64,000 nt of DNA from Leptolyngbya boryana PCC 6306. Lineage in GTDB: Bacteria; Cyanobacteriota; Cyanobacteriia; Leptolyngbyales; Leptolyngbyaceae. Positions 1-64,000 of this stretch are shown piece after piece (within the stretch, counting starts at the first letter, position 1; every line of letters begins with the position of its first letter). The notes under the pieces are model-generated. The model did not search any database, was not told the DNA's origin, and worked only from the letters and a program-made list of their open reading frames with translations. Location: contig NZ_KB731324.1 in assembly GCF_000353285.1 (NCBI RefSeq), forward strand, positions 1,692,577 through 1,756,576. The letters run 5' to 3'. The position numbers were made by a program, and so were the translations under genes.

Positions 1-1
1 G

Positions 2-1342
2 CTGGCTTCAGTCATGCAGACGATCCATCTTGAGGATCAAGCATCGATTGGCGATATCTTGCAGACGAATCATCCTAATGCGAAACCGCTACAATTCTTG
101 CAGCAGATTGAAGATCTGCATCAACAACGGGCTTCAGCTGCGACGATCGCTCAGTTATATCGCGATCTCGGAGATTGGTATCGTGATCGCCTCGATCCGG
201 TGCGTCCCAGTTCTGGGGATTTAACGATCGTGATTCGCGCCTATGAGCAAACCCTGAAACTGATCGACATGAAATCTGAGCAAGTGCCCGATTTGCTCAA
301 TGACATCGCCAATTTGTATTGGATCAAAGCTCGCTCTGGAGAGGGTGCTGTCGAAACGAATTTAGAGAAAGCCTTAAAAGCTTATCAATTCGCGATCGAT
401 CGCACTGATCCGGCGATTCAGCCGCAGACCTATGCGATGATTCAGAACAATCTCGGTTCGGTTTACAGCGACTTAGCAGGCCTGCGATCGCCCGAAGAAA
501 ATCTGCAACATGCGATCGCGGCATACAAAGCCTCGATTGAACATCGCCCCTTTGACACTGATCCGGCTCGCTACGCCGCGACTCAAAACAATTTAGGAAC
601 CGCGTATTGGAACTTGGCGCAGCATCGTATGCCCATGTTTAACCTGCAATCTGCTGTCTTGGCATATAACGAAGCCCTGCGCTATTACACTCCAGAGCGT
701 GAGCCGATGCACTACGCGATGCTGCAAAACAATTTAGGGACTGCCTATTGGAATCTTTCCCGCTGCGATCAAGCGGTTCAAGAGTTAGCGATGGCAGAAG
801 ACTTTTTGCACTTAGCGATCGGGGCTTACCGAGTGGCGCTGATTTATCGCACCCTAGAGGCGGCTCCTAGCGCTTATGCCGCGACTCAAAATAATCTCGG
901 CACTGCCTACTGGCACTTAGCAAATCAAGACACGACGCATTATGACGATCAGGCAACTTACATGCTTTGCGCGATCGATGCGTATCAAGAATCCCTGAGT
1001 GCAGTGCAATATTTAACTGCAAATCTCTCTTACGCGCCGACCCTCAGCTTCGATCTGTCGGCAACGCATCATCATATTGGGCTGGCTTACTATCAAATGG
1101 CGACTGATCAACGTGCCAGCCTTGAGACGAAAGAGCGATCGCAATTTCTGCATCATGCGCTCAAACATCAGGTGCGAGCGGCTCAAGGCTGGCAAGAGCA
1201 GCCGGACTTCCAACCGAGTGCGGTTGGGCAGTTGAGTCAAATCGTTAAAGGCATCTACGAGCGTGAAGGGATTCAGGGGCAGACGCAAGCCTTATCGCAA
1301 ATTCCGCCCACATTTTTACCCCAAGTGATGCGAGAGCTTTAG
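2..1342 (+). CDS. Tetratricopeptide-repeat protein, probably truncated by the left window edge
   Basis: The reading frame is open to the window edge. The first Met (position 14) has no purine-rich ribosome site before it, so the gene probably begins outside. Four TPR-like units carry the phrase QNNLG(T/S)xY at residues about 144, 191, 238 and 292 counted from that Met, spaced 47, 47 and 54 residues and usually preceded by YA(A/M). Helical TPR arrays are protein-binding scaffolds. No enzymatic domain is visible in this part, and the last 100 residues are helical without a clear repeat. An N-terminal effector domain could lie upstream. The partner is unknown; about 100 nt separate it from argB. 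Confidence 0.75.
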   Translation: MASVMQTIHLEDQASIGDILQTNHPNAKPLQFLQQIEDLHQQRASAATIAQLYRDLGDWYRDRLDPVRPSSGDLTIVIRAYEQTLKLIDMKSEQVPDLLNDIANLYWIKARSGEGAVETNLEKALKAYQFAIDRTDPAIQPQTYAMIQNNLGSVYSDLAGLRSPEENLQHAIAAYKASIEHRPFDTDPARYAATQNNLGTAYWNLAQHRMPMFNLQSAVLAYNEALRYYTPEREPMHYAMLQNNLGTAYWNLSRCDQAVQELAMAEDFLHLAIGAYRVALIYRTLEAAPSAYAATQNNLGTAYWHLANQDTTHYDDQATYMLCAIDAYQESLSAVQYLTANLSYAPTLSFDLSATHHHIGLAYYQMATDQRASLETKERSQFLHHALKHQVRAAQGWQEQPDFQPSAVGQLSQIVKGIYEREGIQGQTQALSQIPPTFLPQVMREL

Positions 1343-1446
1343 GACAAATTCTTAAGTTGTCTAGAAGAGTAATTTAGATAACAATTTGTAGGTGTTATAG
1401 TGCGCGATCGTTAAATAACGCACGATTACCCCCACAGATCAGTTCT

Positions 1447-2337
1447 ATGCTCCAAGACAGCGAACAGTTTGAAACCGCCGATACCCGAGTCCGCATTCTC
1501 AGCGAAGCTCTGCCCTATATTCAGCAATTTGCAGGACGGACGATCGTTGTGAAGTACGGCGGAGCCGCGATGAAAGAAGGCGCGCTCAAAGAGAAAGTCA
1601 TCCGGGATGTTGTCTTTATGGCTTGTGTCGGATTACGTCCGATTCTCGTTCACGGGGGTGGCCCTGAAATCAATTCTTGGCTGAATAAATTAGGGATTGA
1701 AGCTCAGTTTAAGAATGGACTGCGTGTGACCGATGCGGCAACAATGGATGTGGTCGAAATGGTCTTGGTCGGTCGCGTCAATAAAGAGATTGTGTCTTTG
1801 ATCAATCAGGCTGGCGGTTCTGCGGTTGGACTGTGTGGCAAAGATGCGGGGCTATTTGAAGCGCGTCCTGCTGACGAGGAAGGGATTGGATTTGTGGGAG
1901 AAGTAACCCGAGTCAATCCTCAAATTCTTAATTCGCTCGTGAACAATGGTCATATTCCGGTGGTGTCCAGTGTGGCAGCGGATGAGTTTGGGCAGGCATA
2001 CAATATCAATGCGGATACTGTCGCCGGGGAGATTGCAGCAGCCCTCGGAGCTGAGAAACTGATTTTACTGACGGATACTGCTGGAATTCTGCGCGATTAC
2101 AAAGACCCATCGACCTTGATTCCGCGATTGAATATTCAGACGGCGAGAAAGCTGATCGATGAAGGCATTGTTTCGGGCGGGATGATTCCGAAAGTCAATT
2201 GCTGTGTGCGATCGCTGGCTCAAGGTGTGAAAGCTGCTCATATCGTGGATGGACGGATGCCGCACTCGCTGCTATTGGAGATTTTTACCGATACGGGAAC
2301 GGGTTCGATGATTGTGGGTTCAGAATTTGCGCCGTAA
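1447..2337 (+). CDS. argB: Acetylglutamate kinase
   Basis: Phosphorylates N-acetylglutamate, the controlled second step of arginine synthesis, in the cytoplasm. The 296-residue length is normal. The amino-acid-kinase fold is recognisable from VVKYGGAAM (about residues 34-42), the glycine-rich HGGGPEI substrate loop (about 74-80), and the C-terminal GGMIPKV segment. The N-terminal extension (about 25 residues with an amphipathic helix before the kinase core) is the type found in arginine-sensitive hexameric enzymes, the ones bound by the nitrogen signal protein PII in cyanobacteria; PII control here is inferred from the family. It is preceded by about 100 nt of AT-rich intergenic DNA and followed after 42 nt by an unrelated hydrolase. 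Confidence 0.96.
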
Positions 2338-2379
2338 AGTCGGGCACTCTGGATTTATCTGCCTTTACTGGTCTGCACC

Positions 2380-3423
2380 ATGCCTAGAAACTTTTTTACT
2401 CAAATCGGTTACTCGATCGCTGCAAATTCTCTGCCTCAGCGCACGAAGTTTCAGGAGGATCGACTACCGATAAAAAATGATGGCTGTCGATCGCAGTTTC
2501 TCTTACATCCCGCTCCGACGACGAAAGTCTGTCTGTTTTTTCACGGTTTTACGGCTGCGCCTTATCAGTTTTTACCAATGGCGCGGGTGTTTTACCAGGC
2601 GGGCTATAACGTGATCATTCCGCGATTGCCTGGGCATGGGCAGGCGGGCGACTGGAACGGCAAGAATCCACCCCCGTTGCCAACGAATGTAGAGACTTAC
2701 AAGAATTTTGCGCTGGAGTGGTTCCGGCAGGCTCAGGGGCTAGGCGATAGAGTTGTGGTGGGCGGATTGTCGGGTGGGGGGACGCTTGCAGCGTGGCTGG
2801 CTCTGGAAAAAGCGAGTCAAATCGATCGTGCTTTACTTTTTGCTGCTTATCTTAGTAGCAGTAACAAAGTGATTGATCTATTTGTCAAAACGTTCAATAC
2901 CTATTTTGAATGGCAGAGTGATGAGCCTGGAGAGCCGATCGGGTACAAAGGGTTTACTTTTCCAGATCTAAGAGTCTTTCTCGATTTAGGGAGTGAGGTG
3001 CTAAAACGGTCGAAGTCGGCAGCGGCTCCTCCAATGTTTGTCGTCTCAACTGATGCGGATCGGGCAGTGAGCAATACGGATCACACAGTCTTGTTTGAGA
3101 ATCTATTAGTCCGTCAGCCGAAAACTTGGTATTACAGATTCGATCGTGAGTTGAATATCCCTCACACGATGATGACGAAGGCAGAGGGCAATCAGTGGGA
3201 AAATCTGCTGAATGTGATGGCAAAAGCGTTTGTGCAGAGTGATTTGGCTTGGGCAGAGATCGAAGAAATTGCTTATCGAATGACTGAAGGTAAAACTTGT
3301 AAGCAAGCCGTTGCAGAGTTGAATCTCACGAGTAAAGCTTCTCCTGATTTACCGGCGTTGATGACGATGATCGACAAGCGTGAAATTGTGATCAAACGCA
3401 ATCCAACCTGGGGTAATGATTAA
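2380..3423 (+). CDS. Alpha/beta-hydrolase fold protein, lipase/esterase-like
   Basis: A serine hydrolase candidate of 347 residues. The oxyanion-side strand reads LFFHGFTAAP (about residues 52-61), the next loop RLPGHG, and the nucleophile elbow GLSGGG (about 129-134, Ser131). A late Asp-containing strand (VVSTDADRAV) and a His (IPHTMM) supply plausible acid and base residues. There is no signal peptide. The C-terminal 70 residues are a helical extension beyond the normal fold. The substrate cannot be read from sequence. It follows argB by 42 nt and may be read through from it, but no pathway link is apparent. Confidence 0.8.
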   Translation: MPRNFFTQIGYSIAANSLPQRTKFQEDRLPIKNDGCRSQFLLHPAPTTKVCLFFHGFTAAPYQFLPMARVFYQAGYNVIIPRLPGHGQAGDWNGKNPPPLPTNVETYKNFALEWFRQAQGLGDRVVVGGLSGGGTLAAWLALEKASQIDRALLFAAYLSSSNKVIDLFVKTFNTYFEWQSDEPGEPIGYKGFTFPDLRVFLDLGSEVLKRSKSAAAPPMFVVSTDADRAVSNTDHTVLFENLLVRQPKTWYYRFDRELNIPHTMMTKAEGNQWENLLNVMAKAFVQSDLAWAEIEEIAYRMTEGKTCKQAVAELNLTSKASPDLPALMTMIDKREIVIKRNPTWGND

Positions 3424-3504
3424 TTTTTTGGAGGAAGCTGAATATCGATCGTATCTTCGCTTGTGCTAGAAGAATTTTATTACGGTCGATCGCTTAGTTG
3501 CTAT

Positions 3505-4214
3505 TCATTGAAACGGACGGAGAAAATAAAAGCGATCTCTATCTTTGCGTCCGATGAATCCTGTTAACGGCGAAGAAAGCTCAATCAGAATGTCTCTTAA
3601 TTGCTTCTCATCCAGTAGTCGAGGTGGATTCGAGGCTTCATAATGTCCTTGAATGAATCCAACACTTAACTCTTGTGGTGCTTTTGAAGAACTTGAATAA
3701 TTGTGGCTCGCACTTCGATATCTTCTTGAATGCGATCGAGATATCTATTAATTTTTTCATTTGAGTCTTCGCCAAAAGGCGATTAAAGCAAGCTTCTAGC
3801 TCAAATAGATTGACTGCTCTAGGATATTGAGCCTTTAGTGTTACTAATCGTTCTAATGTTTCAGGGCGCATAACATCATTTCTCCTTCAACTGCTGCTTT
3901 CTCGGCTGCATTAGTTAATCGACCAGCAACAAATAAAACTTTAACTGAACGCTCAATTTGAGCGTTCCCCAAATGAGTGTGACCTAAATTAATGAGCTGG
4001 GCAGCAACACCATTTGGTAAATTTTTGTGTTTGCTAGCTTTACACTCACCTACTAGGGGATAAGGAGCTTCGCAATAGATATCAATTCCTCCTGCACCCC
4101 CAGCAGCATTTAGATCAAGGCTAGCTTTGAGATTGTTTAGAGAGTTTTGAAATCCAAGTTCTACAAAGCTTCTTCTCACTAGTTTCTCAAAGCGATCGCC
4201 ATCACTTGAATTCC
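3505..4214 (-). pseudogene. Decayed restriction-endonuclease-like gene, N-terminus lost, at least three frameshifts
   Basis: Reading the minus strand, four successive frames join into one sensible protein. The first part (about 4210-3856) has a PD-(D/E)xK-like core, GGIDIY then VGECKASK, followed by LFVAGRLTNAAEKAA. The frame then shifts to MRPETLERLVTLKAQYP (about 3870-3785), shifts again to INRYLDRIQEDIEVRATI (about 3765-3680), and again to LSPLTG-type C-terminal sequence ending FYFLRPFQ with stop at 3505-3507. Its 5' end is replaced by IS110 transposase sequence near 4205-4215. The frames are seen directly; the nuclease fold is inferred from the motif. Not functional as it stands. Confidence 0.72.
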
Positions 4215-4825
4215 CAGACTTGCCAATGCACCTCGACGACAAAGCGAAACGCCTCTGCTGGGGAACGCTCAAGTAACTCAGCCACCAGTTTGTGGCTCAT
4301 CTGTCGTCGGTCTTCTGGGGCAATCAAGCCAAATTGATGCGCTTTCATGCGAATTTGATTCTGCACCGCCGAGCGCTGCTGCACCAGTTGCGATCTCGTT
4401 CGACTCAGCAGGCGACGCTGTTCCTGTTCTGGCGTGGGCACTCGGATGCCGCGCAAGCGTCCCGCTTCCAACTGGCTCGCTAATTTCTGGGCATCGCGTT
4501 TGTCCGTCTTAACGCGACTGTGCGCTGAGACTTCGACCGCCGCTGCATGGACAACGATGTTGTCGATCCCGTGCAACTTCAACACACGGTGCAACACATA
4601 CCCAGAAAATCCGGCTTCGTAGGCACTGTGGAGAGTGGCTTCAGGAAAAAATCGTAACAACTGTTGTGCTAGTTCCTCAGGCACGGCTGCCGTACTCCAT
4701 TTCTTCACGACCGTTTGGTTGATCTGCACGACCACCACGTAGCGCCGCTTATGGACATCAATGCCGATATAAACCTGTTGCCCCTTGTATGATGAAATTG
4801 GTGTGGCGTTCAAGCTGGTTTTCAT
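4202..4825 (-). pseudogene. Truncated IS110-family transposase (DEDD recombinase N-terminal half)
   Basis: The start is the ATG at 4823-4825, chosen because AGGAGGACAGC directly precedes it. The product begins with a short leader and then YIGIDVHKRRYVVVV, the first DEDD aspartate strand, followed by the Glu of SAYEAGFSGY, and the DKRDAQKLA segment. These are hallmarks of the RuvC-like domain of IS110 enzymes. Full-length relatives have roughly 300-400 residues. Here only about 207 remain and the reading frame runs out just after VHWQVWEF, where host nuclease sequence begins. The C-terminal serine-containing domain needed for recombination is missing, so it should be inactive. Confidence 0.88.
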
Positions 4826-4925
4826 GCTGTCCTCCTGGCTTGTTTTTGTTACTTTCAGGCTATTTCGGAGTGGGGCATCTTGGCTAGTGCGCCATACTAT
4901 CCACCATAGGGACACTGAACTAGAC
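4205..4925 (-). mobile_element. IS110-family insertion sequence remnant (5' end retained, 3' half deleted)
   Basis: Contains the 5' portion of an IS110 element: non-coding leader (about 4826-4925) and the first half of the transposase. IS110 elements lack terminal inverted repeats, so neither boundary can be fixed by eye. The 3' boundary is set near 4205-4215, where transposase sequence gives way to the decayed nuclease. In this family the leader is where a bridge RNA is encoded. Confidence 0.7.
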
Positions 4926-4951
4926 TAACAGCCAATCGCAGTCCCTTCTTC

Positions 4952-5002
4952 AGTGGGTTTCAACCCACTTCGCACAGTTAGCCCGAACTTCCAGTTCAGG
5001 GC
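4952..5002. repeat. Pair of hairpins with GGTTTCAACC core, interspersed-repeat type
   Basis: The first hairpin is AGTGGGTT-TC-AACCCACT (4952-4969, perfect 8-bp stem). The second is GCCCGAAC-loop-GTTCAGGGC (4981-5002, one bulge). The GGTTTCAACC core recurs in the hairpin array near 53 kb, so this is probably one family of dispersed non-coding repeat. It sits directly beside the IS110 remnant. Confidence 0.55.
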
Positions 5003-5162
5003 GGGATGCAAACGAGAGCGACGATCTCCCAATTCATTTCACCTTACATGCAAGATTTCAGGAGGGGCAGCGCGATCGCACTGTCTCTTTACTCTTTGCA
5101 AAAGCGCGATCGAGTGCGACACCTGCTACACTCGATCGCTGAAATCTTGAGAAAATGCACCA

Positions 5163-5864
5163 ATGCCGATCGAAACTTGGTTCCCGCTTGCTATCTACTA
5201 TGACGACTTACCCGATGCTTCAGAACATCAACAAGCATTGCTGGATGCAGTTATGCAATTAGAGCACCAGGGAGCCGAACCTCGCAATTATCCTGAAATG
5301 GCGTGGACAGGCGATTTACATGGAGTCGAACAGATTCACACTCATCCCGCTTTTTCCTGGATTGTCAAACAAGTTGAGTTGCATGTCGCCACGTATTTAC
5401 AAGAAGTGGGAGTCGATTTAAGCAAAGTTGATCTCTATATTCAGCGGGCTTGGCCGATCATTTCACGTCCTGATCAAGGTGTCGGTGCACATTGCCACAA
5501 TACAGCGCATGTGAGTGCGGTTTACTACATTAAAGTTCCAACTGGGGAAATGTCTGATCCTGGCAGTTTAGTGTTTTTCAACGATGCGCGAGTGAATGAA
5601 GTTAGCCCAGGTCTGGGAAGCGAAAATACAGATATTGTTGATGCGGATAACTATCTGAATCAACTGGATACAGCTTATGCCCCTGTAGAAGGACGGTTAA
5701 TAATTTTTCCTGCAAAACAACGCCATGCAGTCACGATGAACGAGACCGATGAAGTGCGCGTTTCATTGTCGTTTGACATTGTGCTAACTGCCACTGGCAA
5801 AGCTGCGGGTGCATATGAATTTCTCACGCCCCCTCCGAATCAGTGGAGAAAGTTTTTTGCATAA
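5163..5864 (+). CDS. Putative 2-oxoglutarate/Fe(II)-dependent oxygenase (TIGR02466-like)
   Basis: A 233-residue soluble protein with a double-stranded beta-helix signature. GAHCHNTAHVSAVYYI (around residue 110) offers the first metal His, and FPAKQRHAVTMN (around residue 180) the distal His, with the 2OG-binding Arg in VRVSLSFDI. These match the HxD/N...H...R layout of small prolyl-hydroxylase-like oxygenases in which a putative 2OG-Fe(II) family is defined. The substrate is unknown. An in-frame ATG at 5163 was used; it is preceded by repeat-rich DNA and followed within 48 nt by the FHA-ABC gene, so the two may be co-transcribed. Confidence 0.75.
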   Translation: MPIETWFPLAIYYDDLPDASEHQQALLDAVMQLEHQGAEPRNYPEMAWTGDLHGVEQIHTHPAFSWIVKQVELHVATYLQEVGVDLSKVDLYIQRAWPIISRPDQGVGAHCHNTAHVSAVYYIKVPTGEMSDPGSLVFFNDARVNEVSPGLGSENTDIVDADNYLNQLDTAYAPVEGRLIIFPAKQRHAVTMNETDEVRVSLSFDIVLTATGKAAGAYEFLTPPPNQWRKFFA

Positions 5865-5911
5865 GTTGAGCGATCGAGTCGTAGGCAAGAATGAAGAGAG
5901 GAATTCTTGCC

Positions 5912-8347
5912 ATGATGAGTACTGCTGACCAAACTACACTTGTTAGTCAAACCCAACCGTTTATTGAACTAAACAATTGTGGTGAAATTCTCCGGTTTCA
6001 ACTTCAAGACGCAGAGTATCAACTTGGACGCGATCGCGCTTGGTCGGATTTAGAAATTCCCCAGATCGGTTGGGAAGTACTCTCGCGACAACAAGCGATT
6101 CTTCAGCGTGAAGGTGAAGACTATCGAATTTATGATGGCGATCGCGAAAAGGTGAGCCGCAATGGAATTTATATCAACCACACGCGCATCTCTGCCCAAA
6201 CAGGTCATTTACTGAAGCATGGAACTCAGTTAACGATTGGGCAAGATCCAAACAATCAAGTTGTTTTAACTTATTTCAATCCTGCTAGTAGTCCAACGAT
6301 CACACCCAGTAAGTTTCGGCTCAATCTCAAACAGCTTCGCGAGTTTCCCGTCGAACTCGGTCGCGATCCTGATCCGTTGCGCTATTCCTCGATGAAATTG
6401 GATGCTCCCGTTGTGTCCCGTCGTCATGCTTCAATTTCTCCGACCCGCGATGGTCGCTATACGTTGCAAGACCATAGTACGAACGGAACCTTTGTGAACG
6501 GGCAACGAATTGAGCGCTTTGCTGAACTGCGTGAGGGAGATCGCATTCGCATTGGGCCTTTTACGTTGCTATATGAGCGCGGCTGTTTAGAAATCGTCGA
6601 TCGCGGCAATGAAATTCGCTTAGATGCAGTCCATCTCGTTCGCAAAGTTCAAGATAAAAAAGGTCAGGAACGAACCATTTTGAGCGATGTTTCTTTGTCG
6701 ATCGAGCCTGGACAATTGGTGGCACTCGTCGGAGGAAGTGGAGCGGGAAAATCCACCCTGATGAAAACGCTTTTAGGCATTGAGCCGACAACATCAGGAA
6801 CGGTTTATCTCAATGGAGAAGACCTGCGGCAGCAGTTTGAGCTATATCGATCGCACATTGGCTATGTTCCTCAAGATGATATTGTGCATGGCAATCTAAC
6901 CGTTGAAGAAGTTTTGAGCTATGCCTGCAAGTTGCGATTGCCGCCGGATACGAATGTCAAAGCGGTTCTCGATCGCACGTTAGAACAAGTGAAATTAAGC
7001 CATGTAAAACATACGTTTGTGCGCGATTTGAGTGGAGGACAACGCAAGCGAGTCAGCATTGGGGTCGAATTACTCGCTGACCCAAGATTATTTTTCCTAG
7101 ATGAGCCAACTTCTGGACTCGATCCAGGGCTGGACAAGGAAATGATGAACTTATTACGCGAGCTTGCCAATCAAGGAAGAACGGTCATTCTAGTGACTCA
7201 TGCAACTGCAAATTTAGAAGTCTGCGATCGCGTTGCATTCATGGGGCGTGGAGGTAAGTTGTGCTACTTTGGCTCACCTCTGAACGCTTTAGAGTTTTTT
7301 GAAATGCCGTCTAATGATTTGAAGTATTTTGCTGATATTTATATCAAGCTTGACCAAGGCAGAACCAAACAAGAAGTACAAGCAACGGTTCAAATGTGGG
7401 CAACGAAGTTCGCCAACTTGATTGAGCAACGTCATTCTACTTTTTCTAAATCAAAATCTTCTGCCTCTCCAAAGCCAGCGCATTCTGCTCTCGTTCGTCA
7501 ACTCGGTTTGTTAAGTCAACGCTATTTTCAATTGCTTTTGCGCGATCGTACAAGCTTACTTCTCACGCTACTGACTGGTCCAATCGGTATTACTTTAATT
7601 CGGCTCGCTCTAAAAGATAATACTTCTCTGACGCAAGTGGTTCCAGCGGAAGCAATGCAGGCTTCTCTTGCTTTAAGAACTTTATTCATCTTTAGCTGTA
7701 TTGCAATTTGGGTGGGAATTTCCTGCGCGGCTCAAGAAATCGTCAAAGAAGCTGCGATCTATATGCGTGAGCGTTTGGTGAACCTGAATTTGATCGCTTA
7801 TATCGGCTCAAAGCTCTTTGTGCGATCGGGAATTGCACTTTTGCAAACGATGTTGATTGTGATTGCGATCGCGCTAAATTTCCAATCTCCTGAATCAAAA
7901 TTACTTCCCTGGATATTGAGTACAGGCGTGACAACTTTCCTAACGTTGCTGAGTAGTATTTGTTTGGGGCTATTACTATCAACCTTTGTCAAAAATGAAA
8001 ATGAAGCCAACAATGCGTTACCGCTGATTATGATCCCGCAGATTATCTTCTCCGGCGTGTTATTTGAACTAGAAGGATTACCCGCGAAGTTTGCTTGGCT
8101 GTTACTAAGCCGTTGGTCAGTTGGAGCTTATGGCGCGATCGTCGATGTAAATGCAATGATTCCACCTGCGATTACGATCCCAGGACATGCGCCGATCCCA
8201 CAGCCAATTCAAGCGAGTGCAGTTTACGATGCAACTTGGCAGAACTTAGGCTTGAACTGGGGAGTGCTTGGTGCCAGTAGTTTGGTTTACTTAGCGATCG
8301 CATTCATTCTGCAAAAACGCAAAGACATCAAAACGAATGGTCGCTGA
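5912..8347 (+). CDS. FHA-domain ABC transporter, ABCG-type half transporter
   Basis: Two N-terminal forkhead-associated domains (roughly residues 15-120 and 130-225; the second has SRRHASI and HSTNGTFVNG) are fused to one ABC ATPase and a six-helix ABC2-type membrane domain. ATPase motifs are VGGSGAGKST (about residue 275), LSGGQRKRVSIG (about 375) and LFFLDEPTSGLDP (about 395). The fold order ATPase-then-membrane is that of ABCG/WHITE exporters, which dimerise. FHA domains bind phosphothreonine, so activity may be gated by a Ser/Thr kinase; this is inference. The ATG at 5912 is preferred over 5891 because GAGAGGA lies 9 nt upstream. The transported substrate is unknown. Confidence 0.92.
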   Translation: MMSTADQTTLVSQTQPFIELNNCGEILRFQLQDAEYQLGRDRAWSDLEIPQIGWEVLSRQQAILQREGEDYRIYDGDREKVSRNGIYINHTRISAQTGHLLKHGTQLTIGQDPNNQVVLTYFNPASSPTITPSKFRLNLKQLREFPVELGRDPDPLRYSSMKLDAPVVSRRHASISPTRDGRYTLQDHSTNGTFVNGQRIERFAELREGDRIRIGPFTLLYERGCLEIVDRGNEIRLDAVHLVRKVQDKKGQERTILSDVSLSIEPGQLVALVGGSGAGKSTLMKTLLGIEPTTSGTVYLNGEDLRQQFELYRSHIGYVPQDDIVHGNLTVEEVLSYACKLRLPPDTNVKAVLDRTLEQVKLSHVKHTFVRDLSGGQRKRVSIGVELLADPRLFFLDEPTSGLDPGLDKEMMNLLRELANQGRTVILVTHATANLEVCDRVAFMGRGGKLCYFGSPLNALEFFEMPSNDLKYFADIYIKLDQGRTKQEVQATVQMWATKFANLIEQRHSTFSKSKSSASPKPAHSALVRQLGLLSQRYFQLLLRDRTSLLLTLLTGPIGITLIRLALKDNTSLTQVVPAEAMQASLALRTLFIFSCIAIWVGISCAAQEIVKEAAIYMRERLVNLNLIAYIGSKLFVRSGIALLQTMLIVIAIALNFQSPESKLLPWILSTGVTTFLTLLSSICLGLLLSTFVKNENEANNALPLIMIPQIIFSGVLFELEGLPAKFAWLLLSRWSVGAYGAIVDVNAMIPPAITIPGHAPIPQPIQASAVYDATWQNLGLNWGVLGASSLVYLAIAFILQKRKDIKTNGR

Positions 8348-8381
8348 GATCAACTCACACGCATTGCTCAAAACTCGTCTT

Positions 8382-8942
8382 TCACTGCGGCTTGTCCTTA
8401 CCAAATCGCAAATCCGCCAATCGCTTCTGAGCATCTGGATCGAGCGAATGCATCAACAATCGTCCCGCTGATTTCTTCTTCGGCTTCAATTTGCTCTGAA
8501 CTTTCCGCGCCGCAAATTCGACTTCATTGGCTAACTTTTCTGCCGACATCCACTCAGCTCCATATCCGACAACCGTTAACTGCTGAGCGCGATCGCTCGT
8601 TGCCACAATCAACCGCTGCTTAAATTTCCGCATGTCATATCGAAAATCTGCACAAGTTTTCTCGATATAAGTATCTGCGGTTTGCCCAAAATCGGTATAG
8701 CAGACATATAAATGCTTCGTGATGATTTCTCGATTTGTTCCGCCATCTCGAAACTGAGCATCGAACACCACATGCGTCTCAAAATCTTGATAAGCGCTAT
8801 ATCCCATCAGCGCTTCGACTAATTTCCGCCGCGACTCTTCTAATCCTTGGCGATCGCGAATTTCTTTCAGCTCATGCCAAGCTCCGACTATGTTATAGCC
8901 GTCCACCAATAGAAGTGCCTGTGGTGCAGAACGTGGCATCAC
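8382..8942 (-). CDS. NYN-domain ribonuclease-like protein (YacP/Rae1 family)
   Basis: A 186-residue PIN-like fold protein. LLVDGYNIVGAW at the N-terminus supplies the first acidic residue, VVFDAQF the second, and TADTYIEKTC and VATSDRAQQL the remaining acidic and serine positions of NYN nucleases. The Bacillus relative Rae1 cuts mRNA within ribosomes. The C-terminus is Lys-rich (KLKPKKKSAGR), suited to RNA binding. It is transcribed alone, convergent with the FHA-ABC gene 34 nt away. Confidence 0.85.
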   Translation of the reverse strand: MMPRSAPQALLLVDGYNIVGAWHELKEIRDRQGLEESRRKLVEALMGYSAYQDFETHVVFDAQFRDGGTNREIITKHLYVCYTDFGQTADTYIEKTCADFRYDMRKFKQRLIVATSDRAQQLTVVGYGAEWMSAEKLANEVEFAARKVQSKLKPKKKSAGRLLMHSLDPDAQKRLADLRFGKDKPQ

Positions 8943-9102
8943 TCAACGCAGAAAGGACAAGTTTGTAAAGATTGAATCGCTTCACATCTTAATAATATTG
9001 CATTTTTTTAATAAGGTCTGCATTCAGAGATGGGATTCGCAATTTCATGTCGATCGTGCAATTCTCGCAAAAAGCACAGTGATTCGATCGACATTTCGAT
9101 CT

Positions 9103-9495
9103 CTAATGTTCAATTGATCGAGTTGACAGCCAATTTGCGATCGCTGCTTGAGATTCTTGCCCTGCTGCCAATCTCAACATGACTTCTACAACTTCCTCTT
9201 CTGGTGCATTCAAGAAGTAACCATTCAACTCAAGAAAAACTGCGGCTACTACGAAAGCGATTCTCTTATTGCCATCAATAAAGGGATGATTTCTCGCCAA
9301 TCCGTAAGCGTATGCGGCGGCTAGATCGAAAATTGTTGCAGATTCACCGTAGGTAAAGAGCTGTTGTGGTCTTGCTAAACTAGCAGACAATAAATTTTCA
9401 TCCCGAATGCCAGGGCGACCGCCATATTGTTTAAGTTGATCAGCCTGAACACGTCGCACAAAAGATTCTGATATCCAAATCGGTTCCTGAGTCAC
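9103..9495 (-). CDS. Doc/Fic-type toxin (death-on-curing family)
   Basis: A 130-residue single-domain Fic fold protein. The signature loop HPFIDGNKR is at about residues 70-78, the Doc version of the Fic motif. In phage P1 Doc this motif phosphorylates elongation factor Tu and halts translation; the same role is inferred here. The start codon overlaps the stop of the AbrB-type antitoxin gene by four bases (ATGA), showing translational coupling with antitoxin first. The conserved His, Asn, Lys and Arg are all present, so nothing suggests inactivation. Confidence 0.9.
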   Translation of the reverse strand: MTQEPIWISESFVRRVQADQLKQYGGRPGIRDENLLSASLARPQQLFTYGESATIFDLAAAYAYGLARNHPFIDGNKRIAFVVAAVFLELNGYFLNAPEEEVVEVMLRLAAGQESQAAIANWLSTRSIEH

Positions 9496-9716
9496 TTTGA
9501 AAGCTCGCGCAACGCATTCGTATACTTTTGATTCACTTTCTCGTATGCTTTTATCGCTGTGTCTAAGTTGGGATCAAAAGTTGTTATCTTAATTCCATCA
9601 GGCGTATCAAGAATATAGAGTGTATCTCCTTCCTTCACTTCAAGTTTTTTCAAAACCTCTTCAGGCAGGACGATTCCTAGCGCATCCCCAACTTTTTCAA
9701 CTTTAAGATTGCTCAT
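9492..9716 (-). CDS. AbrB/MazE-type antitoxin
   Basis: A 74-residue protein with a swapped-hairpin SpoVT/AbrB DNA-binding domain: VEKVGDALGIVLPEEVL followed by LEVKEGDTLYI. The C-terminal 30 residues (KAYEKVNQKYTNALRELSK) are a likely toxin-binding helix. It is the first gene of the pair with Doc and presumably represses their shared promoter. Phage P1 Doc uses a Phd-type antitoxin, so this is a different pairing. The short upstream region has no clear promoter match. Confidence 0.87.
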   Translation of the reverse strand: MSNLKVEKVGDALGIVLPEEVLKKLEVKEGDTLYILDTPDGIKITTFDPNLDTAIKAYEKVNQKYTNALRELSK

Positions 9717-9822
9717 ATTAGTAAGTGATAGTAAAGAATAGCTTGATCATAACTTCTAGCCCTGATCTCAAATTCTTAATTTATCTAGGCTTCCTTCTTG
9801 AAGAGGTGAATGGAAAGTGGAC

Positions 9823-10296
9823 TTAATGAGCGAAAAAGGCTTCTAATTTAGAAAATGCTCGATAAGGAAATTCTCCTGAACGATGCTGTTCAAAACTTTT
9901 CTCCTTAAGTAATATAGCCAGCTTTTTCATTTGAAAGTAAATTAGCGTCGCAAAATGACTAATTTTGATTTCAAACTCAACCAAGAGCTTTTCGTCTTTG
10001 ATCTGATCTCCATATCGAGATGAAAATTCTGTAATGATAATTTTCATCCAATGTTTCTGAGCAGTGTTTCTGAGCAGTGTCCATCGATTGCCTCCCGGCT
10101 CATCCCACCATGTAAATTCGGCAGTTACAACACCTTTGAGTAGGGAGGTTGTTGCTTCAATCAGATCCCGAATTGGATCTCCAAAAACATGAGTGATTCC
10201 CAACTCGTAGATCTGTTTGTCAATAGACAGAAAGCAGGTACTCCATCCATGCGGTGAAAGAACATACATAAGATCGATATCGTCGCCGTCATACAT
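9823..10296 (-). CDS. Hypothetical protein, 157 residues
   Basis: I do not recognise this protein. It is soluble, with no signal peptide or membrane segment. The N-terminal half is rich in aromatic and acidic residues (WSTCFLSIDKQIYEL, TAEFTWWDEPGGNRW) and the C-terminal half is helical and basic. It lies downstream of the toxin-antitoxin pair on the same strand, about 100 nt beyond the Doc gene's promoter side, and its base composition is more AT-rich than the neighbouring housekeeping genes, which suggests accessory DNA. The general style resembles small immunity-type proteins, but that is only an impression. Confidence 0.5.
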   Translation of the reverse strand: MYDGDDIDLMYVLSPHGWSTCFLSIDKQIYELGITHVFGDPIRDLIEATTSLLKGVVTAEFTWWDEPGGNRWTLLRNTAQKHWMKIIITEFSSRYGDQIKDEKLLVEFEIKISHFATLIYFQMKKLAILLKEKSFEQHRSGEFPYRAFSKLEAFFAH

Positions 10297-10400
10297 ATGA
10301 TGAAATTGCTGCTAAGTACTACACTGATTCAAATCGTTAATCTGCAACGGCGAGCTTCATCTGTAAAACTGAGAATTTTGTTCGCTTAGCTCTAATGGCT

Positions 10401-11114
10401 CTAATCTTCGACCTCTTCCGTCTGCATCAATCTTTGTTTCAACCGTTCGGGATCACCTCGATCGACAACTTTCCCCGCTTCCAGCAAAAATGCCCCGTCA
10501 CAATATTCCAATTCTTCTAGCCGATGCGTCACCCAAAGCGCCGTAATTCCCCGCTTTTTCACTAAGGCTTGCACCTGCGCGACTAATTCCAACTGGCTAT
10601 CGGGATCAAGCAGTGCTGTTGGCTCATCTAATAAAAGGACATCACAATGTCGCGCAATTGCACCCGCGATCGCGACTCTCTGCTTCTGTCCCCCACTCAG
10701 CGCATAAATCGGACGACGCTGAAACGCTCCCAAACTCACTGCCGACAGAGACTCTTCCACCCGTTGGCGAATCTCATCGATCTCTAATCCCTCATTCACC
10801 AACCCAAATGCCACATCTGCGCCAACCGTCGGCATCACCAACTGATGATCCGGATTTTGAAACACAAAACCGACCGGAGACGAAATCTGAATTTCTCCCC
10901 CAGTCGGCTGTAATAAACCTGCGAGAAGCCTTAACAATGTAGACTTCCCGCTTCCATTTGCGCCTAATAGCATCCAAAACTCTCCCTCTGGCACTTCCAC
11001 AGCGCAAGAGTGCAGAATTTCTTTATCTTCCGACCAAGCGAAGCACAGATCAGTTGCTCGAATTGCCGCTTTCTGGAGCGTTTCTCCAGTCGGGTTAGGC
11101 GCGTCCAAAGTCAT
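10401..11114 (-). CDS. ABC transporter ATPase, CbiO/EcfA-like
   Basis: A 237-residue ATPase with Walker A GANGSGKST, Q-loop region FQNPDHQLVMPTVGADVAFG, signature LSGGQKQRVAIAGA, Walker B VLLLDEPTALLDPDS and switch His in WVTHRLEEL. The NPDHQL phrase after the Q-loop is typical of energy-coupling-factor ATPases importing metals or vitamins. No transmembrane or substrate-binding partner is encoded beside it, so its partners lie elsewhere. The gene begins two bases after the 88-residue gene upstream and the two are clearly one transcription unit. Confidence 0.88.
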   Translation of the reverse strand: MTLDAPNPTGETLQKAAIRATDLCFAWSEDKEILHSCAVEVPEGEFWMLLGANGSGKSTLLRLLAGLLQPTGGEIQISSPVGFVFQNPDHQLVMPTVGADVAFGLVNEGLEIDEIRQRVEESLSAVSLGAFQRRPIYALSGGQKQRVAIAGAIARHCDVLLLDEPTALLDPDSQLELVAQVQALVKKRGITALWVTHRLEELEYCDGAFLLEAGKVVDRGDPERLKQRLMQTEEVED

Positions 11115-11116
11115 AA

Positions 11117-11383
11117 CTACTCAGCCGCCACTGCAAAGAATCCAGCAGGTCTGCCCGAAGCCGCAGCGCTCGACTTCTCGTACATCTGAACGGCAGCGAT
11201 CGAATCCGCAAACACCGCAATCTTCTTATCCGTCTGACGATCGCACGTGAATTCCAACAATTCACCTGGAGCCTTCATTGCCCCGATGATTTCTTGATAA
11301 GTCGCTTCTGCATCTTCAGCCGATTTGCGGTGAAATGACAGACCAATTGGAGTTCCCTTTAACGTTAATTCCAGAATAAACAT
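11117..11383 (-). CDS. Conserved cyanobacterial small protein, 88 residues
   Basis: I have no function for this one. The sequence opens FILELTLKGTPIGLSFHRK and continues with a predicted helix carrying AEDAEATYQEI, then a strand-rich half ending in an Ala-rich tail. No signal peptide or cysteine cluster. It immediately precedes the CbiO-like ATPase gene (2-nt gap), so it is likely translated from the same message. Codon use looks like that of the neighbouring genes. Confidence 0.7.
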   Translation of the reverse strand: MFILELTLKGTPIGLSFHRKSAEDAEATYQEIIGAMKAPGELLEFTCDRQTDKKIAVFADSIAAVQMYEKSSAAASGRPAGFFAVAAE

Positions 11384-11537
11384 AATGTCGATCGTACAAA
11401 TTGCCAGTTCTCAGTATCGCAAATATCCGCAGAAACGGCTTGCTTCCCCATTCTGTCGGATCGAAGTCAAATTGCAAGAATTTCCGCAATTTTAAGATTT
11501 ATTAAGAAAATACTGGAAATTTCTAGAGAAGTCTTCC

Positions 11538-11543
11538 TATAAT
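11538..11543 (+). promoter_or_regulatory. Candidate -10 box of psbD
   Basis: A perfect TATAAT stands about 95 nt before the psbD ATG. No good -35 hexamer is visible at 16-18 nt, as in many light-regulated cyanobacterial promoters. The leader that follows would be about 85-90 nt. Confidence 0.4.
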
Positions 11544-11636
11544 CAAGAGCATAGGTAACGAAAAGTAAATTCTGCTCATAATTCTTGATGCAGCAGCGTT
11601 CAGTTTTTCATTCCATACTTATCTGGAGTTTTAATA

Positions 11637-12692
11637 ATGACCATCGCAGTAGGTCGCGCGCCGCAGAGAGGAGTCTTTGACGCTCTTGATGACTGGCTCA
11701 AACGCGACAGATTCGTCTTCGTCGGTTGGTCGGGCATCCTGCTCTTCCCCTGTGCCTTCCTGGCACTCGGCGGATGGATGACCGGAACCACCTTCGTTTC
11801 CTCGTGGTACACCCACGGACTCGCGTCCTCGTACCTCGAAGGCTGTAACTTCCTCACCGTCGCAGTCTCCACCCCCGCTGACAGCTTAGGACACTCCTTG
11901 CTGTTGCTGTGGGGACCCGAAGCCCAAGGCGACTTCACCCGCTGGTGTCAACTCGGCGGTCTGTGGACATTTGTTGCCCTGCACGGCGCCTTCGGACTGA
12001 TTGGCTTCTGCCTGCGCCAACTTGAGATTGCTCGGTTGGTCGGCATCCGTCCGTACAACGCGATCGCGTTTACTGGACCGATTGCCGTGTTCGTGTCGGT
12101 GTTCTTGATGTACCCCTTGGGACAATCGTCCTGGTTCTTTGCTCCCTCGTTTGGGGTAGCTGCCATCTTCCGCTTCATCTTGTTTGTGCAAGGGTTCCAC
12201 AACTTCACCTTGAATCCGTTCCACATGATGGGCGTAGCGGGGATTCTCGGGGGTGCGCTGCTGTGTGCGATTCACGGGGCGACTGTAGAGAACACGCTGT
12301 TTGAAGACGGCGAAGGCTCTAGCACGTTCCGGGCGTTCAACCCGACCCAAGCAGAAGAAACGTATTCGATGGTGACGGCGAACCGCTTCTGGTCGCAGAT
12401 TTTTGGGATTGCGTTCAGCAACAAGCGCTGGTTGCACTTCTTCATGCTGTTTGTGCCCGTGACCGGGTTGTGGATGGCGTCGGTGGGCATCATCGGCATT
12501 GCGCTGAACTTGCGGGCGTATGACTTCGTGTCGCAAGAGCTTCGGGCTGCTGAAGACCCAGAATTCGAGACGTTCTACACCAAGAACATTCTGCTGAATG
12601 AGGGCATCCGGGCATGGATGGCATCTCAGGATCAGCCTCATGAACACTTTGTATTCCCCGAAGAAGTATTGCCTCGCGGTAACGCTCTGTAA
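11637..12692 (+). CDS. psbD: Photosystem II reaction-centre protein D2, monocistronic copy
   Basis: D2 binds the special-pair chlorophylls, pheophytin, QA and non-haem iron in the thylakoid membrane. All the characteristic blocks are present: [20 protein letters not shown] at the N-terminus, the redox tyrosine in [11 protein letters not shown], chlorophyll and iron/QA ligands in [18 protein letters not shown], and the C-terminus ending LPRGNAL. Length 351 is normal. In cyanobacteria one psbD overlaps psbC and a second is often alone. Here no psbC follows; a terminator is reached 25 nt after the stop. So this is probably the second, stress- or light-inducible copy (psbD2). Codons are strongly biased to C-ending forms, as for a highly expressed gene. 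Confidence 0.98.
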
Positions 12693-12717
12693 GGGACAAA
12701 ATCTTCTGATTTTCCTG

Positions 12718-12746
12718 GCTTCTACCACTTTGGTAGGAGCTTTTTT
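12718..12746 (+). terminator. Rho-independent terminator of psbD
   Basis: GCTTCTACCA/TGGTAGGAGC stem (10 bp with one G-U pair) followed by six T residues, starting 25 nt after the psbD stop. Confidence 0.9.
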
Positions 12747-12752
12747 AATTGC

Positions 12753-12783
12753 TTGACACGATCCCGAAAGGGTGTGCTACATT
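12753..12783 (+). promoter_or_regulatory. Promoter for the structured transcript downstream of psbD
   Basis: TTGACA at 12753-12758 and extended -10 TGCTACATT (hexamer 12778-12783). The 19-nt spacer is longer than ideal, but GCTACA two bases earlier gives 17. It lies directly after the psbD terminator, so it drives an independent unit. Confidence 0.6.
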
Positions 12784-12867
12784 CAATTACAGATGAAGGG
12801 ATTCGACGAATTCCAAGTCTGTAAACCCTTTGAAATTTACCCACTTAGGAAGTAGGAGGTGATGCCC

Positions 12868-12939
12868 ATGCCAGATAGTAGTAAACGCTTGGGTCGTCAG
12901 GTTAGAGTAAGTCGGCTGTGCGCCGGAGCTGTCCTCTAA
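12868..12939 (+). CDS. Small ORF, 23 residues, with near-perfect ribosome site
   Basis: AGGAGGT at 12854-12860 sits 7 nt before the ATG, an unusually complete Shine-Dalgarno for a cyanobacterium, which argues that this ORF is translated. The peptide is basic with a hydrophobic end: residues 6-16 read KRLGRQVRVSR, then LCAGAVL. An ATG two codons earlier (12862) is an alternative but is too close to the Shine-Dalgarno. It could be a micro-protein or a regulatory leader peptide. There is no downstream gene in the same unit before the terminator, which argues against simple attenuation. Confidence 0.45.
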   Translation: MPDSSKRLGRQVRVSRLCAGAVL

Positions 12940-13045
12940 CAGTTATTTCAGACCTTTTGAATGTATTGTCCGTACAATTTTCAATTACTGGACTAACTCG
13001 GAGTTCCTTCCGGCAGTCTGGTTTCTAAACTGAAGACCCGCTACA

Positions 13046-13105
13046 CCGCTCTGGTTATGAAAGTTGGATGCGTCCACTTTCCCCAACCAGAGCGGATAGT
13101 TTTTT
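13046..13105 (+). terminator. Terminator of the structured transcript
   Basis: Perfect 11-bp stem CCGCTCTGGTT (13046-13056) with AACCAGAGCGG (13085-13095), then ATAG and a run of six T residues. The 28-nt loop can itself pair partly (AAGTTGGA/TCCACTTT). Confidence 0.85.
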
Positions 13106-13160
13106 AAAGCTAATTGAGTTTGGTTTCATTAAAACTTTATCGATCGCTCTAAAGAAGTAC

Positions 13161-13229
13161 CTCTTTAGGTAGAGGAGGGTAAATTTTGAGTAAGGCAATC
13201 TGTTAGCCGTGGGTACTCTACCTAAAGAG
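13161..13229. repeat. Perfect 14-nt inverted repeat upstream of the porin gene
   Basis: CTCTTTAGGTAGAG (13161-13174) and CTCTACCTAAAGAG (13216-13229) are exact reverse complements with a 41-nt spacer, in the leader or promoter region about 210 nt before the porin start. No T tract follows on either strand, so it is not a usual terminator. It may be a regulatory stem or a small repeat. Confidence 0.6.
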
Positions 13230-13439
13230 CCTAAATCGTTGTCTTGCCATCGAATCCTGTAATGAAATACTGACAGTTTTAGAATTGGCACAATTTCCGT
13301 ATGTCACATTTCAGCTATTGCAGGTAAACTATGGAAGTGCAGAGAAAAATCGGGCGCTTTTTGCCGATTTAGTGCTTTTGGTATAGAAGGCTCATCCAGT
13401 CGCTCTATCAAAACGAAAAAGGTGTGAGGAAAAAACACA

Positions 13440-15290
13440 ATGCGTAAGATTCTATTGAACTCTTTGTTCACAAGTCCCGCTGTCTTAGGTGCAGCACTTG
13501 TGATGTCTTCGTCGGCATTTGCAGCTCAAAAAACTGAAGTTGCTGGATTGCCTGCTCTGGAAGTGGGAACTCAAACCACTCAAACAGCATCAGTTACGCC
13601 TTTGACAGAAGTTAAATCTCTCTCGACTGAGAAAACTGCTGAAGCTGTTAAGCCCCAACTACAAGCATCCGCTGAATTCAGCCCCGCTAAATCTGTAGTC
13701 GTTGCTGAGCCTGTAAAAGTTGCCCAAGCTGCACCTGAAGCTCAAGCGACTCCTAGTGTTGATTCTTTAGAGCAAATCAACCGCTACAGCCGCGAAGGCA
13801 GAACCGCAAATAGTGCTGGACAAGTCACCTCGGTGTCCCAATTGTCTGATGTTAGACCCACCGACTGGGCATTCCAAGCACTGCAATCCTTGGTTGAGCG
13901 CTATGGTTGTATCGCAGGTTATCCTGACCGGACTTATCGTGGAAACCGCGCACTGACTCGTTATGAGTTTGCGGCTGGTTTGAACGCTTGTCTCGATCGC
14001 GTTAACGAGTTGATCGCAGCAGCAACCGCTGACTTGGTTAAGAAAGAAGACCTCGCAACCTTGCAAAAACTGCAAGAGGAATTCGCAGCTGAACTCGCAA
14101 CTCTGCGTGGTCGCGTTGACTCCTTAGAAGCTCGGACTTCGACCTTAGAGAAACAACAATTCTCTACCACCACCAAACTGGCAGGGGAAGTGGTCTTCGC
14201 TCTGACTGATGAGTTTGGTGTGGATGGAACTAACGGAAACAATACCGTATTCCAGAACCGGGTTCGTTTAGCTCTGAACACCAGCTTTACCGGAAAAGAC
14301 TTGCTCGTTACCCGGATTGCAGCTGGTAACGCAGGTCTCTTCAACCTTCCCGCAGGTAGCGGTGCTGAAGGTATTCAAACCTTCAATTTTGGTAACACTG
14401 GCGGTAACTCTGGTTTGATCGACTGGGTGGCTTACTACTTCCCGGTTGGCGAAAACCTGAAATTCTATATTCCAGCCGTTAGTGGTCTGCACTATGACTA
14501 TGCTCCGACTGTCAGCCCTGCATTGGATGCGGCTGATGGTGGTACAGGTCCGCTCTCCATCTTCGCGCAGCGCAACCCGATCTACTTGATTGGTGGCGGT
14601 GCAGGGATTGGTGCAAACTACAACCTCAACAATCGCTTCCAGGTTAGCTTAGGCTACTTGGCTGATAACTCCACTGGCACTCAGTTGACTTTCGGTGCGA
14701 ACAACCCTTCTGATAAAAATGGTTTGTTCAATGGTAGCTACAGTGCTTTGGGTCAATTGACCTTTAGCCCAAGCGAAGCGTTGCAAATTGGTCTGACCTA
14801 TGTAAACGCTTATCGTCGTGGAGCAATCTTCGACGGTGGTTCGGCAGTTGCTTCTTCTGGTACTGCTTTGGCTAACCGCAACACTCTTGGGACAGGTTCT
14901 TCCCAAGTTAACGCTTATGGTGCGTCGGTTGCGTTCAAGCTCAGCCCTCAAGTTGTTATCAATGGCTTCTTCTCCTACATCAACGCAAACTTTGTAGATG
15001 ATGGACAAGGTAAGAAAGACATTTGGACTTATGGTTTGGGTGTTGCATTCCCTGACTTTGGTAAGAAGGGCAACTTGTTAGGTTTCGTCGCAGGTGCTGA
15101 GCCTTACATGGGTAACCCTAGTGGTGGTGCATCGAACGATGTTCCGCTGCACTTTGAAGGTTTCTACAAGTACCAATTGACCGACAACATCTCGATCACT
15201 CCTGGTGTGATCTGGGTTGTGAATCCTGGTCAGAACGATGCAAACGATGATGTTGTTATCGGAACCTTGAGAACAACCTTCACGTTCTAG
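13440..15290 (+). CDS. SLH-domain outer-membrane porin (iron uptake porin / OprB-type)
   Basis: A 616-residue envelope protein. A signal peptide (about residues 1-28, ending SSAFAAQ) is followed by an Ala/Thr/Val-rich spacer, an S-layer homology domain (VSQLSDVRPTDWAFQALQSL to about 190) that anchors cyanobacterial porins to pyruvylated peptidoglycan polymer, a coiled coil (LRGRVDSLEARTSTLEKQ, about 215-240), and a C-terminal OprB-like beta-barrel with alternating hydrophobic strands, ending in TLRTTFTF. The terminal Phe is typical of outer-membrane proteins. Such porins pass ions and small solutes, and some are linked to iron uptake. A long leader with an inverted repeat precedes it and a terminator follows about 80 nt after the stop. 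Confidence 0.93.
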   Translation: MRKILLNSLFTSPAVLGAALVMSSSAFAAQKTEVAGLPALEVGTQTTQTASVTPLTEVKSLSTEKTAEAVKPQLQASAEFSPAKSVVVAEPVKVAQAAPEAQATPSVDSLEQINRYSREGRTANSAGQVTSVSQLSDVRPTDWAFQALQSLVERYGCIAGYPDRTYRGNRALTRYEFAAGLNACLDRVNELIAAATADLVKKEDLATLQKLQEEFAAELATLRGRVDSLEARTSTLEKQQFSTTTKLAGEVVFALTDEFGVDGTNGNNTVFQNRVRLALNTSFTGKDLLVTRIAAGNAGLFNLPAGSGAEGIQTFNFGNTGGNSGLIDWVAYYFPVGENLKFYIPAVSGLHYDYAPTVSPALDAADGGTGPLSIFAQRNPIYLIGGGAGIGANYNLNNRFQVSLGYLADNSTGTQLTFGANNPSDKNGLFNGSYSALGQLTFSPSEALQIGLTYVNAYRRGAIFDGGSAVASSGTALANRNTLGTGSSQVNAYGASVAFKLSPQVVINGFFSYINANFVDDGQGKKDIWTYGLGVAFPDFGKKGNLLGFVAGAEPYMGNPSGGASNDVPLHFEGFYKYQLTDNISITPGVIWVVNPGQNDANDDVVIGTLRTTFTF

Positions 15291-15370
15291 TTTTGTGAAG
15301 CGATCGCTGAAATATTTTGGCGATCAACCCTTTAAAGCGTTTCATCGCTTGATAAGCCTCATTATCTAAA

Positions 15371-15395
15371 CCCTGTCAATTTGGCAGGGTTTTTG
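15371..15395 (+). terminator. Terminator of the porin gene
   Basis: CCCTGTCA/TGGCAGGG hairpin (8 bp with one G-U pair) followed by TTTTT. Confidence 0.85.
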
Positions 15396-15497
15396 TCTTA
15401 TCTCTATGCAACGGTAGAACTCATATCAAAGAATGAAGATTTAGTGATATGTTCAGCTCTCCTATTTTGATACTGAACTGGAGAAACTGTCACAGTA

Positions 15498-15743
15498 AAG
15501 ACTAATTTGATTGGAGTTCAAAAAATATTTGAAAGGCATTGATTATCCTGCAGAAGCAAAGAATATATCATTAAGCATGCAGGAGGAAATGGGATTGATG
15601 AAGAACTGCGATCGCCTTTAGAAGAATGGCTAGAAGATGAATATGAGACACTCACTGATGTCAGTAAAGCAATCGTCAAATTAATAGCTAAGATCGCTGA
15701 AATTCTTATTAGGAATATTGCAGCGATTTGCTGCAAAAAATAG
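15498..15743 (+). pseudogene. Decayed DUF2795-like gene with two frameshifts
   Basis: Three reading frames assemble into one DUF2795-type domain. LIGVQKIFE (from 15507) shifts to GIDYPAEAKN (about 15537-15565), which shifts to YIIKHAGGNGIDEELRSPL, then YETLTDVSKAIVKL, ending at TAG 15741-15743. Family members typically read GVDYPA...LV.HA...GA....L..L....Y..P.DVSKA, so the order and spacing fit. The frames are seen; the family assignment is from memory. No full-length product can be made. Confidence 0.62.
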
Positions 15744-15774
15744 CGTGAAGAGAGACATAATTTCTCTTCACGCT
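15735..15774 (-). terminator. Terminator of the Hli gene
   Basis: Perfect 12-bp stem AGCGTGAAGAGA/TCTCTTCACGCT (15742-15774). On the minus strand it is followed by six T residues (the A tract 15735-15740). The decayed DUF2795 frame ends inside it. Confidence 0.85.
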
Positions 15775-15802
15775 AATAGTAATTATTAACTTTAGACAGA
15801 CA

Positions 15803-16009
15803 CTAACCGATTAAGTGTAGAACATCGCGAGCCACACTATAACCTGCTAAATCCCAAAGCAGATAAGCAAGAAATCCAATCATTGCAAAGCGACCATTCC
15901 ATAGCTCAGCTTGGGGTGTCCAGCCGAATAGGAAGGCATTGCGGTCTTTGCCATTGTAAGCAGTAGAGAGAAGTAAATCAGTCTGTGCATCAGTCTGGGG
16001 GGTTTGCAT
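15803..16009 (-). CDS. High-light-inducible protein (single-helix CAB-like)
   Basis: A 68-residue thylakoid protein with one transmembrane helix carrying the chlorophyll-binding signature ELWNGRFAMIGF (about residues 36-47), followed by LAYLLWDLAGYSV. Hli proteins bind chlorophyll and carotenoid, protect photosystem II assembly intermediates and rise under strong light or nutrient stress. The soluble N-terminus is about 30 residues. It is transcribed alone; the gene ends at a strong terminator. Confidence 0.93.
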   Translation of the reverse strand: MQTPQTDAQTDLLLSTAYNGKDRNAFLFGWTPQAELWNGRFAMIGFLAYLLWDLAGYSVARDVLHLIG

Positions 16010-16427
16010 AATTAGGTTCCAAACGCTTCATACCTGACATGGTATTGTGGTCTTGGTTTGTCGCTGTCTATCTGTAGAAACAAGCTGTTACTCCTTCTTT
16101 AGATAGAGGTTGTACTAATCTTTGAACTGCAAAAGATTTGTGCTGTCTTTTCCATAAATGAGTGCAATAACTGAGATTTGAAAAACGTATTCATCAATAC
16201 GGCAGTGTTGCTTCAACTAACTTAAAGTAGAACTGTGATTCTGATCCTGAAATAGGCATGGTGCAAGGAATCTTTAGCTACATCCTGAGATAGAGGCTAC
16301 AGTGGAAAGCAAACGCTACATTACAACAAGTTAATTAACAGAACTTTCGTAGCGGTTTCGCTTCTGCCTAGCATCTATTGAGCTAGAGTTTTCTACTTAT
16401 TATCGTTTAGCATTTGGGTTGTGGGGC
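16010..16427. other. Intergenic region between the divergent hli and STAS genes, no gene seen
   Basis: About 420 nt of AT-rich DNA that must hold both promoters. No ORF of substance, no strong hairpin and no TTACAA-type high-light repeats were found upstream of hli. Confidence 0.5.
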
Positions 16428-16748
16428 ATGGAATTATTAACTCGAACTATTCAGTTCCCGGAAACGTTGGATGAAGCGGCGATCGCTCACTTTCATCAGC
16501 AAGCAGATGATGCGATTCAGTCAGATGCAACTGTTCTGCTCGTTGATTTTACCAACGTTAAATTCATGAGCAGTCCCGGTCTGATGGCGCTCGTCATTGT
16601 TTTCAAACAGGCGCGTGAGGAAGGCAAGACCATGTTCTTGCAGTCGATCAATGATCAGATTAAGATGCTGCTGGAACTGACAGGCATGGATAAAGTTTTT
16701 GAAATTATCGAACATTCTACGGAAGAAGCTGAATTTGCGATCGTTTAG
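16428..16748 (+). CDS. STAS-domain anti-anti-sigma-factor-like protein
   Basis: A 106-residue SpoIIAA-type protein. VLLVDFTNVKFMSSPGLMAL (about residues 38-57) contains the serine that partner-switching kinases phosphorylate, and the last third (LLELTGMDKVFEI) forms the closing helix. Such proteins bind unphosphorylated to anti-sigma kinases or act in phosphatase circuits. The kinase partner is not adjacent. The ATG at 16428 is preferred to the TTG at 16419. A bidirectional terminator follows. Confidence 0.88.
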   Translation: MELLTRTIQFPETLDEAAIAHFHQQADDAIQSDATVLLVDFTNVKFMSSPGLMALVIVFKQAREEGKTMFLQSINDQIKMLLELTGMDKVFEIIEHSTEEAEFAIV

Positions 16749-16765
16749 ATCGAAGCTGAAACTTT

Positions 16766-16800
16766 AAAAACTCAGGGGCTTACTAAGCCCCTGAGTTTTT
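16766..16800. terminator. Bidirectional terminator between the STAS gene and the epoxide hydrolase gene
   Basis: AAAAACTCAGGGGCTTA-C-TAAGCCCCTGAGTTTTT is an almost perfect palindrome with A and T tails on both sides, so it ends transcription on both strands of this convergent pair. Confidence 0.92.
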
Positions 16801-16802
16801 AT

Positions 16803-17645
16803 TTATAAGCCGATAAATTCTCGAATATATTGATTGACTAAATTCGGCTGTTCTTGCTGTACCCAGTGGCTGCAATTTGGAATATATCGAATCTGCAAAT
16901 TACGAACATATTCCTCTGTTCCGTAAGTTAATTCTTTTCCTAAAGCGATATCTTTTTCTCCCCAGATCATCAAGGTCGGGACTTCTAAAATCCCCCATTT
17001 TTTCTCAAGGATACCCGCTTGAAAAATGTTGCGGTAATAGTTAATAGCCGCAGTCGCAGCACCCCGTTTTGCAAACGCATCTTTGTAGAAATTGATGTCT
17101 TCAGCAGAGAAAACCTCTTGATTAACTGCCATTCCTTTTAAGGCTGTTTCTAAGAGTTTGTAGTCATCAAATTGAATGAGAAATTCCGGCAAGTAGGGAA
17201 TTTGAAAAAGGAAGACATACCAGCTTTTTAATAACTGCTGTGGTGTGCGTAGACCTTGAGAAAACTTAGCAGGATGAGGAAGATTGAGGATGATTAGGCG
17301 ATCGAGCATCTCCGGATACTCATACGCGAAATTCCAAGCGATCGCGCCTCCCCAATCGTGTCCAACCAGCGTACAGCGCTGGTATCCCAATCCTTCAATC
17401 GCACCTTTTACATCTGCGACTAATTCAGGCATTTTGTAAGCGCTAGACTCGCTGGGTTTATCGCTCTCGTTATAGCCTCGAAGATCCAGGGCAACAGCGT
17501 GATGATCTTTAGCAAACTCTGGAAGTTGTTTGCGCCAGGAATACCAACATTCAGGAAATCCATGCAGAAACAGCATGAGATTGCCCTCGCCTTCAGAGAC
17601 GTAATGGAGATTGATCCCGTTCGTATTGATGCGATCGTGTTTCAT
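16803..17645 (-). CDS. Alpha/beta hydrolase, epoxide-hydrolase-like
   Basis: A 280-residue hydrolase with HGFPECWYSW (about residues 28-37), nucleophile elbow VGHDWGG (about 94-100, Asp97), cap-domain Tyr candidates in INYYRNIF, acid in IWGEKDIAL and the base in NCSHWVQ. Asp as nucleophile plus HGFPE is the pattern of soluble epoxide hydrolases and haloalkane dehalogenases; HDWGG is shared. The physiological substrate is unknown. The start codon overlaps the uvrA stop (ATGA), so it is translated after uvrA from the same message. Confidence 0.88.
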   Translation of the reverse strand: MKHDRINTNGINLHYVSEGEGNLMLFLHGFPECWYSWRKQLPEFAKDHHAVALDLRGYNESDKPSESSAYKMPELVADVKGAIEGLGYQRCTLVGHDWGGAIAWNFAYEYPEMLDRLIILNLPHPAKFSQGLRTPQQLLKSWYVFLFQIPYLPEFLIQFDDYKLLETALKGMAVNQEVFSAEDINFYKDAFAKRGAATAAINYYRNIFQAGILEKKWGILEVPTLMIWGEKDIALGKELTYGTEEYVRNLQIRYIPNCSHWVQQEQPNLVNQYIREFIGL

Positions 17646-20641
17646 GATCCAGCAGGATATTGTTCTAGAACTTGTTTAAGATATTGACCTGTATAGGATT
17701 TAGGATGCTTGACGACATCCTCCGGAGTACCGACTGCAACAATTTCGCCGCCGCGATCGCCGCCTTCAGGGCCTAAGTCAATTAACCAATCCGAGCAGCG
17801 AATTACATCTAAATTGTGCTCGATGACTAACACAGAATTGCCTTTATCTACCAAGCGTTGAATCACATCTAAGAGTTTGTGAACGTCGTAGAAGGACAAG
17901 CCTGTTGTCGGTTCATCAATTAAATACAGCGTCTTTCCGGTTGCACGTCGAGATAGCTCAGTGGCTAATTTCACACGCTGGGCTTCTCCTCCAGAGAGAG
18001 TTGGAGCGGTTTGACCTAACCGCATGTATCCTAATCCAACATCAACTAACGTTTGCAGACGATTTGCCGCTTGGGGAATATTTTGAAAGAAGTCGGCGGC
18101 TTCTTCGACAGTCATGTTTAAGACATCTGCGATCGACTTGCCTTTAAATTTCACCTGCAACGTTTCACGGTTATACCGTGCGCCTTTACAGACATCGCAT
18201 TGCACATACACGTCAGGTAAGAAGTTCATCTCGATGACATTTACACCCTGACCGCTACAAGCCTCGCATCGTCCACCTTTGACGTTGAAAGAAAATTGCC
18301 CCGCTTTGTAGCCTCTAGCTTTGGCTTCGATTGTTTCAGAGAAGACTTCGCGAATGCAGTCGAAAACGCCAGTATAAGTGGCTGGATTGGATCGAGGTGT
18401 GCGTCCGATTGGAGATTGATCAATGACGATCGCTTTATCAAGCGCATCTAAACCTTTGACAGGCTTCATTTCCTTCGGCTGCGGAACCTTATGCCCAAAA
18501 TGATGCTGAATTGCAGGATAGAGCAATTCATTAATCAAGGTTGATTTTCCAGACCCGGATACACCCGTGACGCAAACTAGTTTACCTAGTGGAATTTCGA
18601 CATCAATATTTTTGAGGTTGTTGCGTTGGGCAGCGCCAAGTGTAATCGCTCTCCCATTTCCCGATCGCCGTTCTGCTGGCGTTTGAATCGCCCGTCGTCG
18701 AGACAGATAGGCTCCAGTCAGCGATTCTTCGGCATTCAGCAGTGTATCGAGATCGCCTTGAGCAATCACCCGTCCTCCATGCACGCCTGCACCCGGTCCA
18801 ATGTCTACCAAATGGTCTGCTGCCCGAATCGTTTCTTCATCGTGTTCGACCACGATTAAGGTATTGCCCAAATCGCGAAGTTTCGTCAGGGTGTTGAGCA
18901 AGCGAGTATTATCCCGTTGATGCAGCCCGATACTTGGCTCGTCTAGGACATATAGCACTCCGGTCAATCCTGCACCGATTTGAGTCGCCAGTCGAATCCG
19001 TTGAGCTTCTCCACCCGAAAGCGTCATGGCGGTGCGATCGAGTGTTAAATAATCGAGTCCAACATCGAGGAGAAACTGCAAGCGGGATCGAATTTCTCGC
19101 AGCACGAGATCCCCGATCTGAGCTTGTCGATCGCTCAGTTCTAAATTCTCGACGCGATCAAGACAATCTCGAATCGAAACCCCTGTGAAATCTTGAATGT
19201 GATACTGCCCTAAGCGAACAGCGAGCGCTTCTGGCTTTAATCGTTTGCCATGACAGACATCACAAGGTTGATCGACTAAATACTGCTCGAGTTTCTGCTT
19301 GTACAGATCAGAACTGGCTTCGCGATATTGTCGATCGAGCAGAGGAATCGCTCCTTCATATCGACGGTGATAGCCTTTATTCTCCTGGTATCGCGAATCG
19401 ACTTCGATCCAAATCGGGTCTTTAGAACCGTAGAGCATGATGTGTTGCTGCTCGGCGCTCAGTTGATTCCAAGGGGTTTGAATATCGAATCCGTATGCCT
19501 CGGCAACACTGCAAATCAGCGAAAGATAGTAAGTGTTGTCCTTATCTGACCAAGGCGCGATCGAGGCATAAACCGGAAGATTTGGATTTGGAATGATCAA
19601 GTCAGGCGAAAAGGTGCGATGGCTGCCAATTCCATGACAATTCGGACATGCTCCATACGGCGAGTTGAACGAAAACAGGCGCGGAGAAAGCTCTTCCATC
19701 ACTGCACCATGTTCTGGACAAGCGAAATTTTCTGAGAATACGAGTTCTGAAGGCTGATCTTCTGAGTCTGCTTCGCGCATCAAATCAATAATGGCGATTC
19801 CGTTCGATCGCTTTAAGCAAGTGGTCAAGGAATCGCTCAACCGTTCTTGCATGTCGTCTTTTTTGATTAATCGATCGACGACAATTTCGATCGTGTGCAA
19901 TTGATTTTTATCCAATTCGATGGAATCACTCAACTCTCGCACTTCGCCATCGACGCGCACCCGCACAAATCCTTCTGCGGCAAGTCCTGAGATTAATTTG
20001 CGGTGAGTGCCTTTCTTCCCACGCACCACAGGGGCAAGAATTTGGAACCGAGTCCGGTCGGGCAATTCCATGACGCGATCGACCATTTGATCGATCGTCT
20101 GGGGAGTAATCGAGCGATCGCAAATTGGACAATGCGGCATCCCCGCGCGACCATAGAGAAGCCGCATATAGTCGTAGATTTCTGTGACCGTGCCGACGGT
20201 TGACCGAGGATTATGAGAGGTCGATTTTTGATCAATCGAAATCGCTGGACTTAATCCTTCGATCGCATCGACATCTGGCTTATCGACTTGTCCGAGAAAT
20301 TGTCGTGCATAAGCGCTGAGCGATTCGACATAGCGGCGTTGACCTTCTGCGAAGATGGTGTCGAATGCCAGAGAAGACTTGCCTGAGCCTGAAACTCCGG
20401 TAAACACGATTAATCGATCGCGCGGCAGATCGAGATCGACATTTTTTAAATTGTGTTGTCTTGCGCCTCGAATCCGAATGGAATTCAGTGAAACAACTTT
20501 TTGAGCTTTCTGAGCAGGCTGTTTTTTCGAGCCGTTCGATTCGATTTCGGCTCCTAAATCAGGACTTAAGACCGGAGCATCGGAGCTTTTGGGTTTGCTG
20601 ACACGCTTAGGCATTCGGAGGGCGAAGAAATAGTCCTTCAT
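17642..20641 (-). CDS. uvrA: Excinuclease ABC subunit A
   Basis: Damage-recognition ATPase of nucleotide excision repair. Two ABC halves are present: the first Walker [13 protein letters not shown] with [12 protein letters not shown], and the second [12 protein letters not shown] with [13 protein letters not shown]. Two zinc fingers are seen (CPICDRS... and CxxC pairs near CEACSGQG). [12 protein letters not shown] marks the UvrB-binding region. The start is uncertain: Met at 20641 is used, but Met at 20614 or a GTG at 20662 are possible; all precede an unusual 50-residue polar extension before the conserved core ([16 protein letters not shown]). The epoxide hydrolase gene overlaps its stop codon. 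Confidence 0.96.
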
Positions 20642-20687
20642 GATTCTATCGCTCTCACCCACCGATCAAGTTGATTTGTACTGAGGT

Positions 20688-22100
20688 TTAGTTGAATTCC
20701 TTCTGCAATTTCGCTCGATCGCGAATGGCAGGCCGAAAATTTGGATTGTACTTAATTGCCTGATTATAGGAATACAACGCATCCCGAAACCGTTTTAGCT
20801 CTGCCATGACTCGCCCCCGCCAGTACCAAGCCCCGTGATGCGAAGGTTGAAGTTGTAGAGCTTTGTCAAAACACGCGATCGCTTCTCGAAATCGGCGCAG
20901 TTTAATTAACGAACTTGCAGAACAGCACCATAAGTCGGCATTCTCTGGCTGAAGCTGGATCGCTTGGTCATAAGACGCGATCGCTTCTTCATATCGCGAT
21001 AACGCATAAAGGACATTGCCTCGCCAGCGCAGAACTTCTGGGTCTTTTGGATTCAAGCGCACTGCCTTATTGAAAGCAACCGCTGCTTCTGCATGATGTT
21101 GAAGCTTTTCTAGAATCTGACCTTTCTGGAACCAAGTTCCGTAATCATTGGCGGGTTGAGCTGGTTGCTCAGGCTGATCTCCTGAATTCAATCGATCTAA
21201 AACTCTTTGACGACCTGCGATCGCAGCTTGCCAATCTCCCCGCAGCTGAATCGCTCGGATATAAGAAAATAAGGCTTCTTCATATTGAGCCGTGGCTTCT
21301 AGCGCTTTTGCGCGATCGTGCCATCCCCAATAATTCTCAGGCTGAAGTTCAACCACTTTGTTGTAGCTAACGATCGCTTCTTCAAACCGCTGTAAATGCT
21401 GTAAAACATTGCCTCGCTTAAACCAAGCGAGATGGTCGTTCGGTTGCAAAGCGACTGCTTGATCGTAAGCAGCAAGCGCTGCTTCAAATTGCCCTTGTGT
21501 TTCCAGCGCCATTCCTTGCGTGAGGCAATCCGAGGAATGTTCTGCAATCTCGGATGCGCTATTGGCCGCTGGCTCATCGAACGGCAGATCGTAGAGAGAA
21601 TCAACGCGCTGAAGCTGCACCAAAATCCGCCGCCGACTCTCGACCGCCAATTGAAAATTGGGCTTCAATTGAACTGCTCGATCATAGGCTGCTACTGCTT
21701 CTTCAAAGCGTTTCAGAGTTTCTAGGACTTTTCCCTTATCGTGCCAAGCCCAATAGTTTTCTGGCTGCAGTTGAATCACTTTTTCATAGCAAGCTAATGC
21801 TTCTTTTGGCTGGTTGAGATTTTCACAAGCGGCACCCTGCTTAAACCATGCTAAATAATCATCTGGCTGCAGCTCAATCACTTTTTTGTAGCAAACGAGT
21901 GCTTCATCAAATCGCTGCAAATTTTCACAGGCAATTCCCCGCCTGAACCAAGCGGTGTAGCCTGCCTGAAACTCGATCGCTTTATCATAAGCAGCGATCG
22001 CTTCTCGGTAGCGCTGAAGTTGAAACAATTCATCTCCTCGCTCCAGCCAAGTTAAGACTGAAGCATCTAGAGAAGAGTGCGAGTCAGGAGACGGTAGCAT
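20688..22100 (-). CDS. TPR protein, about eleven repeats
   Basis: 470 residues made almost wholly of 34-residue TPR units with phrases such as YDKAIEFQ, CYKKVIELQPDDYLAWFKQG and YDQAIQLQPENADLW, in two blocks separated by a low-homology linker (about residues 155-185 and 300-320). No signal peptide or catalytic domain. Probable scaffold; cyanobacteria use many such proteins in photosystem assembly, pili and signalling. It lies 26-46 nt upstream of uvrA on the same strand and may share its transcript. Confidence 0.9.
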   Translation of the reverse strand: MLPSPDSHSSLDASVLTWLERGDELFQLQRYREAIAAYDKAIEFQAGYTAWFRRGIACENLQRFDEALVCYKKVIELQPDDYLAWFKQGAACENLNQPKEALACYEKVIQLQPENYWAWHDKGKVLETLKRFEEAVAAYDRAVQLKPNFQLAVESRRRILVQLQRVDSLYDLPFDEPAANSASEIAEHSSDCLTQGMALETQGQFEAALAAYDQAVALQPNDHLAWFKRGNVLQHLQRFEEAIVSYNKVVELQPENYWGWHDRAKALEATAQYEEALFSYIRAIQLRGDWQAAIAGRQRVLDRLNSGDQPEQPAQPANDYGTWFQKGQILEKLQHHAEAAVAFNKAVRLNPKDPEVLRWRGNVLYALSRYEEAIASYDQAIQLQPENADLWCCSASSLIKLRRFREAIACFDKALQLQPSHHGAWYWRGRVMAELKRFRDALYSYNQAIKYNPNFRPAIRDRAKLQKEFN

Positions 22101-22175
22101 AAACGCAGCCAGAATGGTAGTACGGCTATTATTCCCGATTCGATTTTTCTGCGTTCAAGAAAGAATCGATCACTC

Positions 22176-22646
22176 CTAACGATTTTTCATGGCTCGCTGC
22201 ATATCTCGTTGATCATCCCGGCGTTTTGAATCTTCGCGTTTGTCGTACAACTTTTTGCCGCGCACTAACGCCAAATCTACCTTGACCCAGCCTCGCTTCA
22301 AATACATCTTCAACGGTACAAGGGTCAGCCCTTGCTGCTCAACTTTGCCCACAAGTTTGCGAATTTCATCGCGTCTGAGGAGGAGCTTCCGAGTTCGGGT
22401 TGGATCGTGATTAAAGACCTGACTTGCAGTTTTATGTGGCGAAATATGGACATTGTGGAGAAAAACTTCTTGATTGCGAACGAGCGCGAAACCGTCGCGT
22501 AAGTTCACTCGACCGGCGCGAATGGACTTCACCTCGGTTCCCGCAAGCTCGATTCCCGTCTCGTAGGTCTCCAGAATCTCGTACTGAAACCTCGCCTGAC
22601 GATTATCGCTAACAATTTTGAATCCGTCGCTACTTTTCTCGCTCAT
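22176..22646 (-). CDS. smpB: SsrA-binding protein
   Basis: Binds tmRNA and brings it to stalled ribosomes. The 156-residue length is normal and the conserved blocks are present: [49 protein letters not shown], and the basic tail with [13 protein letters not shown]. The tail folds into the empty mRNA channel. No tmRNA gene was found nearby. Confidence 0.96.
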
Positions 22647-23226
22647 AGCATCACTTTAGCTCAGTTAGGGGGCTTGTAGCGAAAAAAATCGCCCCCTTCC
22701 TCACGCAACGGTCAGGTAAAAAGGCGAATTACTCAAGGAGACGAAATTAATACACAAGTACTATATAAGATAGTCTCGAAAAAAGCAAATCTTAGTTTGA
22801 ATGAGATCTTTTATTCATAGATAAAACTCGATGTTGAATTGAGAAATAATCAATCCCCCTATTTTTCTCTGGGAATCTCTCTCTAGAATTGAGCATTTGT
22901 AATCTGAGATACAGAATCACATGACTCAATCAACGAAATTTGACTTCATCTCATCTAAAGATTCTGTTTCTTTAGCTATGTGACATGCCCCCACTTCGTC
23001 GTATATTTCAGTACCTCAAACGACGTACCGACCTTGTGGCAGCTGAATCATAGAGACCTAACTCGTCCTCGATCGTGGCACTGATTGCCAAGTAGTGGAG
23101 GGTTTCGGGATTCAGGAATTGCATTGCCCGACTGCAAGACAACTCTTACTTGCTGGAATGGTGTAACGCTCTCATGCCAGCAGGTCAACTTCGCATTGGT
23201 TTATTTACATTAGGAATGTTCGTGTC
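22647..23226. other. Long intergenic region upstream of the first amt gene
   Basis: About 580 nt shared by the divergent smpB and amt promoters. Apart from the NtcA-type box at 23001-23014 I see no gene. A 22-codon ORF (22985-23053) has no ribosome site. The first 250 nt are AT-rich without clear hairpins. Confidence 0.5.
23001..23014 (+). promoter_or_regulatory. NtcA-type box upstream of the first amt gene
   Basis: GTA-TATTTCAG-TAC matches the GTA-N8-TAC consensus of the global nitrogen activator NtcA. It lies about 210 nt before the start codon. No good -10 stands at the canonical 22-nt distance, although AATCAT occurs 31 nt on, so activation is less certain than for the second amt gene. 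Confidence 0.5.
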
Positions 23227-24795
23227 ATGGTGTTAAGAGCATCGTTGAAGCAAAAATCGCAAGTTCGCAAGCGGAAGCCTGCCTTGCTTAAATCCTGGGA
23301 AGCACTGCTCAGAACAGTGAGTAAGTTGTCTCTCGGTTGGCAAATGTCAATTCCGATCACAGTCGCGATCGTTGGACTTTGGAGCTATGCGGCTGTTGCC
23401 CAAACTCCGCCTACGCTTGAAAGCGTTTCGACTACAACCACAGATCTGAAAGTGGGTCTTGATACCATGTGGGTCATGGTTGCAGGATTCCTTGTGTTCT
23501 TTATGAACGCAGGCTTCGGCATGCTCGAAACTGGGATGTGCCGACAGAAAAATGCAGTCAACATCCTGGCGAAAAACTTGATCGTGTTTGCGCTCTCTAC
23601 CGCTGCGTATTGGGCGATCGGGTTTGGCTTAATGTTCAGCAACGGCAATGGTTGGCTCGGCGCAAGCGGTGGATTCTTCCTCACAGGTGCAGACAACAGC
23701 CCTGCTACAGGCGATGCTTACCAAGGAATTTTCTCAGCAATCAGTTGGGCAGGTGTGCCGCTCGCAGCAAAGTTCTTCTTCCAGTTGGTGTTTGCTGGAA
23801 CCGCAGCCACGATTGTTTCGGGTGCAGTTGCTGAGCGGATCAAATTTATCGACTTCTTGCTGTTTAGCTTACTGTTGGTTGGGATTGCTTACCCCATTAC
23901 AGGTCACTGGATCTGGGGCGGTGGCTGGCTAGCAACGCTTGGATTCTATGATTTTGCAGGTTCGACGGTCGTACACTCGGTTGGGGGTTGGGCAGCTCTG
24001 ATGGGAGCTGCTTTCCTCGGGGCAAGAATTGGCAAATACAATGCAGATGGTTCTGCAAATGCGATTCCGCCTCACAATCTCAGTATTGCAACCTTGGGTG
24101 CTTTGATTCTTTGGTTGGGCTGGTTCGGATTTAACCCTGGTTCGACTATGGGCATTGGCAATGGCTCTTTGATTGCTCATATTGCTTTGACGACGAACAC
24201 AGGTGGCGCATTTGGTGCGATCGCGGCAACGGTAGTTGCATGGGCAATTTTAGGCAAGCCTGACTTGACCATGACCATCAATGGTCTGCTGGCTGGATTA
24301 GTCGCTGTTACAGCACCCTGTGCTTGGATTAGCGTTCCTTCTTCTGCGATCATCGGTGCGATTGGCGGTATCTTAGTTGTCTTCGCCGTCGGGTTCTTTG
24401 ATAAGTTGAAAATTGATGACCCAGTAGGTGCGATCGCAGTTCACTTAGTGAACGGTGTCTGGGGAACGCTGGCGCTCGGATTATTCAGCCAAGCTGATGC
24501 TTTTGGTGCAACTCCTGCTCCCAAAGCTGGATTGCTGTTTGGTGGCGGTATTGAGCAGTTTTGGTATCAGCTGGTTGGAGTCTTATCAGTAGGTGGCTTC
24601 ACAGTCTTGGTTTCCAGCATCTTCTGGATTTTGCTGAAGTCTACTTTGGGTATCCGTGTGACCTCTGAAGAAGAACTGGAAGGTTTGGATATCAGCGAGC
24701 ACGGTATGGAAGCTTATGCAGGATTTGCTAAGGAAAGTGCTTTTGGCTCTTCTAGTAGCTACCCCAGCAGTTCGTCTGAACCGACCAAGTATTAA
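23227..24795 (+). CDS. amt: Ammonium transporter, Amt family, with N-terminal extension
   Basis: 522 residues with eleven predicted transmembrane helices. The extracellular recruitment loop, pore Phe gate and twin-His region are recognisable ([44 protein letters not shown]). An extra N-terminal basic segment (about 45 residues, [11 protein letters not shown]) precedes a first hydrophobic helix that may be a signal or anchor. The C-terminal tail ([18 protein letters not shown]) is the cytoplasmic control segment that PII/GlnK proteins act on; a Ser-rich end follows. Imports ammonium under nitrogen limitation. An NtcA-type site lies upstream. Confidence 0.95.
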
Positions 24796-24827
24796 TGACT
24801 TGAAAGGTCTAATCTAAGATTCTGCGA

Positions 24828-24860
24828 AGAGCGCTCTCCAATTTGGAGAGCGCTCTTTTT
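24828..24860 (+). terminator. Terminator of the first amt gene
   Basis: Perfect 13-bp stem AGAGCGCTCTCCA/TGGAGAGCGCTCT with T residues following, 33 nt after the stop. Confidence 0.9.
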
Positions 24861-24976
24861 GCACTTTGTTAAGTCCGATGAATCTATTAGGAATTCACAT
24901 AATCTTTTAAGAAACATCCTCCCTAGTGATGAAACTTAGGGTCTGCTGGGATTAAGGCTTTCTCGATCGCAAAAGT

Positions 24977-25018
24977 GTAATTTCAATTACAGAATGAGCC
25001 TTTCAATTTTGGTGCAAT
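24977..25018 (+). promoter_or_regulatory. NtcA-activated promoter of the second amt gene
   Basis: GTA-ATTTCAAT-TAC at 24977-24990 fits GTA-N8-TAC, and TGCAAT (25013-25018) stands 22 nt downstream at the canonical class II activator spacing. The transcript start would be near 25025, giving a leader of about 80 nt. Confidence 0.68.
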
Positions 25019-25106
25019 CCAATAGCAATCATTCGGATTTCCAATGGTTTCTGTATCTACAGCCTAACGGAAGTCTGAAGATGAGTTCTTTATTGGCGTT
25101 GAAGGT

Positions 25107-26537
25107 TTGAAGCCAGTGTTGAAAAAAATCATGTGGACAGCGCTCACCACGATCGCGCTGTTTAGTATTCCGTTGATGGGTACTGCTCTTGCTGAGCCTG
25201 TGACGGCTGAAGCTGCAAAAGCTGCCGCCGATCAGGCAGCTAGCCAAGCTGATACAGCCTTTATGTTGATTTCGGCTGCCCTCGTGTTGCTGATGACTCC
25301 GGGTTTAGCGTTTTTCTATGGCGGTTTTGTTCGGTCTCGGAATGTTCTCAATACCATGATGATGAGCTTTATTCTCATGGGTATTGTTGGAACCAGTTGG
25401 ATTCTGTGGGGTTATAGTCTTTCGTTTGCACCTGGAACTCCGTTTATCGGCGGGCTACAGTGGTTGTTCTTGAACGGCGTGGGTCTAGAAACGACAGGAT
25501 ATCTAGCGGGCAGCCAGCCCGATGCGGTTGTTTCCTATGCCGGAACGATCCCGCACCAAACGTTCATGATTTATCAGGCGATGTTTGCCATTATCACGCC
25601 TGCTTTGATTTCGGGTGCGATCGTTGAACGGATTAGCTTCAAAGCTTATTTCTGGTTCATTGTGTTATGGTCTGGAATTTTGTATCCGATTTTCGCTCAC
25701 ATGGTTTGGGCGAAAGGCGGATTTTTGGGCTTATATGGTGGCTTGGGTGCTTTGGACTTTGCAGGCGGAACCGTTGTTCACATCAGTTCTGGTGTGTCAG
25801 CACTGGTTGCAGCTTGGGTCTTAGGTCCGCGCAAAACGTACCCCAATCAGCCTGCTGCACCGCATAACGTTCCTTACATTTTGTTAGGAGCTGGATTGCT
25901 GTGGTTTGGGTGGTTTGGCTTTAATGGCGGCAGTGCTTTAGCCTCTGGCTCATTAGCGACAGTTGCATTCGTGGCAACGACAACTTCTGCCTCAGCAGCA
26001 GGTTTAGTCTGGGTGATTTTGGAATGGATCTTACGTGGCAAGCCGACCGCCGTTGGGATTGCCACAGGCGCAGTTGCTGGATTAGTTGGAATTACTCCGG
26101 CTGCGGGATTTGTGACTCCCATTGCAGCTTTGCTGATTGGGGCAATCACTGCAACGGCTTGCTTCTTTGCTGTGAGTTTGAAAGCGAAGCTCCAGTTTGA
26201 TGATTCGCTGGATACATTCCCAGTGCATGGTGTGGGTGGAACAATTGGTGCGATCTTAACTGGTATTTTTGCGACTAAAGCAGTCAACTCGGCTGGTGCA
26301 GATGGGTTGCTGGCAGGGAATGCAACCCAGGTGTTGACGCAGATTGAAGCGGTAGCCATCACTTATGTCTTGGCAGCGCTAGGAACGATCGTGATTCTGA
26401 AAGTCTTGAGCGCAGTCTTTGGTGGATTGCGAGTCCACCCAGATGCTGAGTTTCAGGGTGTAGATATTCATGAGCATGGTGAAGAAGGCTACGGTGAAGA
26501 GGTTACCGCAGGGTTCATGATGACTCGAGTTGAATAA
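25107..26537 (+). CDS. amt: Ammonium transporter, Amt family (second copy)
   Basis: 476 residues. A TTG start at 25107 gives a good signal peptide (KPVLKK, then hydrophobic core, cut near GTALAEP); an ATG nine codons in is possible. Pore blocks are LVLLMTPGLAFFYGGFVRS, GAIVERISF, GGTVVHISSG and FPVHGVGGTIGAI with the paired His residues. The C-terminal tail is EFQGVDIHEHGEEGYGEE, a target for PII-type control. Tandem with, but only distantly similar to, the first copy, so this is not a recent duplication. It has its own NtcA-type promoter and terminator. Confidence 0.95.
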   Translation: MKPVLKKIMWTALTTIALFSIPLMGTALAEPVTAEAAKAAADQAASQADTAFMLISAALVLLMTPGLAFFYGGFVRSRNVLNTMMMSFILMGIVGTSWILWGYSLSFAPGTPFIGGLQWLFLNGVGLETTGYLAGSQPDAVVSYAGTIPHQTFMIYQAMFAIITPALISGAIVERISFKAYFWFIVLWSGILYPIFAHMVWAKGGFLGLYGGLGALDFAGGTVVHISSGVSALVAAWVLGPRKTYPNQPAAPHNVPYILLGAGLLWFGWFGFNGGSALASGSLATVAFVATTTSASAAGLVWVILEWILRGKPTAVGIATGAVAGLVGITPAAGFVTPIAALLIGAITATACFFAVSLKAKLQFDDSLDTFPVHGVGGTIGAILTGIFATKAVNSAGADGLLAGNATQVLTQIEAVAITYVLAALGTIVILKVLSAVFGGLRVHPDAEFQGVDIHEHGEEGYGEEVTAGFMMTRVE

Positions 26538-26563
26538 GATGCGGTTACAGGGATGATTTACTT

Positions 26564-26598
26564 AAAAGGCTCTAGGAGTTGAAATCCTAGAGCCTTTT
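26564..26598 (+). terminator. Terminator of the second amt gene
   Basis: Perfect 14-bp stem AAAAGGCTCTAGGA/TCCTAGAGCCTTTT, ending in T residues; the A tract on the other side means it could also act on the minus strand. Confidence 0.9.
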
Positions 26599-26686
26599 GA
26601 TATGCGGTAGCAACTCGCTTTGCTAGTGTGCAGCTTTTGTCCTCTCTGTCCCCGATTTGGGAGCTTTGAAGTCAATTGAGGGTGTG

Positions 26687-26836
26687 TTAGCGTCGTTTGC
26701 TCGTTGGTTTTTGCTCTTGTTCGCGACGGCGACGATCGCGCCAATCTGCAATGGTGATATAGCCAACGCCACCAGTGATGGCTATGAGAAGACCAAACGC
26801 GACAAGCACCAGTGTGTTAAAAACTGTAAATTCCAC
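26687..26836 (-). CDS. Small single-helix membrane protein, 49 residues, downstream of petN
   Basis: A GTG-initiated ORF bounded by an in-frame TGA just upstream. One hydrophobic helix (residues 5-26, FNTLVLVAFGLLIAITGG) is followed by a strongly basic end (DWRDRRRREQEQ and KRR). The positive-inside pattern suggests an N-out, C-in thylakoid or plasma-membrane peptide. It follows petN by 67 nt on the same strand and is probably on its transcript. Small single-helix subunits of this kind occur in photosystems, cytochrome b6f and the NDH-1 complex; I cannot assign it to one of these. The ribosome site is weak. Confidence 0.6.
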   Translation of the reverse strand: MEFTVFNTLVLVAFGLLIAITGGVGYITIADWRDRRRREQEQKPTSKRR

Positions 26837-26903
26837 GATCGGATCTCAAAGTTCTAGATTTTCAGTGCCCGCAGCGTGTTGACCACGGGCTGGAAACTAG
26901 GCA

Positions 26904-26993
26904 TTAGAAGCCATTGCGTCCCCAAACGACCATTGCGATCGAGAAGGTAAAAACGGATAAAAGCGCGACCCAACCAAGTGACAAAATATCCAT
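26904..26993 (-). CDS. petN: Cytochrome b6f complex subunit PetN (subunit VIII)
   Basis: A 29-residue thylakoid membrane peptide with one helix. It opens [12 protein letters not shown] and ends VVWGRNGF, the characteristic start and end of PetN. It stabilises the dimeric cytochrome b6f complex, which moves electrons from plastoquinol to plastocyanin or cytochrome c6. Length exactly matches the family. Confidence 0.95.
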
Positions 26994-27080
26994 GATAAAA
27001 ACGGGCGGTACAAAGGATGATAAATCTAATAATAAGGCAAAACGGGCTAGCGACTGGGGAACTGGGATCTAGAGATTGAC

Positions 27081-27509
27081 ATGCAACACTTAAAGCTGAG
27101 CTGGGAAGAACGAGTCGAGTCGTTGAAAGCAGGATTGCTTTCGGCAGGTTCGGTTGCGTTGATTTTTCCGTTGATTGCGTTATTGAATGATTTTTTGGTC
27201 AGCCGCTATCCCAGTGTTTCGATGAACTACTGGATTAGCGGCGCGATCGCGCTGTTTGCAGGGTTCTTATTTGGGGTGACTTACCGCTACATCATTCGTG
27301 AAGATGAGAATTCTCACCTCAAATCTGGGGCGGTGCTGGCGTTTGGATTAGTGCGAGGGTTGGCGCAGGTGGAAATGGGAATTGCAAATCAAAGTGCAGT
27401 CATCCCCATTGTCAGCTACGCAGTTGAAAGTGTTTTGTTGTTTGCGATCGCCAGACTGGTGCTTGATTGGGGGATGTCCCTTGGCTGGATTCAGCGATTT
27501 AAGGGATAA
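27081..27509 (+). CDS. Conserved cyanobacterial membrane protein, 142 residues
   Basis: No function is known to me. Four hydrophobic segments are predicted (about residues 18-38, 50-68, 80-100 and 112-135) after a short charged N-terminus (LSWEERVESLKAG). The loop carrying YRYIIREDENSHLKSG is the most polar stretch. It is divergent from petN, 88 nt away, and its stop is close to the 3' end of the convergent NAD(P)-binding gene (overlap of 11 nt). Confidence 0.75.
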   Translation: MQHLKLSWEERVESLKAGLLSAGSVALIFPLIALLNDFLVSRYPSVSMNYWISGAIALFAGFLFGVTYRYIIREDENSHLKSGAVLAFGLVRGLAQVEMGIANQSAVIPIVSYAVESVLLFAIARLVLDWGMSLGWIQRFKG

Positions 27510-28167
27510 ATTCTACAATTTCACTTGCACTAAACATCTGATTGCGATCGAGCGCCGAGAGAATTTTTTGATTGGCGCGATCGCTGATTAAGCATTTGCA
27601 CACGAGATCTGCGACATCGGCACGGTGAATTGAGCCAGAGATTTTGGGATCTTCGGTGAGAAATCCGGTTCCGGTTGCGGGTTCGGACTTGAGACCGCCC
27701 GGACGCACGATCGTATAGGTCAGCCCGCTGTCGATCAGATGTTGTTCCGCTTTTTCTTTGTCTTCGAGAACCGCTCCTAGCGCTTCGAGAGCACGAGGCG
27801 GTAAGGCAACCACACTATCGCCGCACCCGATCGAGGTGACTAAGACGAATTTTTTCACGCCTGCTTTGCGTGCTGCATCAATTAAATTGCGATTGCCTTC
27901 ATCATCAGCGCGTTTGATATCGCCGGGAAGACCGCCGATCGTGCTAATGACTGCATCGATTCCAGAGAGATCTAACTGTTCTGGAATCATTGCATCGCCC
28001 ATGATCGGTTGAATGCCTAAAACTTCGAGTTCATTAACAGCAATATTCGATCGCAATAATGCTTTGACCGTAAAATTCGGCTGTAAGATTCGAGCAATTT
28101 CGCGTCCGACTCCTCGACTTGCACCTGCAACGAGAACGGTTTCAAAGGGCGTTAAGCTTTCCAGCAT
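27499..28167 (-). CDS. NAD(P)-binding Rossmann-fold protein, atypical SDR/NmrA-like
   Basis: The Met at 28167 is chosen because LVAGASRGVGREIARIL (the GxxGxxG dinucleotide site) follows directly; longer in-frame starts add an unlikely segment. 222 residues. DAVISTIGGLPGD and FVLVTSIGCGDS are the usual second and third strands of atypical SDRs; the Tyr-x-x-x-Lys dyad is replaced by a KAEQHLIDSGLTYTIVRPGG helix, so it may be a redox sensor or chaperone rather than a dehydrogenase. Similar cyanobacterial proteins act in photosystem or chlorophyll maturation; this one is unassigned. Confidence 0.85.
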   Translation of the reverse strand: MLESLTPFETVLVAGASRGVGREIARILQPNFTVKALLRSNIAVNELEVLGIQPIMGDAMIPEQLDLSGIDAVISTIGGLPGDIKRADDEGNRNLIDAARKAGVKKFVLVTSIGCGDSVVALPPRALEALGAVLEDKEKAEQHLIDSGLTYTIVRPGGLKSEPATGTGFLTEDPKISGSIHRADVADLVCKCLISDRANQKILSALDRNQMFSASEIVEFIP

Positions 28168-28323
28168 TTTAATTAGCCTTCTAGAGAGATCATTTATGCT
28201 TAAGAGTAAGCCTGCATAACCCAAAGTATACGGATACCAGACCTCACTGAAGTCGAGAAAGCCGTCCCTAAGATTATCAAGAATTCTGTTCCAATAGAGG
28301 AAGCATAGACAGAGGAAATCACC

Positions 28324-28704
28324 GTGAACCAGAATCAACTTTATAACTTACAACTCGGTCTAAATGGATTTGGTCGCATTTTAACGATCGTGGGATTTGC
28401 GTTACTGCTGAGTGCCGTCGGGTTGGGCTGGTTGGTGAAATCGTTTTTCTTTGTACTGGGGCTGTTGATTCTTGCGCCGATTGTCGGGATTTTTGTGTTC
28501 CAGTGGTGGGTGAGAAAGAATATTGTCCAGTCGGCTTGTCCGGTGTGTGGAACAGAGTTGACTGGATTTAATCAGGCTCAGATGCAATGTTCTAGCTGTG
28601 GAGAGCCGTTACTCGTTGAGCATGGGAAATTTAAGCGCATGACTCCTTCCGGCACGATCGATGTAGAAGCCGTTGAAGTTGCGGCTCAAGTTGTTGAAGA
28701 TTAA
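28324..28704 (+). CDS. Membrane protein with C-terminal zinc ribbon
   Basis: 126 residues with GTG start. Two hydrophobic helices (about residues 18-55) anchor it, then a four-cysteine ribbon (CPVCGTEL...CSSCGEP, about 74-96) faces the cytoplasm, followed by an acidic tail (VEAVEVAAQVVED). The fold probably binds zinc. The role is unknown; no partner is adjacent. Confidence 0.8.
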   Translation: MNQNQLYNLQLGLNGFGRILTIVGFALLLSAVGLGWLVKSFFFVLGLLILAPIVGIFVFQWWVRKNIVQSACPVCGTELTGFNQAQMQCSSCGEPLLVEHGKFKRMTPSGTIDVEAVEVAAQVVED

Positions 28705-28790
28705 TCCAGAGAATCGGGTTCAGCTTCGCTCACCCTGCGAGAACTCTAGAATCGAGCATTCAGCGAAGCCGAGACACATTTTTTATCTTT

Positions 28791-30116
28791 CTACTGCACT
28801 TGTTTTTGAGCGTACTGAATGCGGTAGATTCTGTTATTGGCTTCGTCCGTGAAAATCAGACTGCCATCATTAAGTACGAGTAAGCCGACAGGTCTACCCC
28901 AAGTTGTTGGAATGCTGGGATCAAGGAGAAACCCTGTTACAAAATCTTCGTATTGCCCTTGCGATTGCCCTTCATTAAACGGCACGAAGACAATCTTATA
29001 TCCGGTTCCCTGAGAGCGATTCCAAGACCCTCGGAAGGCGACAAATGCGCCGTTGCGATAGCGATCGGGAAATGTATTGCCCGTATAGAATCGCAATCCT
29101 AATGCTGCCGAATGCGCTTCAAATAAAACATCTGGCGTACGAGTTTTCGCAACGAGGTCGGGGCGGGTGCTTTTTCCGTCCTTGAGATGGCGCGGGTCGA
29201 GGCGATTGGGTGCGAGATAGGCATAGGGCCATCCATAAAATTCGCCTGCTTGTACTTGCGTCAGATAATCTGGCACTAAGCCATCTCCGATTTGATCCCG
29301 TTCGTTGACCGTTGCAAAGAGTGCTCCGGTTGCCGGATTGAAATCTAGACCGACGGGATTACGCAGCCCAGAGGCGAAGGTTTGACGATCGCTGCCATCT
29401 AAATTCATGACTTGAATTGAGGCACGCGGGAGCGGTTCTTCATCAGCGTTCGAGCGCGATCCGATGGAGACATAAAGCTTTTGTCCATCTGGAGAAGTGA
29501 CCACGTTGCGCGTCCAATGTTGGTTATAGCCTTGTCCAGGTAATTCTGTGATCTTCGTGCCCCGACCTTGAACGCGATCGTTTGCCACAGAAAATCTCAG
29601 GACTGAATCAGTATTGCCGACAAAAAACGCATCTTCGGCAAATGCCATTCCAAACGGTAAATTTAGCCCGTTTTCTTCAGTTGCAAAGGTTTTGCGGACT
29701 TCTGCAACGCCATCCTTATTGGCATCTCGGAGCAGCAGAATTCGATTGCGACGGGTTTCGGTGACGAGAACATCGCCGTTTGGAGTCAGGGCGAGCCAAC
29801 GCGGTCGATCAAGTCCTTCCGCAAACACATTGACAGTAAAGCCAACAGGAACCCGTAAGACTGGATTTTCAGGAATTGGAACAACTTCAGGTGGTTTTGA
29901 GGCGCTTTGTGTGGCGTTGGGTTGAGGAAGTTGATCGACATCAATTCGGATCGGTTGGGGGTTCAGAATTTCTGTCCGAATTGGAGCGCTAGAAGATGAA
30001 GCTTGGGCAACTTGGGGTTCTCGATCGCGCTCGACATTCGGATTCGATGAATGACAGGAACTCAAGGCAGCGATCGCAAAAAACAGCCAAGCGATCTGAG
30101 GAAAACGGTTAGACAT
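28791..30116 (-). CDS. PQQ-dependent sugar (sorbosone) dehydrogenase-like lipoprotein
   Basis: A 441-residue beta-propeller protein exported as a lipoprotein: the N-terminus has a hydrophobic signal and lipobox-like ALSSCHSS. After a low-complexity linker comes RPRWLALTPNGDVLVTE, GQGYNQHWTRNVVTSPDG, LRNPVGLDFNPATGALFAT and FYGWPYAYLAP, the glucose/sorbosone dehydrogenase signatures with GYNQHWTR as the base and cofactor region. It would oxidise a periplasmic aldose-type substrate. Whether this strain makes PQQ cannot be judged here. The start at 30116 is preferred to upstream TTG because of the signal peptide. Confidence 0.85.
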   Translation of the reverse strand: MSNRFPQIAWLFFAIAALSSCHSSNPNVERDREPQVAQASSSSAPIRTEILNPQPIRIDVDQLPQPNATQSASKPPEVVPIPENPVLRVPVGFTVNVFAEGLDRPRWLALTPNGDVLVTETRRNRILLLRDANKDGVAEVRKTFATEENGLNLPFGMAFAEDAFFVGNTDSVLRFSVANDRVQGRGTKITELPGQGYNQHWTRNVVTSPDGQKLYVSIGSRSNADEEPLPRASIQVMNLDGSDRQTFASGLRNPVGLDFNPATGALFATVNERDQIGDGLVPDYLTQVQAGEFYGWPYAYLAPNRLDPRHLKDGKSTRPDLVAKTRTPDVLFEAHSAALGLRFYTGNTFPDRYRNGAFVAFRGSWNRSQGTGYKIVFVPFNEGQSQGQYEDFVTGFLLDPSIPTTWGRPVGLLVLNDGSLIFTDEANNRIYRIQYAQKQVQ

Positions 30117-30270
30117 GGAAGCGTCGGGACAGTGCAACTTGATTTCTAGAGTACAGATAGAAATCGAATTTAACACCTTCCGAGAGGCTCACTATCAGGA
30201 AGCGCTAACGCTGACCGGATCAATTTTATGAGTTCGGGAACTGAAGTCTGAATATTTTGAGGGCTAGGAG

Positions 30271-30750
30271 TTACAGCGATCGCCAGGTATCGCGCACGAC
30301 TTGACGAATTACTTCAAACGGCTGGCTCTCCGGCAGATGCAACTGCTCGGTTGAGAACACGTAGTACACTTCACCCGCATCACTCACTTCAAAATTCGCG
30401 TCGTATTCGCGTGCCCAAAGATCGAGATGTCGGCGCGCAATTTCCGGTTCGAGGCGGGTGGCTCTGGAGAAATCGAGCAGTGAAATCCTGCCCTGCTTGA
30501 TCCGCAACAGTTGGAAAAAGCGATCGCGAATGGCATGGCGATGCGCTTTAGAACTGGCATAGAGTAAAAGTCCTCCGATCGCACTGGGAGTCAGCCCAAA
30601 AAATACCAGCAGAATCAAGAGAATTGTAAATGCCCAGGTTGGAGGTTGGAATGCCAAAATCGACAGAGAAAGCGCGATCGAGATCACGCCACCTCCGCAG
30701 AGAAATAGGCTTCCAGCAACTTTGCTTGCAACACTCCAAAATCGATTCAT
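30271..30750 (-). CDS. Membrane protein with winged-helix-like cytoplasmic domain
   Basis: 159 residues. Two transmembrane helices (about residues 9-32 and 36-62) are followed by a cytoplasmic segment, RIKQGRISLLDFSRATRLEPE, that looks like a helix-turn-helix, then a strand pair (FEVSDAGEVYYVFS). This layout occurs in many hypothetical cyanobacterial proteins. No function is known. Transcribed alone. Confidence 0.75.
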   Translation of the reverse strand: MNRFWSVASKVAGSLFLCGGGVISIALSLSILAFQPPTWAFTILLILLVFFGLTPSAIGGLLLYASSKAHRHAIRDRFFQLLRIKQGRISLLDFSRATRLEPEIARRHLDLWAREYDANFEVSDAGEVYYVFSTEQLHLPESQPFEVIRQVVRDTWRSL

Positions 30751-30980
30751 GCGCGCCTCCGAAAAAGCTTAAAAAATTGAAGGGCGAGGCAACTTCAATC
30801 ACAGTATTCATAGCCTAACTGTTTTTCTTGCAATCGGGGCTATCGGGTTGCCGATCATTCGATTGACGGATTTCGCTCCTCAGTTTTCCCCCGGAAGAGG
30901 ATGGCTGAACGGTGGAGATCTACGTTAGTTTTAAGTCACTGTTCTGATGCCGTTTTGCATTAATTGTTGGAATTGCTTCT

Positions 30981-32636
30981 ATGTTTTCCAGACTTGTCCA
31001 AACCAGTTCGCGCCAAGGTGAAATCTTAGAAGTAGTGCTTCGGAACGGATGGGATTTTATGCGGCGGCTCTTGACCGGGGGAAAAGTTGACGAGCCAAAA
31101 TTGCCTCCCCCGGCTGTGTTGCGCAATATTTTGGTCGATTTGGGGCCCGTGTATGTGAAGCTCGGGCAACTGCTGAGCACTCGTCCTGATCTCTTGCCTG
31201 CGGAATATATTGATGCTCTGTCCACGCTGCAAGCAGAAGTTCCTCCGGTGGATTGGGCAGAAATTGAAGTCGTGCTGCGAAAACAATTTAGTCAGCCCCT
31301 AGAAGAAGTCTTTGCCTCGGTGAACTACACGCCCGTTGCAGCGGGTTCGATCGCTCAAACGCATTACGCTGTTCTCAAAGATGGACGAGCCGTTGCGCTC
31401 AAAGTTCAACGTCCAGGACTCTCAGCGGTTGTAGAACAAGATATTGCGCTGATTCGTTTGATGGCAAGACTGGTTGCTCAGACGGATTTTGGACAGTACT
31501 ACGATATTGTGGCGATCGCTGAAGAATTCGCGGAAGCGCTACGAAACGAGCTCGATTTTACTCAAGAAGCTCGATATACCGATCAACTGAGACAGAATTT
31601 GAGCGGGACTCGCTGGTTTGATGCCTCTCAGCTTGTGGTTCCTCAGATTTATTGGGAATATACAACCGATAAACTCGTTGCGATGGAATGGCTAGATGGT
31701 GTGGCGGTACTCTCTGCATTTCCGCCCATCAGTGCTGCTGAAGGTGTCGTCGATCTCCAGCGACGAGAAGAAATTTCAACGTTACTCCTCAGAGCGTTCT
31801 TCCAGCAAATTTGCTTAGATGGCTTCTTCCACGCTGATCCGCATCCTGGGAATGTGTTCTATCTCAAGGATGGGCGGGTAGCATTGCTCGATTGCGGCAT
31901 GGTGGGACGACTCGATCCAAGAACACAGCAGTTGATTTTGGAATTGGTACTCGCGATCGTCAATCTGGATGCCCAACGATGTACTCAACTCGTACTGCAA
32001 CTTGCGCCCCCGATTCAACCGATCAATCGAGTCAAGCTCGAAACCGAGTTCGATCGGTTACTGCGTCGGTACTATAGTCTGAATATCTCGCAGGTCAACT
32101 TTAGTAAGCTCGTTTACGAAGTGCTGCAAATTGTTCGAGACAATAAGGTGCGAGTTCCCGGCAATTTGGGGCTATGTGCGAAAGCGATCGCGAACCTAGA
32201 AGGCATTGCTCGATCACTCGATCCGAATTTCAACATTCCCAATAAAATTCGCCCAATGATGACGGAAGTTTTTCAGCGTCAGATTGTTGGAGAAGCGCCG
32301 TTAATTGCTTTGTTGCGAACGGTGTTGGATGTGAAAAATCTCTCATTGCAATCTCCGCGGCAGGTTGAGTTATTGCTCGATCGCGTCACGTCTGAAACCT
32401 TGCAGTGGAATTTTTCGATTCGAGAAGCAGAACCAATACGACGCACGGTCGATTCTGCTGCGAATCGGGTGTCTTTTAGTATTGTTGTTGGCTCATTGAT
32501 TATGGGTGCAGCGATTATTTCTGCGAATACGCAGTCGAGTCAAGTCTATTGGGTGAGTGATGTCTTGTTTGCAGCCGCGAGTTTCTTGGGGCTTTGGTTG
32601 ATTATTAGTATTCTGCGATCGGGGCCTTTGCGATAA
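30981..32636 (+). CDS. ABC1/UbiB-family atypical kinase
   Basis: 551 residues. The family marks are LGPVYVKLGQLLSTRPDLL (KxGQ helix, about residues 48-66), the Ala-rich loop AAGSIAQTHYAVL in place of a Gly-rich P-loop, ALKVQRPGL with the ATP-binding Lys, and the catalytic FFHADPHPGNVFYL and ALLDCGMVGRL. UbiB-type proteins support synthesis or transport of prenyl lipids and quinones; in cyanobacteria several copies are linked to plastoquinone/tocopherol metabolism. Two C-terminal transmembrane helices are present (about 500-545). Confidence 0.93.
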   Translation: MFSRLVQTSSRQGEILEVVLRNGWDFMRRLLTGGKVDEPKLPPPAVLRNILVDLGPVYVKLGQLLSTRPDLLPAEYIDALSTLQAEVPPVDWAEIEVVLRKQFSQPLEEVFASVNYTPVAAGSIAQTHYAVLKDGRAVALKVQRPGLSAVVEQDIALIRLMARLVAQTDFGQYYDIVAIAEEFAEALRNELDFTQEARYTDQLRQNLSGTRWFDASQLVVPQIYWEYTTDKLVAMEWLDGVAVLSAFPPISAAEGVVDLQRREEISTLLLRAFFQQICLDGFFHADPHPGNVFYLKDGRVALLDCGMVGRLDPRTQQLILELVLAIVNLDAQRCTQLVLQLAPPIQPINRVKLETEFDRLLRRYYSLNISQVNFSKLVYEVLQIVRDNKVRVPGNLGLCAKAIANLEGIARSLDPNFNIPNKIRPMMTEVFQRQIVGEAPLIALLRTVLDVKNLSLQSPRQVELLLDRVTSETLQWNFSIREAEPIRRTVDSAANRVSFSIVVGSLIMGAAIISANTQSSQVYWVSDVLFAAASFLGLWLIISILRSGPLR

Positions 32637-32660
32637 AAAGATCTGGATTATATTCAAAGC

Positions 32661-33278
32661 ATGTCCAAAGTTGTTGGCAACGACATGATGGCTTCGCTGA
32701 CGCTTCCTCTCAAAATTGACATGAGCCAGGTTCACTTTACAGATGATCAGTTTTATCTCCTTTGTATGAGCAATCCTGACTTAACGATCGAACGAGATGC
32801 GAAAGCAGCTTTGATTCTTACGTCTCCAGTTGGCGGTGATAGCGGAAGACGAGAAGCGAGCTATATTGCTGACTTGATCATTTGGAATCGTCAAACTGGA
32901 CTCGGAGAAGTGTTCAGTTCTTCAACGATGTTTAAGCTGCCAGAAGGGGGCGCTCGCTCTCCTGATGCGGCGTGGGTTGAGTGATCGCGCTGGCAAACTC
33001 TGACTGCTGAACAGCGTCAGAAATTTCCTCCAATTGCACCTGATTTTGTCTTGGAACTGCGATCGCGAACTGACAGCTTGGAGACATTGCAGGAAAAGAT
33101 GCAGGAGTATATGACGAGTGGTGTTCAGTTGGGTTTGATGGTGAATCCTCAGAATCAAGAAATTGAAATCTATCGTCAAGGACAACTGAGAGAAGTGCGA
33201 TCGCTGCCGACGCAATTTCCTGGTGAAGCTGTTTTACCAGGGTTTATGTTGCAGATTGATCGATTTGTAGAGGATTGA
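32661..33278 (+). pseudogene. Uma2-family (DUF820) nuclease-like gene interrupted by one TGA
   Basis: Reads as one Uma2 protein except for TGA at 32982-32984. The first half has ADLIIWNRQTGLGEVFSSST and ends SPDAAWVE, then a stop, then SRWQTLTAEQRQKFPPIAPD, FVLELRSRTDSLETLQEKMQ and GLMVNPQNQEIEIYR, so PD...E...K-type catalytic residues are in the second half. Intact relatives read AWV then charged residue then RW. One C-to-T change from CGA (Arg) within a CGATCG site explains it. As it stands only truncated products can be made. Confidence 0.8.
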
Positions 33279-33289
33279 TGCCAAGTCCT

Positions 33290-33508
33290 TTAAGTCGTTT
33301 GCGATCGCTGAGCCAACAAGCAGTCCTCAAAACTAAATGCTTCTTCATCTAGAAAGGACGCGATCGCCATCTCAACAACGGCTTCGATTGGGCAATCTAA
33401 TTCAGTTGTTTTCTTGATTAGGGCAGCTTTCACATAATCAGGCATATCTTCTAAGATCTGCTGAACCGATTCTGCTGAAAGATGCTGTTTACTTAAGGTC
33501 GGATTCAT
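33290..33508 (-). CDS. Small hypothetical protein paired with the GIY-YIG gene
   Basis: 72 residues, all-helical, acidic (PI not computed), no recognised domain. AESVQQILEDMPDYVKAAL and DCPIEAVVEMAIASFLDEE suggest two helical hairpins, a shape used by small regulatory or antitoxin-like proteins. Its ATG overlaps the stop of the GIY-YIG gene (ATGA), so the two are translated together. Confidence 0.65.
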   Translation of the reverse strand: MNPTLSKQHLSAESVQQILEDMPDYVKAALIKKTTELDCPIEAVVEMAIASFLDEEAFSFEDCLLAQRSQTT

Positions 33509-33882
33509 AGCTCTCTTGGAATCATCACGTTATAGGGTGGATTCGTAGCTTGCAGAATGAGCGTCTCTAGCTCATATGATAACCCTGGTCTTTGCCATTG
33601 CTGAATGACCTGATAAGCGATCCGCACCTGATCTGGATCATAACGATCGAGCCATCCCCATAGATAGGCTTTGTGTCCTCCTTTCAATCGATCTCTAAGA
33701 TTCTTTGCTTTGCCGATATACAGCAATCCCTCTGTTTGATGTCTGAAAGCATACAATCCTAGGCGAGAAGGGATATCGTCAAATTCACGACTCAAAGGGA
33801 TGCAGTTTTCAAAAGGCGTAAAGGCAAGTGTATCGAGAATTAGCTGTGCTTCCTGCTGAATCTCATTGCGATCGCGGGTCAT
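33505..33882 (-). CDS. GIY-YIG nuclease-domain protein
   Basis: 125 residues. The sequence has GLYAFRHQTEGLLYIGKAKNL (Tyr and Tyr-Ile-Gly, about residues 42-62), a basic RDRLKGGHKAYLWGWL region, and ELETLILQATNPPYN, the Glu and Asn-Pro-x-x-N end of the fold. Relatives range from UvrC-type nucleases to single-domain proteins of unknown role. It is followed by the 72-residue gene with a four-base overlap. Confidence 0.75.
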   Translation of the reverse strand: MTRDRNEIQQEAQLILDTLAFTPFENCIPLSREFDDIPSRLGLYAFRHQTEGLLYIGKAKNLRDRLKGGHKAYLWGWLDRYDPDQVRIAYQVIQQWQRPGLSYELETLILQATNPPYNVMIPREL

Positions 33883-34066
33883 TCTAAAAGTCGTGTGCTG
33901 TTGATCTGTAACAGCGCTGATTTTATCTGAGAAGTGATGAATTTTTCGGAAGATGTGCGATCACGTGGTTTTTCCTGAGTTGAACCAAAAGACTTAGGAT
34001 TGACTAAATTGGGAAGAGAGAGTCGTTTGCCCTTGCTTTCTCGATCGCTTAATGCAGTTCCGACCC

Positions 34067-36502
34067 ATGAAGCTTTTTATCTCCTATGCCCACAAAGATG
34101 AGAGCCTGCGCGAAAAGTTCGACAATCACCTCAGTCTCTTGAAACGTCAAGGTGTCATTGAGGCTTGGCACGATCGCGAAATCAAACCGGGAACTGAATG
34201 GGCAAAAGAAATTGACAGCAATTTGGATAAGGCAGACCTAATCTTACTGCTGGTTAGTTCCGATTTTCTTGCTTCTGATTACTGCTACGAAAGAGAGATG
34301 AAGAGAGCGATCGAGCTTCATGATAAAAAAGTGGCTCGCGTGATTCCGATTGTTTTGCGCTCTTGTGATTGGGAATCTGCACCTTTTGGCAAACTCCAAG
34401 GACTTCCAATTGTGACAGGTGGAGGCATTAAGCCTGTTAACAAATGGGAAGACGAAGTATGGACGCAAATTGTCAAGAGTATCCGAAAAGTCGCGGCGGA
34501 GATGAAGCAATGGGTTGAAGAAATTCGAGCGCGCTGTTGCCAAAAGATTCTCTCTCAATACAGCACGATTCAACTATTGAACCAAACTGAGATTACGGTC
34601 GATCAGCTTTATGTGGATGTGTGGTTGTTGAATCGCTCTCCTCGAACGTTTCTGGTTTCAGAAGACAAGATGTTGGAGAAGTTTGATTTGCGGAACGATC
34701 GATTAGGATTGGGCGATCGCATTAAGCGCAATGAGGGAATGGCAGTTGCACATGAAAACACTCGATTGCTGATTTTAGGGAAACCGGGGGCAGGGAAAAC
34801 AACTTTTCTCAAGCATTTGGCGGTGGATTGCAGTAAGGGTAAATTTCAGCCAGACTTAATTCCAGTTTTAATTGAACTACGGCAGATTCAATCTGAGGAA
34901 TGGAATTTATTAGATGCGATTTCGGAGCAATTAGCGCTAGACCCTCAGCAAACGCAAAAGCTATTAGTGCAAGGGAAACTCCTGGTTTTGATGGATGGAC
35001 TTGATGAAGTCCCGACCAGTAGCTTTCGACGTAATGTGCAAGATCAGGTGTGTGATCTTGCTCAAGAACCAAAACATGAGGGCAATCGGTTCACGCTAAC
35101 TTGCCGGACGCAAATTATTGAAACGATCCCGCAAGGCTTTGCTTCCGTAGAGGTCGCAGACTTTAACTCGGAACAGGCCAAGACATTTGTGGAGAATTGG
35201 GTTTGTGCGAGTGGGCTGACCGAGAGCGAGATCGCACAGCAGTGGCAAGAATTTTCAGATGCCATAGAAGCGAATCCAGCCTTGAAAGAACTGACCGTAA
35301 CGCCTGTGCTGTTGAGTTTGATGTGTTGGGTGTTTCAGGATTCAGGAGAATTGCCTACCCAGACGGCTTTGCTCTATGAAAAGGGTATTCGGTTGCTGTT
35401 GGAGAAATGGAACGATCGTAAGGAGATTTCTAGATGGGAAGTTGGCAATGAAGTGTATAGGAAACTAGAGCTTGAGCAGAAAGAGCGACTTCTCACCGAA
35501 ATTGCAGCATGGAAATTTGAGAATCCAGAGAACTTCGTTTTATTTGAGCAGAAAGATTTGGCAATTCAAATTGCTCAAATCCTCAAACTTTCCAATGTAC
35601 AAGAAGGAGAAGCTGTATTGAGAGCAATCGAGGCACAGCATGGATTACTCGTCGAAAGAGCTGATGAATTATGGTCATTCTCTCATCTCACCTTCCAGGA
35701 ACACTTCACAGTTCGATGGCTGACTCAACTTTCTTCTGAGCAGCTTGCTCAGAGGATTGCACATTCTAGATGGCAAGAAGTGCTGAAGCAACTTGTCAAG
35801 TCTCAACCAGCAGATAGATTGCTCAAATTGATGAAACAGGCAATCGATAATACTCTTGTGCAGGATGACAAAATACAGGAATTTCTGAACTGGGTTCGCG
35901 AAAAGACTGAATTGATTGATACATCACATAAACCTGTTGCGATTCGAGCGTTTTACTTTGATCTCGTCTGCGATCCCAATCTCTACCGCACTCTCTACCG
36001 CCCCCGTAGCCACACCCTTGCCCGTCTTCTTGATCTTGACCTTGACCTCGATTTTGACCTCAATCTTGACCTTGATCTTGCTCGTGTTCTCGACCTTAAC
36101 CTTGACTGTGATCTATACCGTGTTCTGGCTCGTGTTCCCAATTCCGAATTAGCGCTTAAGCTTCAACAGCTTAAATCGCAACTACCAGAAGGGTTTTCTA
36201 CTCAGAACTGTCAAGCGTCAATGTCTTGGTGGCACAGCAATGGGCAGGCTTGGGCTGAAGCATTGCGTCAGGTCACGATCAAGCATCGCAATATCGGGCA
36301 CAATTGGCAGTTTACTGAAGCGCAGAAACAGGCTCTACGCCGATACTATGATGCAAACAAATTTCTAGTCGAACTACTGAAACATGAGGGCGCTGGCAGT
36401 GTGTCAGTGCGTCAAGGAATTGAAGATAATCTGCTGTTACCCATTGCCACGCTTCAAGAACGTTTTCCGGAGATGTATGGAAGGGATGAGATTAGGGAGT
36501 AG
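34067..36502 (+). CDS. TIR-NACHT protein, bacterial NLR-like antiphage candidate
   Basis: 811 residues from ATG 34067 (34052 also possible). N-terminal TIR domain (residues 1-135): KLFISYAHKDESLREKF, then SSDFLASDYCYEREM with the catalytic Glu candidate (about 75) of NAD-cleaving TIRs. A linker with ITVDQLYVDVWLL leads to the NACHT NTPase: GKPGAGKTTFLKHLA (Walker A, about 238-252), LLVLMDGLDEVP (Walker B, about 305-316), then winged-helix and helical regions. A Leu-Asp alternating tract (about residues 653-685) precedes a helical C-terminus. By analogy to TIR-STAND defence proteins, phage sensing would trigger oligomerisation and NAD depletion. The activity is inferred. Confidence 0.9.
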   Translation: MKLFISYAHKDESLREKFDNHLSLLKRQGVIEAWHDREIKPGTEWAKEIDSNLDKADLILLLVSSDFLASDYCYEREMKRAIELHDKKVARVIPIVLRSCDWESAPFGKLQGLPIVTGGGIKPVNKWEDEVWTQIVKSIRKVAAEMKQWVEEIRARCCQKILSQYSTIQLLNQTEITVDQLYVDVWLLNRSPRTFLVSEDKMLEKFDLRNDRLGLGDRIKRNEGMAVAHENTRLLILGKPGAGKTTFLKHLAVDCSKGKFQPDLIPVLIELRQIQSEEWNLLDAISEQLALDPQQTQKLLVQGKLLVLMDGLDEVPTSSFRRNVQDQVCDLAQEPKHEGNRFTLTCRTQIIETIPQGFASVEVADFNSEQAKTFVENWVCASGLTESEIAQQWQEFSDAIEANPALKELTVTPVLLSLMCWVFQDSGELPTQTALLYEKGIRLLLEKWNDRKEISRWEVGNEVYRKLELEQKERLLTEIAAWKFENPENFVLFEQKDLAIQIAQILKLSNVQEGEAVLRAIEAQHGLLVERADELWSFSHLTFQEHFTVRWLTQLSSEQLAQRIAHSRWQEVLKQLVKSQPADRLLKLMKQAIDNTLVQDDKIQEFLNWVREKTELIDTSHKPVAIRAFYFDLVCDPNLYRTLYRPRSHTLARLLDLDLDLDFDLNLDLDLARVLDLNLDCDLYRVLARVPNSELALKLQQLKSQLPEGFSTQNCQASMSWWHSNGQAWAEALRQVTIKHRNIGHNWQFTEAQKQALRRYYDANKFLVELLKHEGAGSVSVRQGIEDNLLLPIATLQERFPEMYGRDEIRE
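36025..36120 (+). repeat. Leu-Asp codon tract inside the TIR-NACHT gene
   Basis: Irregular hexamer-like repeats of CTTGAC/CTTGAT/CTCGAT encode alternating Leu and Asp with a few Phe, Asn, Arg and Val. Such tracts are prone to slippage, so length can vary between strains. Similar Leu/Asp/Arg/Ala alternating stretches occur in other cyanobacterial NACHT proteins (from memory). Confidence 0.75.
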
Positions 36503-36750
36503 GGAATAAGAAAGAACTATTTTTGGTTGAGGTTAGGAATCATTGTGTGATCGAATCACGATCTTACTTCATCCCTTGCAACACAGTTCAAATATTCGCG
36601 TAGCACCCAGAAAAGCGTAGAAGTTTATCGCACGTTACATATCCACGCATGAGCGCGACCAAAATGATTCTTATCACCCTAGATCCAGATGATTTTCGAC
36701 ATCGCGTGTATAGTGATTAGAAGCTTTTCCATTGCCTTTGAGAGTAATCT

Positions 36751-37569
36751 ATGAGACTTTCTGCCCTATTGCGTCTTCGGTCTTGGCAAATCCTATTTTT
36801 TCTCGGATTGAGTTTGACGATCGCCAGCGCTCAACTCAGCGATCGAGCCACGGCTGCCACTCCCGAAACCGCGCCCGCAGAACTCAAACAAGTTTTATCA
36901 AAAATTGATGCCGCTGCAAATAGCAGAAATGCACAAGCCGTACTTCAGTTTTATAGCCCAAACTTTACGCATTCCGACGGGCTAAATCGTCAGAGCTTAG
37001 AGCAATCTTTGACACAACTTTGGAAGCAGTATTCCAACTTAACGTACAAGACCGAATTGCAGTCTTGGCAACCGAGTAGTAACGGGTTTCAAGCAGAAAC
37101 GGTCACTCGGATTACTGGAACGCAAGCGCAAAACGGACAGCAAGTGAAACTGGATGCAACCTTGCGATCGCGGCAGCAATTTCAGAATCAAAAAATCGTT
37201 AAACAAGAGATTCTGTCTGAAAAAAATCTAATTACAACCGGAGATAAGCCACCTTCTGTCAATGTTAGTCTGCCTGATCAGGTGCGGGTAGGACAGGAGT
37301 TTAGCTTTGATGCGATCGTCCAAGAACCCCTCGAAAACGACCTACTGCTAGGTACAGTCGTGCAAGAAGCGGTGAATTCGGCAGGGTATCTGAAGCCTGC
37401 AACGGCTGATCTGGATGTGCTGAATTCGGGTGGACTGTTTAAGATTGGCAAAGCCCCGAATCAAGCTGGCGCGCAGTGGATTTCAGCCGTTTTGGTACGG
37501 CATGGTGGAATGACAATGGTGACACAACGATTGAATGTCGTTGCCGGATCAACTCGACCCGCAAGATAA
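36751..37569 (+). CDS. Secreted NTF2/SnoaL-like domain protein
   Basis: 272 residues. The signal peptide spans about residues 1-36 (hydrophobic FFLGLSLTIASAQ). The following 100 residues (VLSKIDAAANSRNAQAVLQF, then YSPNFTHSDGLNRQSLEQSL) match the small NTF2-like cone fold with variable pocket. The C-terminal part (about 175-272) is a beta-rich segment without known domain. Its 3' end overlaps the convergent MOSC gene by 21 nt. Confidence 0.75.
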   Translation: MRLSALLRLRSWQILFFLGLSLTIASAQLSDRATAATPETAPAELKQVLSKIDAAANSRNAQAVLQFYSPNFTHSDGLNRQSLEQSLTQLWKQYSNLTYKTELQSWQPSSNGFQAETVTRITGTQAQNGQQVKLDATLRSRQQFQNQKIVKQEILSEKNLITTGDKPPSVNVSLPDQVRVGQEFSFDAIVQEPLENDLLLGTVVQEAVNSAGYLKPATADLDVLNSGGLFKIGKAPNQAGAQWISAVLVRHGGMTMVTQRLNVVAGSTRPAR

Positions 37570-38331
37570 GATATCCCCAATTCTTAGAATTTTCCCCGCT
37601 TCAGTTGGCGCAATTCTTGTATTGATTGCCATGCGGTAGTAATGAGTAAATCGAGTCTCATCTGCCCAAGCGGGAAATTCTGCTCGGCGCTGAAGCATAA
37701 ACGTCTTCTGAAACTGAGGATAAGCTTCGCCTGAACGTGCATCCCGAGTGGGAACAATGCAGCGTTGACAGGGATTGATGCCTTGTAGCTCGACCTCCCC
37801 GATTTGAAATCGGACAGGCGTTTCATCGGTTGAATACAATCGCTCTTCCCAAAAAGCAGCGACATCCCCGAGTTCTAAATTGGTGCGGAGTCGCGATCGC
37901 ATTTCCTCAACGGTGATGTCTGAAAACCATGATGCGGCGCGTTCTAATGTTGCTGTGCTGATCAGAGTCGGCCCAGGGGAAGCTGAATCATCGGGAAATC
38001 CGGTCGTGAGATCTTGTTTCAACGTCACCGAAAAGCCAAAATAATCGCTCAACCAGCCTTCAATCCCCCTGCGACCGTGATCGAGATGGAAACTGACAGG
38101 TTGCTCGTTCTGAATCGCAAGCGTGACAATCCGGGCTTTGAGATCAAACGTCGATCGAATCTGATGAATTGCCGCAGTTCGTTTGCCATTCACGATTTTA
38201 TTGGCACGATCAACGATACAAAATTCTCGATCGTGCTCTAATGCGCCACCGGGCAAAATCTTGGCGTGATCTACAGCGATGCCATCGAGAGATTTGATCG
38301 GATAAATCAGGAGATGGGTCAGCTTCGGCAT
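37549..38331 (-). CDS. MOSC-domain protein (mARC/YcbX-like)
   Basis: 260 residues from Met at 38331. It opens KLTHLLIYPIKSLDGIAVD, the MOSC N-terminal barrel, and continues with GGALEHDREFCIVD. The catalytic-type NPCQRCIVPTRD near residue 200 holds the cysteine that binds molybdenum cofactor in mARC/YcbX enzymes. These reduce N-hydroxylated compounds with help of an electron donor. No redox partner is adjacent. A longer start at 38364 adds 11 unlikely residues. Confidence 0.9.
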   Translation of the reverse strand: MPKLTHLLIYPIKSLDGIAVDHAKILPGGALEHDREFCIVDRANKIVNGKRTAAIHQIRSTFDLKARIVTLAIQNEQPVSFHLDHGRRGIEGWLSDYFGFSVTLKQDLTTGFPDDSASPGPTLISTATLERAASWFSDITVEEMRSRLRTNLELGDVAAFWEERLYSTDETPVRFQIGEVELQGINPCQRCIVPTRDARSGEAYPQFQKTFMLQRRAEFPAWADETRFTHYYRMAINTRIAPTEAGKILRIGDILSCGSS

Positions 38332-38367
38332 AGGATTCGTAAAATACTGCATCCAGTTTGCCAAGAT

Positions 38368-39861
38368 TTAAGCTGGCTTGACTGGAATCGTAATGATAAA
38401 TTCTGTTCCGTGAATCGGATTAGAAATACACTCCAAACTGCCGTGATGCCGCTCTGTGACAATCTGGTGACTAATCGAAAGCCCCAAGCCTGTCCCTTTT
38501 CCGACAGGTTTGGTTGTAAAGAAAGGATCGAATAGTTTAGACTGAATCGATTCTGGAATTCCAGAACCATTGTCATGGATGCAAATTCTCACCGTACTCT
38601 CGATCATCTCTGTAGTAATTTCGATGCGAGGTGAAAAGCTAGAATCTTGCTCACACAACTCTTCTAAAGCATCGATCGCATTACTCAAAAGATTCATGAA
38701 CACCTGATTGAGTTGCCCTGCAAAACATTCGATCAAAGGCAAATCGGCGTAGTTTGTGACAATAGTGATGGCTTTTCGATCTGGAGTTGCTTTGAGTCGA
38801 TGTTTCAAAATCATCAATGTACTGTCGATCCCAGCCTGAAGATCGACGGCTTTACAGTCTGGCTCATCCATGCGAGAAAAAATCTTCAACGAAGCGACAA
38901 TTTCTCTAATCCGATCGGCTCCAATCGTCATTGATGTGAGCAACTTCGGCAAGTCTTCCATCAGAAACTCTAAATCAATCTCCTCTTCTTTCTCTTGAAT
39001 CAATTCAGCATCGGTAGCCTTGCGATAGAGTTTGACCAATTCAATCAGATCGGCTGCGTACGCACTGGCATGCGAAATATTGCCATAAATGAAACTAACG
39101 GGGTTGTTAATTTCATGCGCAACGCCAGCAACTAACTGTCCCAAGCTCGACATTTTTTCGCTTTGGATCAGTTGGCTTTGGGTGTGCTGGAGTTCTTGTA
39201 GAGTCTGTTCTAGAGCCTCGGCGCGATCGCGAATCTGAGTATAGAGATTCGCTTGACTAATAGCAGATTGGATTGTCTGCATCAAATTGATCAAGCCTAA
39301 AATTGCATCGTCATCGCTTTGAATCCGGTGATGATATTTGGCTCGCTCCCGGGCATTGCCTAGTAAAATTAAGAACTCAGACTCTGCGATCATAAAGCCG
39401 ATAAACTCATCCATGCCAATGCGATCGCCCAGATCTCGAAGCGCTGGATTCGGACTGTCGATCAGACCGATCAGCTGATTCGAGACAAATGCTTGAAAAG
39501 CAGGGTGGTGCAAATCTAGCGCCAGCGAATCGACGATGTTATCGTCTTCGTAATAGCCTTCGTGTTGCACCAACTGAAATTGCTCATGCTGACGCTGCAA
39601 AATTAAACAGCGCTGAAAATTGCGATCGTAAACAATAAACTGGAGAATTTCCTGCAAAATTCCGCTAATTGAAAAAGACTGGCTCACCCGTTTCCCAATT
39701 TCATTGAGTTGACGGTAGAGGCTGATTTGCCCATCGAGTCGATCTTGAGATTCGATCATCCGGCGCTCTGCACGCACGAGACGTTTGACCTGTTCGGAGA
39801 GCCGTTGATTTTCAGCGCGCAGATGGGCAATTTCAGCATCGAGAGACGTGGCAGGAACCAT
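38368..39861 (-). CDS. Sensor histidine kinase with GAF-like input domain
   Basis: 497 soluble residues. An N-terminal coiled coil (about 5-55) is followed by a GAF-like region (about 60-190), a second coiled coil, and the kinase core: H-box SLGQLVAGVAHEINNP (His249), N-box FMNLLSNAIDALEE, G1 IHDNGSGIP and G2 GKGTGLGLSISH. There is no membrane anchor, so it senses a cytoplasmic signal. The gene lies 65 nt downstream of the FIST-domain gene on the same strand, so the two are likely an operon and the FIST protein may feed this kinase. Confidence 0.92.
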   Translation of the reverse strand: MVPATSLDAEIAHLRAENQRLSEQVKRLVRAERRMIESQDRLDGQISLYRQLNEIGKRVSQSFSISGILQEILQFIVYDRNFQRCLILQRQHEQFQLVQHEGYYEDDNIVDSLALDLHHPAFQAFVSNQLIGLIDSPNPALRDLGDRIGMDEFIGFMIAESEFLILLGNARERAKYHHRIQSDDDAILGLINLMQTIQSAISQANLYTQIRDRAEALEQTLQELQHTQSQLIQSEKMSSLGQLVAGVAHEINNPVSFIYGNISHASAYAADLIELVKLYRKATDAELIQEKEEEIDLEFLMEDLPKLLTSMTIGADRIREIVASLKIFSRMDEPDCKAVDLQAGIDSTLMILKHRLKATPDRKAITIVTNYADLPLIECFAGQLNQVFMNLLSNAIDALEELCEQDSSFSPRIEITTEMIESTVRICIHDNGSGIPESIQSKLFDPFFTTKPVGKGTGLGLSISHQIVTERHHGSLECISNPIHGTEFIITIPVKPA

Positions 39862-39926
39862 AGCAGTTTGGGATATAGAGCAAGTTTCAAAGCCGTTCTT
39901 GAGCAGACCATCTAGTGATCGATCGT

Positions 39927-41153
39927 CTAGTAAATGGCAGCTAAGACTAATGTGTAATTGTGAAATCCGTTTCTGCCTTTGATCGGAGCGATCTCACCAT
40001 GCGTATATAGCCCAATCCAAGGGAGAGAAGTGCCGACCTGTTGCTGGAGTTTCTGCTCAAGCCGTTGTTTTTCTAATTCCCCCAGCACAGATTTTCCACG
40101 TCCATAACAGTCGAATTGGAAAATCAACTTCGCGGATTGGGCTTGCAGTTGAGTGTTTAAGTGTTCGGCGATCGTATCAATGCCTTGAGCAATCTTCTCC
40201 GGATCGCGGCGAGTAATCCAAATACTACTTCCTTCTACAACGTCAGTTTGCAGCGTTACAGATCCGGCAACATCGTCTTTGCTCGGCAAGTAGCGAATCA
40301 CAAACTCATCGTGATCTTGAGCATAATTCGGAGCTTTTAACCCGAAACAGAAGGCAACGATTGTGCGATCCCAGGCTTGAATTTCTTCTTCTGTGAGATA
40401 CTCACGCAGCACCTCAAACACAGGCTGATGATCAATTTCAAAAATCTTATTGCCTTGGGCGCGGGTAATTTTTCGCTCTTGACCGATCGGAACACAGCCA
40501 TGATTGAGTGCCCAAATCACTTGGCAATCTCCAGAGAGCAACGTGGCAACTACACCATCTGAAATGACTTGATCATCACAATACTGATAGGTTGCTTTCA
40601 TTTCGATATCGCTGCCCGCTGCGCCTCCTAAAATCGGCGGAACAGTGTAACCCTGCTGAGCAAATTCTGATTCAATCCCGGTCATCAAGCGATCGAAGTT
40701 CACCGTAATGCCATCGGTGAAGAGAAACATGGCTTGAGCTTGTTCGCTAAAATCCATCAGCAATTTACTGGCGATCGTTTGACCTGTTTCGGTTGGCTGC
40801 TCTTTGAGTCCGACGGCGTAGCGATTCGTAAAGCGGAGTTCATCGGACTGGATCACCATCACGGCAACTGAAAAATTCGATTCATCGGCTTCATTCTGGA
40901 CAATCACGCCTTGCCCAGAGCATCCTGCCAGCGGGCAATTGCCTGTCTCTTGCCGCACGACTTGTACTAATTTCTGTTGGTGATATCCAAGCGAGGCGAA
41001 GAGAAAAACGAAATCTGGCTGTGTGATATTCGCAGCAGTCATCGCTTTTTGAACAGCCTCTTTTGCTGCTTGAGTCACATTGCGAAGATGACTCATTCCA
41101 ACTCCAGCTTGAGTTCCCATTGCAGAGTGTTGAAAAACTTCAGTTTCTAACAT
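39927..41153 (-). CDS. FIST-domain signal-input protein
   Basis: 408 residues. It has an N-terminal FIST domain (FVFLFASLGYHQQKLVQVV; LAGCSGQGVI; MFLFTDGITVN) and a FIST C-terminal domain (FDCYGRGKSVLG; WIGLYTHGEIAPI). FIST domains are thought to bind small ligands such as amino acids and sit upstream of kinases or cyclases. Here no output domain is fused; the histidine kinase is encoded next in the operon. A divergent Ser/Thr kinase gene begins 150 nt on the other side. Confidence 0.9.
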   Translation of the reverse strand: MLETEVFQHSAMGTQAGVGMSHLRNVTQAAKEAVQKAMTAANITQPDFVFLFASLGYHQQKLVQVVRQETGNCPLAGCSGQGVIVQNEADESNFSVAVMVIQSDELRFTNRYAVGLKEQPTETGQTIASKLLMDFSEQAQAMFLFTDGITVNFDRLMTGIESEFAQQGYTVPPILGGAAGSDIEMKATYQYCDDQVISDGVVATLLSGDCQVIWALNHGCVPIGQERKITRAQGNKIFEIDHQPVFEVLREYLTEEEIQAWDRTIVAFCFGLKAPNYAQDHDEFVIRYLPSKDDVAGSVTLQTDVVEGSSIWITRRDPEKIAQGIDTIAEHLNTQLQAQSAKLIFQFDCYGRGKSVLGELEKQRLEQKLQQQVGTSLPWIGLYTHGEIAPIKGRNGFHNYTLVLAAIY

Positions 41154-41302
41154 GCCCGATCGTCTCTTTCTACAAACAAAAAACGAAACTCAGCTTCATA
41201 TTTCACCGCTAACCCAAAATGGCTGCTATACGCTATAAGTAAATACTTGGAACTCCGGTTCTATAGAATTGCCCTTTATCCTTGTGCGTATCGGAATCGA
41301 CC

Positions 41303-43159
41303 ATGCAGCCACCTATTCCCCCAGCTACTGTTTTACAAAGTCGCTATCGGATTCTCAGCGTGTTGGGACAGGGAGGGTTTGGTCGCACCTATCTTGCCGA
41401 AGATCAAGGACGATTTAACGAAGCTTGTGCGATTAAAGAATTAACGCCGCCTCAAGATAATCCTTACGCGCTAGAGAAATCCAAAGAATTATTTCAGCGC
41501 GAAGCCCAAACGCTTTACCAAATTCAGCATCCTCAGATTCCGCAGTTTCGTGCGACGTTTGAGCAGGATCAGCGATTTTTTATTGTGCAAGATTATGTCG
41601 AAGGGCAAACCTATCGATCGCTGTTAGATGAACGCAAATCGCGCGGGTATGTTTTTTCAGAAGCAGAAGTCACGCAGCTTGTGAAGCAGGTTTTACCTGT
41701 GTTGGCATATATTCACGGCAAAGGGATTATTCACCGAGATATTGCGCCGGACAATATCATTCTGCGTGATCACGATAAGCTGCCCGTCTTGATCGATTTT
41801 GGCGTGGTCAAAGATCTTGCGACTCGCATTCAGGCACAAGATACGGTCAAACAGCATACGACGGTTGGCAAGCTCGGCTATGCTCCGACCGAACAAATGC
41901 AGACGGGTCGAGCCTACCCGAATAGCGATTTATATGCGTTGGCAGTCACCGCTGTTGTTTTACTCACGGGACGCGAACCGCAGGATCTCTTCGACGAAAA
42001 TACGATGACTTGGCGTTGGCAGCGATTCGTCAATTTAGAGCCAACGTTTGGACAGGTGCTGAATCGAATGCTGAGTTATCGAGTCAGCGATCGCTATCAA
42101 TCTGCAACCGAAGTCTTGCAAGTTCTACAAAGTCCGGCAACGATGGCTCCGCTGCCAGCGACCCCTCCGCCCACTCAGGCGCAGCCACCGACGAATGTCT
42201 CTAGAGCAGAAACCTTGGCAGTGGGTCGGCGCGATAGTACGACGGTTGCGCCGACGAGTTTGCAAAATCGCAATGATCCTTCGATTCCATCGAGAAGTTC
42301 GCTTTGGGATGATCCGTGGGCGGTGCTTGCGATCGGAACTGGGCTAGTGCTGCTGACAGGACTGGGAGCTTGGACTATCACCCGTGCTTTGATGACTCCT
42401 GCCCCGATCGCGTCTCCGACTCCAATCCCAACGACTCCGTCTCCAAGTCCAACTAAAACTGCGACTCCAAAACCTTCTCCGACTACAACTCCGAGTCCTG
42501 ATCCGGTCACGTATAGTCAGCGACTTGATTTTGTTCAAGGTGCAGCGACTCGCAGTGGAACATTAAAATCGAATGAGACTCTCAATTTTATTGTTCCCGC
42601 TAATCAAGGGCAGCAGTTGAATGCAAGTTTGGGCGGTGGAGAAGGTGTGCTATTAAGCGTTTTAGCCCCGAATCGCGATCCAGTCGATAGTGCATCAAAT
42701 CGTGTCTCGAATTGGGCAGGAGAACTCCCGTTTACGGGGGATTACATCATTCAATTGAGAACCGTAAAAGGGATTCCTAAGAGCGATTTCAAGCTCAACG
42801 TCAATCTGCAAACGCCAGCCCCTAGCCCTTCACCGTCTCCCTCTCCAACGGCAAGTCCAAGCATTGTGGAAGCCGTGATTGAAATTCCACAAGGTCAGAC
42901 TGGAACGAAGGTGAGTGAAAGAGTCGATGCCCTCACGACTCGTCGCTATCTCATCAATGTTCGTGCTAAGCAATCTTTAGCCTTGACCCTTACTCCGGGG
43001 ACACGATTTACGGTACGGTATCCAGATGGTAGCCCGGTTGAAGATGCAACGAATTTACAGCGATGGAGTGCGATTGTACCGAAAGGCGGAAGCTATCAAG
43101 TTGATGTGACGAGTGATGCTCCAGCGGAGTTCACGCTGACTGTTGATGTCCAAGGATAA
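41303..43159 (+). CDS. Ser/Thr protein kinase with transmembrane and pre-peptidase-C-like tail
   Basis: 618 residues from ATG 41303. Kinase motifs: GQGGFGRTYLAED (about residue 22-34), AIKEL (Lys45), HRDIAPDNIIL (about 144-154), IDFGVVKD (DFG 165-167). The catalytic loop has the unusual Asp-Ile-Ala in place of Asp-Leu-Lys, a form known in cyanobacteria. Residues 275-335 are low complexity, one transmembrane helix follows (about 340-360), then a Pro/Thr/Ser-rich stalk and a beta-rich region (about 405-500 and 535-615) of pre-peptidase C type, probably extracytoplasmic. It lies 6 nt upstream of bioD but the functions are unrelated. Confidence 0.92.
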   Translation: MQPPIPPATVLQSRYRILSVLGQGGFGRTYLAEDQGRFNEACAIKELTPPQDNPYALEKSKELFQREAQTLYQIQHPQIPQFRATFEQDQRFFIVQDYVEGQTYRSLLDERKSRGYVFSEAEVTQLVKQVLPVLAYIHGKGIIHRDIAPDNIILRDHDKLPVLIDFGVVKDLATRIQAQDTVKQHTTVGKLGYAPTEQMQTGRAYPNSDLYALAVTAVVLLTGREPQDLFDENTMTWRWQRFVNLEPTFGQVLNRMLSYRVSDRYQSATEVLQVLQSPATMAPLPATPPPTQAQPPTNVSRAETLAVGRRDSTTVAPTSLQNRNDPSIPSRSSLWDDPWAVLAIGTGLVLLTGLGAWTITRALMTPAPIASPTPIPTTPSPSPTKTATPKPSPTTTPSPDPVTYSQRLDFVQGAATRSGTLKSNETLNFIVPANQGQQLNASLGGGEGVLLSVLAPNRDPVDSASNRVSNWAGELPFTGDYIIQLRTVKGIPKSDFKLNVNLQTPAPSPSPSPSPTASPSIVEAVIEIPQGQTGTKVSERVDALTTRRYLINVRAKQSLALTLTPGTRFTVRYPDGSPVEDATNLQRWSAIVPKGGSYQVDVTSDAPAEFTLTVDVQG

Positions 43160-43165
43160 CGAATT

Positions 43166-43852
43166 GTGAATGCACTCTTGATCACCGGAACCGATACGGA
43201 TGCCGGGAAAACGGTACTGACGACTGCTTTAATTGCATATTGGCAAAAGTATTGTCGATCGCGATCGCTCGGCGTCATGAAACCTTTGCAGACGGGAATC
43301 GGCGATCGCGAAACGTATGGTCAGTTATTTCAGTTAGATCAGCCACCAGAATTGCTGAATCCGCTGCATTTTACAGCGCCGCTTGCCCCTCCGATCGCGG
43401 CGGATCTAGAAGGCAGGCAGGTTCAGCTTGAGCCAGTTTGGCAGGCGTTTGAGACGTTGCGAAGTCAGCGAGATTTTGTCCTGGTTGAAGCGTTGGGTGG
43501 ATTAGGTTCGCCCGTGACGCACAGTACAACCGTGGCAGATTGGGCGTGGGATTGGCATTTACCTGCGGTGCTGGTTGTTCCGGTGAAGTTGGGAGCGATC
43601 GGGCAAGCGGTGGCGAATGTGGCTTTGGCGCGTCAAATGAAGGTGCATCTGCGCGGAATTGTGCTGAACTGTATTCGATCGACTTCGATCGAAGAAATCG
43701 AGAATTGGGCATCGGTGAGCTTGATTCAGCGATTAACAGGACTGCCTGTGCTGGGGTTGATTCCGCATTTAGCTGATCCAACCGATGTTGAGAAGCTAGC
43801 TCAGATTGCAGCAGATTTGGATTTGGAGCGATTGATACCGGAAGCGCTTTAG
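43166..43852 (+). CDS. bioD: Dethiobiotin synthetase
   Basis: ATP-dependent ring closure in biotin synthesis. 228 residues, GTG start. P-loop GTDTDAGKTVLTTAL (about residues 7-21), then VMKPLQTG and a substrate-binding VEALGGLGSPVTHSTTVADW that corresponds to the usual VEGAGG loop (Gly replaced by Leu). The C-terminus has GLPVLGLIPHL. No other biotin gene is adjacent. The upstream kinase gene ends six bases before. Confidence 0.9.
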   Translation: MNALLITGTDTDAGKTVLTTALIAYWQKYCRSRSLGVMKPLQTGIGDRETYGQLFQLDQPPELLNPLHFTAPLAPPIAADLEGRQVQLEPVWQAFETLRSQRDFVLVEALGGLGSPVTHSTTVADWAWDWHLPAVLVVPVKLGAIGQAVANVALARQMKVHLRGIVLNCIRSTSIEEIENWASVSLIQRLTGLPVLGLIPHLADPTDVEKLAQIAADLDLERLIPEAL

Positions 43853-43938
43853 TAAAACTGCTAGTCAACTGTATTAATTTTGCGGAGTGGGAAGATAGGG
43901 AGCAATCTGAGCCTGCGTTCTCCCCATCTCCTCACCTA

Positions 43939-46900
43939 CTATCGCTGTCTCCAAGGAATCAATACATCTTTAGCAATATGAGTCGAGACGGCATGAGCAC
44001 CATAGCGATTGAGGTGACTGGGGTCAGAAAAGAAATCTGGCGTATTTTTCCAGTTTTCTAGTAGGTCGCGATAGGTAAAGCCGAGTTCCCCAGACAGTCG
44101 CATCAGATATTCTTGGAACTCTTTTTCACGATCGCGGCGATACGGATCAAGATAGTTCTCTGTTAGAGGCAGATTGAGCACGACTAAGGGAATGTTTTGG
44201 CTCTTAGTGTACTGAGCGAGTGATCGTAACGCCTGATCCTGTTCTCCGAGCAAGTTGAAGTTCGCATAATCAGCATCACTATCGCCTGAGACTCGTGAAT
44301 ACTTTTGATAGTAAGTCACTGGATTGAAGCGATTGGAAATCGGCAGGAAGCCATTGATATCAATTAAGCCTTGTCCATCTTGAGCGATCGTCAATTCAGG
44401 GTCAATCTCATCCGAAGTCGGAGCTTGCTCAAATCCAAAACTTAAGCCACGCTTGAGCAGTCCTTGTAACTTATTGCGCTGACTCCAAACCGTTGAAAAT
44501 TGCCCGACTTGGCGAAGCAAATGATCATTGAACGATTGATAGCTATCGCTCACTGTCATATTAGTTCGATTCAGAGTCTCTAAAGGTTTCGTGAACGCTT
44601 CAGTGGGTGTAGCAGCTGTGTTTGTACTCACTTCAGGCAGCTTGCGGAATCCCGGAGAAGACACGATCGCTTTATAAGTCGCATCCGGACGACCACTGTT
44701 GAACGCTCGCAGTCCATCGGCAAGTAAGATCAGCTTCGGTTGTTTTTCGTTGGCAAGGATGCGCCGCACAATCAGGTCAACCACTTGAACCGTGGCTCCA
44801 TTGATACCGAAATTGAACACTCGCATACCCGCGTAGCCTTGAGTCGCCAAGGTCTGTTCTAAAACCGCTGGATCGATGCCCCGCATCGCACGCGAACTCC
44901 CCACGATCAAGACATCCGGCGCACCGTTTTGATTGACATACTGACGGTAGAGCACGAGTTTTTCATCGAGCTGACCCGCATTGAATGTGGGATAAGGAGA
45001 ACGAGCAGTGTCGATCGCTGCTTTTGGCTTCAAGGGAGAGGCAAGAAGCGCGGTTGATCCTTGACCCGGAGCGATCAACGTCTGTCCAGATTGCGTAAAT
45101 CCAGCCGCTCCCAGTTCTCCAAATCCAGTCGTTTTTTGCAGCGAGAGTTGGGGGAGAGGCATCTGTTCAGAGGTGAGCGGTGCAGGAGAGGCTGTTGGAG
45201 CGGGTTTTGAGGCAAACAGAGGTTTCGCATATTGTCCCAGGAGCCAATCTGCTTGCACCGTAAGCAGAATGCCTAAAACACTCCAAACAATCGCCGCTTT
45301 TGCTTCATTTGGAACCGCAGATTGAGTCGCGCGGGCAGTATTGGGAGCGGTGTCAGACGCGATCGTAAAAATCCGAGTTCGAGCCAATGCGCCCTGGATT
45401 GCTTCTACAATGCGATCGCCCCAAGTCGCGTCGGCTTCGTCAAACTCGGGAACCGTTAACGCGCCTGGCTCTTTTGTCAGTAAATCGCCGACATAGGCAT
45501 CAGAGGCAGCAAATTCGGGAGTCGCTTCTGGAATAAAGCGAGCCTGCTCACGGCTGACGAAGTCGATGCCATAGCTCCAGATTGGGCGTTTTTGACCGGA
45601 TCTGCGCCCGTAAACTCGCACGCCTTGCACATCAGAGAGACGGAGATTGTGAATGTATTTGGCAACTTTCACTCCAACTTGGCTTTGAGACGGACAGACT
45701 GGCGCATCGGTCATGATGTGCAATAAGTCCTCTTTTTGGCGAATTTGCAGGCGAATTCCACCCGTTGCGAGTTGGGTATCGAGATTGGGATTGAGTTGGC
45801 GAGTCAGCAGAAATGCGATCGCGCTTAAATCGCCTTGCTGCGCGAGTTGTCGAGTGGATTCAGCGAGGGCTGGATGTTCTGCGGCGGGAAGATTAATCCA
45901 TTGCACCCAAACCGGAGAATCAGGAATCGAAAGCTGAGGAATGGGATTCGCTGTACCCTGCAAGCCATAAACCGCAACGGCTTGAATGCCTTGGGGTGCG
46001 ATCGTTTCGAGCAAAGGCGCGATCGCGGCTAACACTCGCCCTCGCTCCGGTGCCTGTTCTCGCTGAGCCGTGACATGCAGCGTGATGTCCATCAGGGTTG
46101 CTGTAATCTCAACGCCCTGATCGCGAACTGCGGCATTCATCAATCGCGTCAGCGCCTCGATATCGCCCCAGCGCGCCCAATCTTTGAGCATTTCTTGAGG
46201 AGGAGTCAAATCGACTCGCAACACCCATTCTGGGTCACTCTCGCCCTTAACACGGCTAAAGACGATCGCATCTCGAAATCCGTCGAGTTCCAAGTCCCGC
46301 AGTTTTTGTGCGATCGATTCGGTCATCAAAGACGTATCGGGACTGTATGCGGATTCGCAGACGACCCACAGCCGATTCAGCAAGGCTTGTGGTGTGAGCG
46401 AAGCGGTACTGCTTAATACAGAAGCCAGATTTGCAATTTGAGGCAGTCCTGTGTCGTCGGGGAGTGCCGCAGATTTGACGCTGGCTCGAACAGCGACTCC
46501 CAATGCACTTAAAGCTTCACTGAGATACCGCGCAATTGCATCGGGTCTCCCACGTTTTGCCAAGCCCAGATTCGCAAGTTCGATGGCAACGGTCGCTTCA
46601 GCTTTACTCTGAGGATCGTCGAGTTTTTCTAAATAGCGATCGATCTGCGCGACATGAATCACTTCTGCCCACTGAGGACGCGGTTCTCCGATGCAGCGAC
46701 CATAGAGCACGACTTGATAAATCGTGGGCTGAGTTGGAGGCAGCAGCGTTTCCAGTGAAGTTTGGGAAAGCGCGCGCACGAGTTGTGCAAAAATCAGCGA
46801 TCGCTTTGGGCAATCGCGACTTTCTGCGAGAATATACAAATTGTTTCCCCGCAGGCGAGCTTGCAAATGCAGATGAGGAATCCCAATGACGCGATGCAGC

Positions 46901-46974
46901 CACGGGAGCAAGGGCAATTTAGAGCCAACCGATGACGATGATGAAGAGAGTGTACGGTGTGATCGATTCCCCAT
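43939..46974 (-). CDS. DUF1574-domain protein, SGNH-like C-terminal half
   Basis: 1011 residues. The first half is a series of repeats with about 150 residues each in the style PxWxxxxxLxxAxxDxxxLxxLM (for example DWARWGDIEALTRLMNAAV), each ending VYGxxxxxxPxW. One transmembrane helix at about residues 560-580 separates it from an acyltransferase/SGNH-like domain: VLIVGSSRAMRGIDP, NFGINGATVQVVDLI, LNLPLTENYLD and DPSHLNRYGA. The Ser and the Asp-x-x-His pair suggest hydrolase or acyl-transfer chemistry on an exported polymer; the substrate is not known. Transcribed alone. Confidence 0.82.
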   Translation of the reverse strand: MGNRSHRTLSSSSSSVGSKLPLLPWLHRVIGIPHLHLQARLRGNNLYILAESRDCPKRSLIFAQLVRALSQTSLETLLPPTQPTIYQVVLYGRCIGEPRPQWAEVIHVAQIDRYLEKLDDPQSKAEATVAIELANLGLAKRGRPDAIARYLSEALSALGVAVRASVKSAALPDDTGLPQIANLASVLSSTASLTPQALLNRLWVVCESAYSPDTSLMTESIAQKLRDLELDGFRDAIVFSRVKGESDPEWVLRVDLTPPQEMLKDWARWGDIEALTRLMNAAVRDQGVEITATLMDITLHVTAQREQAPERGRVLAAIAPLLETIAPQGIQAVAVYGLQGTANPIPQLSIPDSPVWVQWINLPAAEHPALAESTRQLAQQGDLSAIAFLLTRQLNPNLDTQLATGGIRLQIRQKEDLLHIMTDAPVCPSQSQVGVKVAKYIHNLRLSDVQGVRVYGRRSGQKRPIWSYGIDFVSREQARFIPEATPEFAASDAYVGDLLTKEPGALTVPEFDEADATWGDRIVEAIQGALARTRIFTIASDTAPNTARATQSAVPNEAKAAIVWSVLGILLTVQADWLLGQYAKPLFASKPAPTASPAPLTSEQMPLPQLSLQKTTGFGELGAAGFTQSGQTLIAPGQGSTALLASPLKPKAAIDTARSPYPTFNAGQLDEKLVLYRQYVNQNGAPDVLIVGSSRAMRGIDPAVLEQTLATQGYAGMRVFNFGINGATVQVVDLIVRRILANEKQPKLILLADGLRAFNSGRPDATYKAIVSSPGFRKLPEVSTNTAATPTEAFTKPLETLNRTNMTVSDSYQSFNDHLLRQVGQFSTVWSQRNKLQGLLKRGLSFGFEQAPTSDEIDPELTIAQDGQGLIDINGFLPISNRFNPVTYYQKYSRVSGDSDADYANFNLLGEQDQALRSLAQYTKSQNIPLVVLNLPLTENYLDPYRRDREKEFQEYLMRLSGELGFTYRDLLENWKNTPDFFSDPSHLNRYGAHAVSTHIAKDVLIPWRQR

Positions 46975-47285
46975 CCGACTTTTAATTCCTTATCTCAACT
47001 TGCTGCATTTAAGCTTAACTTTTGATTTCGACACGCTTTTTTTGGTTATTGTGAGCACAAATGGCACCCAGTGCATAGCAACATCCGTAACTTTCACAAT
47101 TTCCGTTTTGCAAATCTTGACCTCATCGTTGAAGTTAGCCGATCTTGTCACCACTGTCGATTTTTCTCTCCCTGTATTCTTAGACACTCTGAGAGAATTG
47201 ACAATGCTGAAGCCGAATACACAATGTTGGGAACAAGATTGTTACGCTAAATACTGGTTTACTGGACTATTGGAACCTACAATCT
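46975..47285. other. Intergenic region upstream of the 64-residue ORF and ppc
   Basis: About 310 nt without a gene. TTGACA at 47198-47203 is a possible -35, but no -10 stands at 16-18 nt. No strong hairpin. Confidence 0.4.
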
Positions 47286-47480
47286 ATGAAACCTCAGTCT
47301 GATCGCGTTTTAGGCTTGCTTGATCCGGATGTTGTATTGGGTTTGGCAACAATTCCGGTGTTAGTGGTATTGGTGGGAGGGAGTGCGATCGCGCAAACCC
47401 TACAAGACCTTGGCACGATTAGCGAAGAATTATTTCGCGGCGATCGCTTGCCGCATCTAGATTTGGACGATCGTTCTTAG
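47286..47480 (+). CDS. Small single-helix hypothetical protein, 64 residues
   Basis: No known family that I recognise. It has one hydrophobic helix (about residues 18-38, ATIPVLVVLVGGSAIA) and an acidic end (LPHLDLDDRS). Plausible because the ORF stands alone in a gap between divergent genes and its codon use looks normal. ppc begins 64 nt downstream. The ribosome site is weak. Confidence 0.5.
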   Translation: MKPQSDRVLGLLDPDVVLGLATIPVLVVLVGGSAIAQTLQDLGTISEELFRGDRLPHLDLDDRS

Positions 47481-47544
47481 CCTTGTCTCCCCAAATCTGC
47501 CTCATCTCCCCTAAAATTGTTGAACCTCTCTGGATTGATACTGT

Positions 47545-50500
47545 ATGAGTTCGAGCCGACCCTCTTCTTCTGACGAATCATTTGCCAGCCTTGCCACTTC
47601 TGCGGACGCAATCGGTGAGGATGTGAGTGCGTTGATGTCCGATTTATTTTTGCGCCATCGGCTAAGAATTGTTGAGGATCTCTGGGAGGCGGTGCTGCAA
47701 CAAGAATGCGGGCAGGAACTCGTCGATCTGTTGAATCAGTTGAGGCGGATGTGTTCGCCAGAAGGGCAGGCAACGACCTTTACTGAATCAGACGTGCTGC
47801 AAGTGGTGGAGAATCTGGATCTCAATGAGGCGATCCGGGCAGCGCGGGCGTTTGCGCTTTATTTTCAGTTGATCAATATCGTCGAGCAGCATTACGAGCA
47901 GCGCGATCAGCAGTTGCAGTATCGGATGGCACGGGAAGGACAGGTTGAAGAAGTGCCAAAACCGTCGTCACCCAGTAGTTATGCCACAGAAGAAGAAGCG
48001 GGACGACCAGAAGCGGATTTCCTAGAGCGGAGTCTGCATGAAGCGGCGTCTCGTCGAGAAATTGGCACGTTTCACTGGTTGTTTCCTCGTTTGAAGCAGC
48101 TGAATGTGCCGCCTCAACAGATTCAACGGTTGATTCAGCAGTTGGATGTATCGCTGGTGTTTACGGCGCATCCGACCGAGATTGTCCGGCATACGATTCG
48201 GGATAAACAGCGACGGATCGCGAAGATTTTGCGGCAGTTGGATAGTGTTGAAGATAGTTTGAAAGCGATCGGGCTTTCCTCATCTTGGGAAACAGAGTCG
48301 CTCCGAGATCAGTTAACCGAGGAGATTCGCCTCTGGTGGCGCACTGATGAACTGCACCAATTTAAGCCGACTGTGCTCGATGAAGTGGATCATGCACTGC
48401 ATTACTTCAGAGAGGTAATTTTTGAGGCGATTCCGCATTTGTATACGCGATTAGAGCAAGCGGTGCATCAGTCGTTCCCGCGCATGGAAATGCCGAGTCG
48501 CAATTTCTGTCAGTTTGGATCTTGGGTGGGCGCCGATCGTGATGGCAATCCTTCGGTCACGCCGCAAGTCACCTGGCAAACAGCATGTTATCAGCGCCGC
48601 ATCGTTTTAGAGCGCTATGTGCAATCGGTTCAGTGTTTGACCGATTTACTGAGTTTGTCGCTGCACTGGAGTGATGTCTTGCCCGATTTGCTGGAGTCTT
48701 TAGAGCAAGATCAGCAACGCATGCCGGATGTGTACGATCGCTTATCGATTCGATTCCGCCAAGAGCCGTATCGATTAAAGCTTGCCTACATTCAGAAGCG
48801 CCTAGAAAATACGCTCGATCGCAATCACATTCTCTACAGCGGAGATGGCTTGCAGCAAGAAATGCCTGAATTTGACGAAGCAACGCTTTATCGATCGGGC
48901 GAAGATTTCTTAGCAGAGTTGCGACTGATTCAAAGCAATCTAGCTGCGACTGGATTAAGCTGTCGGGACTTAGAGCATTTGATTTGCCAAGTCGAAATCT
49001 TTGGCTTCTGTTTGGCGCATCTTGATATTCGCCAAGAAAGCCCTCGCCATTCGGAAACGATGAACGAGATTGTCGAATATTTGCAAGTGCTGCCGAAAGC
49101 TTATAACGACATGAGCGAAGCAGAGCGCTGTGAATGGTTGACCAGAGAACTCCAGACTCGAAGACCTTTGATTCCGACGGAGATGCCATTTTCGGAGCGC
49201 ACCCGCGAAACGATTTCGACGTTCCGGATGGTTCGCAAGCTTCAGCAAGAATTTGGTCTGGAAATTTGCCGGACTTACATCATCAGCATGAGCCATGATG
49301 TCAGTGATTTGCTAGAAGTGCTGCTGTTTGCCAAAGAAGCCGGACTGTATGATCCCGTCACAGGGCTAGGAACGATTCAAGTCGTACCGTTGTTTGAAAC
49401 GGTTGAGGATTTACAGAAAGCGCCTGGAATTATGAAACAGGTGTTTGCTCAGCCGTTCTACAAGGCGTTGATTGCGGGGGGCTTTGACGCGATCGATAAA
49501 GGAACGGCTTTGCAGGAAGTGATGCTTGGCTACTCTGATAGTAATAAAGACTCTGGATTTCTCAGTAGTAACTGGGAGATTCATAAAGCTCAGCAAGCGT
49601 TGCAAAGAATTGCCGATGAACATGGTGTGGCATTGCGGATCTTCCACGGTCGTGGCGGGTCGGTCGGTCGCGGCGGTGGACCTGCATATGAGGCAATTTT
49701 GGCGCAGCCTGGACATAGCGTGAATGGTCGCATCAAGATTACCGAACAAGGTGAAGTACTCGCATCGAAGTATTCTTTGCCCGAGCTTGCGTTGTATAAC
49801 CTTGAGACGGTGACGACTGCGGTGATTCAAGGCAGTTTGTTGCAGAACAAGTTCGATGAGATTGCACCGTGGCAGCAAATTATGGAAGAATTGGCAGCGC
49901 GATCGCGCACGCACTATCGTCAACTGATCTATGAGCAAGCCGATTTTATTGATTTCTTCCATCAGGTGACTCCGATCGAGGAGATTAGCCAGTTGCAGAT
50001 TAGTTCTCGTCCGGCTCGTCGCGGCGGAAAGAAAGATTTAGCAAGTCTGCGGGCAATTCCTTGGGTCTTTAGCTGGACTCAGAGCCGATTTTTACTGCCG
50101 TCCTGGTATGGAGTCGGAACGGCGTTGAATGCGTTTCTAGATGAAGCACCCGAGAAGCATATGCAGCTATTGCGGCATTTTTACTACAAATGGCCGTTCT
50201 TCAAAATGGCCATTTCTCGGGTGGAGATGACCTTATCGAAGGTCGATTTGCAGATTGCAGGACACTATGTTCAAGAACTGACTCAAGCTGAGGATCGCGA
50301 GCGATTTGCGCCTGTGTTTGAGCAGATTCGACAAGAGTATTTCTTGACGCGTGAGCTTGTTCTGAAAATTACGGGACACAATCGCTTACTAGATGGTGAT
50401 CCGGAACTTCAGCGATCAGTACAGTTGCGCAATGGAACGATCGTACCGTTGGGATTCTTGCAAGTGTCATTGTTGAAGCGACTGCGGCAGCATAAGACTC

Positions 50501-50607
50501 TGGCGGCTTCTGGAGTTGTGCGATCGCGCTACAGCAAGGGTGAATTGCTTAGAGGCGCATTGTTGACGATTAACGGTATTGCTGCAGGAATGCGGAATAC
50601 GGGTTGA
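47545..50607 (+). CDS. ppc: Phosphoenolpyruvate carboxylase
   Basis: Fixes bicarbonate onto PEP to give oxaloacetate, refilling the citric-acid cycle and feeding nitrogen assimilation and C4 carbon flow. 1020 residues, in the range for cyanobacteria. Catalytic blocks are [14 protein letters not shown] (active-site His region), [30 protein letters not shown] and [15 protein letters not shown], ending with AAGMRNTG, the conserved C-terminal tetramer region. A Ser-rich N-terminal extension precedes the core and lacks a clear phosphorylation motif. Confidence 0.97.
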
Positions 50608-50686
50608 TGACTGGGCGAAAGAAGACGACATATTCTGAGAATCAAGAGATTCTGTTACCATCAAAGCATTGAGATTGGAAGTGTTT

Positions 50687-51025
50687 ATGACACCGGCAAT
50701 TGTTGCTGAAATGGCTCCTCTGCAAGCAAATGAAGACGGCGTAATTCTCGTCGGAAAGACTCGTGTAACCTTAGATACTGTAGTCGCTGTCTTTAACCAG
50801 GGTGTAACAGCCGAGGAAATCGCTCATCGGTATCCGTCGTTAAATTTGGCTGATATCTATGCCACAATTGCCTACTATCTTAAACACCAGTCGGAAGTGG
50901 ATGCTTATCTCCAACAACGGCGGCAGCGATCGCAGGAGATTCGGAAAATGAATCAAGCAGTATTTGACCCACAAGGATTGCGCGATCGCCTGCTTGCCCG
51001 CAAACCTGCACAGGAAGCATGCTGA
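50687..51025 (+). CDS. DUF433-domain protein, probable antitoxin
   Basis: 112 residues. VILVGKTRVTLDTVVAVFNQ and TAEEIAHRYPSLNLADIYAT form the winged-helix DUF433 domain, common in VapB-like antitoxins, with a helical C-terminal arm (QQRRQRSQEIRKMNQAV). The ATG at 50687 is preferred to the TTG at 50669 because GGAAG lies 7 nt upstream. It overlaps the DUF5615 toxin-like gene (ATGCTGA), indicating coupled translation. Confidence 0.85.
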   Translation: MTPAIVAEMAPLQANEDGVILVGKTRVTLDTVVAVFNQGVTAEEIAHRYPSLNLADIYATIAYYLKHQSEVDAYLQQRRQRSQEIRKMNQAVFDPQGLRDRLLARKPAQEAC

Positions 51026-51369
51026 AGTTTCTAGCTGACGAGAATTTCGATAATACGATCGTTCGAGGATTGTTTCGGCGTAATCCAACACTTGATATTA
51101 CTCGTGTGCAGGATGTTGGGTTGTCAGGTAAAGATGATCCAACCGTTTTGGAGTGGGCAGCACAAGAAGGGCGTATTTTACTCACTCACGATGTCGCTAC
51201 GATTACTCGCTATGCCTACGATCGGGTTAAGGAAGGTCAGCCGATGCCAGGGGTAATTGAAATCAGCACAGATGCACCGATCGGACAGGTCATTGAAGAT
51301 GTTCTTGTTCTAGTAGAGTGTGGTCAGGATGGAGAGTTAGAAGGGCAAGTTCAGTATCTTCCGTGGTGA
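51019..51369 (+). CDS. DUF5615 PIN-like protein, probable toxin
   Basis: 116 residues. LADENFDNTIVRGL at the start and LLTHDVATIT in the middle are the acidic positions of the DUF5615 PIN-like fold; PIN proteins of this type are RNases in VapC-style toxin pairs. The DUF433 gene precedes and overlaps it by seven bases, the usual order antitoxin then toxin. A weak terminator follows. Activity has not been shown here. Confidence 0.85.
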   Translation: MLKFLADENFDNTIVRGLFRRNPTLDITRVQDVGLSGKDDPTVLEWAAQEGRILLTHDVATITRYAYDRVKEGQPMPGVIEISTDAPIGQVIEDVLVLVECGQDGELEGQVQYLPW

Positions 51370-51438
51370 GAAAACAATCAGAGATGTCTTGCAGCGATCT
51401 CATGTATCGCTCTTTTCAGGTCTAAAACATATCGACAA

Positions 51439-51472
51439 CTGCTGGAAGCGTTACTCTCTAGCAGCTTTTTTA
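51439..51472 (+). terminator. Probable terminator after the DUF433/DUF5615 pair
   Basis: CTGCT...AGCAG hairpin of modest strength followed by six T residues. Confidence 0.55.
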
Positions 51473-51531
51473 TTGACAAGATAGGGATTTAAACGCAAGA
51501 TCTGATGACTTGCATTTTGTACTACTAAACT

Positions 51532-52830
51532 ATGGCAAAGGCATCCGTCTGGAGTCTGATTTCTGCTATTGTTCTATTCTTTTTTTCGCTACAAATTCCG
51601 GTTCGGGCTGAATCGCTACAATCTTTTGAGAGTGAGATTGAATCTAGTGCAAAGGTTGAAATTGCTAGGATTCGCTCTGGCGTATTGCCGGGTGTCGTGA
51701 TTGGAGGACACTACGACGGATTGCTGAAGATGCGACAACAGCGATATGTTGCAACCGAGCGCTTAGAGGAGCAATTAGAAACCTCGGTTCGAGACTTATT
51801 AGAGGATGAACTGAGTCAAGCCGGATTTGATGTCATGCGATCGCATCCTCAATCTCTGTTTGCAGATTTAGTTGCATCTTCAGAACCCGGACGATTCTTA
51901 ATCGGTGGAACGATTACGAAGGTCAATCTCAATTCTTATAGTTCGTTTTTTAAGGAATACACGCACGACGATCGCAGGGTGCGTTGGGAGTTGTTCGATC
52001 GAGATTTAAATAAAGTGGTGTACCGTCAAGAAATTGCTGGAAGTGCTGAAGCAGAGGGAATTGATAATCCAGCAGCAACTTATGAAGCGATTCGAGCCAG
52101 TTTTAGAAGCTTACTGGCTGAGCCTCGCGTTGTTGCAATCCTCAATCGCCCGATCGAAGAAACTCCGAGTCAGGCGTATAAAATTGCAGCGATCGCGGCT
52201 CCGAGTCGTTCATCCTTGACCCTAGAGCAACTCGTCGGGCAGACCATTCCTTCGATCGTGCAAATTCGCACCCCAAACGGACGAGGCAGCGGATTTCTGC
52301 TCGACTCGTCTGGACTGATTATGACCAATCAACACGTTGTTGGGTCTGCATTTTCCGTCAAAGTCAAACTTTACGATGGCAATATCGTGAACGGGCGAGT
52401 GTTAAGGCGTGATTCTGTGGCAGATGCAGCGTTGGTGAAATTGGAAGGGGATATCAGCGAAGTGACTGGCTTACCGATTTGTCATACTGATCGCGTGCGA
52501 GTCGGACAATCCGTTGTCGCGATCGGCAATCCGTTATCTTTTTCCAATTCCGTCACTCAAGGGATTGTAAGTGGGTTTCGGCGCAATGCTTCTCGGAGTT
52601 TGATTCAAACGGATACGGCGGTCAATCCGGGGAATAGTGGCGGACCTTTACTCAATCGAGACGGCAAAGTGATTGGGATTGTGACTGAGAAGATTGCGAG
52701 TGAAGGGATTGAAGGGTTAGGATTTGCGTTACCGATCGGGGAAGTTTTACAACGATTGAATGTCTCGATCGATTCTCCTGCCAATTCAGAACTGGATACT
52801 TGCGGTAATCCACTACTGAGTTACAAATGA
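51532..52830 (+). CDS. Secreted trypsin-like serine protease with N-terminal lipoprotein/CsgG-like domain
   Basis: 432 residues. The signal peptide is about residues 1-26 (LFFFSLQIPVRAES). Residues 30-200 form an alpha/beta domain (VIGGHYDGLLKMRQQR; LIGGTITKVNLNSYSSFF; VRWELFDRDLNKVVYRQE) resembling outer-membrane assembly or curli-type proteins. Residues 230-410 are a Deg-like protease: MTNQHVVGSA (His), DAALVKLEG (Asp) and NPGNSGGPLLN (Ser). There is no PDZ domain. It probably acts in the periplasm. The fusion is uncommon as far as I know. Confidence 0.85.
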   Translation: MAKASVWSLISAIVLFFFSLQIPVRAESLQSFESEIESSAKVEIARIRSGVLPGVVIGGHYDGLLKMRQQRYVATERLEEQLETSVRDLLEDELSQAGFDVMRSHPQSLFADLVASSEPGRFLIGGTITKVNLNSYSSFFKEYTHDDRRVRWELFDRDLNKVVYRQEIAGSAEAEGIDNPAATYEAIRASFRSLLAEPRVVAILNRPIEETPSQAYKIAAIAAPSRSSLTLEQLVGQTIPSIVQIRTPNGRGSGFLLDSSGLIMTNQHVVGSAFSVKVKLYDGNIVNGRVLRRDSVADAALVKLEGDISEVTGLPICHTDRVRVGQSVVAIGNPLSFSNSVTQGIVSGFRRNASRSLIQTDTAVNPGNSGGPLLNRDGKVIGIVTEKIASEGIEGLGFALPIGEVLQRLNVSIDSPANSELDTCGNPLLSYK

Positions 52831-52896
52831 AAATCGAAGAGTCTTATAGCGGGTTGACAAAACGCTTGAACATCATCTTGGCTGCGTTTCTGTCCC

Positions 52897-53024
52897 GCAC
52901 CGGATTCAAAACCCGGTGCTAACAATGCGAACTCCCTCAAGGGACTCCCGAACCCAACCAATTGCTCAGGGATACAGTCTCTTCAGAGACTTTGTCTAAT
53001 AAGCACGGGGTTTCAACCTCGTGC
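52897..53024. repeat. Array of four hairpins, dispersed-repeat type
   Basis: Hairpins: GCACCGG/CCGGTGC (52897-52919), TCCCT/AGGGA (52933-52944), GTCTCT/AGAGAC (52977-52990) and GCACGGGGTT/AACCTCGTGC (53003-53024, one G-U). The last has the GGTTTCAACC core also seen near 4.95 kb. It lies in a 370-nt gap between convergent genes, so it is probably a non-coding mobile or ERIC-like repeat. No gene is seen in the gap. Confidence 0.65.
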
Positions 53025-53091
53025 GGGGCAATGCGATCTCGATGTCATCAGCATTTTTGATTCTGGAATTACTCTAAAATCACATCTATAT

Positions 53092-53126
53092 AAAAATGCA
53101 GAGGAACACGGTTGAATCCCTCTGCA
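53092..53126 (-). terminator. Terminator of chlI
   Basis: TGCAGAGG/CCTCTGCA hairpin; on the minus strand it is followed by five T residues. Confidence 0.75.
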
Positions 53127-53202
53127 ACATTGATGTGTAAGCATTGAGCATGTCTTTAATCGTGCAAGATATCAAGCGCGATCGACAGTACCCACACAGC
53201 TA

Positions 53203-54294
53203 CTATTCCATTCCAAACACTTGATCAAAAACCTTCTCGACCTTGTAACCTGAATCGATCGATTCCATCGGATCTTTCCGCAGACGGTGACGCAGACACA
53301 GAGGCGCAATTCGACGAATCTCATCCACGGTGACTTCAGTTCGTCCTTCTAATGCTGCCAAAGCCTTTGCTGCACGGTTGGTCACGATGTCTCCGCGCAA
53401 TCCATCGACATCGAGTTCCGAACACATCTGAGAGATTTTGACGCGCAAATCGTAGTCGATCGCAATCTGTTTCAAGCGCTCCTGAGCATCGACAATTTGC
53501 TTCTGCAGATCCTTCTGCTGTGGCTCATATTTTTCTAAGAACGGCATCGGATCTTGGTCAAACTCTGTCCGTTGCTCCACAATTTGAACTCGCAATGCAG
53601 GTTCCTTCACGGTGCGAATCTCAGCATGCATCCCAAATCGATCAAGCAATTGCGGACGCAGTTCCCCTTCTTCTGGGTTGCCTGAGCCTACTAGAACAAA
53701 TCGCGCTGGATGTCGAATCGAAATCCCTTCCCGCTCGACCGTATTCCATCCCGATGCTGCCGAATCGAGCAGCACATCGACGAGGTGATCATCGAGCAAA
53801 TTGACTTCATCGACATAGAGAATGCCGCGATTTGCCTTTGCCAACAATCCCGGTTCAAAAGCTTTAACCCCTTCGGAGAGGGCTTTCTCGATATCGATCG
53901 TGCCGCAGACGCGATCTTCTGTCGCTCCCAAAGGCAGATCGACCATCATAACTTTCTTCTTCACCACAGGCACATCCGCACCCTGGTCGATCATCTGCCG
54001 CACCGTATCGCCCATTAATTCGATATCGTTTGGATGACTGTTGAAGGGATCATCTGCCACGACATCAATTTCTGGCAACAAGTCAGCCAGTGCCCGAATC
54101 GTCGTTGATTTACCAGTTCCACGATCGCCCATAATCATCACCCCGCCAATTTTCGGGTCAATGATGTTGAGCAGGAGAGCAAGCTTCATTTCTTCTTGCC
54201 CGACGATCGCAGTGAAAGGAAACACCGCACGCCGACGGGCGGGAACTGCGGTGGATCGTCCGTTTTGTGAAGTTGTTTCTGTCGTAAAGGTCAC
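53203..54294 (-). CDS. chlI: Magnesium chelatase ATPase subunit I
   Basis: AAA+ subunit that, with ChlD and ChlH, inserts Mg into protoporphyrin IX at the branch to chlorophyll. 363 residues. [18 protein letters not shown] opens the core, then [14 protein letters not shown] (Walker A), [17 protein letters not shown] (Walker B), and sensor region [20 protein letters not shown]. It ends [14 protein letters not shown]. Transcribed alone with its own terminator; the repeat array lies beyond. Confidence 0.97.
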
Positions 54295-54474
54295 GGGAAG
54301 TCCTGAAAAAGTTAAGGCTATTTTTAAGTCGCGTTACTTATTGTGACACGGATTGTGACCTGAAATAGGCAGGGGAGCCTGCGATCGTAAATCAAGGTTT
54401 TATTCTGAATCGAGTTTGAATTGGTGAAGTAAAATTTGGATCAACGGGGAAAATCGTTGGAGGCACGTCGGGTT

Positions 54475-54681
54475 ATGTCTAGTTTGAAACAAGTGGATGT
54501 GTCAAAGCTCACCGAGTCAGATATCGAGATGCTGGCGGCTCGGCTGGAAAAAGATGACTATACAGATGCATTTGAAGGGCTGAACGATTGGCATTTGCTC
54601 AGAGCGATCGCGTTTCAGCGCCCTGAATTAGTAGAGCCTTACCTTTATCTCTTAGATTTAGAAGCGTTTGACGAATCGTGA
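54475..54681 (+). CDS. Conserved cyanobacterial small protein (DUF2555-like)
   Basis: 68 residues from ATG 54475, with GGAGG about 11 nt upstream (54459-54463). The middle DDYTDAFEGLNDWHLLRAIA and end LVEPYLYLLDLEAFDE are characteristic of a short acidic cyanobacterial family that I recall as DUF2555. Function unknown. It is divergent from chlI with 180 nt between them. Confidence 0.75.
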   Translation: MSSLKQVDVSKLTESDIEMLAARLEKDDYTDAFEGLNDWHLLRAIAFQRPELVEPYLYLLDLEAFDES

Positions 54682-54774
54682 GATCCGATTCAATCATTTT
54701 CCTGTCACCTGCAACATTCCGAGTGCTCTTCAAACCAAGCGACCTGGAGTGTTGCAGGCTCTGAGTCTCGCAGT

Positions 54775-55581
54775 TTAGCGGGTTAAAAACATTTGCAGTA
54801 ATCCACCCACGACATTGATCAAGCTCTGACCAAAGTTGTTGCCTCGACGTTGTTGATCAGGTGGATTCTTTAAGCCTTGTGCGAGTGCGACTGCTGATTT
54901 TGCATTCGCCGCATCCCCTTGCCGATCAAACAAAGCCGCAGCTTGTTCCGAGTCTTGAATGGCTCCTTTTTGATCACCCAACTCTAAGCGTGCCATTGCG
55001 CGCCCAATCAAAGCAGGCGCAGAATCCGGTTTCCGCACTAAGGCTTGATTGAAATTTGCGATCGCGGTTTCATACTGTCGCCGTTTCCCAGCTTCCATTG
55101 CCATTTGATAGAACATTTCTGCATTCCCGGCTGAAGTCGGTAAGCCAACGGCTCCGTGAATGGCTGCCGTTTCGATTTGAGTGCCTGTTAAATCTGCTCC
55201 CACTAAATACGATCGCGTTAAATCTGCCCCTTGAATATTCGCATTCGTCAACTTTGCGCCTGCGAGATTTGCGCCACTCAGGGAAGCGCCTGCGAGATTG
55301 GCGTTGGTTAAGTCTGCGCCCGCGAGATTCGCTTGACTGAGATTTGCGCCCGCGAGATTTGCGCCCGCGAGATTTGCCCCAGACAATTGAGCCAACACTA
55401 ACCCGGCGCTACTGAGTTCGCAATTTGCACATTGCCGAGTCGAAAGTAATTGCCGAACGTGATCAATATTTTCAGCCTGAACGGGTAATGCAATCCCCAA
55501 TGAGAAAACTGCTGCGATCGTCGTCAAATGAGTCCGGGTCATATGCAGGGAACGGGTAGGGTGATCAGGAAAACACTTCAT
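54775..55581 (-). CDS. Secreted pentapeptide-repeat and TPR protein
   Basis: 268 residues from ATG 55581 (an ATG at 55542 gives a shorter signal). A signal peptide ends near IALPVQAEN. QCANCELSSAGLVLAQL starts a pentapeptide beta-helix with about thirteen A(N/D)L(A/T/S)xx repeats, then a TPR region (FYQMAMEAGKRRQYETAIAN; ALVRKPDSAPALIGRAMARL) and a C-terminal hydrophobic helix. The repeat DNA is nearly identical at the nucleotide level (GCGCCCGCGAGATTT in successive copies on the plus strand), so copy number may vary. Role unknown, envelope-located. Confidence 0.85.
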   Translation of the reverse strand: MKCFPDHPTRSLHMTRTHLTTIAAVFSLGIALPVQAENIDHVRQLLSTRQCANCELSSAGLVLAQLSGANLAGANLAGANLSQANLAGADLTNANLAGASLSGANLAGAKLTNANIQGADLTRSYLVGADLTGTQIETAAIHGAVGLPTSAGNAEMFYQMAMEAGKRRQYETAIANFNQALVRKPDSAPALIGRAMARLELGDQKGAIQDSEQAAALFDRQGDAANAKSAVALAQGLKNPPDQQRRGNNFGQSLINVVGGLLQMFLTR

Positions 55582-55662
55582 ATTACTTTCTGGTGACAGT
55601 TGTGGCACGATCGATATTCAGTACGATCGACAAGCGCGAGTATTCCCGATTTGGTTCTCGAT

Positions 55663-55902
55663 ATGCCTAAGAAACAAAAATTTCCGTATCTCGTCGGATC
55701 GAAATGGACTGCTCAGCAAGAAACCTGGGGCTGGCGGCACTTTCAAGTTGTAAACCGCAAAAATCAGGGAGCCTGGGTATTTGCAGAAATGGTCGCCGCC
55801 TGCGATCCAGCCGTTCGGTTTTGGATGAATGCCAAACTGCTCAAAGACCGATCGCAATGGCAAGCAGGCTGGAAATCGCTGCATGAAGTCGAAGAAGGAT
55901 AG
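55663..55902 (+). CDS. Small Trp-rich protein (TIGR02450-like)
   Basis: 79 residues from ATG 55663. The sequence has YLVGSKWTAQQETWGWRHFQ, a Trp-rich motif shared with the TIGR02450 family, followed by a basic region and EVEEG end. Six Trp in 79 residues. Function unknown. Upstream in-frame codons to 55600 have no better start. The gene is divergent from the pentapeptide gene. Confidence 0.8.
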   Translation: MPKKQKFPYLVGSKWTAQQETWGWRHFQVVNRKNQGAWVFAEMVAACDPAVRFWMNAKLLKDRSQWQAGWKSLHEVEEG

Positions 55903-55910
55903 GGATGTGG

Positions 55911-56004
55911 GGAGTAGGGAGTGAAATTTCACCCCGCTCCTCAGGGCTAATTTGTTGAAGACAAGATAAATGCCTGCGGATACTGCGGTTGTCAGGCAGG
56001 CATT
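55911..56004. other. Two hairpins in the gap before surE
   Basis: The first (55911-55940) centres on the 12-nt palindrome GTGAAATTTCAC flanked by GGGAGTAGGGA and CCCCGCTCC, a possible terminator for the Trp-rich gene. The second (55969-56004) has a 9-bp AATGCCTGC/GCAGGCATT stem with no T tract. Nothing else was seen in this 277-nt gap. Confidence 0.45.
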
Positions 56005-56179
56005 GTCAGCGTTCAATTAAGCTCATCATCCAGGAAAAGTAAACAACAGCATTTTCATTTTCCTCTTCTCTAACCATATGAAACAGCCCTGCCAGAATGG
56101 GGATCTCGAAGCAACACCCGTTTATCGGCAATGCTCGGCAATTTTCATTCATTGTAAAACTGGATGCAAGCAGTAGAAT

Positions 56180-56974
56180 TTATGCCTGGTCCAGCCTTGA
56201 AATCCAGTTCTGTGTCATTTTCAAGCCCAAAGGGGAAGTCAGATTGTAGTGCAAGGGCGTGATCGTAATGTAATTCTCCCGATTTGCCTGCACATCGGTC
56301 GGAACATCATTCGGAATATCCGGATCGTCTACGTCTTCAAGCAATTCGCCTGAAAGCCAGTAGTAAATTTTTCCTCTGGGATCAACCCGCTTCTCAAACA
56401 CATCCGTATAGCGTCTCACGCCTTGTCGCGTGATGATTGCCCCTTTAATTTCATCTCGCTCGATCGCAGGCACATTCACATTCAATAACGTCAACTCTGG
56501 CAATGGATCTTTCTCCAACTGTCGCACCAAGGTACAAGCAAAATCCGCCGCAGTCTGAAATTCTCGCGATTGAAAACTGGTTAAACTCAGTGCAATTCCC
56601 GGAATGCCTTCAATTACACCTTCCATCGCCGCAGAAACCGTTCCCGAATACAGCACATCTGTGCCCAGATTCGAGCCGTGATTAATTCCTGACAACACCA
56701 AATCCGGTGGTGTTTCCAACAGCGCCCAAATCGCCAATTTTACGCAGTCTGAAGGGGTTCCTGAACAAGCCCATGCCTTAATGTTGGGATGAAAAAGATG
56801 GCTCATTTCTTGAACTCGCAGCGGATCGTGCAACGTTAAGCCGTGCCCCGTTGCCGATCGCTCTCGATCAGGACACACCACCGTCACCTCATGTCCTGCT
56901 TCTGCCAACGCATTCGCTAGAGTTTGAATCCCTAGCGCGTAAACACCATCATCGTTACTAACCAGGAGTTTCAT
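56180..56974 (-). CDS. surE: 5'/3'-nucleotidase SurE
   Basis: Divalent-metal-dependent nucleotidase. From ATG 56974: [16 protein letters not shown] holds the paired Asp metal ligands, then [26 protein letters not shown] and [14 protein letters not shown], all standard SurE motifs. 264 residues. SurE cuts short polyphosphate and 5'/3' nucleotides in stationary phase. Transcribed divergently from pheS, 70 nt apart. Confidence 0.96.
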
Positions 56975-57044
56975 GTAATCCACTACAATAAACAAGTTCG
57001 CAGTTCATTGTGACGCGAATTAAGGATTTATGAACTACTGAACT

Positions 57045-58046
57045 ATGGCGGCACAAACCCAGGAACTCGAAGCCCAATTAGATACCATTCGCCAGGAAGC
57101 GACTCAAGCGATCGCGCAAGCTGATTCTCTCGATCAGCTTGAACAGTTGCGCGTCAAATACATGGGAAAAAAAGGTCCCATTCCCCAAGTGCTCGGCGGG
57201 ATGGGCAAACTCGACCCCGCCGAGCGCCCGAAAATCGGGGCACGAGCCAATGAGGTCAAAGAAGCGATTCAGGTCGAACTCGATCGCCAAAAAACCGCGC
57301 TGCAAGCGGCTGCGATCGCGGCTCAATTAGCTTCAGAAACGATCGATGTGACGATGCCCGGAGTGGGAAGACCGCAAGGGCGGATGCATCCGTTAAATAG
57401 CACGATCGATCAGGTTCTCGATATTTTCGTTGGACTCGGCTACACAGTCGCCGAAGGTCCCGAAATGGAGACGGACTATTACAATTTCGAGGCGTTGAAC
57501 TTCTTGCCCGATCATCCGGCGCGAGATATGCAAGATACGCTGTATCTCCCGGATGGCAATCTGCTGAGAACTCACACTTCGCCTGTACAGATTCGCTACA
57601 TGGAAGCGAATGATCCACCAATTCGAGTAGCGGTTCCAGGCAAGACATATCGCCGCGATACAGTCGATGCGACACATTCGGCTGTGTTTCACCAGATCGA
57701 GATTTTGGCAGTCGATGAAGGACTGACGTTTACCGATCTCAAAGGAACCATCAAAGTGTTCTTGCAAGAGCTATTTGGAGATGTCGAAATTCGATTCCGT
57801 CCAAGTTTCTTCCCCTTCACAGAGCCATCTGCGGAAGTCGATGTGCAATGGAAAGGTCGCTGGTTGGAAATTCTCGGTTGTGGAATGGTGGATCCCAATG
57901 TTCTTAAAGCCGTGGGATACGATCCGGAGATCTACACCGGATTTGCTGCCGGATTTGGGGTGGAACGGTTGGCAATGGTGTTGCACCAAATCGATGATAT
58001 TCGTCGGTTGTACAATAGCGATTTGCGGTTTTTGAAGCAGTTTTAA
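57045..58046 (+). CDS. pheS: Phenylalanine-tRNA ligase alpha subunit
   Basis: 333 residues. The N-terminal coiled coil (residues 1-100) binds tRNA and the catalytic class II core follows: [39 protein letters not shown] (motif 2), and [14 protein letters not shown] (motif 3). The alpha and beta subunits form a tetramer; pheT is not adjacent in this window, as in many cyanobacteria. A hairpin terminator follows. Confidence 0.97.
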
Positions 58047-58067
58047 ATTGCACAACATTCTCGCTAA

Positions 58068-58101
58068 AAACGCCCTTGATCGTTAAAAATCGAGGGCGTT
58101 T
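58068..58101. terminator. Terminator between pheS and the ParE-like gene
   Basis: AAACGCCCTTGAT/ATCGAGGGCGTTT stem (13 bp with one mismatch). T tails exist on both strands (three T on plus, five on minus), so it may be used by both convergent genes. Confidence 0.8.
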
Positions 58102-58203
58102 GAGGTATTTGAGAAGGTAGAAACGAGCGCCCTGTAAGAAGCCCTTTGCGATCGTCATGAGTTTCTGTTCACTTGAAAGTCTCTACGCTTCGTTGTCATT
58201 CCG

Positions 58204-58524
58204 CTAGTTTTCTTCGTTAGGAAACTCTTCTTCAAGGATTTGATCAATATCTCGCATTCCGGACAGAACACGGAGAACTTCGATTCGCTCAAGTCGAATT
58301 CTATACACGATCACATAAGCTGTTCGACCAAGTTTTGGAGTTATTAATTCGCGAGTGCCTTCAACTCGTCCAGGTTTTCCAAGGTTTGGGAATGTAGATA
58401 ATCTGTTGATAGCTTGAGCTAACTGATTTCCGATTTGTTGGGCTGTATCTGGAGTATCAACTGCAATATAAGACCGAATTTCAGCTAAATCTAGGACAGC
58501 GACTGAAAGATACGTTACGCGCAT
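58204..58524 (-). CDS. RelE/ParE-family toxin
   Basis: 106 residues from ATG 58524. MRVTYLSVAVLDLAEIRSYI opens the fold, then TPKLGRTAYVIVYRI and VLRVLSGMRDIDQIL, the strand-turn-strand core and C-terminal region of ParE/RelE. The latter resembles ParE (gyrase poison) more than ribosome-dependent RelE. The gene overlaps the ribbon-helix-helix gene upstream by ten bases. Confidence 0.87.
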   Translation of the reverse strand: MRVTYLSVAVLDLAEIRSYIAVDTPDTAQQIGNQLAQAINRLSTFPNLGKPGRVEGTRELITPKLGRTAYVIVYRIRLERIEVLRVLSGMRDIDQILEEEFPNEEN

Positions 58525-58787
58525 GGAGTCGGCTTCTCGTTGTCTGTTCCCCAAGAGTTGAGCCATGCCTCGACAGCTTCACCTTCGACCCAAACTGCTC
58601 GATCGCTCTCTGCAAGGTCAACTGCTGCTTCAATTTGCTGAATTTGTTGAGATTGGGTTTCGACATAGGTTGTGATCGCTTGCGTCACTAGCCAAGACTG
58701 ACTTCGATTTGTGCTTGTCGCAAGTGCTTCGAGCTTTTGTTTGATCTCGATCGGTAATTGAACTGTGACAGTTTCACTCTGCGACAT
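58515..58787 (-). CDS. Ribbon-helix-helix (CopG/ParD-like) antitoxin
   Basis: 90 residues. ETVTVQLPIEIKQKLEALAT and NRSQSWLVTQAITTYVETQ make a CopG-type ribbon-helix-helix DNA-binding domain; the acidic, Trp-rich end (VWVEGEAVEAWLNSW) should bind the toxin. Antitoxin precedes toxin and the reading frames overlap by ten bases. It probably represses its own operon. Confidence 0.87.
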   Translation of the reverse strand: MSQSETVTVQLPIEIKQKLEALATSTNRSQSWLVTQAITTYVETQSQQIQQIEAAVDLAESDRAVWVEGEAVEAWLNSWGTDNEKPTPCA

Positions 58788-59003
58788 AAGATGTTCTCAG
58801 CAGTAAGGTCGTATCCATATTTTATATGGCTTATCAATAGAACATCTCGGACGAATGTTTTTGCTTCGCTCCCAATGTTAAATTCTCCACTCTGAGAGAC
58901 TTTGACTAGGAAATGCCCTCCAATTCAAAGAACTTCTCCCATTCAAAATCTCTCAAGTTTGGGGGATTTGGGGGACACGATCCGCCGAAAACGCAGCCTG
59001 CCC

Positions 59004-60119
59004 TTATTCGATCGCAATACCTGTCGCAACCTTCGTCACTTCGGGCGCAACGACTCCAGGTTTCCTCGCAATCAGGTACTTACTCATAAAATGCACCTGT
59101 TCTGAAACTTCGCCAAACCCTGCCTCTTTCAATCGCGCCACCAAATCATCGGTCATGTAATGGCGGTAATAAGGCTCATGGAACGTCTCAGGAAACCCTT
59201 CCATTGCAGGAGCGAGTTCCGGCGAATCGCTCATCTGAATCGAATCACAGATGATAAATGTTCCACCAGGTTTCACCACTCGAAATGCTTCATTGATCAC
59301 ATTCTGACGCGCTTGGGGCGGCAATTCGTGGAATAAAAACACACTCGTCACCGCATGGAAATAGTTATCTAAGTAAGGTAATTCTTCCGCATTTCCTTGC
59401 ACTAACTGGGGCAAAGTTCCCTCGAACTGAGACAGCAACTGATTTGCTTTTCTCAAATAGGCAGCCGACAAATCCACTCCATACAAAGAAGCCTTCGGCA
59501 GCATTCCTCGAATGTTTCTCAAAGTCCGCCCTGTGCCACAAGCAACGTCTAGCACTTTAATCTGCGAAGGTAGAACATCACTGAATGCCTTCAATCCTTC
59601 CTTCAATGGAGCTAAAATCCGGCGACGCATCGGATCAGCCGTGCCATTAAACAGAATTTCAACCTGCAAATCGTAGAGATTGGCAGAAGTATCGGTTAAA
59701 TACCCATTCGTCTGATGATGGAAATTTTGCACATAGTAGCTTGGTAAGCCTTCTGTCTCAACTCCTGCATCAAACTCTTGATATCGCTTCGCATTCACGC
59801 GCTGCCACATTTCCGGCATATCAAACCACATCACCGGATAGTAGCGGAAAAAATCTTCCCAAGGATTATCAAAGACAAGACTCGCTGGATAAACGCCTTT
59901 TTCGACATCCTGCCAATCCGCTTCGAGAACTTCAGCCATTCGTTTTTGAATGGTTTGAATCAATTCTAGAGAGAGCGGCTTTGCCTTTCTTTTTTGTTCA
60001 ATCGAGGGCGGTGCGACAAGATTCAAGACTTGGGTACTAACAGCTTTATGCATCAACCCAAAGTAACTTTTGCCTTGCTGAAACGTCTGATACGCCAACT
60101 TTGTTAATGTATCGGGCAT
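59004..60119 (-). CDS. SAM-dependent class I methyltransferase
   Basis: 371 residues. Motif I VLDVACGTGRTLR is near residues 189-201, with the acidic YGVDLSAAYLRKA strand and a GTFIICDSIQM post-core segment. The N-terminal 180 residues (for example NPWEDFFRYYPVMWFD, QNFHHQTNGYLTDTSANLYD) are a conserved extension of cyanobacterial and plastid enzymes that I recall being linked to lipid or quinone-type substrates, but this is uncertain. Divergent from no close gene. No membrane helix. Confidence 0.85.
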   Translation of the reverse strand: MPDTLTKLAYQTFQQGKSYFGLMHKAVSTQVLNLVAPPSIEQKRKAKPLSLELIQTIQKRMAEVLEADWQDVEKGVYPASLVFDNPWEDFFRYYPVMWFDMPEMWQRVNAKRYQEFDAGVETEGLPSYYVQNFHHQTNGYLTDTSANLYDLQVEILFNGTADPMRRRILAPLKEGLKAFSDVLPSQIKVLDVACGTGRTLRNIRGMLPKASLYGVDLSAAYLRKANQLLSQFEGTLPQLVQGNAEELPYLDNYFHAVTSVFLFHELPPQARQNVINEAFRVVKPGGTFIICDSIQMSDSPELAPAMEGFPETFHEPYYRHYMTDDLVARLKEAGFGEVSEQVHFMSKYLIARKPGVVAPEVTKVATGIAIE

Positions 60120-60204
60120 GATTTGTGTGAGACGACACTCTAAGACTATTGTCTAATTGTAACGAACTCTTAAGAGCGAAATAGTCTGTAATCAGTTAGA
60201 TTTC

Positions 60205-60240
60205 GAGAAAAAAGCGATCGAGCCAATTAGCTCGATCGCT
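60205..60240 (-). terminator. Terminator of glnA
   Basis: AGCGATCGAGC/GCTCGATCGCT perfect 11-bp hairpin, a HIP1-like stem; on the minus strand it is followed by TTTTTTCTC. Confidence 0.85.
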
Positions 60241-60270
60241 CCTTTTCAATTCAGCTTTCAACTCAGCAAA

Positions 60271-61689
60271 TTAGCAATCGTAGTAGAGCATAAACTCATA
60301 CGGATGCGGGCGAATGCTCATCGGAATTACTTCGCGATCGAGCTTGTAGCTAATCCAGCTTTCAATGAAGTCTTCAGTGAACACGCCACCTGTGGTCAGG
60401 TACTCATGATCCGATTCCAAGTTCTTCAGCGCTTCTGCCAAAGATCCAGGAGTCGAAGGTACTTTCGCCAACTCTTCAGGGCTGAGTTCGTAGATGTCTA
60501 CATCCAAAGGAGAACCCGGATCGATTTGGTTCTTAATTCCATCAATCCCTGCACAGAGCATCGCGGCAAATGCCAAGTAGGGGTTCGAGGTTGCATCAGG
60601 ACAACGGAACTCTAAGCGTTTTGCTTTCGGGTTCGTGCCAGACAACGGAATCCGCACCGAAGCAGAACGGTTCCCTTGCGAGTATGCCAAGTTCACCGGA
60701 GCTTCAAAGCCTGGAACCAAGCGCTTGTAGGAGTTCGTGGTCGGATTCGTAAACGCCAACAGAGAAGGCGCATGCTTCAGAATTCCGCCGATGTACCACA
60801 GCGCATTTTGGCTCAATCCAGCGTACAGATCGCCCGCAAAGGTGGGTTCGCCATTGTTCCAAATCGATTGGTGACAGTGCATCCCCGAACCGTTATCCCC
60901 AAAGACCGGCTTAGGCATGAACGTAATCGACTTGCCATACTTGCGACCGACGTTTTTGATCACATATTTGTACGTCATCAACCAGTCAGCCGCTTGAATC
61001 AGGGTTCCGAACCGGAAGCCTAATTCGCACTGACCGCCAGTTGCCACTTCATGGTGATGTTTCTCGATCGGCACGCCGCACTTTTGCATCGTCAGCAGCA
61101 TTTCCGATCGCATATCTTGCGACGTATCGGTCGGTGCAACCGGGAAATACCCTTCCTTGTTGCGAGGCTTGTACGCCAAGTTTCCACCCGGTTCTTGACG
61201 ACCAGAATTCCAAATCCCTTCTACGCTATCAACGTGATAGTAACCTTCGTGCTGGTTTTGGTCATAACGGACATCATCAAAAATGAAGAACTCCGCTTCA
61301 GGTCCGAAGAACGCCGTATCGCCTAACCCCGTAGATTTCAAATAATCCACAGCTTTTTGAGCGATCGAGCGAGGATCACGGCTGTAGGGCTGACCCGTAC
61401 GCGGCTCTTGAATCGAGCAAATCATGCTCAGCGTTGGATGCTCCATAAATGGATCGATCCAGGCAGTATCCGGATCGGGAACCATCGCCATATCGGATTC
61501 ATTGATCGATTTCCAACCCCGAATACTCGATCCGTCAAACGGAACGCCATCGGTAAAGCTGCTTTCGTCAATTTGGCTCTTATGCAGGGTGAGATGTTGC
61601 CAAATCCCTGGCGTATCGATGAATTTGAGATCAATCAATTCGATATTCTCGTCATTGATCTTCGCCAAGATCTCTTGTGGGGTCGCCAT
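60271..61689 (-). CDS. glnA: Glutamine synthetase type I
   Basis: Makes glutamine from glutamate and ammonia, the main entry of nitrogen in cyanobacteria. 472 residues. Blocks include [14 protein letters not shown] (N-terminal latch), [29 protein letters not shown] and [15 protein letters not shown]. The ribosome site AGGAGT precedes the ATG. Cyanobacterial enzymes of this type are restrained by small inactivating factors (IF7/IF17), which are not encoded nearby. Upstream is an NtcA-type promoter. Confidence 0.98.
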
Positions 61690-61774
61690 GAAATACTCCT
61701 AGTAAATCGCGTAGCTTGCTCAACGCTGAGCGCGGAATTGAATCAGATCGCCTCAAGCAAATCTGTCCTGCATC

Positions 61775-61816
61775 ATGGTAAAAACAGGCTTCCCGTAATT
61801 TTGTATCCTAGGCTAC
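61775..61816 (-). promoter_or_regulatory. NtcA-activated promoter of glnA
   Basis: GTA-TCCTAGGC-TAC at 61803-61816 fits GTA-N8-TAC. On the minus strand, TACCAT (61775-61780, complement of ATGGTA) stands exactly 22 nt downstream as -10. This is the canonical class II NtcA architecture found at other cyanobacterial glnA promoters. The leader would be about 80 nt. Confidence 0.85.
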
Positions 61817-62049
61817 GGAAAGCTCCGTGTCCGAAAGAATTAACGCTTAAATTAAAGATCGTAAATATTACATTCGCGGATTCCGTAACCCGATCGAGTG
61901 TATGGATTAAAAATTGTAACGATTATCTCATCTAGCGGGATTCCCCACGGTACGGTTCAAATTAGGCTCAAACCTGCGTGGTAAACTGAGCTTGAATCTT
62001 TTACGATACGAGAGCCTATACAACTTGCTGTGGGGCGGTTCGTTACTCT
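61817..62049. other. Intergenic region between glnA and apcF
   Basis: About 230 nt upstream of apcF and glnA. AT-rich; nothing beyond the glnA promoter and the inverted repeat near apcF was recognised. Confidence 0.4.
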
Positions 62050-62069
62050 TGTCTACAGAAATATAGACA
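62050..62069 (+). promoter_or_regulatory. TGTCTA-N8-TAGACA inverted repeat upstream of apcF
   Basis: Perfect six-base arms with an eight-base spacer, ending 30 nt before the apcF ATG. It could be an operator or a small hairpin in the leader. GGAGAAG at about 62089 is the probable ribosome site. Confidence 0.45.
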
Positions 62070-62099
62070 CATTGAACCAAAATTTGGGAGAAGACTTTC

Positions 62100-62609
62100 A
62101 TGCGGGACGCAGTGACCAGCCTGATTAGAAATTACGATATTACAGGGCGTTACTTAGATCGCAATGCGATCGACAGCCTAAAATCCTACTTTGCTACCGG
62201 AATGGCGCGCATTCAGGCAGCTGCGCTCATTACCTCCAATGCAGCCGGGATTGTTCGTCAAGCCGGGCTGCAGTTGTTTGACGAAAATCCTGAGTTGATT
62301 CGCCCCGGTGGCAATGCTTATACGACTCGTCGGTATGCAGCCTGCCTGCGCGATATGGATTACTACTTGCGCTATGCTTCCTATGCCTTGGTTGCGGCTG
62401 ACACGGATGTGCTGGATGAGCGCGTTCTAGAAGGTTTGCGCGAAACCTATAACTCGTTAGGTGTGCCTTCAGGACCGACCGTCCGGGGAATTCAAATCAT
62501 GAAGGATATCGTCAAAGCAGAAGCAGCAGCGGCAGGAATTGCTGATACGAGCTTCCTGGATCAACCCTTTGATTACATGTCGCGTGAACTCGGTGAAAAC
62601 GATCTGTAA
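62100..62609 (+). CDS. apcF: Allophycocyanin beta-18 subunit, phycobilisome core
   Basis: A 169-residue phycobiliprotein of the phycobilisome core terminal emitter region. MRDAVTSLIRNYDITGRYLD, the phycocyanobilin-attachment RYAACLRDMDYYLRYA (Cys82) and the methylated-Asn position GGNAYTTRR (Asn72) are all present. ApcF with ApcE and ApcD passes energy to the photosystems. It is monocistronic here, and ends at a long inverted repeat. Confidence 0.97.
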   Translation: MRDAVTSLIRNYDITGRYLDRNAIDSLKSYFATGMARIQAAALITSNAAGIVRQAGLQLFDENPELIRPGGNAYTTRRYAACLRDMDYYLRYASYALVAADTDVLDERVLEGLRETYNSLGVPSGPTVRGIQIMKDIVKAEAAAAGIADTSFLDQPFDYMSRELGENDL

Positions 62610-62625
62610 TTGAATTCACTTCCCA

Positions 62626-62692
62626 TGAAACGAGTTTCGGCTCGGCTCAGCCCTCGAATTTCGGGCGTTGAGTCGAGCCGAAACTCGTTTCA
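62626..62692. repeat. Long inverted repeat after apcF
   Basis: Arms of about 25-33 nt (TGAAACGAGTTTCGGCTCG and its complement, exact over 19 bp) fold into one hairpin that ends within 28 nt of the next gene. There is no T tract. It may be a strong terminator for both converging genes or a small repeat. Confidence 0.7.
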
Positions 62693-62719
62693 GACAAGAA
62701 AAATGTCAGGGTGAAGGCT

Positions 62720-63343
62720 TCAAGTCCGAAGCATCGCTTCCGCCTCTAAGACCCACAGCGTCCAGCCTTTGCTGTTTTGAGTAATACGAGCAGCATGTCC
62801 TTTATCAGAGAGACGTTCTGCCAGCGCGATCGCTTGGTTTTGTTCGCGTACCGTTCTGAGATAGCTGTAATATTCACGATCGCTATAGATTGCAGCCATC
62901 GGTTTCGCCACATCTGGAACGCGAATTTGACACACCTGATAATCGCGCTCAGATGTCAGAATCTTCCATAATCCTGAGTCTGATCGAGGAATGTCGTAGG
63001 AAGTTGAGGGTTCGACAGATTTGGGCTTGTCTAGCTGCGCTTTTTCCTCTTGGGCATCTGCTTCATAGATCCAAAGCACATCGCCTTTCATCGTTCGAGT
63101 AATCGCAACTTCATCTCCTCGATAAACGAGTTTGGCGGCAATTTGCAGAGCTTTTTGAGAATCTTGCACGAGTCGAAAAAAGCTGTAATAGCGATCAGCA
63201 ACGACGATCGCGGCAAGTCGCTCATCGGAATCCGGCACGCAGATATGACAGGCTCGATATTGACTCCGGGAGTCTAGAATTTTGCAGCGAGCAGGATCAG
63301 GGGTCGGAGCAAGGTCAGCAGAGATGGGGCGAACAGAGGACAT
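62720..63343 (-). CDS. Conserved protein with a tandem 85-residue domain
   Basis: 207 residues from ATG 63343. Two copies of a domain are visible: CKILDSRSQYRACHICVPDS...AAIVVADRYYSFFR...GDVLWIYEADA and LWKILTSERDYQVCQIRVPD...MAAIYSDREYYSYLR...GWTLWVLEAEA. Identity is moderate, so the duplication is old. Function unknown; a cyanobacterial family. The longer ORF to 63409 adds an improbable 22-residue start. Confidence 0.75.
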   Translation of the reverse strand: MSSVRPISADLAPTPDPARCKILDSRSQYRACHICVPDSDERLAAIVVADRYYSFFRLVQDSQKALQIAAKLVYRGDEVAITRTMKGDVLWIYEADAQEEKAQLDKPKSVEPSTSYDIPRSDSGLWKILTSERDYQVCQIRVPDVAKPMAAIYSDREYYSYLRTVREQNQAIALAERLSDKGHAARITQNSKGWTLWVLEAEAMLRT

Positions 63344-63538
63344 AGGATTGACGTGTGGGTTTGCAGGGTGGGTTTGAATTGTAACGATTGTTTTCGCAGA
63401 GCTAAGCACATTTTGCGAATCAAGCGAGTGGGTTCTCCACCGTGAATTTCCCTAAAACCCAAAATTTTCAGCGATCGCGGTCGTTTGCGAGGGTAAAACT
63501 GTGCATATGATGGTGGCATCGTTTCATATCGCTTTCCT

Positions 63539-63919
63539 ATGCCAGTTCCTTGTCACATCATTGTTGAGGGAAATCCAGCGATTGTTTACGCCAGTCGCAA
63601 AGGTGCGCCAGAGAAAATGCTGCCTATTTTAGAGTCTTTTTTAGAAACATTTTGGCAAGAGCGAGATGCGCTGGGTGAGGCACAGGACACGCCAGAATGT
63701 CTGGTTGCACAGATTGTAGTGCGGTTTGGATTTGAGATTTGTGAGGATGATTTCTCGAACCTGAAGGTGGGCTTGAAATATGATCCCACTGCAGAATATT
63801 TATATTTCATCTCAGCGAATCGAGAGGTGAGTGTGTGGGTTGCTGACGATCGCTATCGGGCAAATCCGCACTTAGGCATTCAAGCTTGCCAACAGATGCA
63901 AACCGTTTCGATAGGGTGA
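63539..63919 (+). CDS. Conserved cyanobacterial hypothetical protein, 126 residues
   Basis: Soluble. The start CHIIVEGNPAIVYASRKGAP is followed by helix LPILESFLETFWQERD and a beta-rich half (VVRFGFEICEDDFSNLKVGL). No domain that I recognise. It is divergent from the tandem-domain gene with a 195-nt gap. The predicted fold could be a small adaptor. Confidence 0.65.
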   Translation: MPVPCHIIVEGNPAIVYASRKGAPEKMLPILESFLETFWQERDALGEAQDTPECLVAQIVVRFGFEICEDDFSNLKVGLKYDPTAEYLYFISANREVSVWVADDRYRANPHLGIQACQQMQTVSIG

Positions 63920-63973
63920 TCCGAAAGATGCTAGGAGTTAGATGTCTCTAACGCGCGATTGCTGAAGTTTTCT

Positions 63974-64000
63974 ATGTCAACTATTTGGGAACTCGATTAC
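63974..64000 (+). CDS. Start of a gene, probably Tab2/Atab2-family RNA-binding protein (cut by right window edge)
   Basis: Only nine codons remain: MSTIWELDY. Members of the Tab2/Atab2 family (psaB translation factor in chloroplasts, conserved in cyanobacteria) typically begin with a WELD(F/Y) motif followed by YSRP. The assignment rests on this short phrase and is tentative. Confidence 0.4.

What the first reader, a model, noticed from the sequence alone, without database searches (positions are those of the whole stretch)
34067..36502. TIR-NACHT protein: single-gene NLR-like defence candidate
It combines a TIR domain with catalytic Glu, a NACHT NTPase with intact Walker A and B, and a C-terminal helical sensor. 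Bacterial TIR-STAND and NACHT proteins protect against phage. The neighbours (GIY-YIG, broken Uma2) give the local region an accessory character. This is the window's best candidate for an unstudied immune system.
Basis: partly seen in the sequence, partly recalled or inferred. Interest (0 to 1): 0.7.

Follow-up and report, generated by a model that had tools for sequence, protein, structure and literature searches.

The report
Bacterial NLR with hypervariable repeat segment
The gene encodes a bacterial relative of animal immune receptors (TIR enzyme, NACHT switch, C-terminal sensor region) that very likely works in phage defence; inside its sensor part sits a six-letter DNA repeat array that is wholly replaced between otherwise near-identical relatives, as expected of a fast-changing recognition segment, though no function has been tested.

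Summary
ORF 34067-36502 (+) encodes TIR_2 - NACHT - NCH2, with an intact Walker A/B and a Glu (E77) that aligns with Roq1 E86. The modelled NACHT module matches NOD2, NLRC4 and NLRP3. The genome is Leptolyngbya boryana, or very near it; it carries eight NCH2 matches, three of them in TIR-NACHT-NCH2 proteins.

Between the NACHT module and NCH2 (35945-36160) the gene is an in-frame hexanucleotide (GNY-CNY) array written almost only in NNY codons, giving Leu/Arg alternating with Asp/Ala. The bias is at DNA level: four-fold degenerate codons across 59 family members end in a pyrimidine 80% of the time, against 47% upstream. Cyanobacterial relatives with 83-90% identical flanks carry unrelated segments of different length there, with sharp edges. 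A sister subclass keeps a conserved 73-aa segment without the bias. I found no donor cassette and no diversity-generating retroelement signature, and no paper describing the array.

Most likely this is a single-gene NLR-type immune receptor whose sensor segment turns over by birth, expansion and decay of a coding microsatellite. Defence function, recognition by the array and ongoing slippage are inferred, not shown.

The parts
34067..36502 (+). TIR-NACHT-NCH2 protein, 811 aa (alternative ATG at 34052 gives 816 aa)
34076..34402 (+). TIR_2 domain (Pfam residues 4-112); PADLOC ThsB profile matches residues 2-148
   Evidence: Pfam 1.6e-16; PADLOC PDLC00420 5.8e-54
34295..34297 (+). E77, putative catalytic Glu of the TIR domain
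   Evidence: aligned with Roq1 E86; Glu also present at this place in two own-genome TIR-NACHT-NCH2 paralogues
34766..35203 (+). NACHT NTPase (Pfam residues 234-379)
   Evidence: structural match to NOD2/NLRC4/NLRP3
34778..34804 (+). Walker A GKPGAGKTT (residues 238-246, K244)
   Evidence: sequence; nearly invariant in the family
34979..35008 (+). Walker B LLVLMDGLDE (residues 305-314)
   Evidence: sequence; nearly invariant in the family
35204..35944 (+). helical/winged-helix part of the NACHT module, ending just before RAFYF
   Evidence: helices in the model; alignment with NOD2/NLRC4 spans residues 144-590 and beyond
35945..36160 (+). hypervariable segment (residues 627-698): 54 consecutive NNY codons (35951-36112), in-frame hexanucleotide array, alternating Leu/Arg with Asp/Asn/Ala
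36028..36137 (+). most repetitive part of the array, periods 6/12/24/36 nt
   Evidence: Tandem Repeats Finder
36155..36442 (+). NCH2, NACHT C-terminal helical domain 2
   Evidence: Pfam PF22727 3.2e-32
32637..36670 (.). variable interval between two blocks conserved in the nearest relative G004; carries the Uma2 pseudogene, GIY-YIG gene and TIR-NACHT gene
   Evidence: blastn blocks 30509-32636 and 36671-41739

Best explanation
A single-gene bacterial NLR-type immune receptor. Inferred cycle: the C-terminal half (repeat segment plus NCH2) holds the NACHT ATPase off; on infection it detects a phage-linked signal; ATP-bound NACHT oligomerises; clustered TIR domains use NAD+ and stop growth of the infected cell. 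The repeat segment is a fast-turnover part of the sensor half: coding hexanucleotide arrays (GNY CNY; Asp/Ala alternating with Leu/Arg) are born or replaced at this one site, then decay by point mutation, changing length and side chains without changing frame. Shown here: domains, motifs, the DNA-level codon bias, the hexamer register, wholesale replacement between close relatives, a fixed sister subclass. Inferred: defence function, NAD+ use, recognition by the segment, slippage as the DNA mechanism.
For: TIR, NACHT and NCH2 by Pfam; TIR fits a PADLOC ThsB profile at 5.8e-54; modelled NACHT module matches NOD2 (Z 22.0, 349 residues, rmsd 4.7), NLRC4 and NLRP3. Array: only >=90%-NNY 50-codon stretch in the 64-kb window, and in 400 kb sampled of the same genome the only ones in long ORFs are two paralogues at the same site. 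Four-fold codons end in Y in 0.795 of cases versus 0.466 upstream over 59 members, p=7e-178. Repeated 12-mers recur at multiples of 6 nt in 1895 of 1938 cases; G-codon/C-codon alternation 0.91 versus 0.45 upstream. Pairs with flank identity 0.83-0.90 have unrelated or length-changed segments with sharp edges: L068/L085, L099/L151, L022/L097, L185/L193. Array presence changes 30 times on the NACHT tree, shuffled mean 35.8. Where NNY-rich or long variable segments still align, dN/dS is above the flanks in three pairs (0.49, 0.61, 1.87 versus 0.12-0.21). Accessory location.
Against: No defence, NADase or binding data. All close pairs are between species; no strain-level length polymorphism was seen (the plasmid-borne relatives available within a species were identical or are not arrays). 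Array structure is unresolved: helices at pLDDT 33-47 in the window protein, 61-85 over the second half in L060. Some NNY-rich segments are stable over time (L041/L045/L046/L049/L062, dN/dS near or below the flanks). Similar ALDL arrays occur in unrelated phage ORFs, so the repeat is not specific to immune receptors.
Confidence: 0.5

Rival explanations
1. The protein is a defence NLR, but the array is only a loosely constrained helical spacer between NACHT and NCH2. A slippage-prone hexamer expands there because composition, not sequence, matters.
For: Segment length ranges from 32 to 187 aa; composition is restricted to helix-friendly A, L, D, R; predicted helical; similar arrays occur in unrelated phage ORFs.
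Against: Arrays recur at this site and not elsewhere in the sampled genome's long ORFs; a sister subclass keeps a conserved 73-aa segment under purifying selection, so the place has a specific role there.
Confidence: 0.33
2. The TIR-NACHT protein is a stress or cell-death regulator, or acts in self/non-self recognition in a filamentous cyanobacterium, rather than in phage defence.
For: NACHT-NCH2 genes are numerous in cyanobacteria; variable sensors fit allorecognition, as for fungal NLRs (PMC4986451).
Against: Tested bacterial NACHT proteins protect against phage (PMC12169576); accessory location.
Confidence: 0.2
3. The segment is rewritten from a template: diversity-generating retroelement or gene conversion from donor cassettes.
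For: NNY codons are what adenine mutagenesis of AAY codons would leave; segments are replaced wholesale.
Against: The window array has no match in its own genome beyond a 72%, 64-bp hit to a paralogue's array. Own-genome arrays share at most 18 nt exactly. The complete RT genes are 560-573 aa and lie on other contigs. Length varies freely and the hexamer register is strict.
Confidence: 0.04
4. The alternating hydrophobic/charged array is a self-assembling beta or amyloid-like polymerisation element that nucleates the receptor assembly.
For: Strict alternation such as LDLDLDLDFDLNLDL resembles designed self-assembling peptides (own knowledge; the only text hit for DLDLDLDLDL is a self-assembling-peptide paper, PMC6097002, not read).
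Against: AlphaFold predicts helices, not strands, at low to moderate confidence; the A/R-rich versions do not look beta-prone.
Confidence: 0.07

Closest known systems
Bacterial NACHT (bNACHT) antiphage proteins, e.g. bNACHT25 (PMC12169576)
   Same: Single-gene NLR-like layout: N-terminal effector, NACHT, C-terminal helical domain
   Different: bNACHT25 has a PD-(D/E)XK nuclease and NCH1; here TIR and NCH2, plus the hexanucleotide array. NCH2 is not mentioned in that paper's passages read here
Animal NLRs (NOD2, NLRC4, NLRP3)
   Same: NACHT module with helical/winged-helix parts (VIA-align Z 18-22)
   Different: No LRR; TIR effector instead of CARD/PYD
Thoeris ThsB / plant TIR-NLR Roq1
   Same: TIR sequence similarity; Glu aligned with Roq1 E86; TIR joined to an NTPase switch in Roq1
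   Different: No ThsA gene recognised among the neighbours examined; NTPase is NACHT, not NB-ARC
DGR-diversified NACHT antigen sensors in multicellular bacteria (PMC10907252)
   Same: A NACHT protein with a proposed fast-diversifying sensor
   Different: There, reverse-transcriptase mutagenesis of a lectin domain with a template repeat; here a length-variable hexanucleotide array, no template found, no C-type lectin
Fungal NLRs with high internal repeat conservation (PMC4986451)
   Same: Sensor built from turning-over repeats in an NLR
   Different: Repeats there are whole structural units such as WD40 (own knowledge); here two-residue units from a 6-nt microsatellite

Membership tests
Bacterial NLR-related NACHT (bNACHT) proteins | NACHT-type STAND NTPase with Walker A and B | tested here: met
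   Pfam NACHT 6.4e-17; GKPGAGKTT and DGLDE present; structure match to NLRs
Bacterial NLR-related NACHT (bNACHT) proteins | tripartite layout with N-terminal effector and C-terminal sensor-side domain | tested here: met
   TIR_2, NACHT and NCH2 in one ORF
Bacterial NLR-related NACHT (bNACHT) proteins | protects against phage | not testable with these tools
   no experiment
NCH2 family (PF22727) | score above Pfam's gathering threshold | tested here: met
   110.9 bits against 27
TIR NADases | TIR fold family with catalytic Glu | tested here: met
   TIR_2 above cut-off; E77 aligns with Roq1 E86, one residue inserted just before it; sequence level only, since the TIR part of the model is unreliable
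TIR NADases | NAD+ cleavage | not testable with these tools
   no experiment
Thoeris | ThsB TIR sensor-cyclase encoded next to a ThsA effector | tested here: inconclusive
   TIR fits a ThsB profile, but it is fused to NACHT; the immediate neighbours examined are Uma2 pseudogene, GIY-YIG, SnoaL-like and MOSC genes; no dedicated search for ThsA in the genome
Diversity-generating retroelement target | template repeat and cognate reverse transcriptase nearby, substitutions at template adenines | tested here: not met
   no second copy of the array in the genome; RT genes lie on contigs C2 and C3, the complete ones 560-573 aa; hexamer register and free length variation

The most novel reading that the evidence does not exclude
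Cyanobacteria carry bacterial NLRs whose recognition segment is diversified by a coding hexanucleotide microsatellite: in-frame GNY-CNY arrays at a fixed site are repeatedly born, expanded, replaced and decayed. This would be a template-free route to diversify intracellular immune receptors, distinct from DGRs and from repeat-domain shuffling.
Probability: 0.3. Interest if true: 0.9.

Novelty: new variant of a known kind. Interest (0 to 1): 0.66.

Why it matters
How bacterial NLRs keep up with phages is open. A short coding repeat that swaps the sensor segment while leaving both flanks intact would be a simple way to make receptor diversity, and would parallel, by a different mechanism, hypervariable sensors of fungal and plant NLRs. 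The host genome matches Leptolyngbya boryana plasmids at 99.9-100%, a culturable species with many named strains, so turnover and function can be tested directly.

Tried and rejected
Retroelement or cassette origin of the array: rejected on genome search and repeat register. Protein-level selection alone for the codon bias: rejected, because synonymous four-fold sites and Leu codon choice (CTY 617 against CTR+TTR 322 in the segment; 403 against 1685 upstream) carry it. Phage-borne relatives of the whole protein: none in viral contigs. Phage copies of the array motif: 52 contigs hit, none a NACHT protein; a few are unrelated phage ORFs with ALDL arrays. Strain-level change: the L. boryana and Tolypothrix plasmid relatives are identical between the strains compared, and PCC 7910 differs by point changes plus 6 nt at the C-terminus, outside the segment. 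The TIR part of the AlphaFold model is not usable (pLDDT about 40), since the aligned relatives have other N-termini. The literature searches found nothing on NNY or hexanucleotide arrays in NACHT proteins, but subscription papers, among them the main bNACHT paper, are not held.

Full report
Observation. The ORF is real: 34052..36502 (+), 816 aa, or 811 aa from 34067. Residue numbers below are for the 811-aa product. Pfam gives TIR_2 at 4-112 (1.6e-16), NACHT at 234-379 (6.4e-17) and NCH2 at 697-792 (3.2e-32). The TIR domain fits a PADLOC ThsB profile at 5.8e-54. Walker A (GKPGAGKTT) and Walker B (LLVLMDGLDE) are intact. In the phmmer alignment with the plant TIR-NLR Roq1, E77 falls on Roq1 E86; that E86 is catalytic is my own knowledge. 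The equivalent Glu is present in the two other own-genome TIR-NACHT-NCH2 proteins.

Structure. An AlphaFold model from 22 sequences has mean pLDDT 66.6; the NACHT core is good, the TIR part and residues 635-676 are not. Foldseek and VIA-align put the NACHT module on NOD2 (5irn, Z 22.0, 349 aligned, rmsd 4.7), NLRP3 (Z 20.0) and NLRC4 (Z 19.9). It is an NLR-type NACHT module.

Setting. The window genome has 7.26 Mb in 5 contigs. 20 kb of its contig C2 match L. boryana plasmids at 100% over 96% (99.9% over the NACHT gene), so the organism is L. boryana or very near it. The genome holds eight NCH2 matches. NCH2 occurs in 179 of 291 cyanobacterial genomes and in none of 14 control genomes. Among 101 relatives with a near-complete N-terminal side, a TIR like this one was found in four, three of them in this genome. 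Against the nearest relative G004, DNA similarity covers 30509-32636 and 36671-41739 and is absent between; these blocks lie on different contigs there, so the site is both an accessory interval and a synteny break. Neighbours outside are ordinary (MOSC protein, histidine kinase, protein kinase).

The overlooked segment. Between RAFYF (35945) and the start of the NCH2 motif LQQLKSQLP (36161) the gene reads ...LLDLDLDLDFDLNLDLDLARVLDLNLDCDLYRVLARV. TRF finds 6/12/24/36-nt periods at 36028-36137. From 35951 to 36112 there are 54 consecutive codons of type NNY (one search prints the codons). This is the only 50-codon stretch with at least 90% NNY in the 64-kb window; in 400 kb sampled from the same genome the only such stretches in long ORFs are two paralogues at the same site.

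The bias is at DNA level. Over 59 family members, four-fold degenerate codons end in a pyrimidine in 1978 of 2487 cases in the segment and 2642 of 5672 upstream. Leu is CTY 617 times against 322 for the other Leu codons, against 403 and 1685 upstream. In NNY-rich members repeated 12-mers recur at multiples of six in 1895 of 1938 cases; 12% of distinct 12-mers are repeated within the segment against 0.6% after codon shuffling. Codons beginning with G and with C alternate in 0.91 of informative neighbours, 0.45 upstream. So the array is GNY-CNY: GAC/GCC (Asp/Ala) alternating with CTC/CGC (Leu/Arg). Repetitiveness and pyrimidine bias correlate (Spearman 0.75), as expected if arrays are born as hexamers and decay by point mutation.

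Hypervariability. L068 and L085 are 90% identical over 408 aa upstream; DNA identity runs through RAFYF and returns at the NCH2 side, but the segments between are 78 and 96 aa of different arrays. L099/L151 (88%), L022/L097 (83%) and L185/L193 (90%, here a non-repetitive segment against an array) behave alike. In contrast, a subclass with a 73-aa segment has no marked bias and the segment is about as conserved as the flanks: over 261 pairs without an NNY-rich member the median identities are 0.70 in the segment and 0.76 upstream. On a tree of the NACHT part, array presence needs 30 changes; shuffled labels need 35.8 on average (27-40), so arrays come and go often. Where segments still align, dN/dS is raised in L226/L222 (0.49 against 0.12), L052/L053 (0.61 against 0.21) and L048/L055 (1.87 on 14 changes, against 0.20), but not in the L041-L062 group nor clearly in the 73-aa class. 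These are few events and the pairs are not independent.

Mechanism of variation. The window array has no donor in its own genome (best other hit: 72% over 64 bp, in a paralogue's array). Own-genome arrays share at most 18 nt exactly. The complete reverse transcriptases are 560-573 aa and lie on contigs C2 and C3. This does not fit a DGR or cassette conversion. Replication slippage or unequal exchange of hexamers fits, but was not observed happening; no same-species pair with an array was available. Why Y is kept at third positions in diverged copies is not explained: ancestry from the hexamer plus fast turnover is the simplest account.

What the segment is. AlphaFold predicts helices: at very low confidence in the window protein, and at pLDDT 61-85 over the second half of the L060 array. 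Helical spacer and helical recognition segment cannot be told apart here. Similar (A/D)(L/R) arrays occur in unrelated phage ORFs from high-GC contigs (L229, L232, L239, L254, L263, L265, L278), so the repeat itself is not specific to immune proteins; what is specific is its recurrent replacement at one site of one NACHT family.

Comparison with known systems. It meets the sequence and fold criteria of bacterial NACHT/NLR-related proteins and of the NCH2 family. Tested bNACHT proteins use other effectors and C-terminal domains (bNACHT25: nuclease, NCH1; PMC12169576). Fast-diversifying NACHT sensors have been proposed for DGRs (PMC10907252), and fungal NLRs have turning-over repeat domains (PMC4986451). 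A hexanucleotide coding array in an NLR was not found in the literature searched; the library lacks most subscription journals.

Verdict. The array makes this a new variant of a known kind. Shown: architecture, motifs, DNA-level codon bias, hexamer register, replacement between close relatives, accessory location. Inferred: phage defence, NAD+ cleavage, recognition by the array, slippage.

Noticed in passing
L229, L232, L239, L254, L263, L265 (viral contigs): Phage ORFs, most sharing a motif like EAxAWxAGEPHSD followed by a helical part, end in or contain (A/D)(L/R) dipeptide arrays coded by the same GNC-CNC hexamers as the cyanobacterial NACHT arrays; not NACHT proteins. One weak PHROG match of unknown function.
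   Followed up: partly
35916-36152 (+), frame shifted from the main ORF: A 78-aa hydrophobic ORF overlaps the array; it is a by-product, since an NNY tract read one base on (NYN) can hold no stop codon.
   Followed up: yes
32661-33278 (+): Uma2-family gene interrupted by a single in-frame stop at 32982-32984.
   Followed up: partly
54775-55608 (-): Pentapeptide-repeat plus TPR protein; explains the 15/30-nt tandem repeat at 55286-55377.
   Followed up: yes
L041, L045, L046, L049, L062: NNY-rich but non-repetitive 96-aa segment conserved across several Nostoc-group genomes: an array that seems to have become fixed.
   Followed up: partly
L009, L171, L164, L014: All four TIR-NACHT-NCH2 proteins found carry NNY-rich arrays (four-fold pyrimidine 0.93-1.0), against 62 of 164 in the family; may hint at a link between TIR effector and array, or at their relatedness.
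   Followed up: no
L298 against L297: The pSYSM NACHT-NCH2 gene of Synechocystis is split into three annotated ORFs in strain B12, with two single-base indels at otherwise 99.7% identity to PCC 6803.
   Followed up: no
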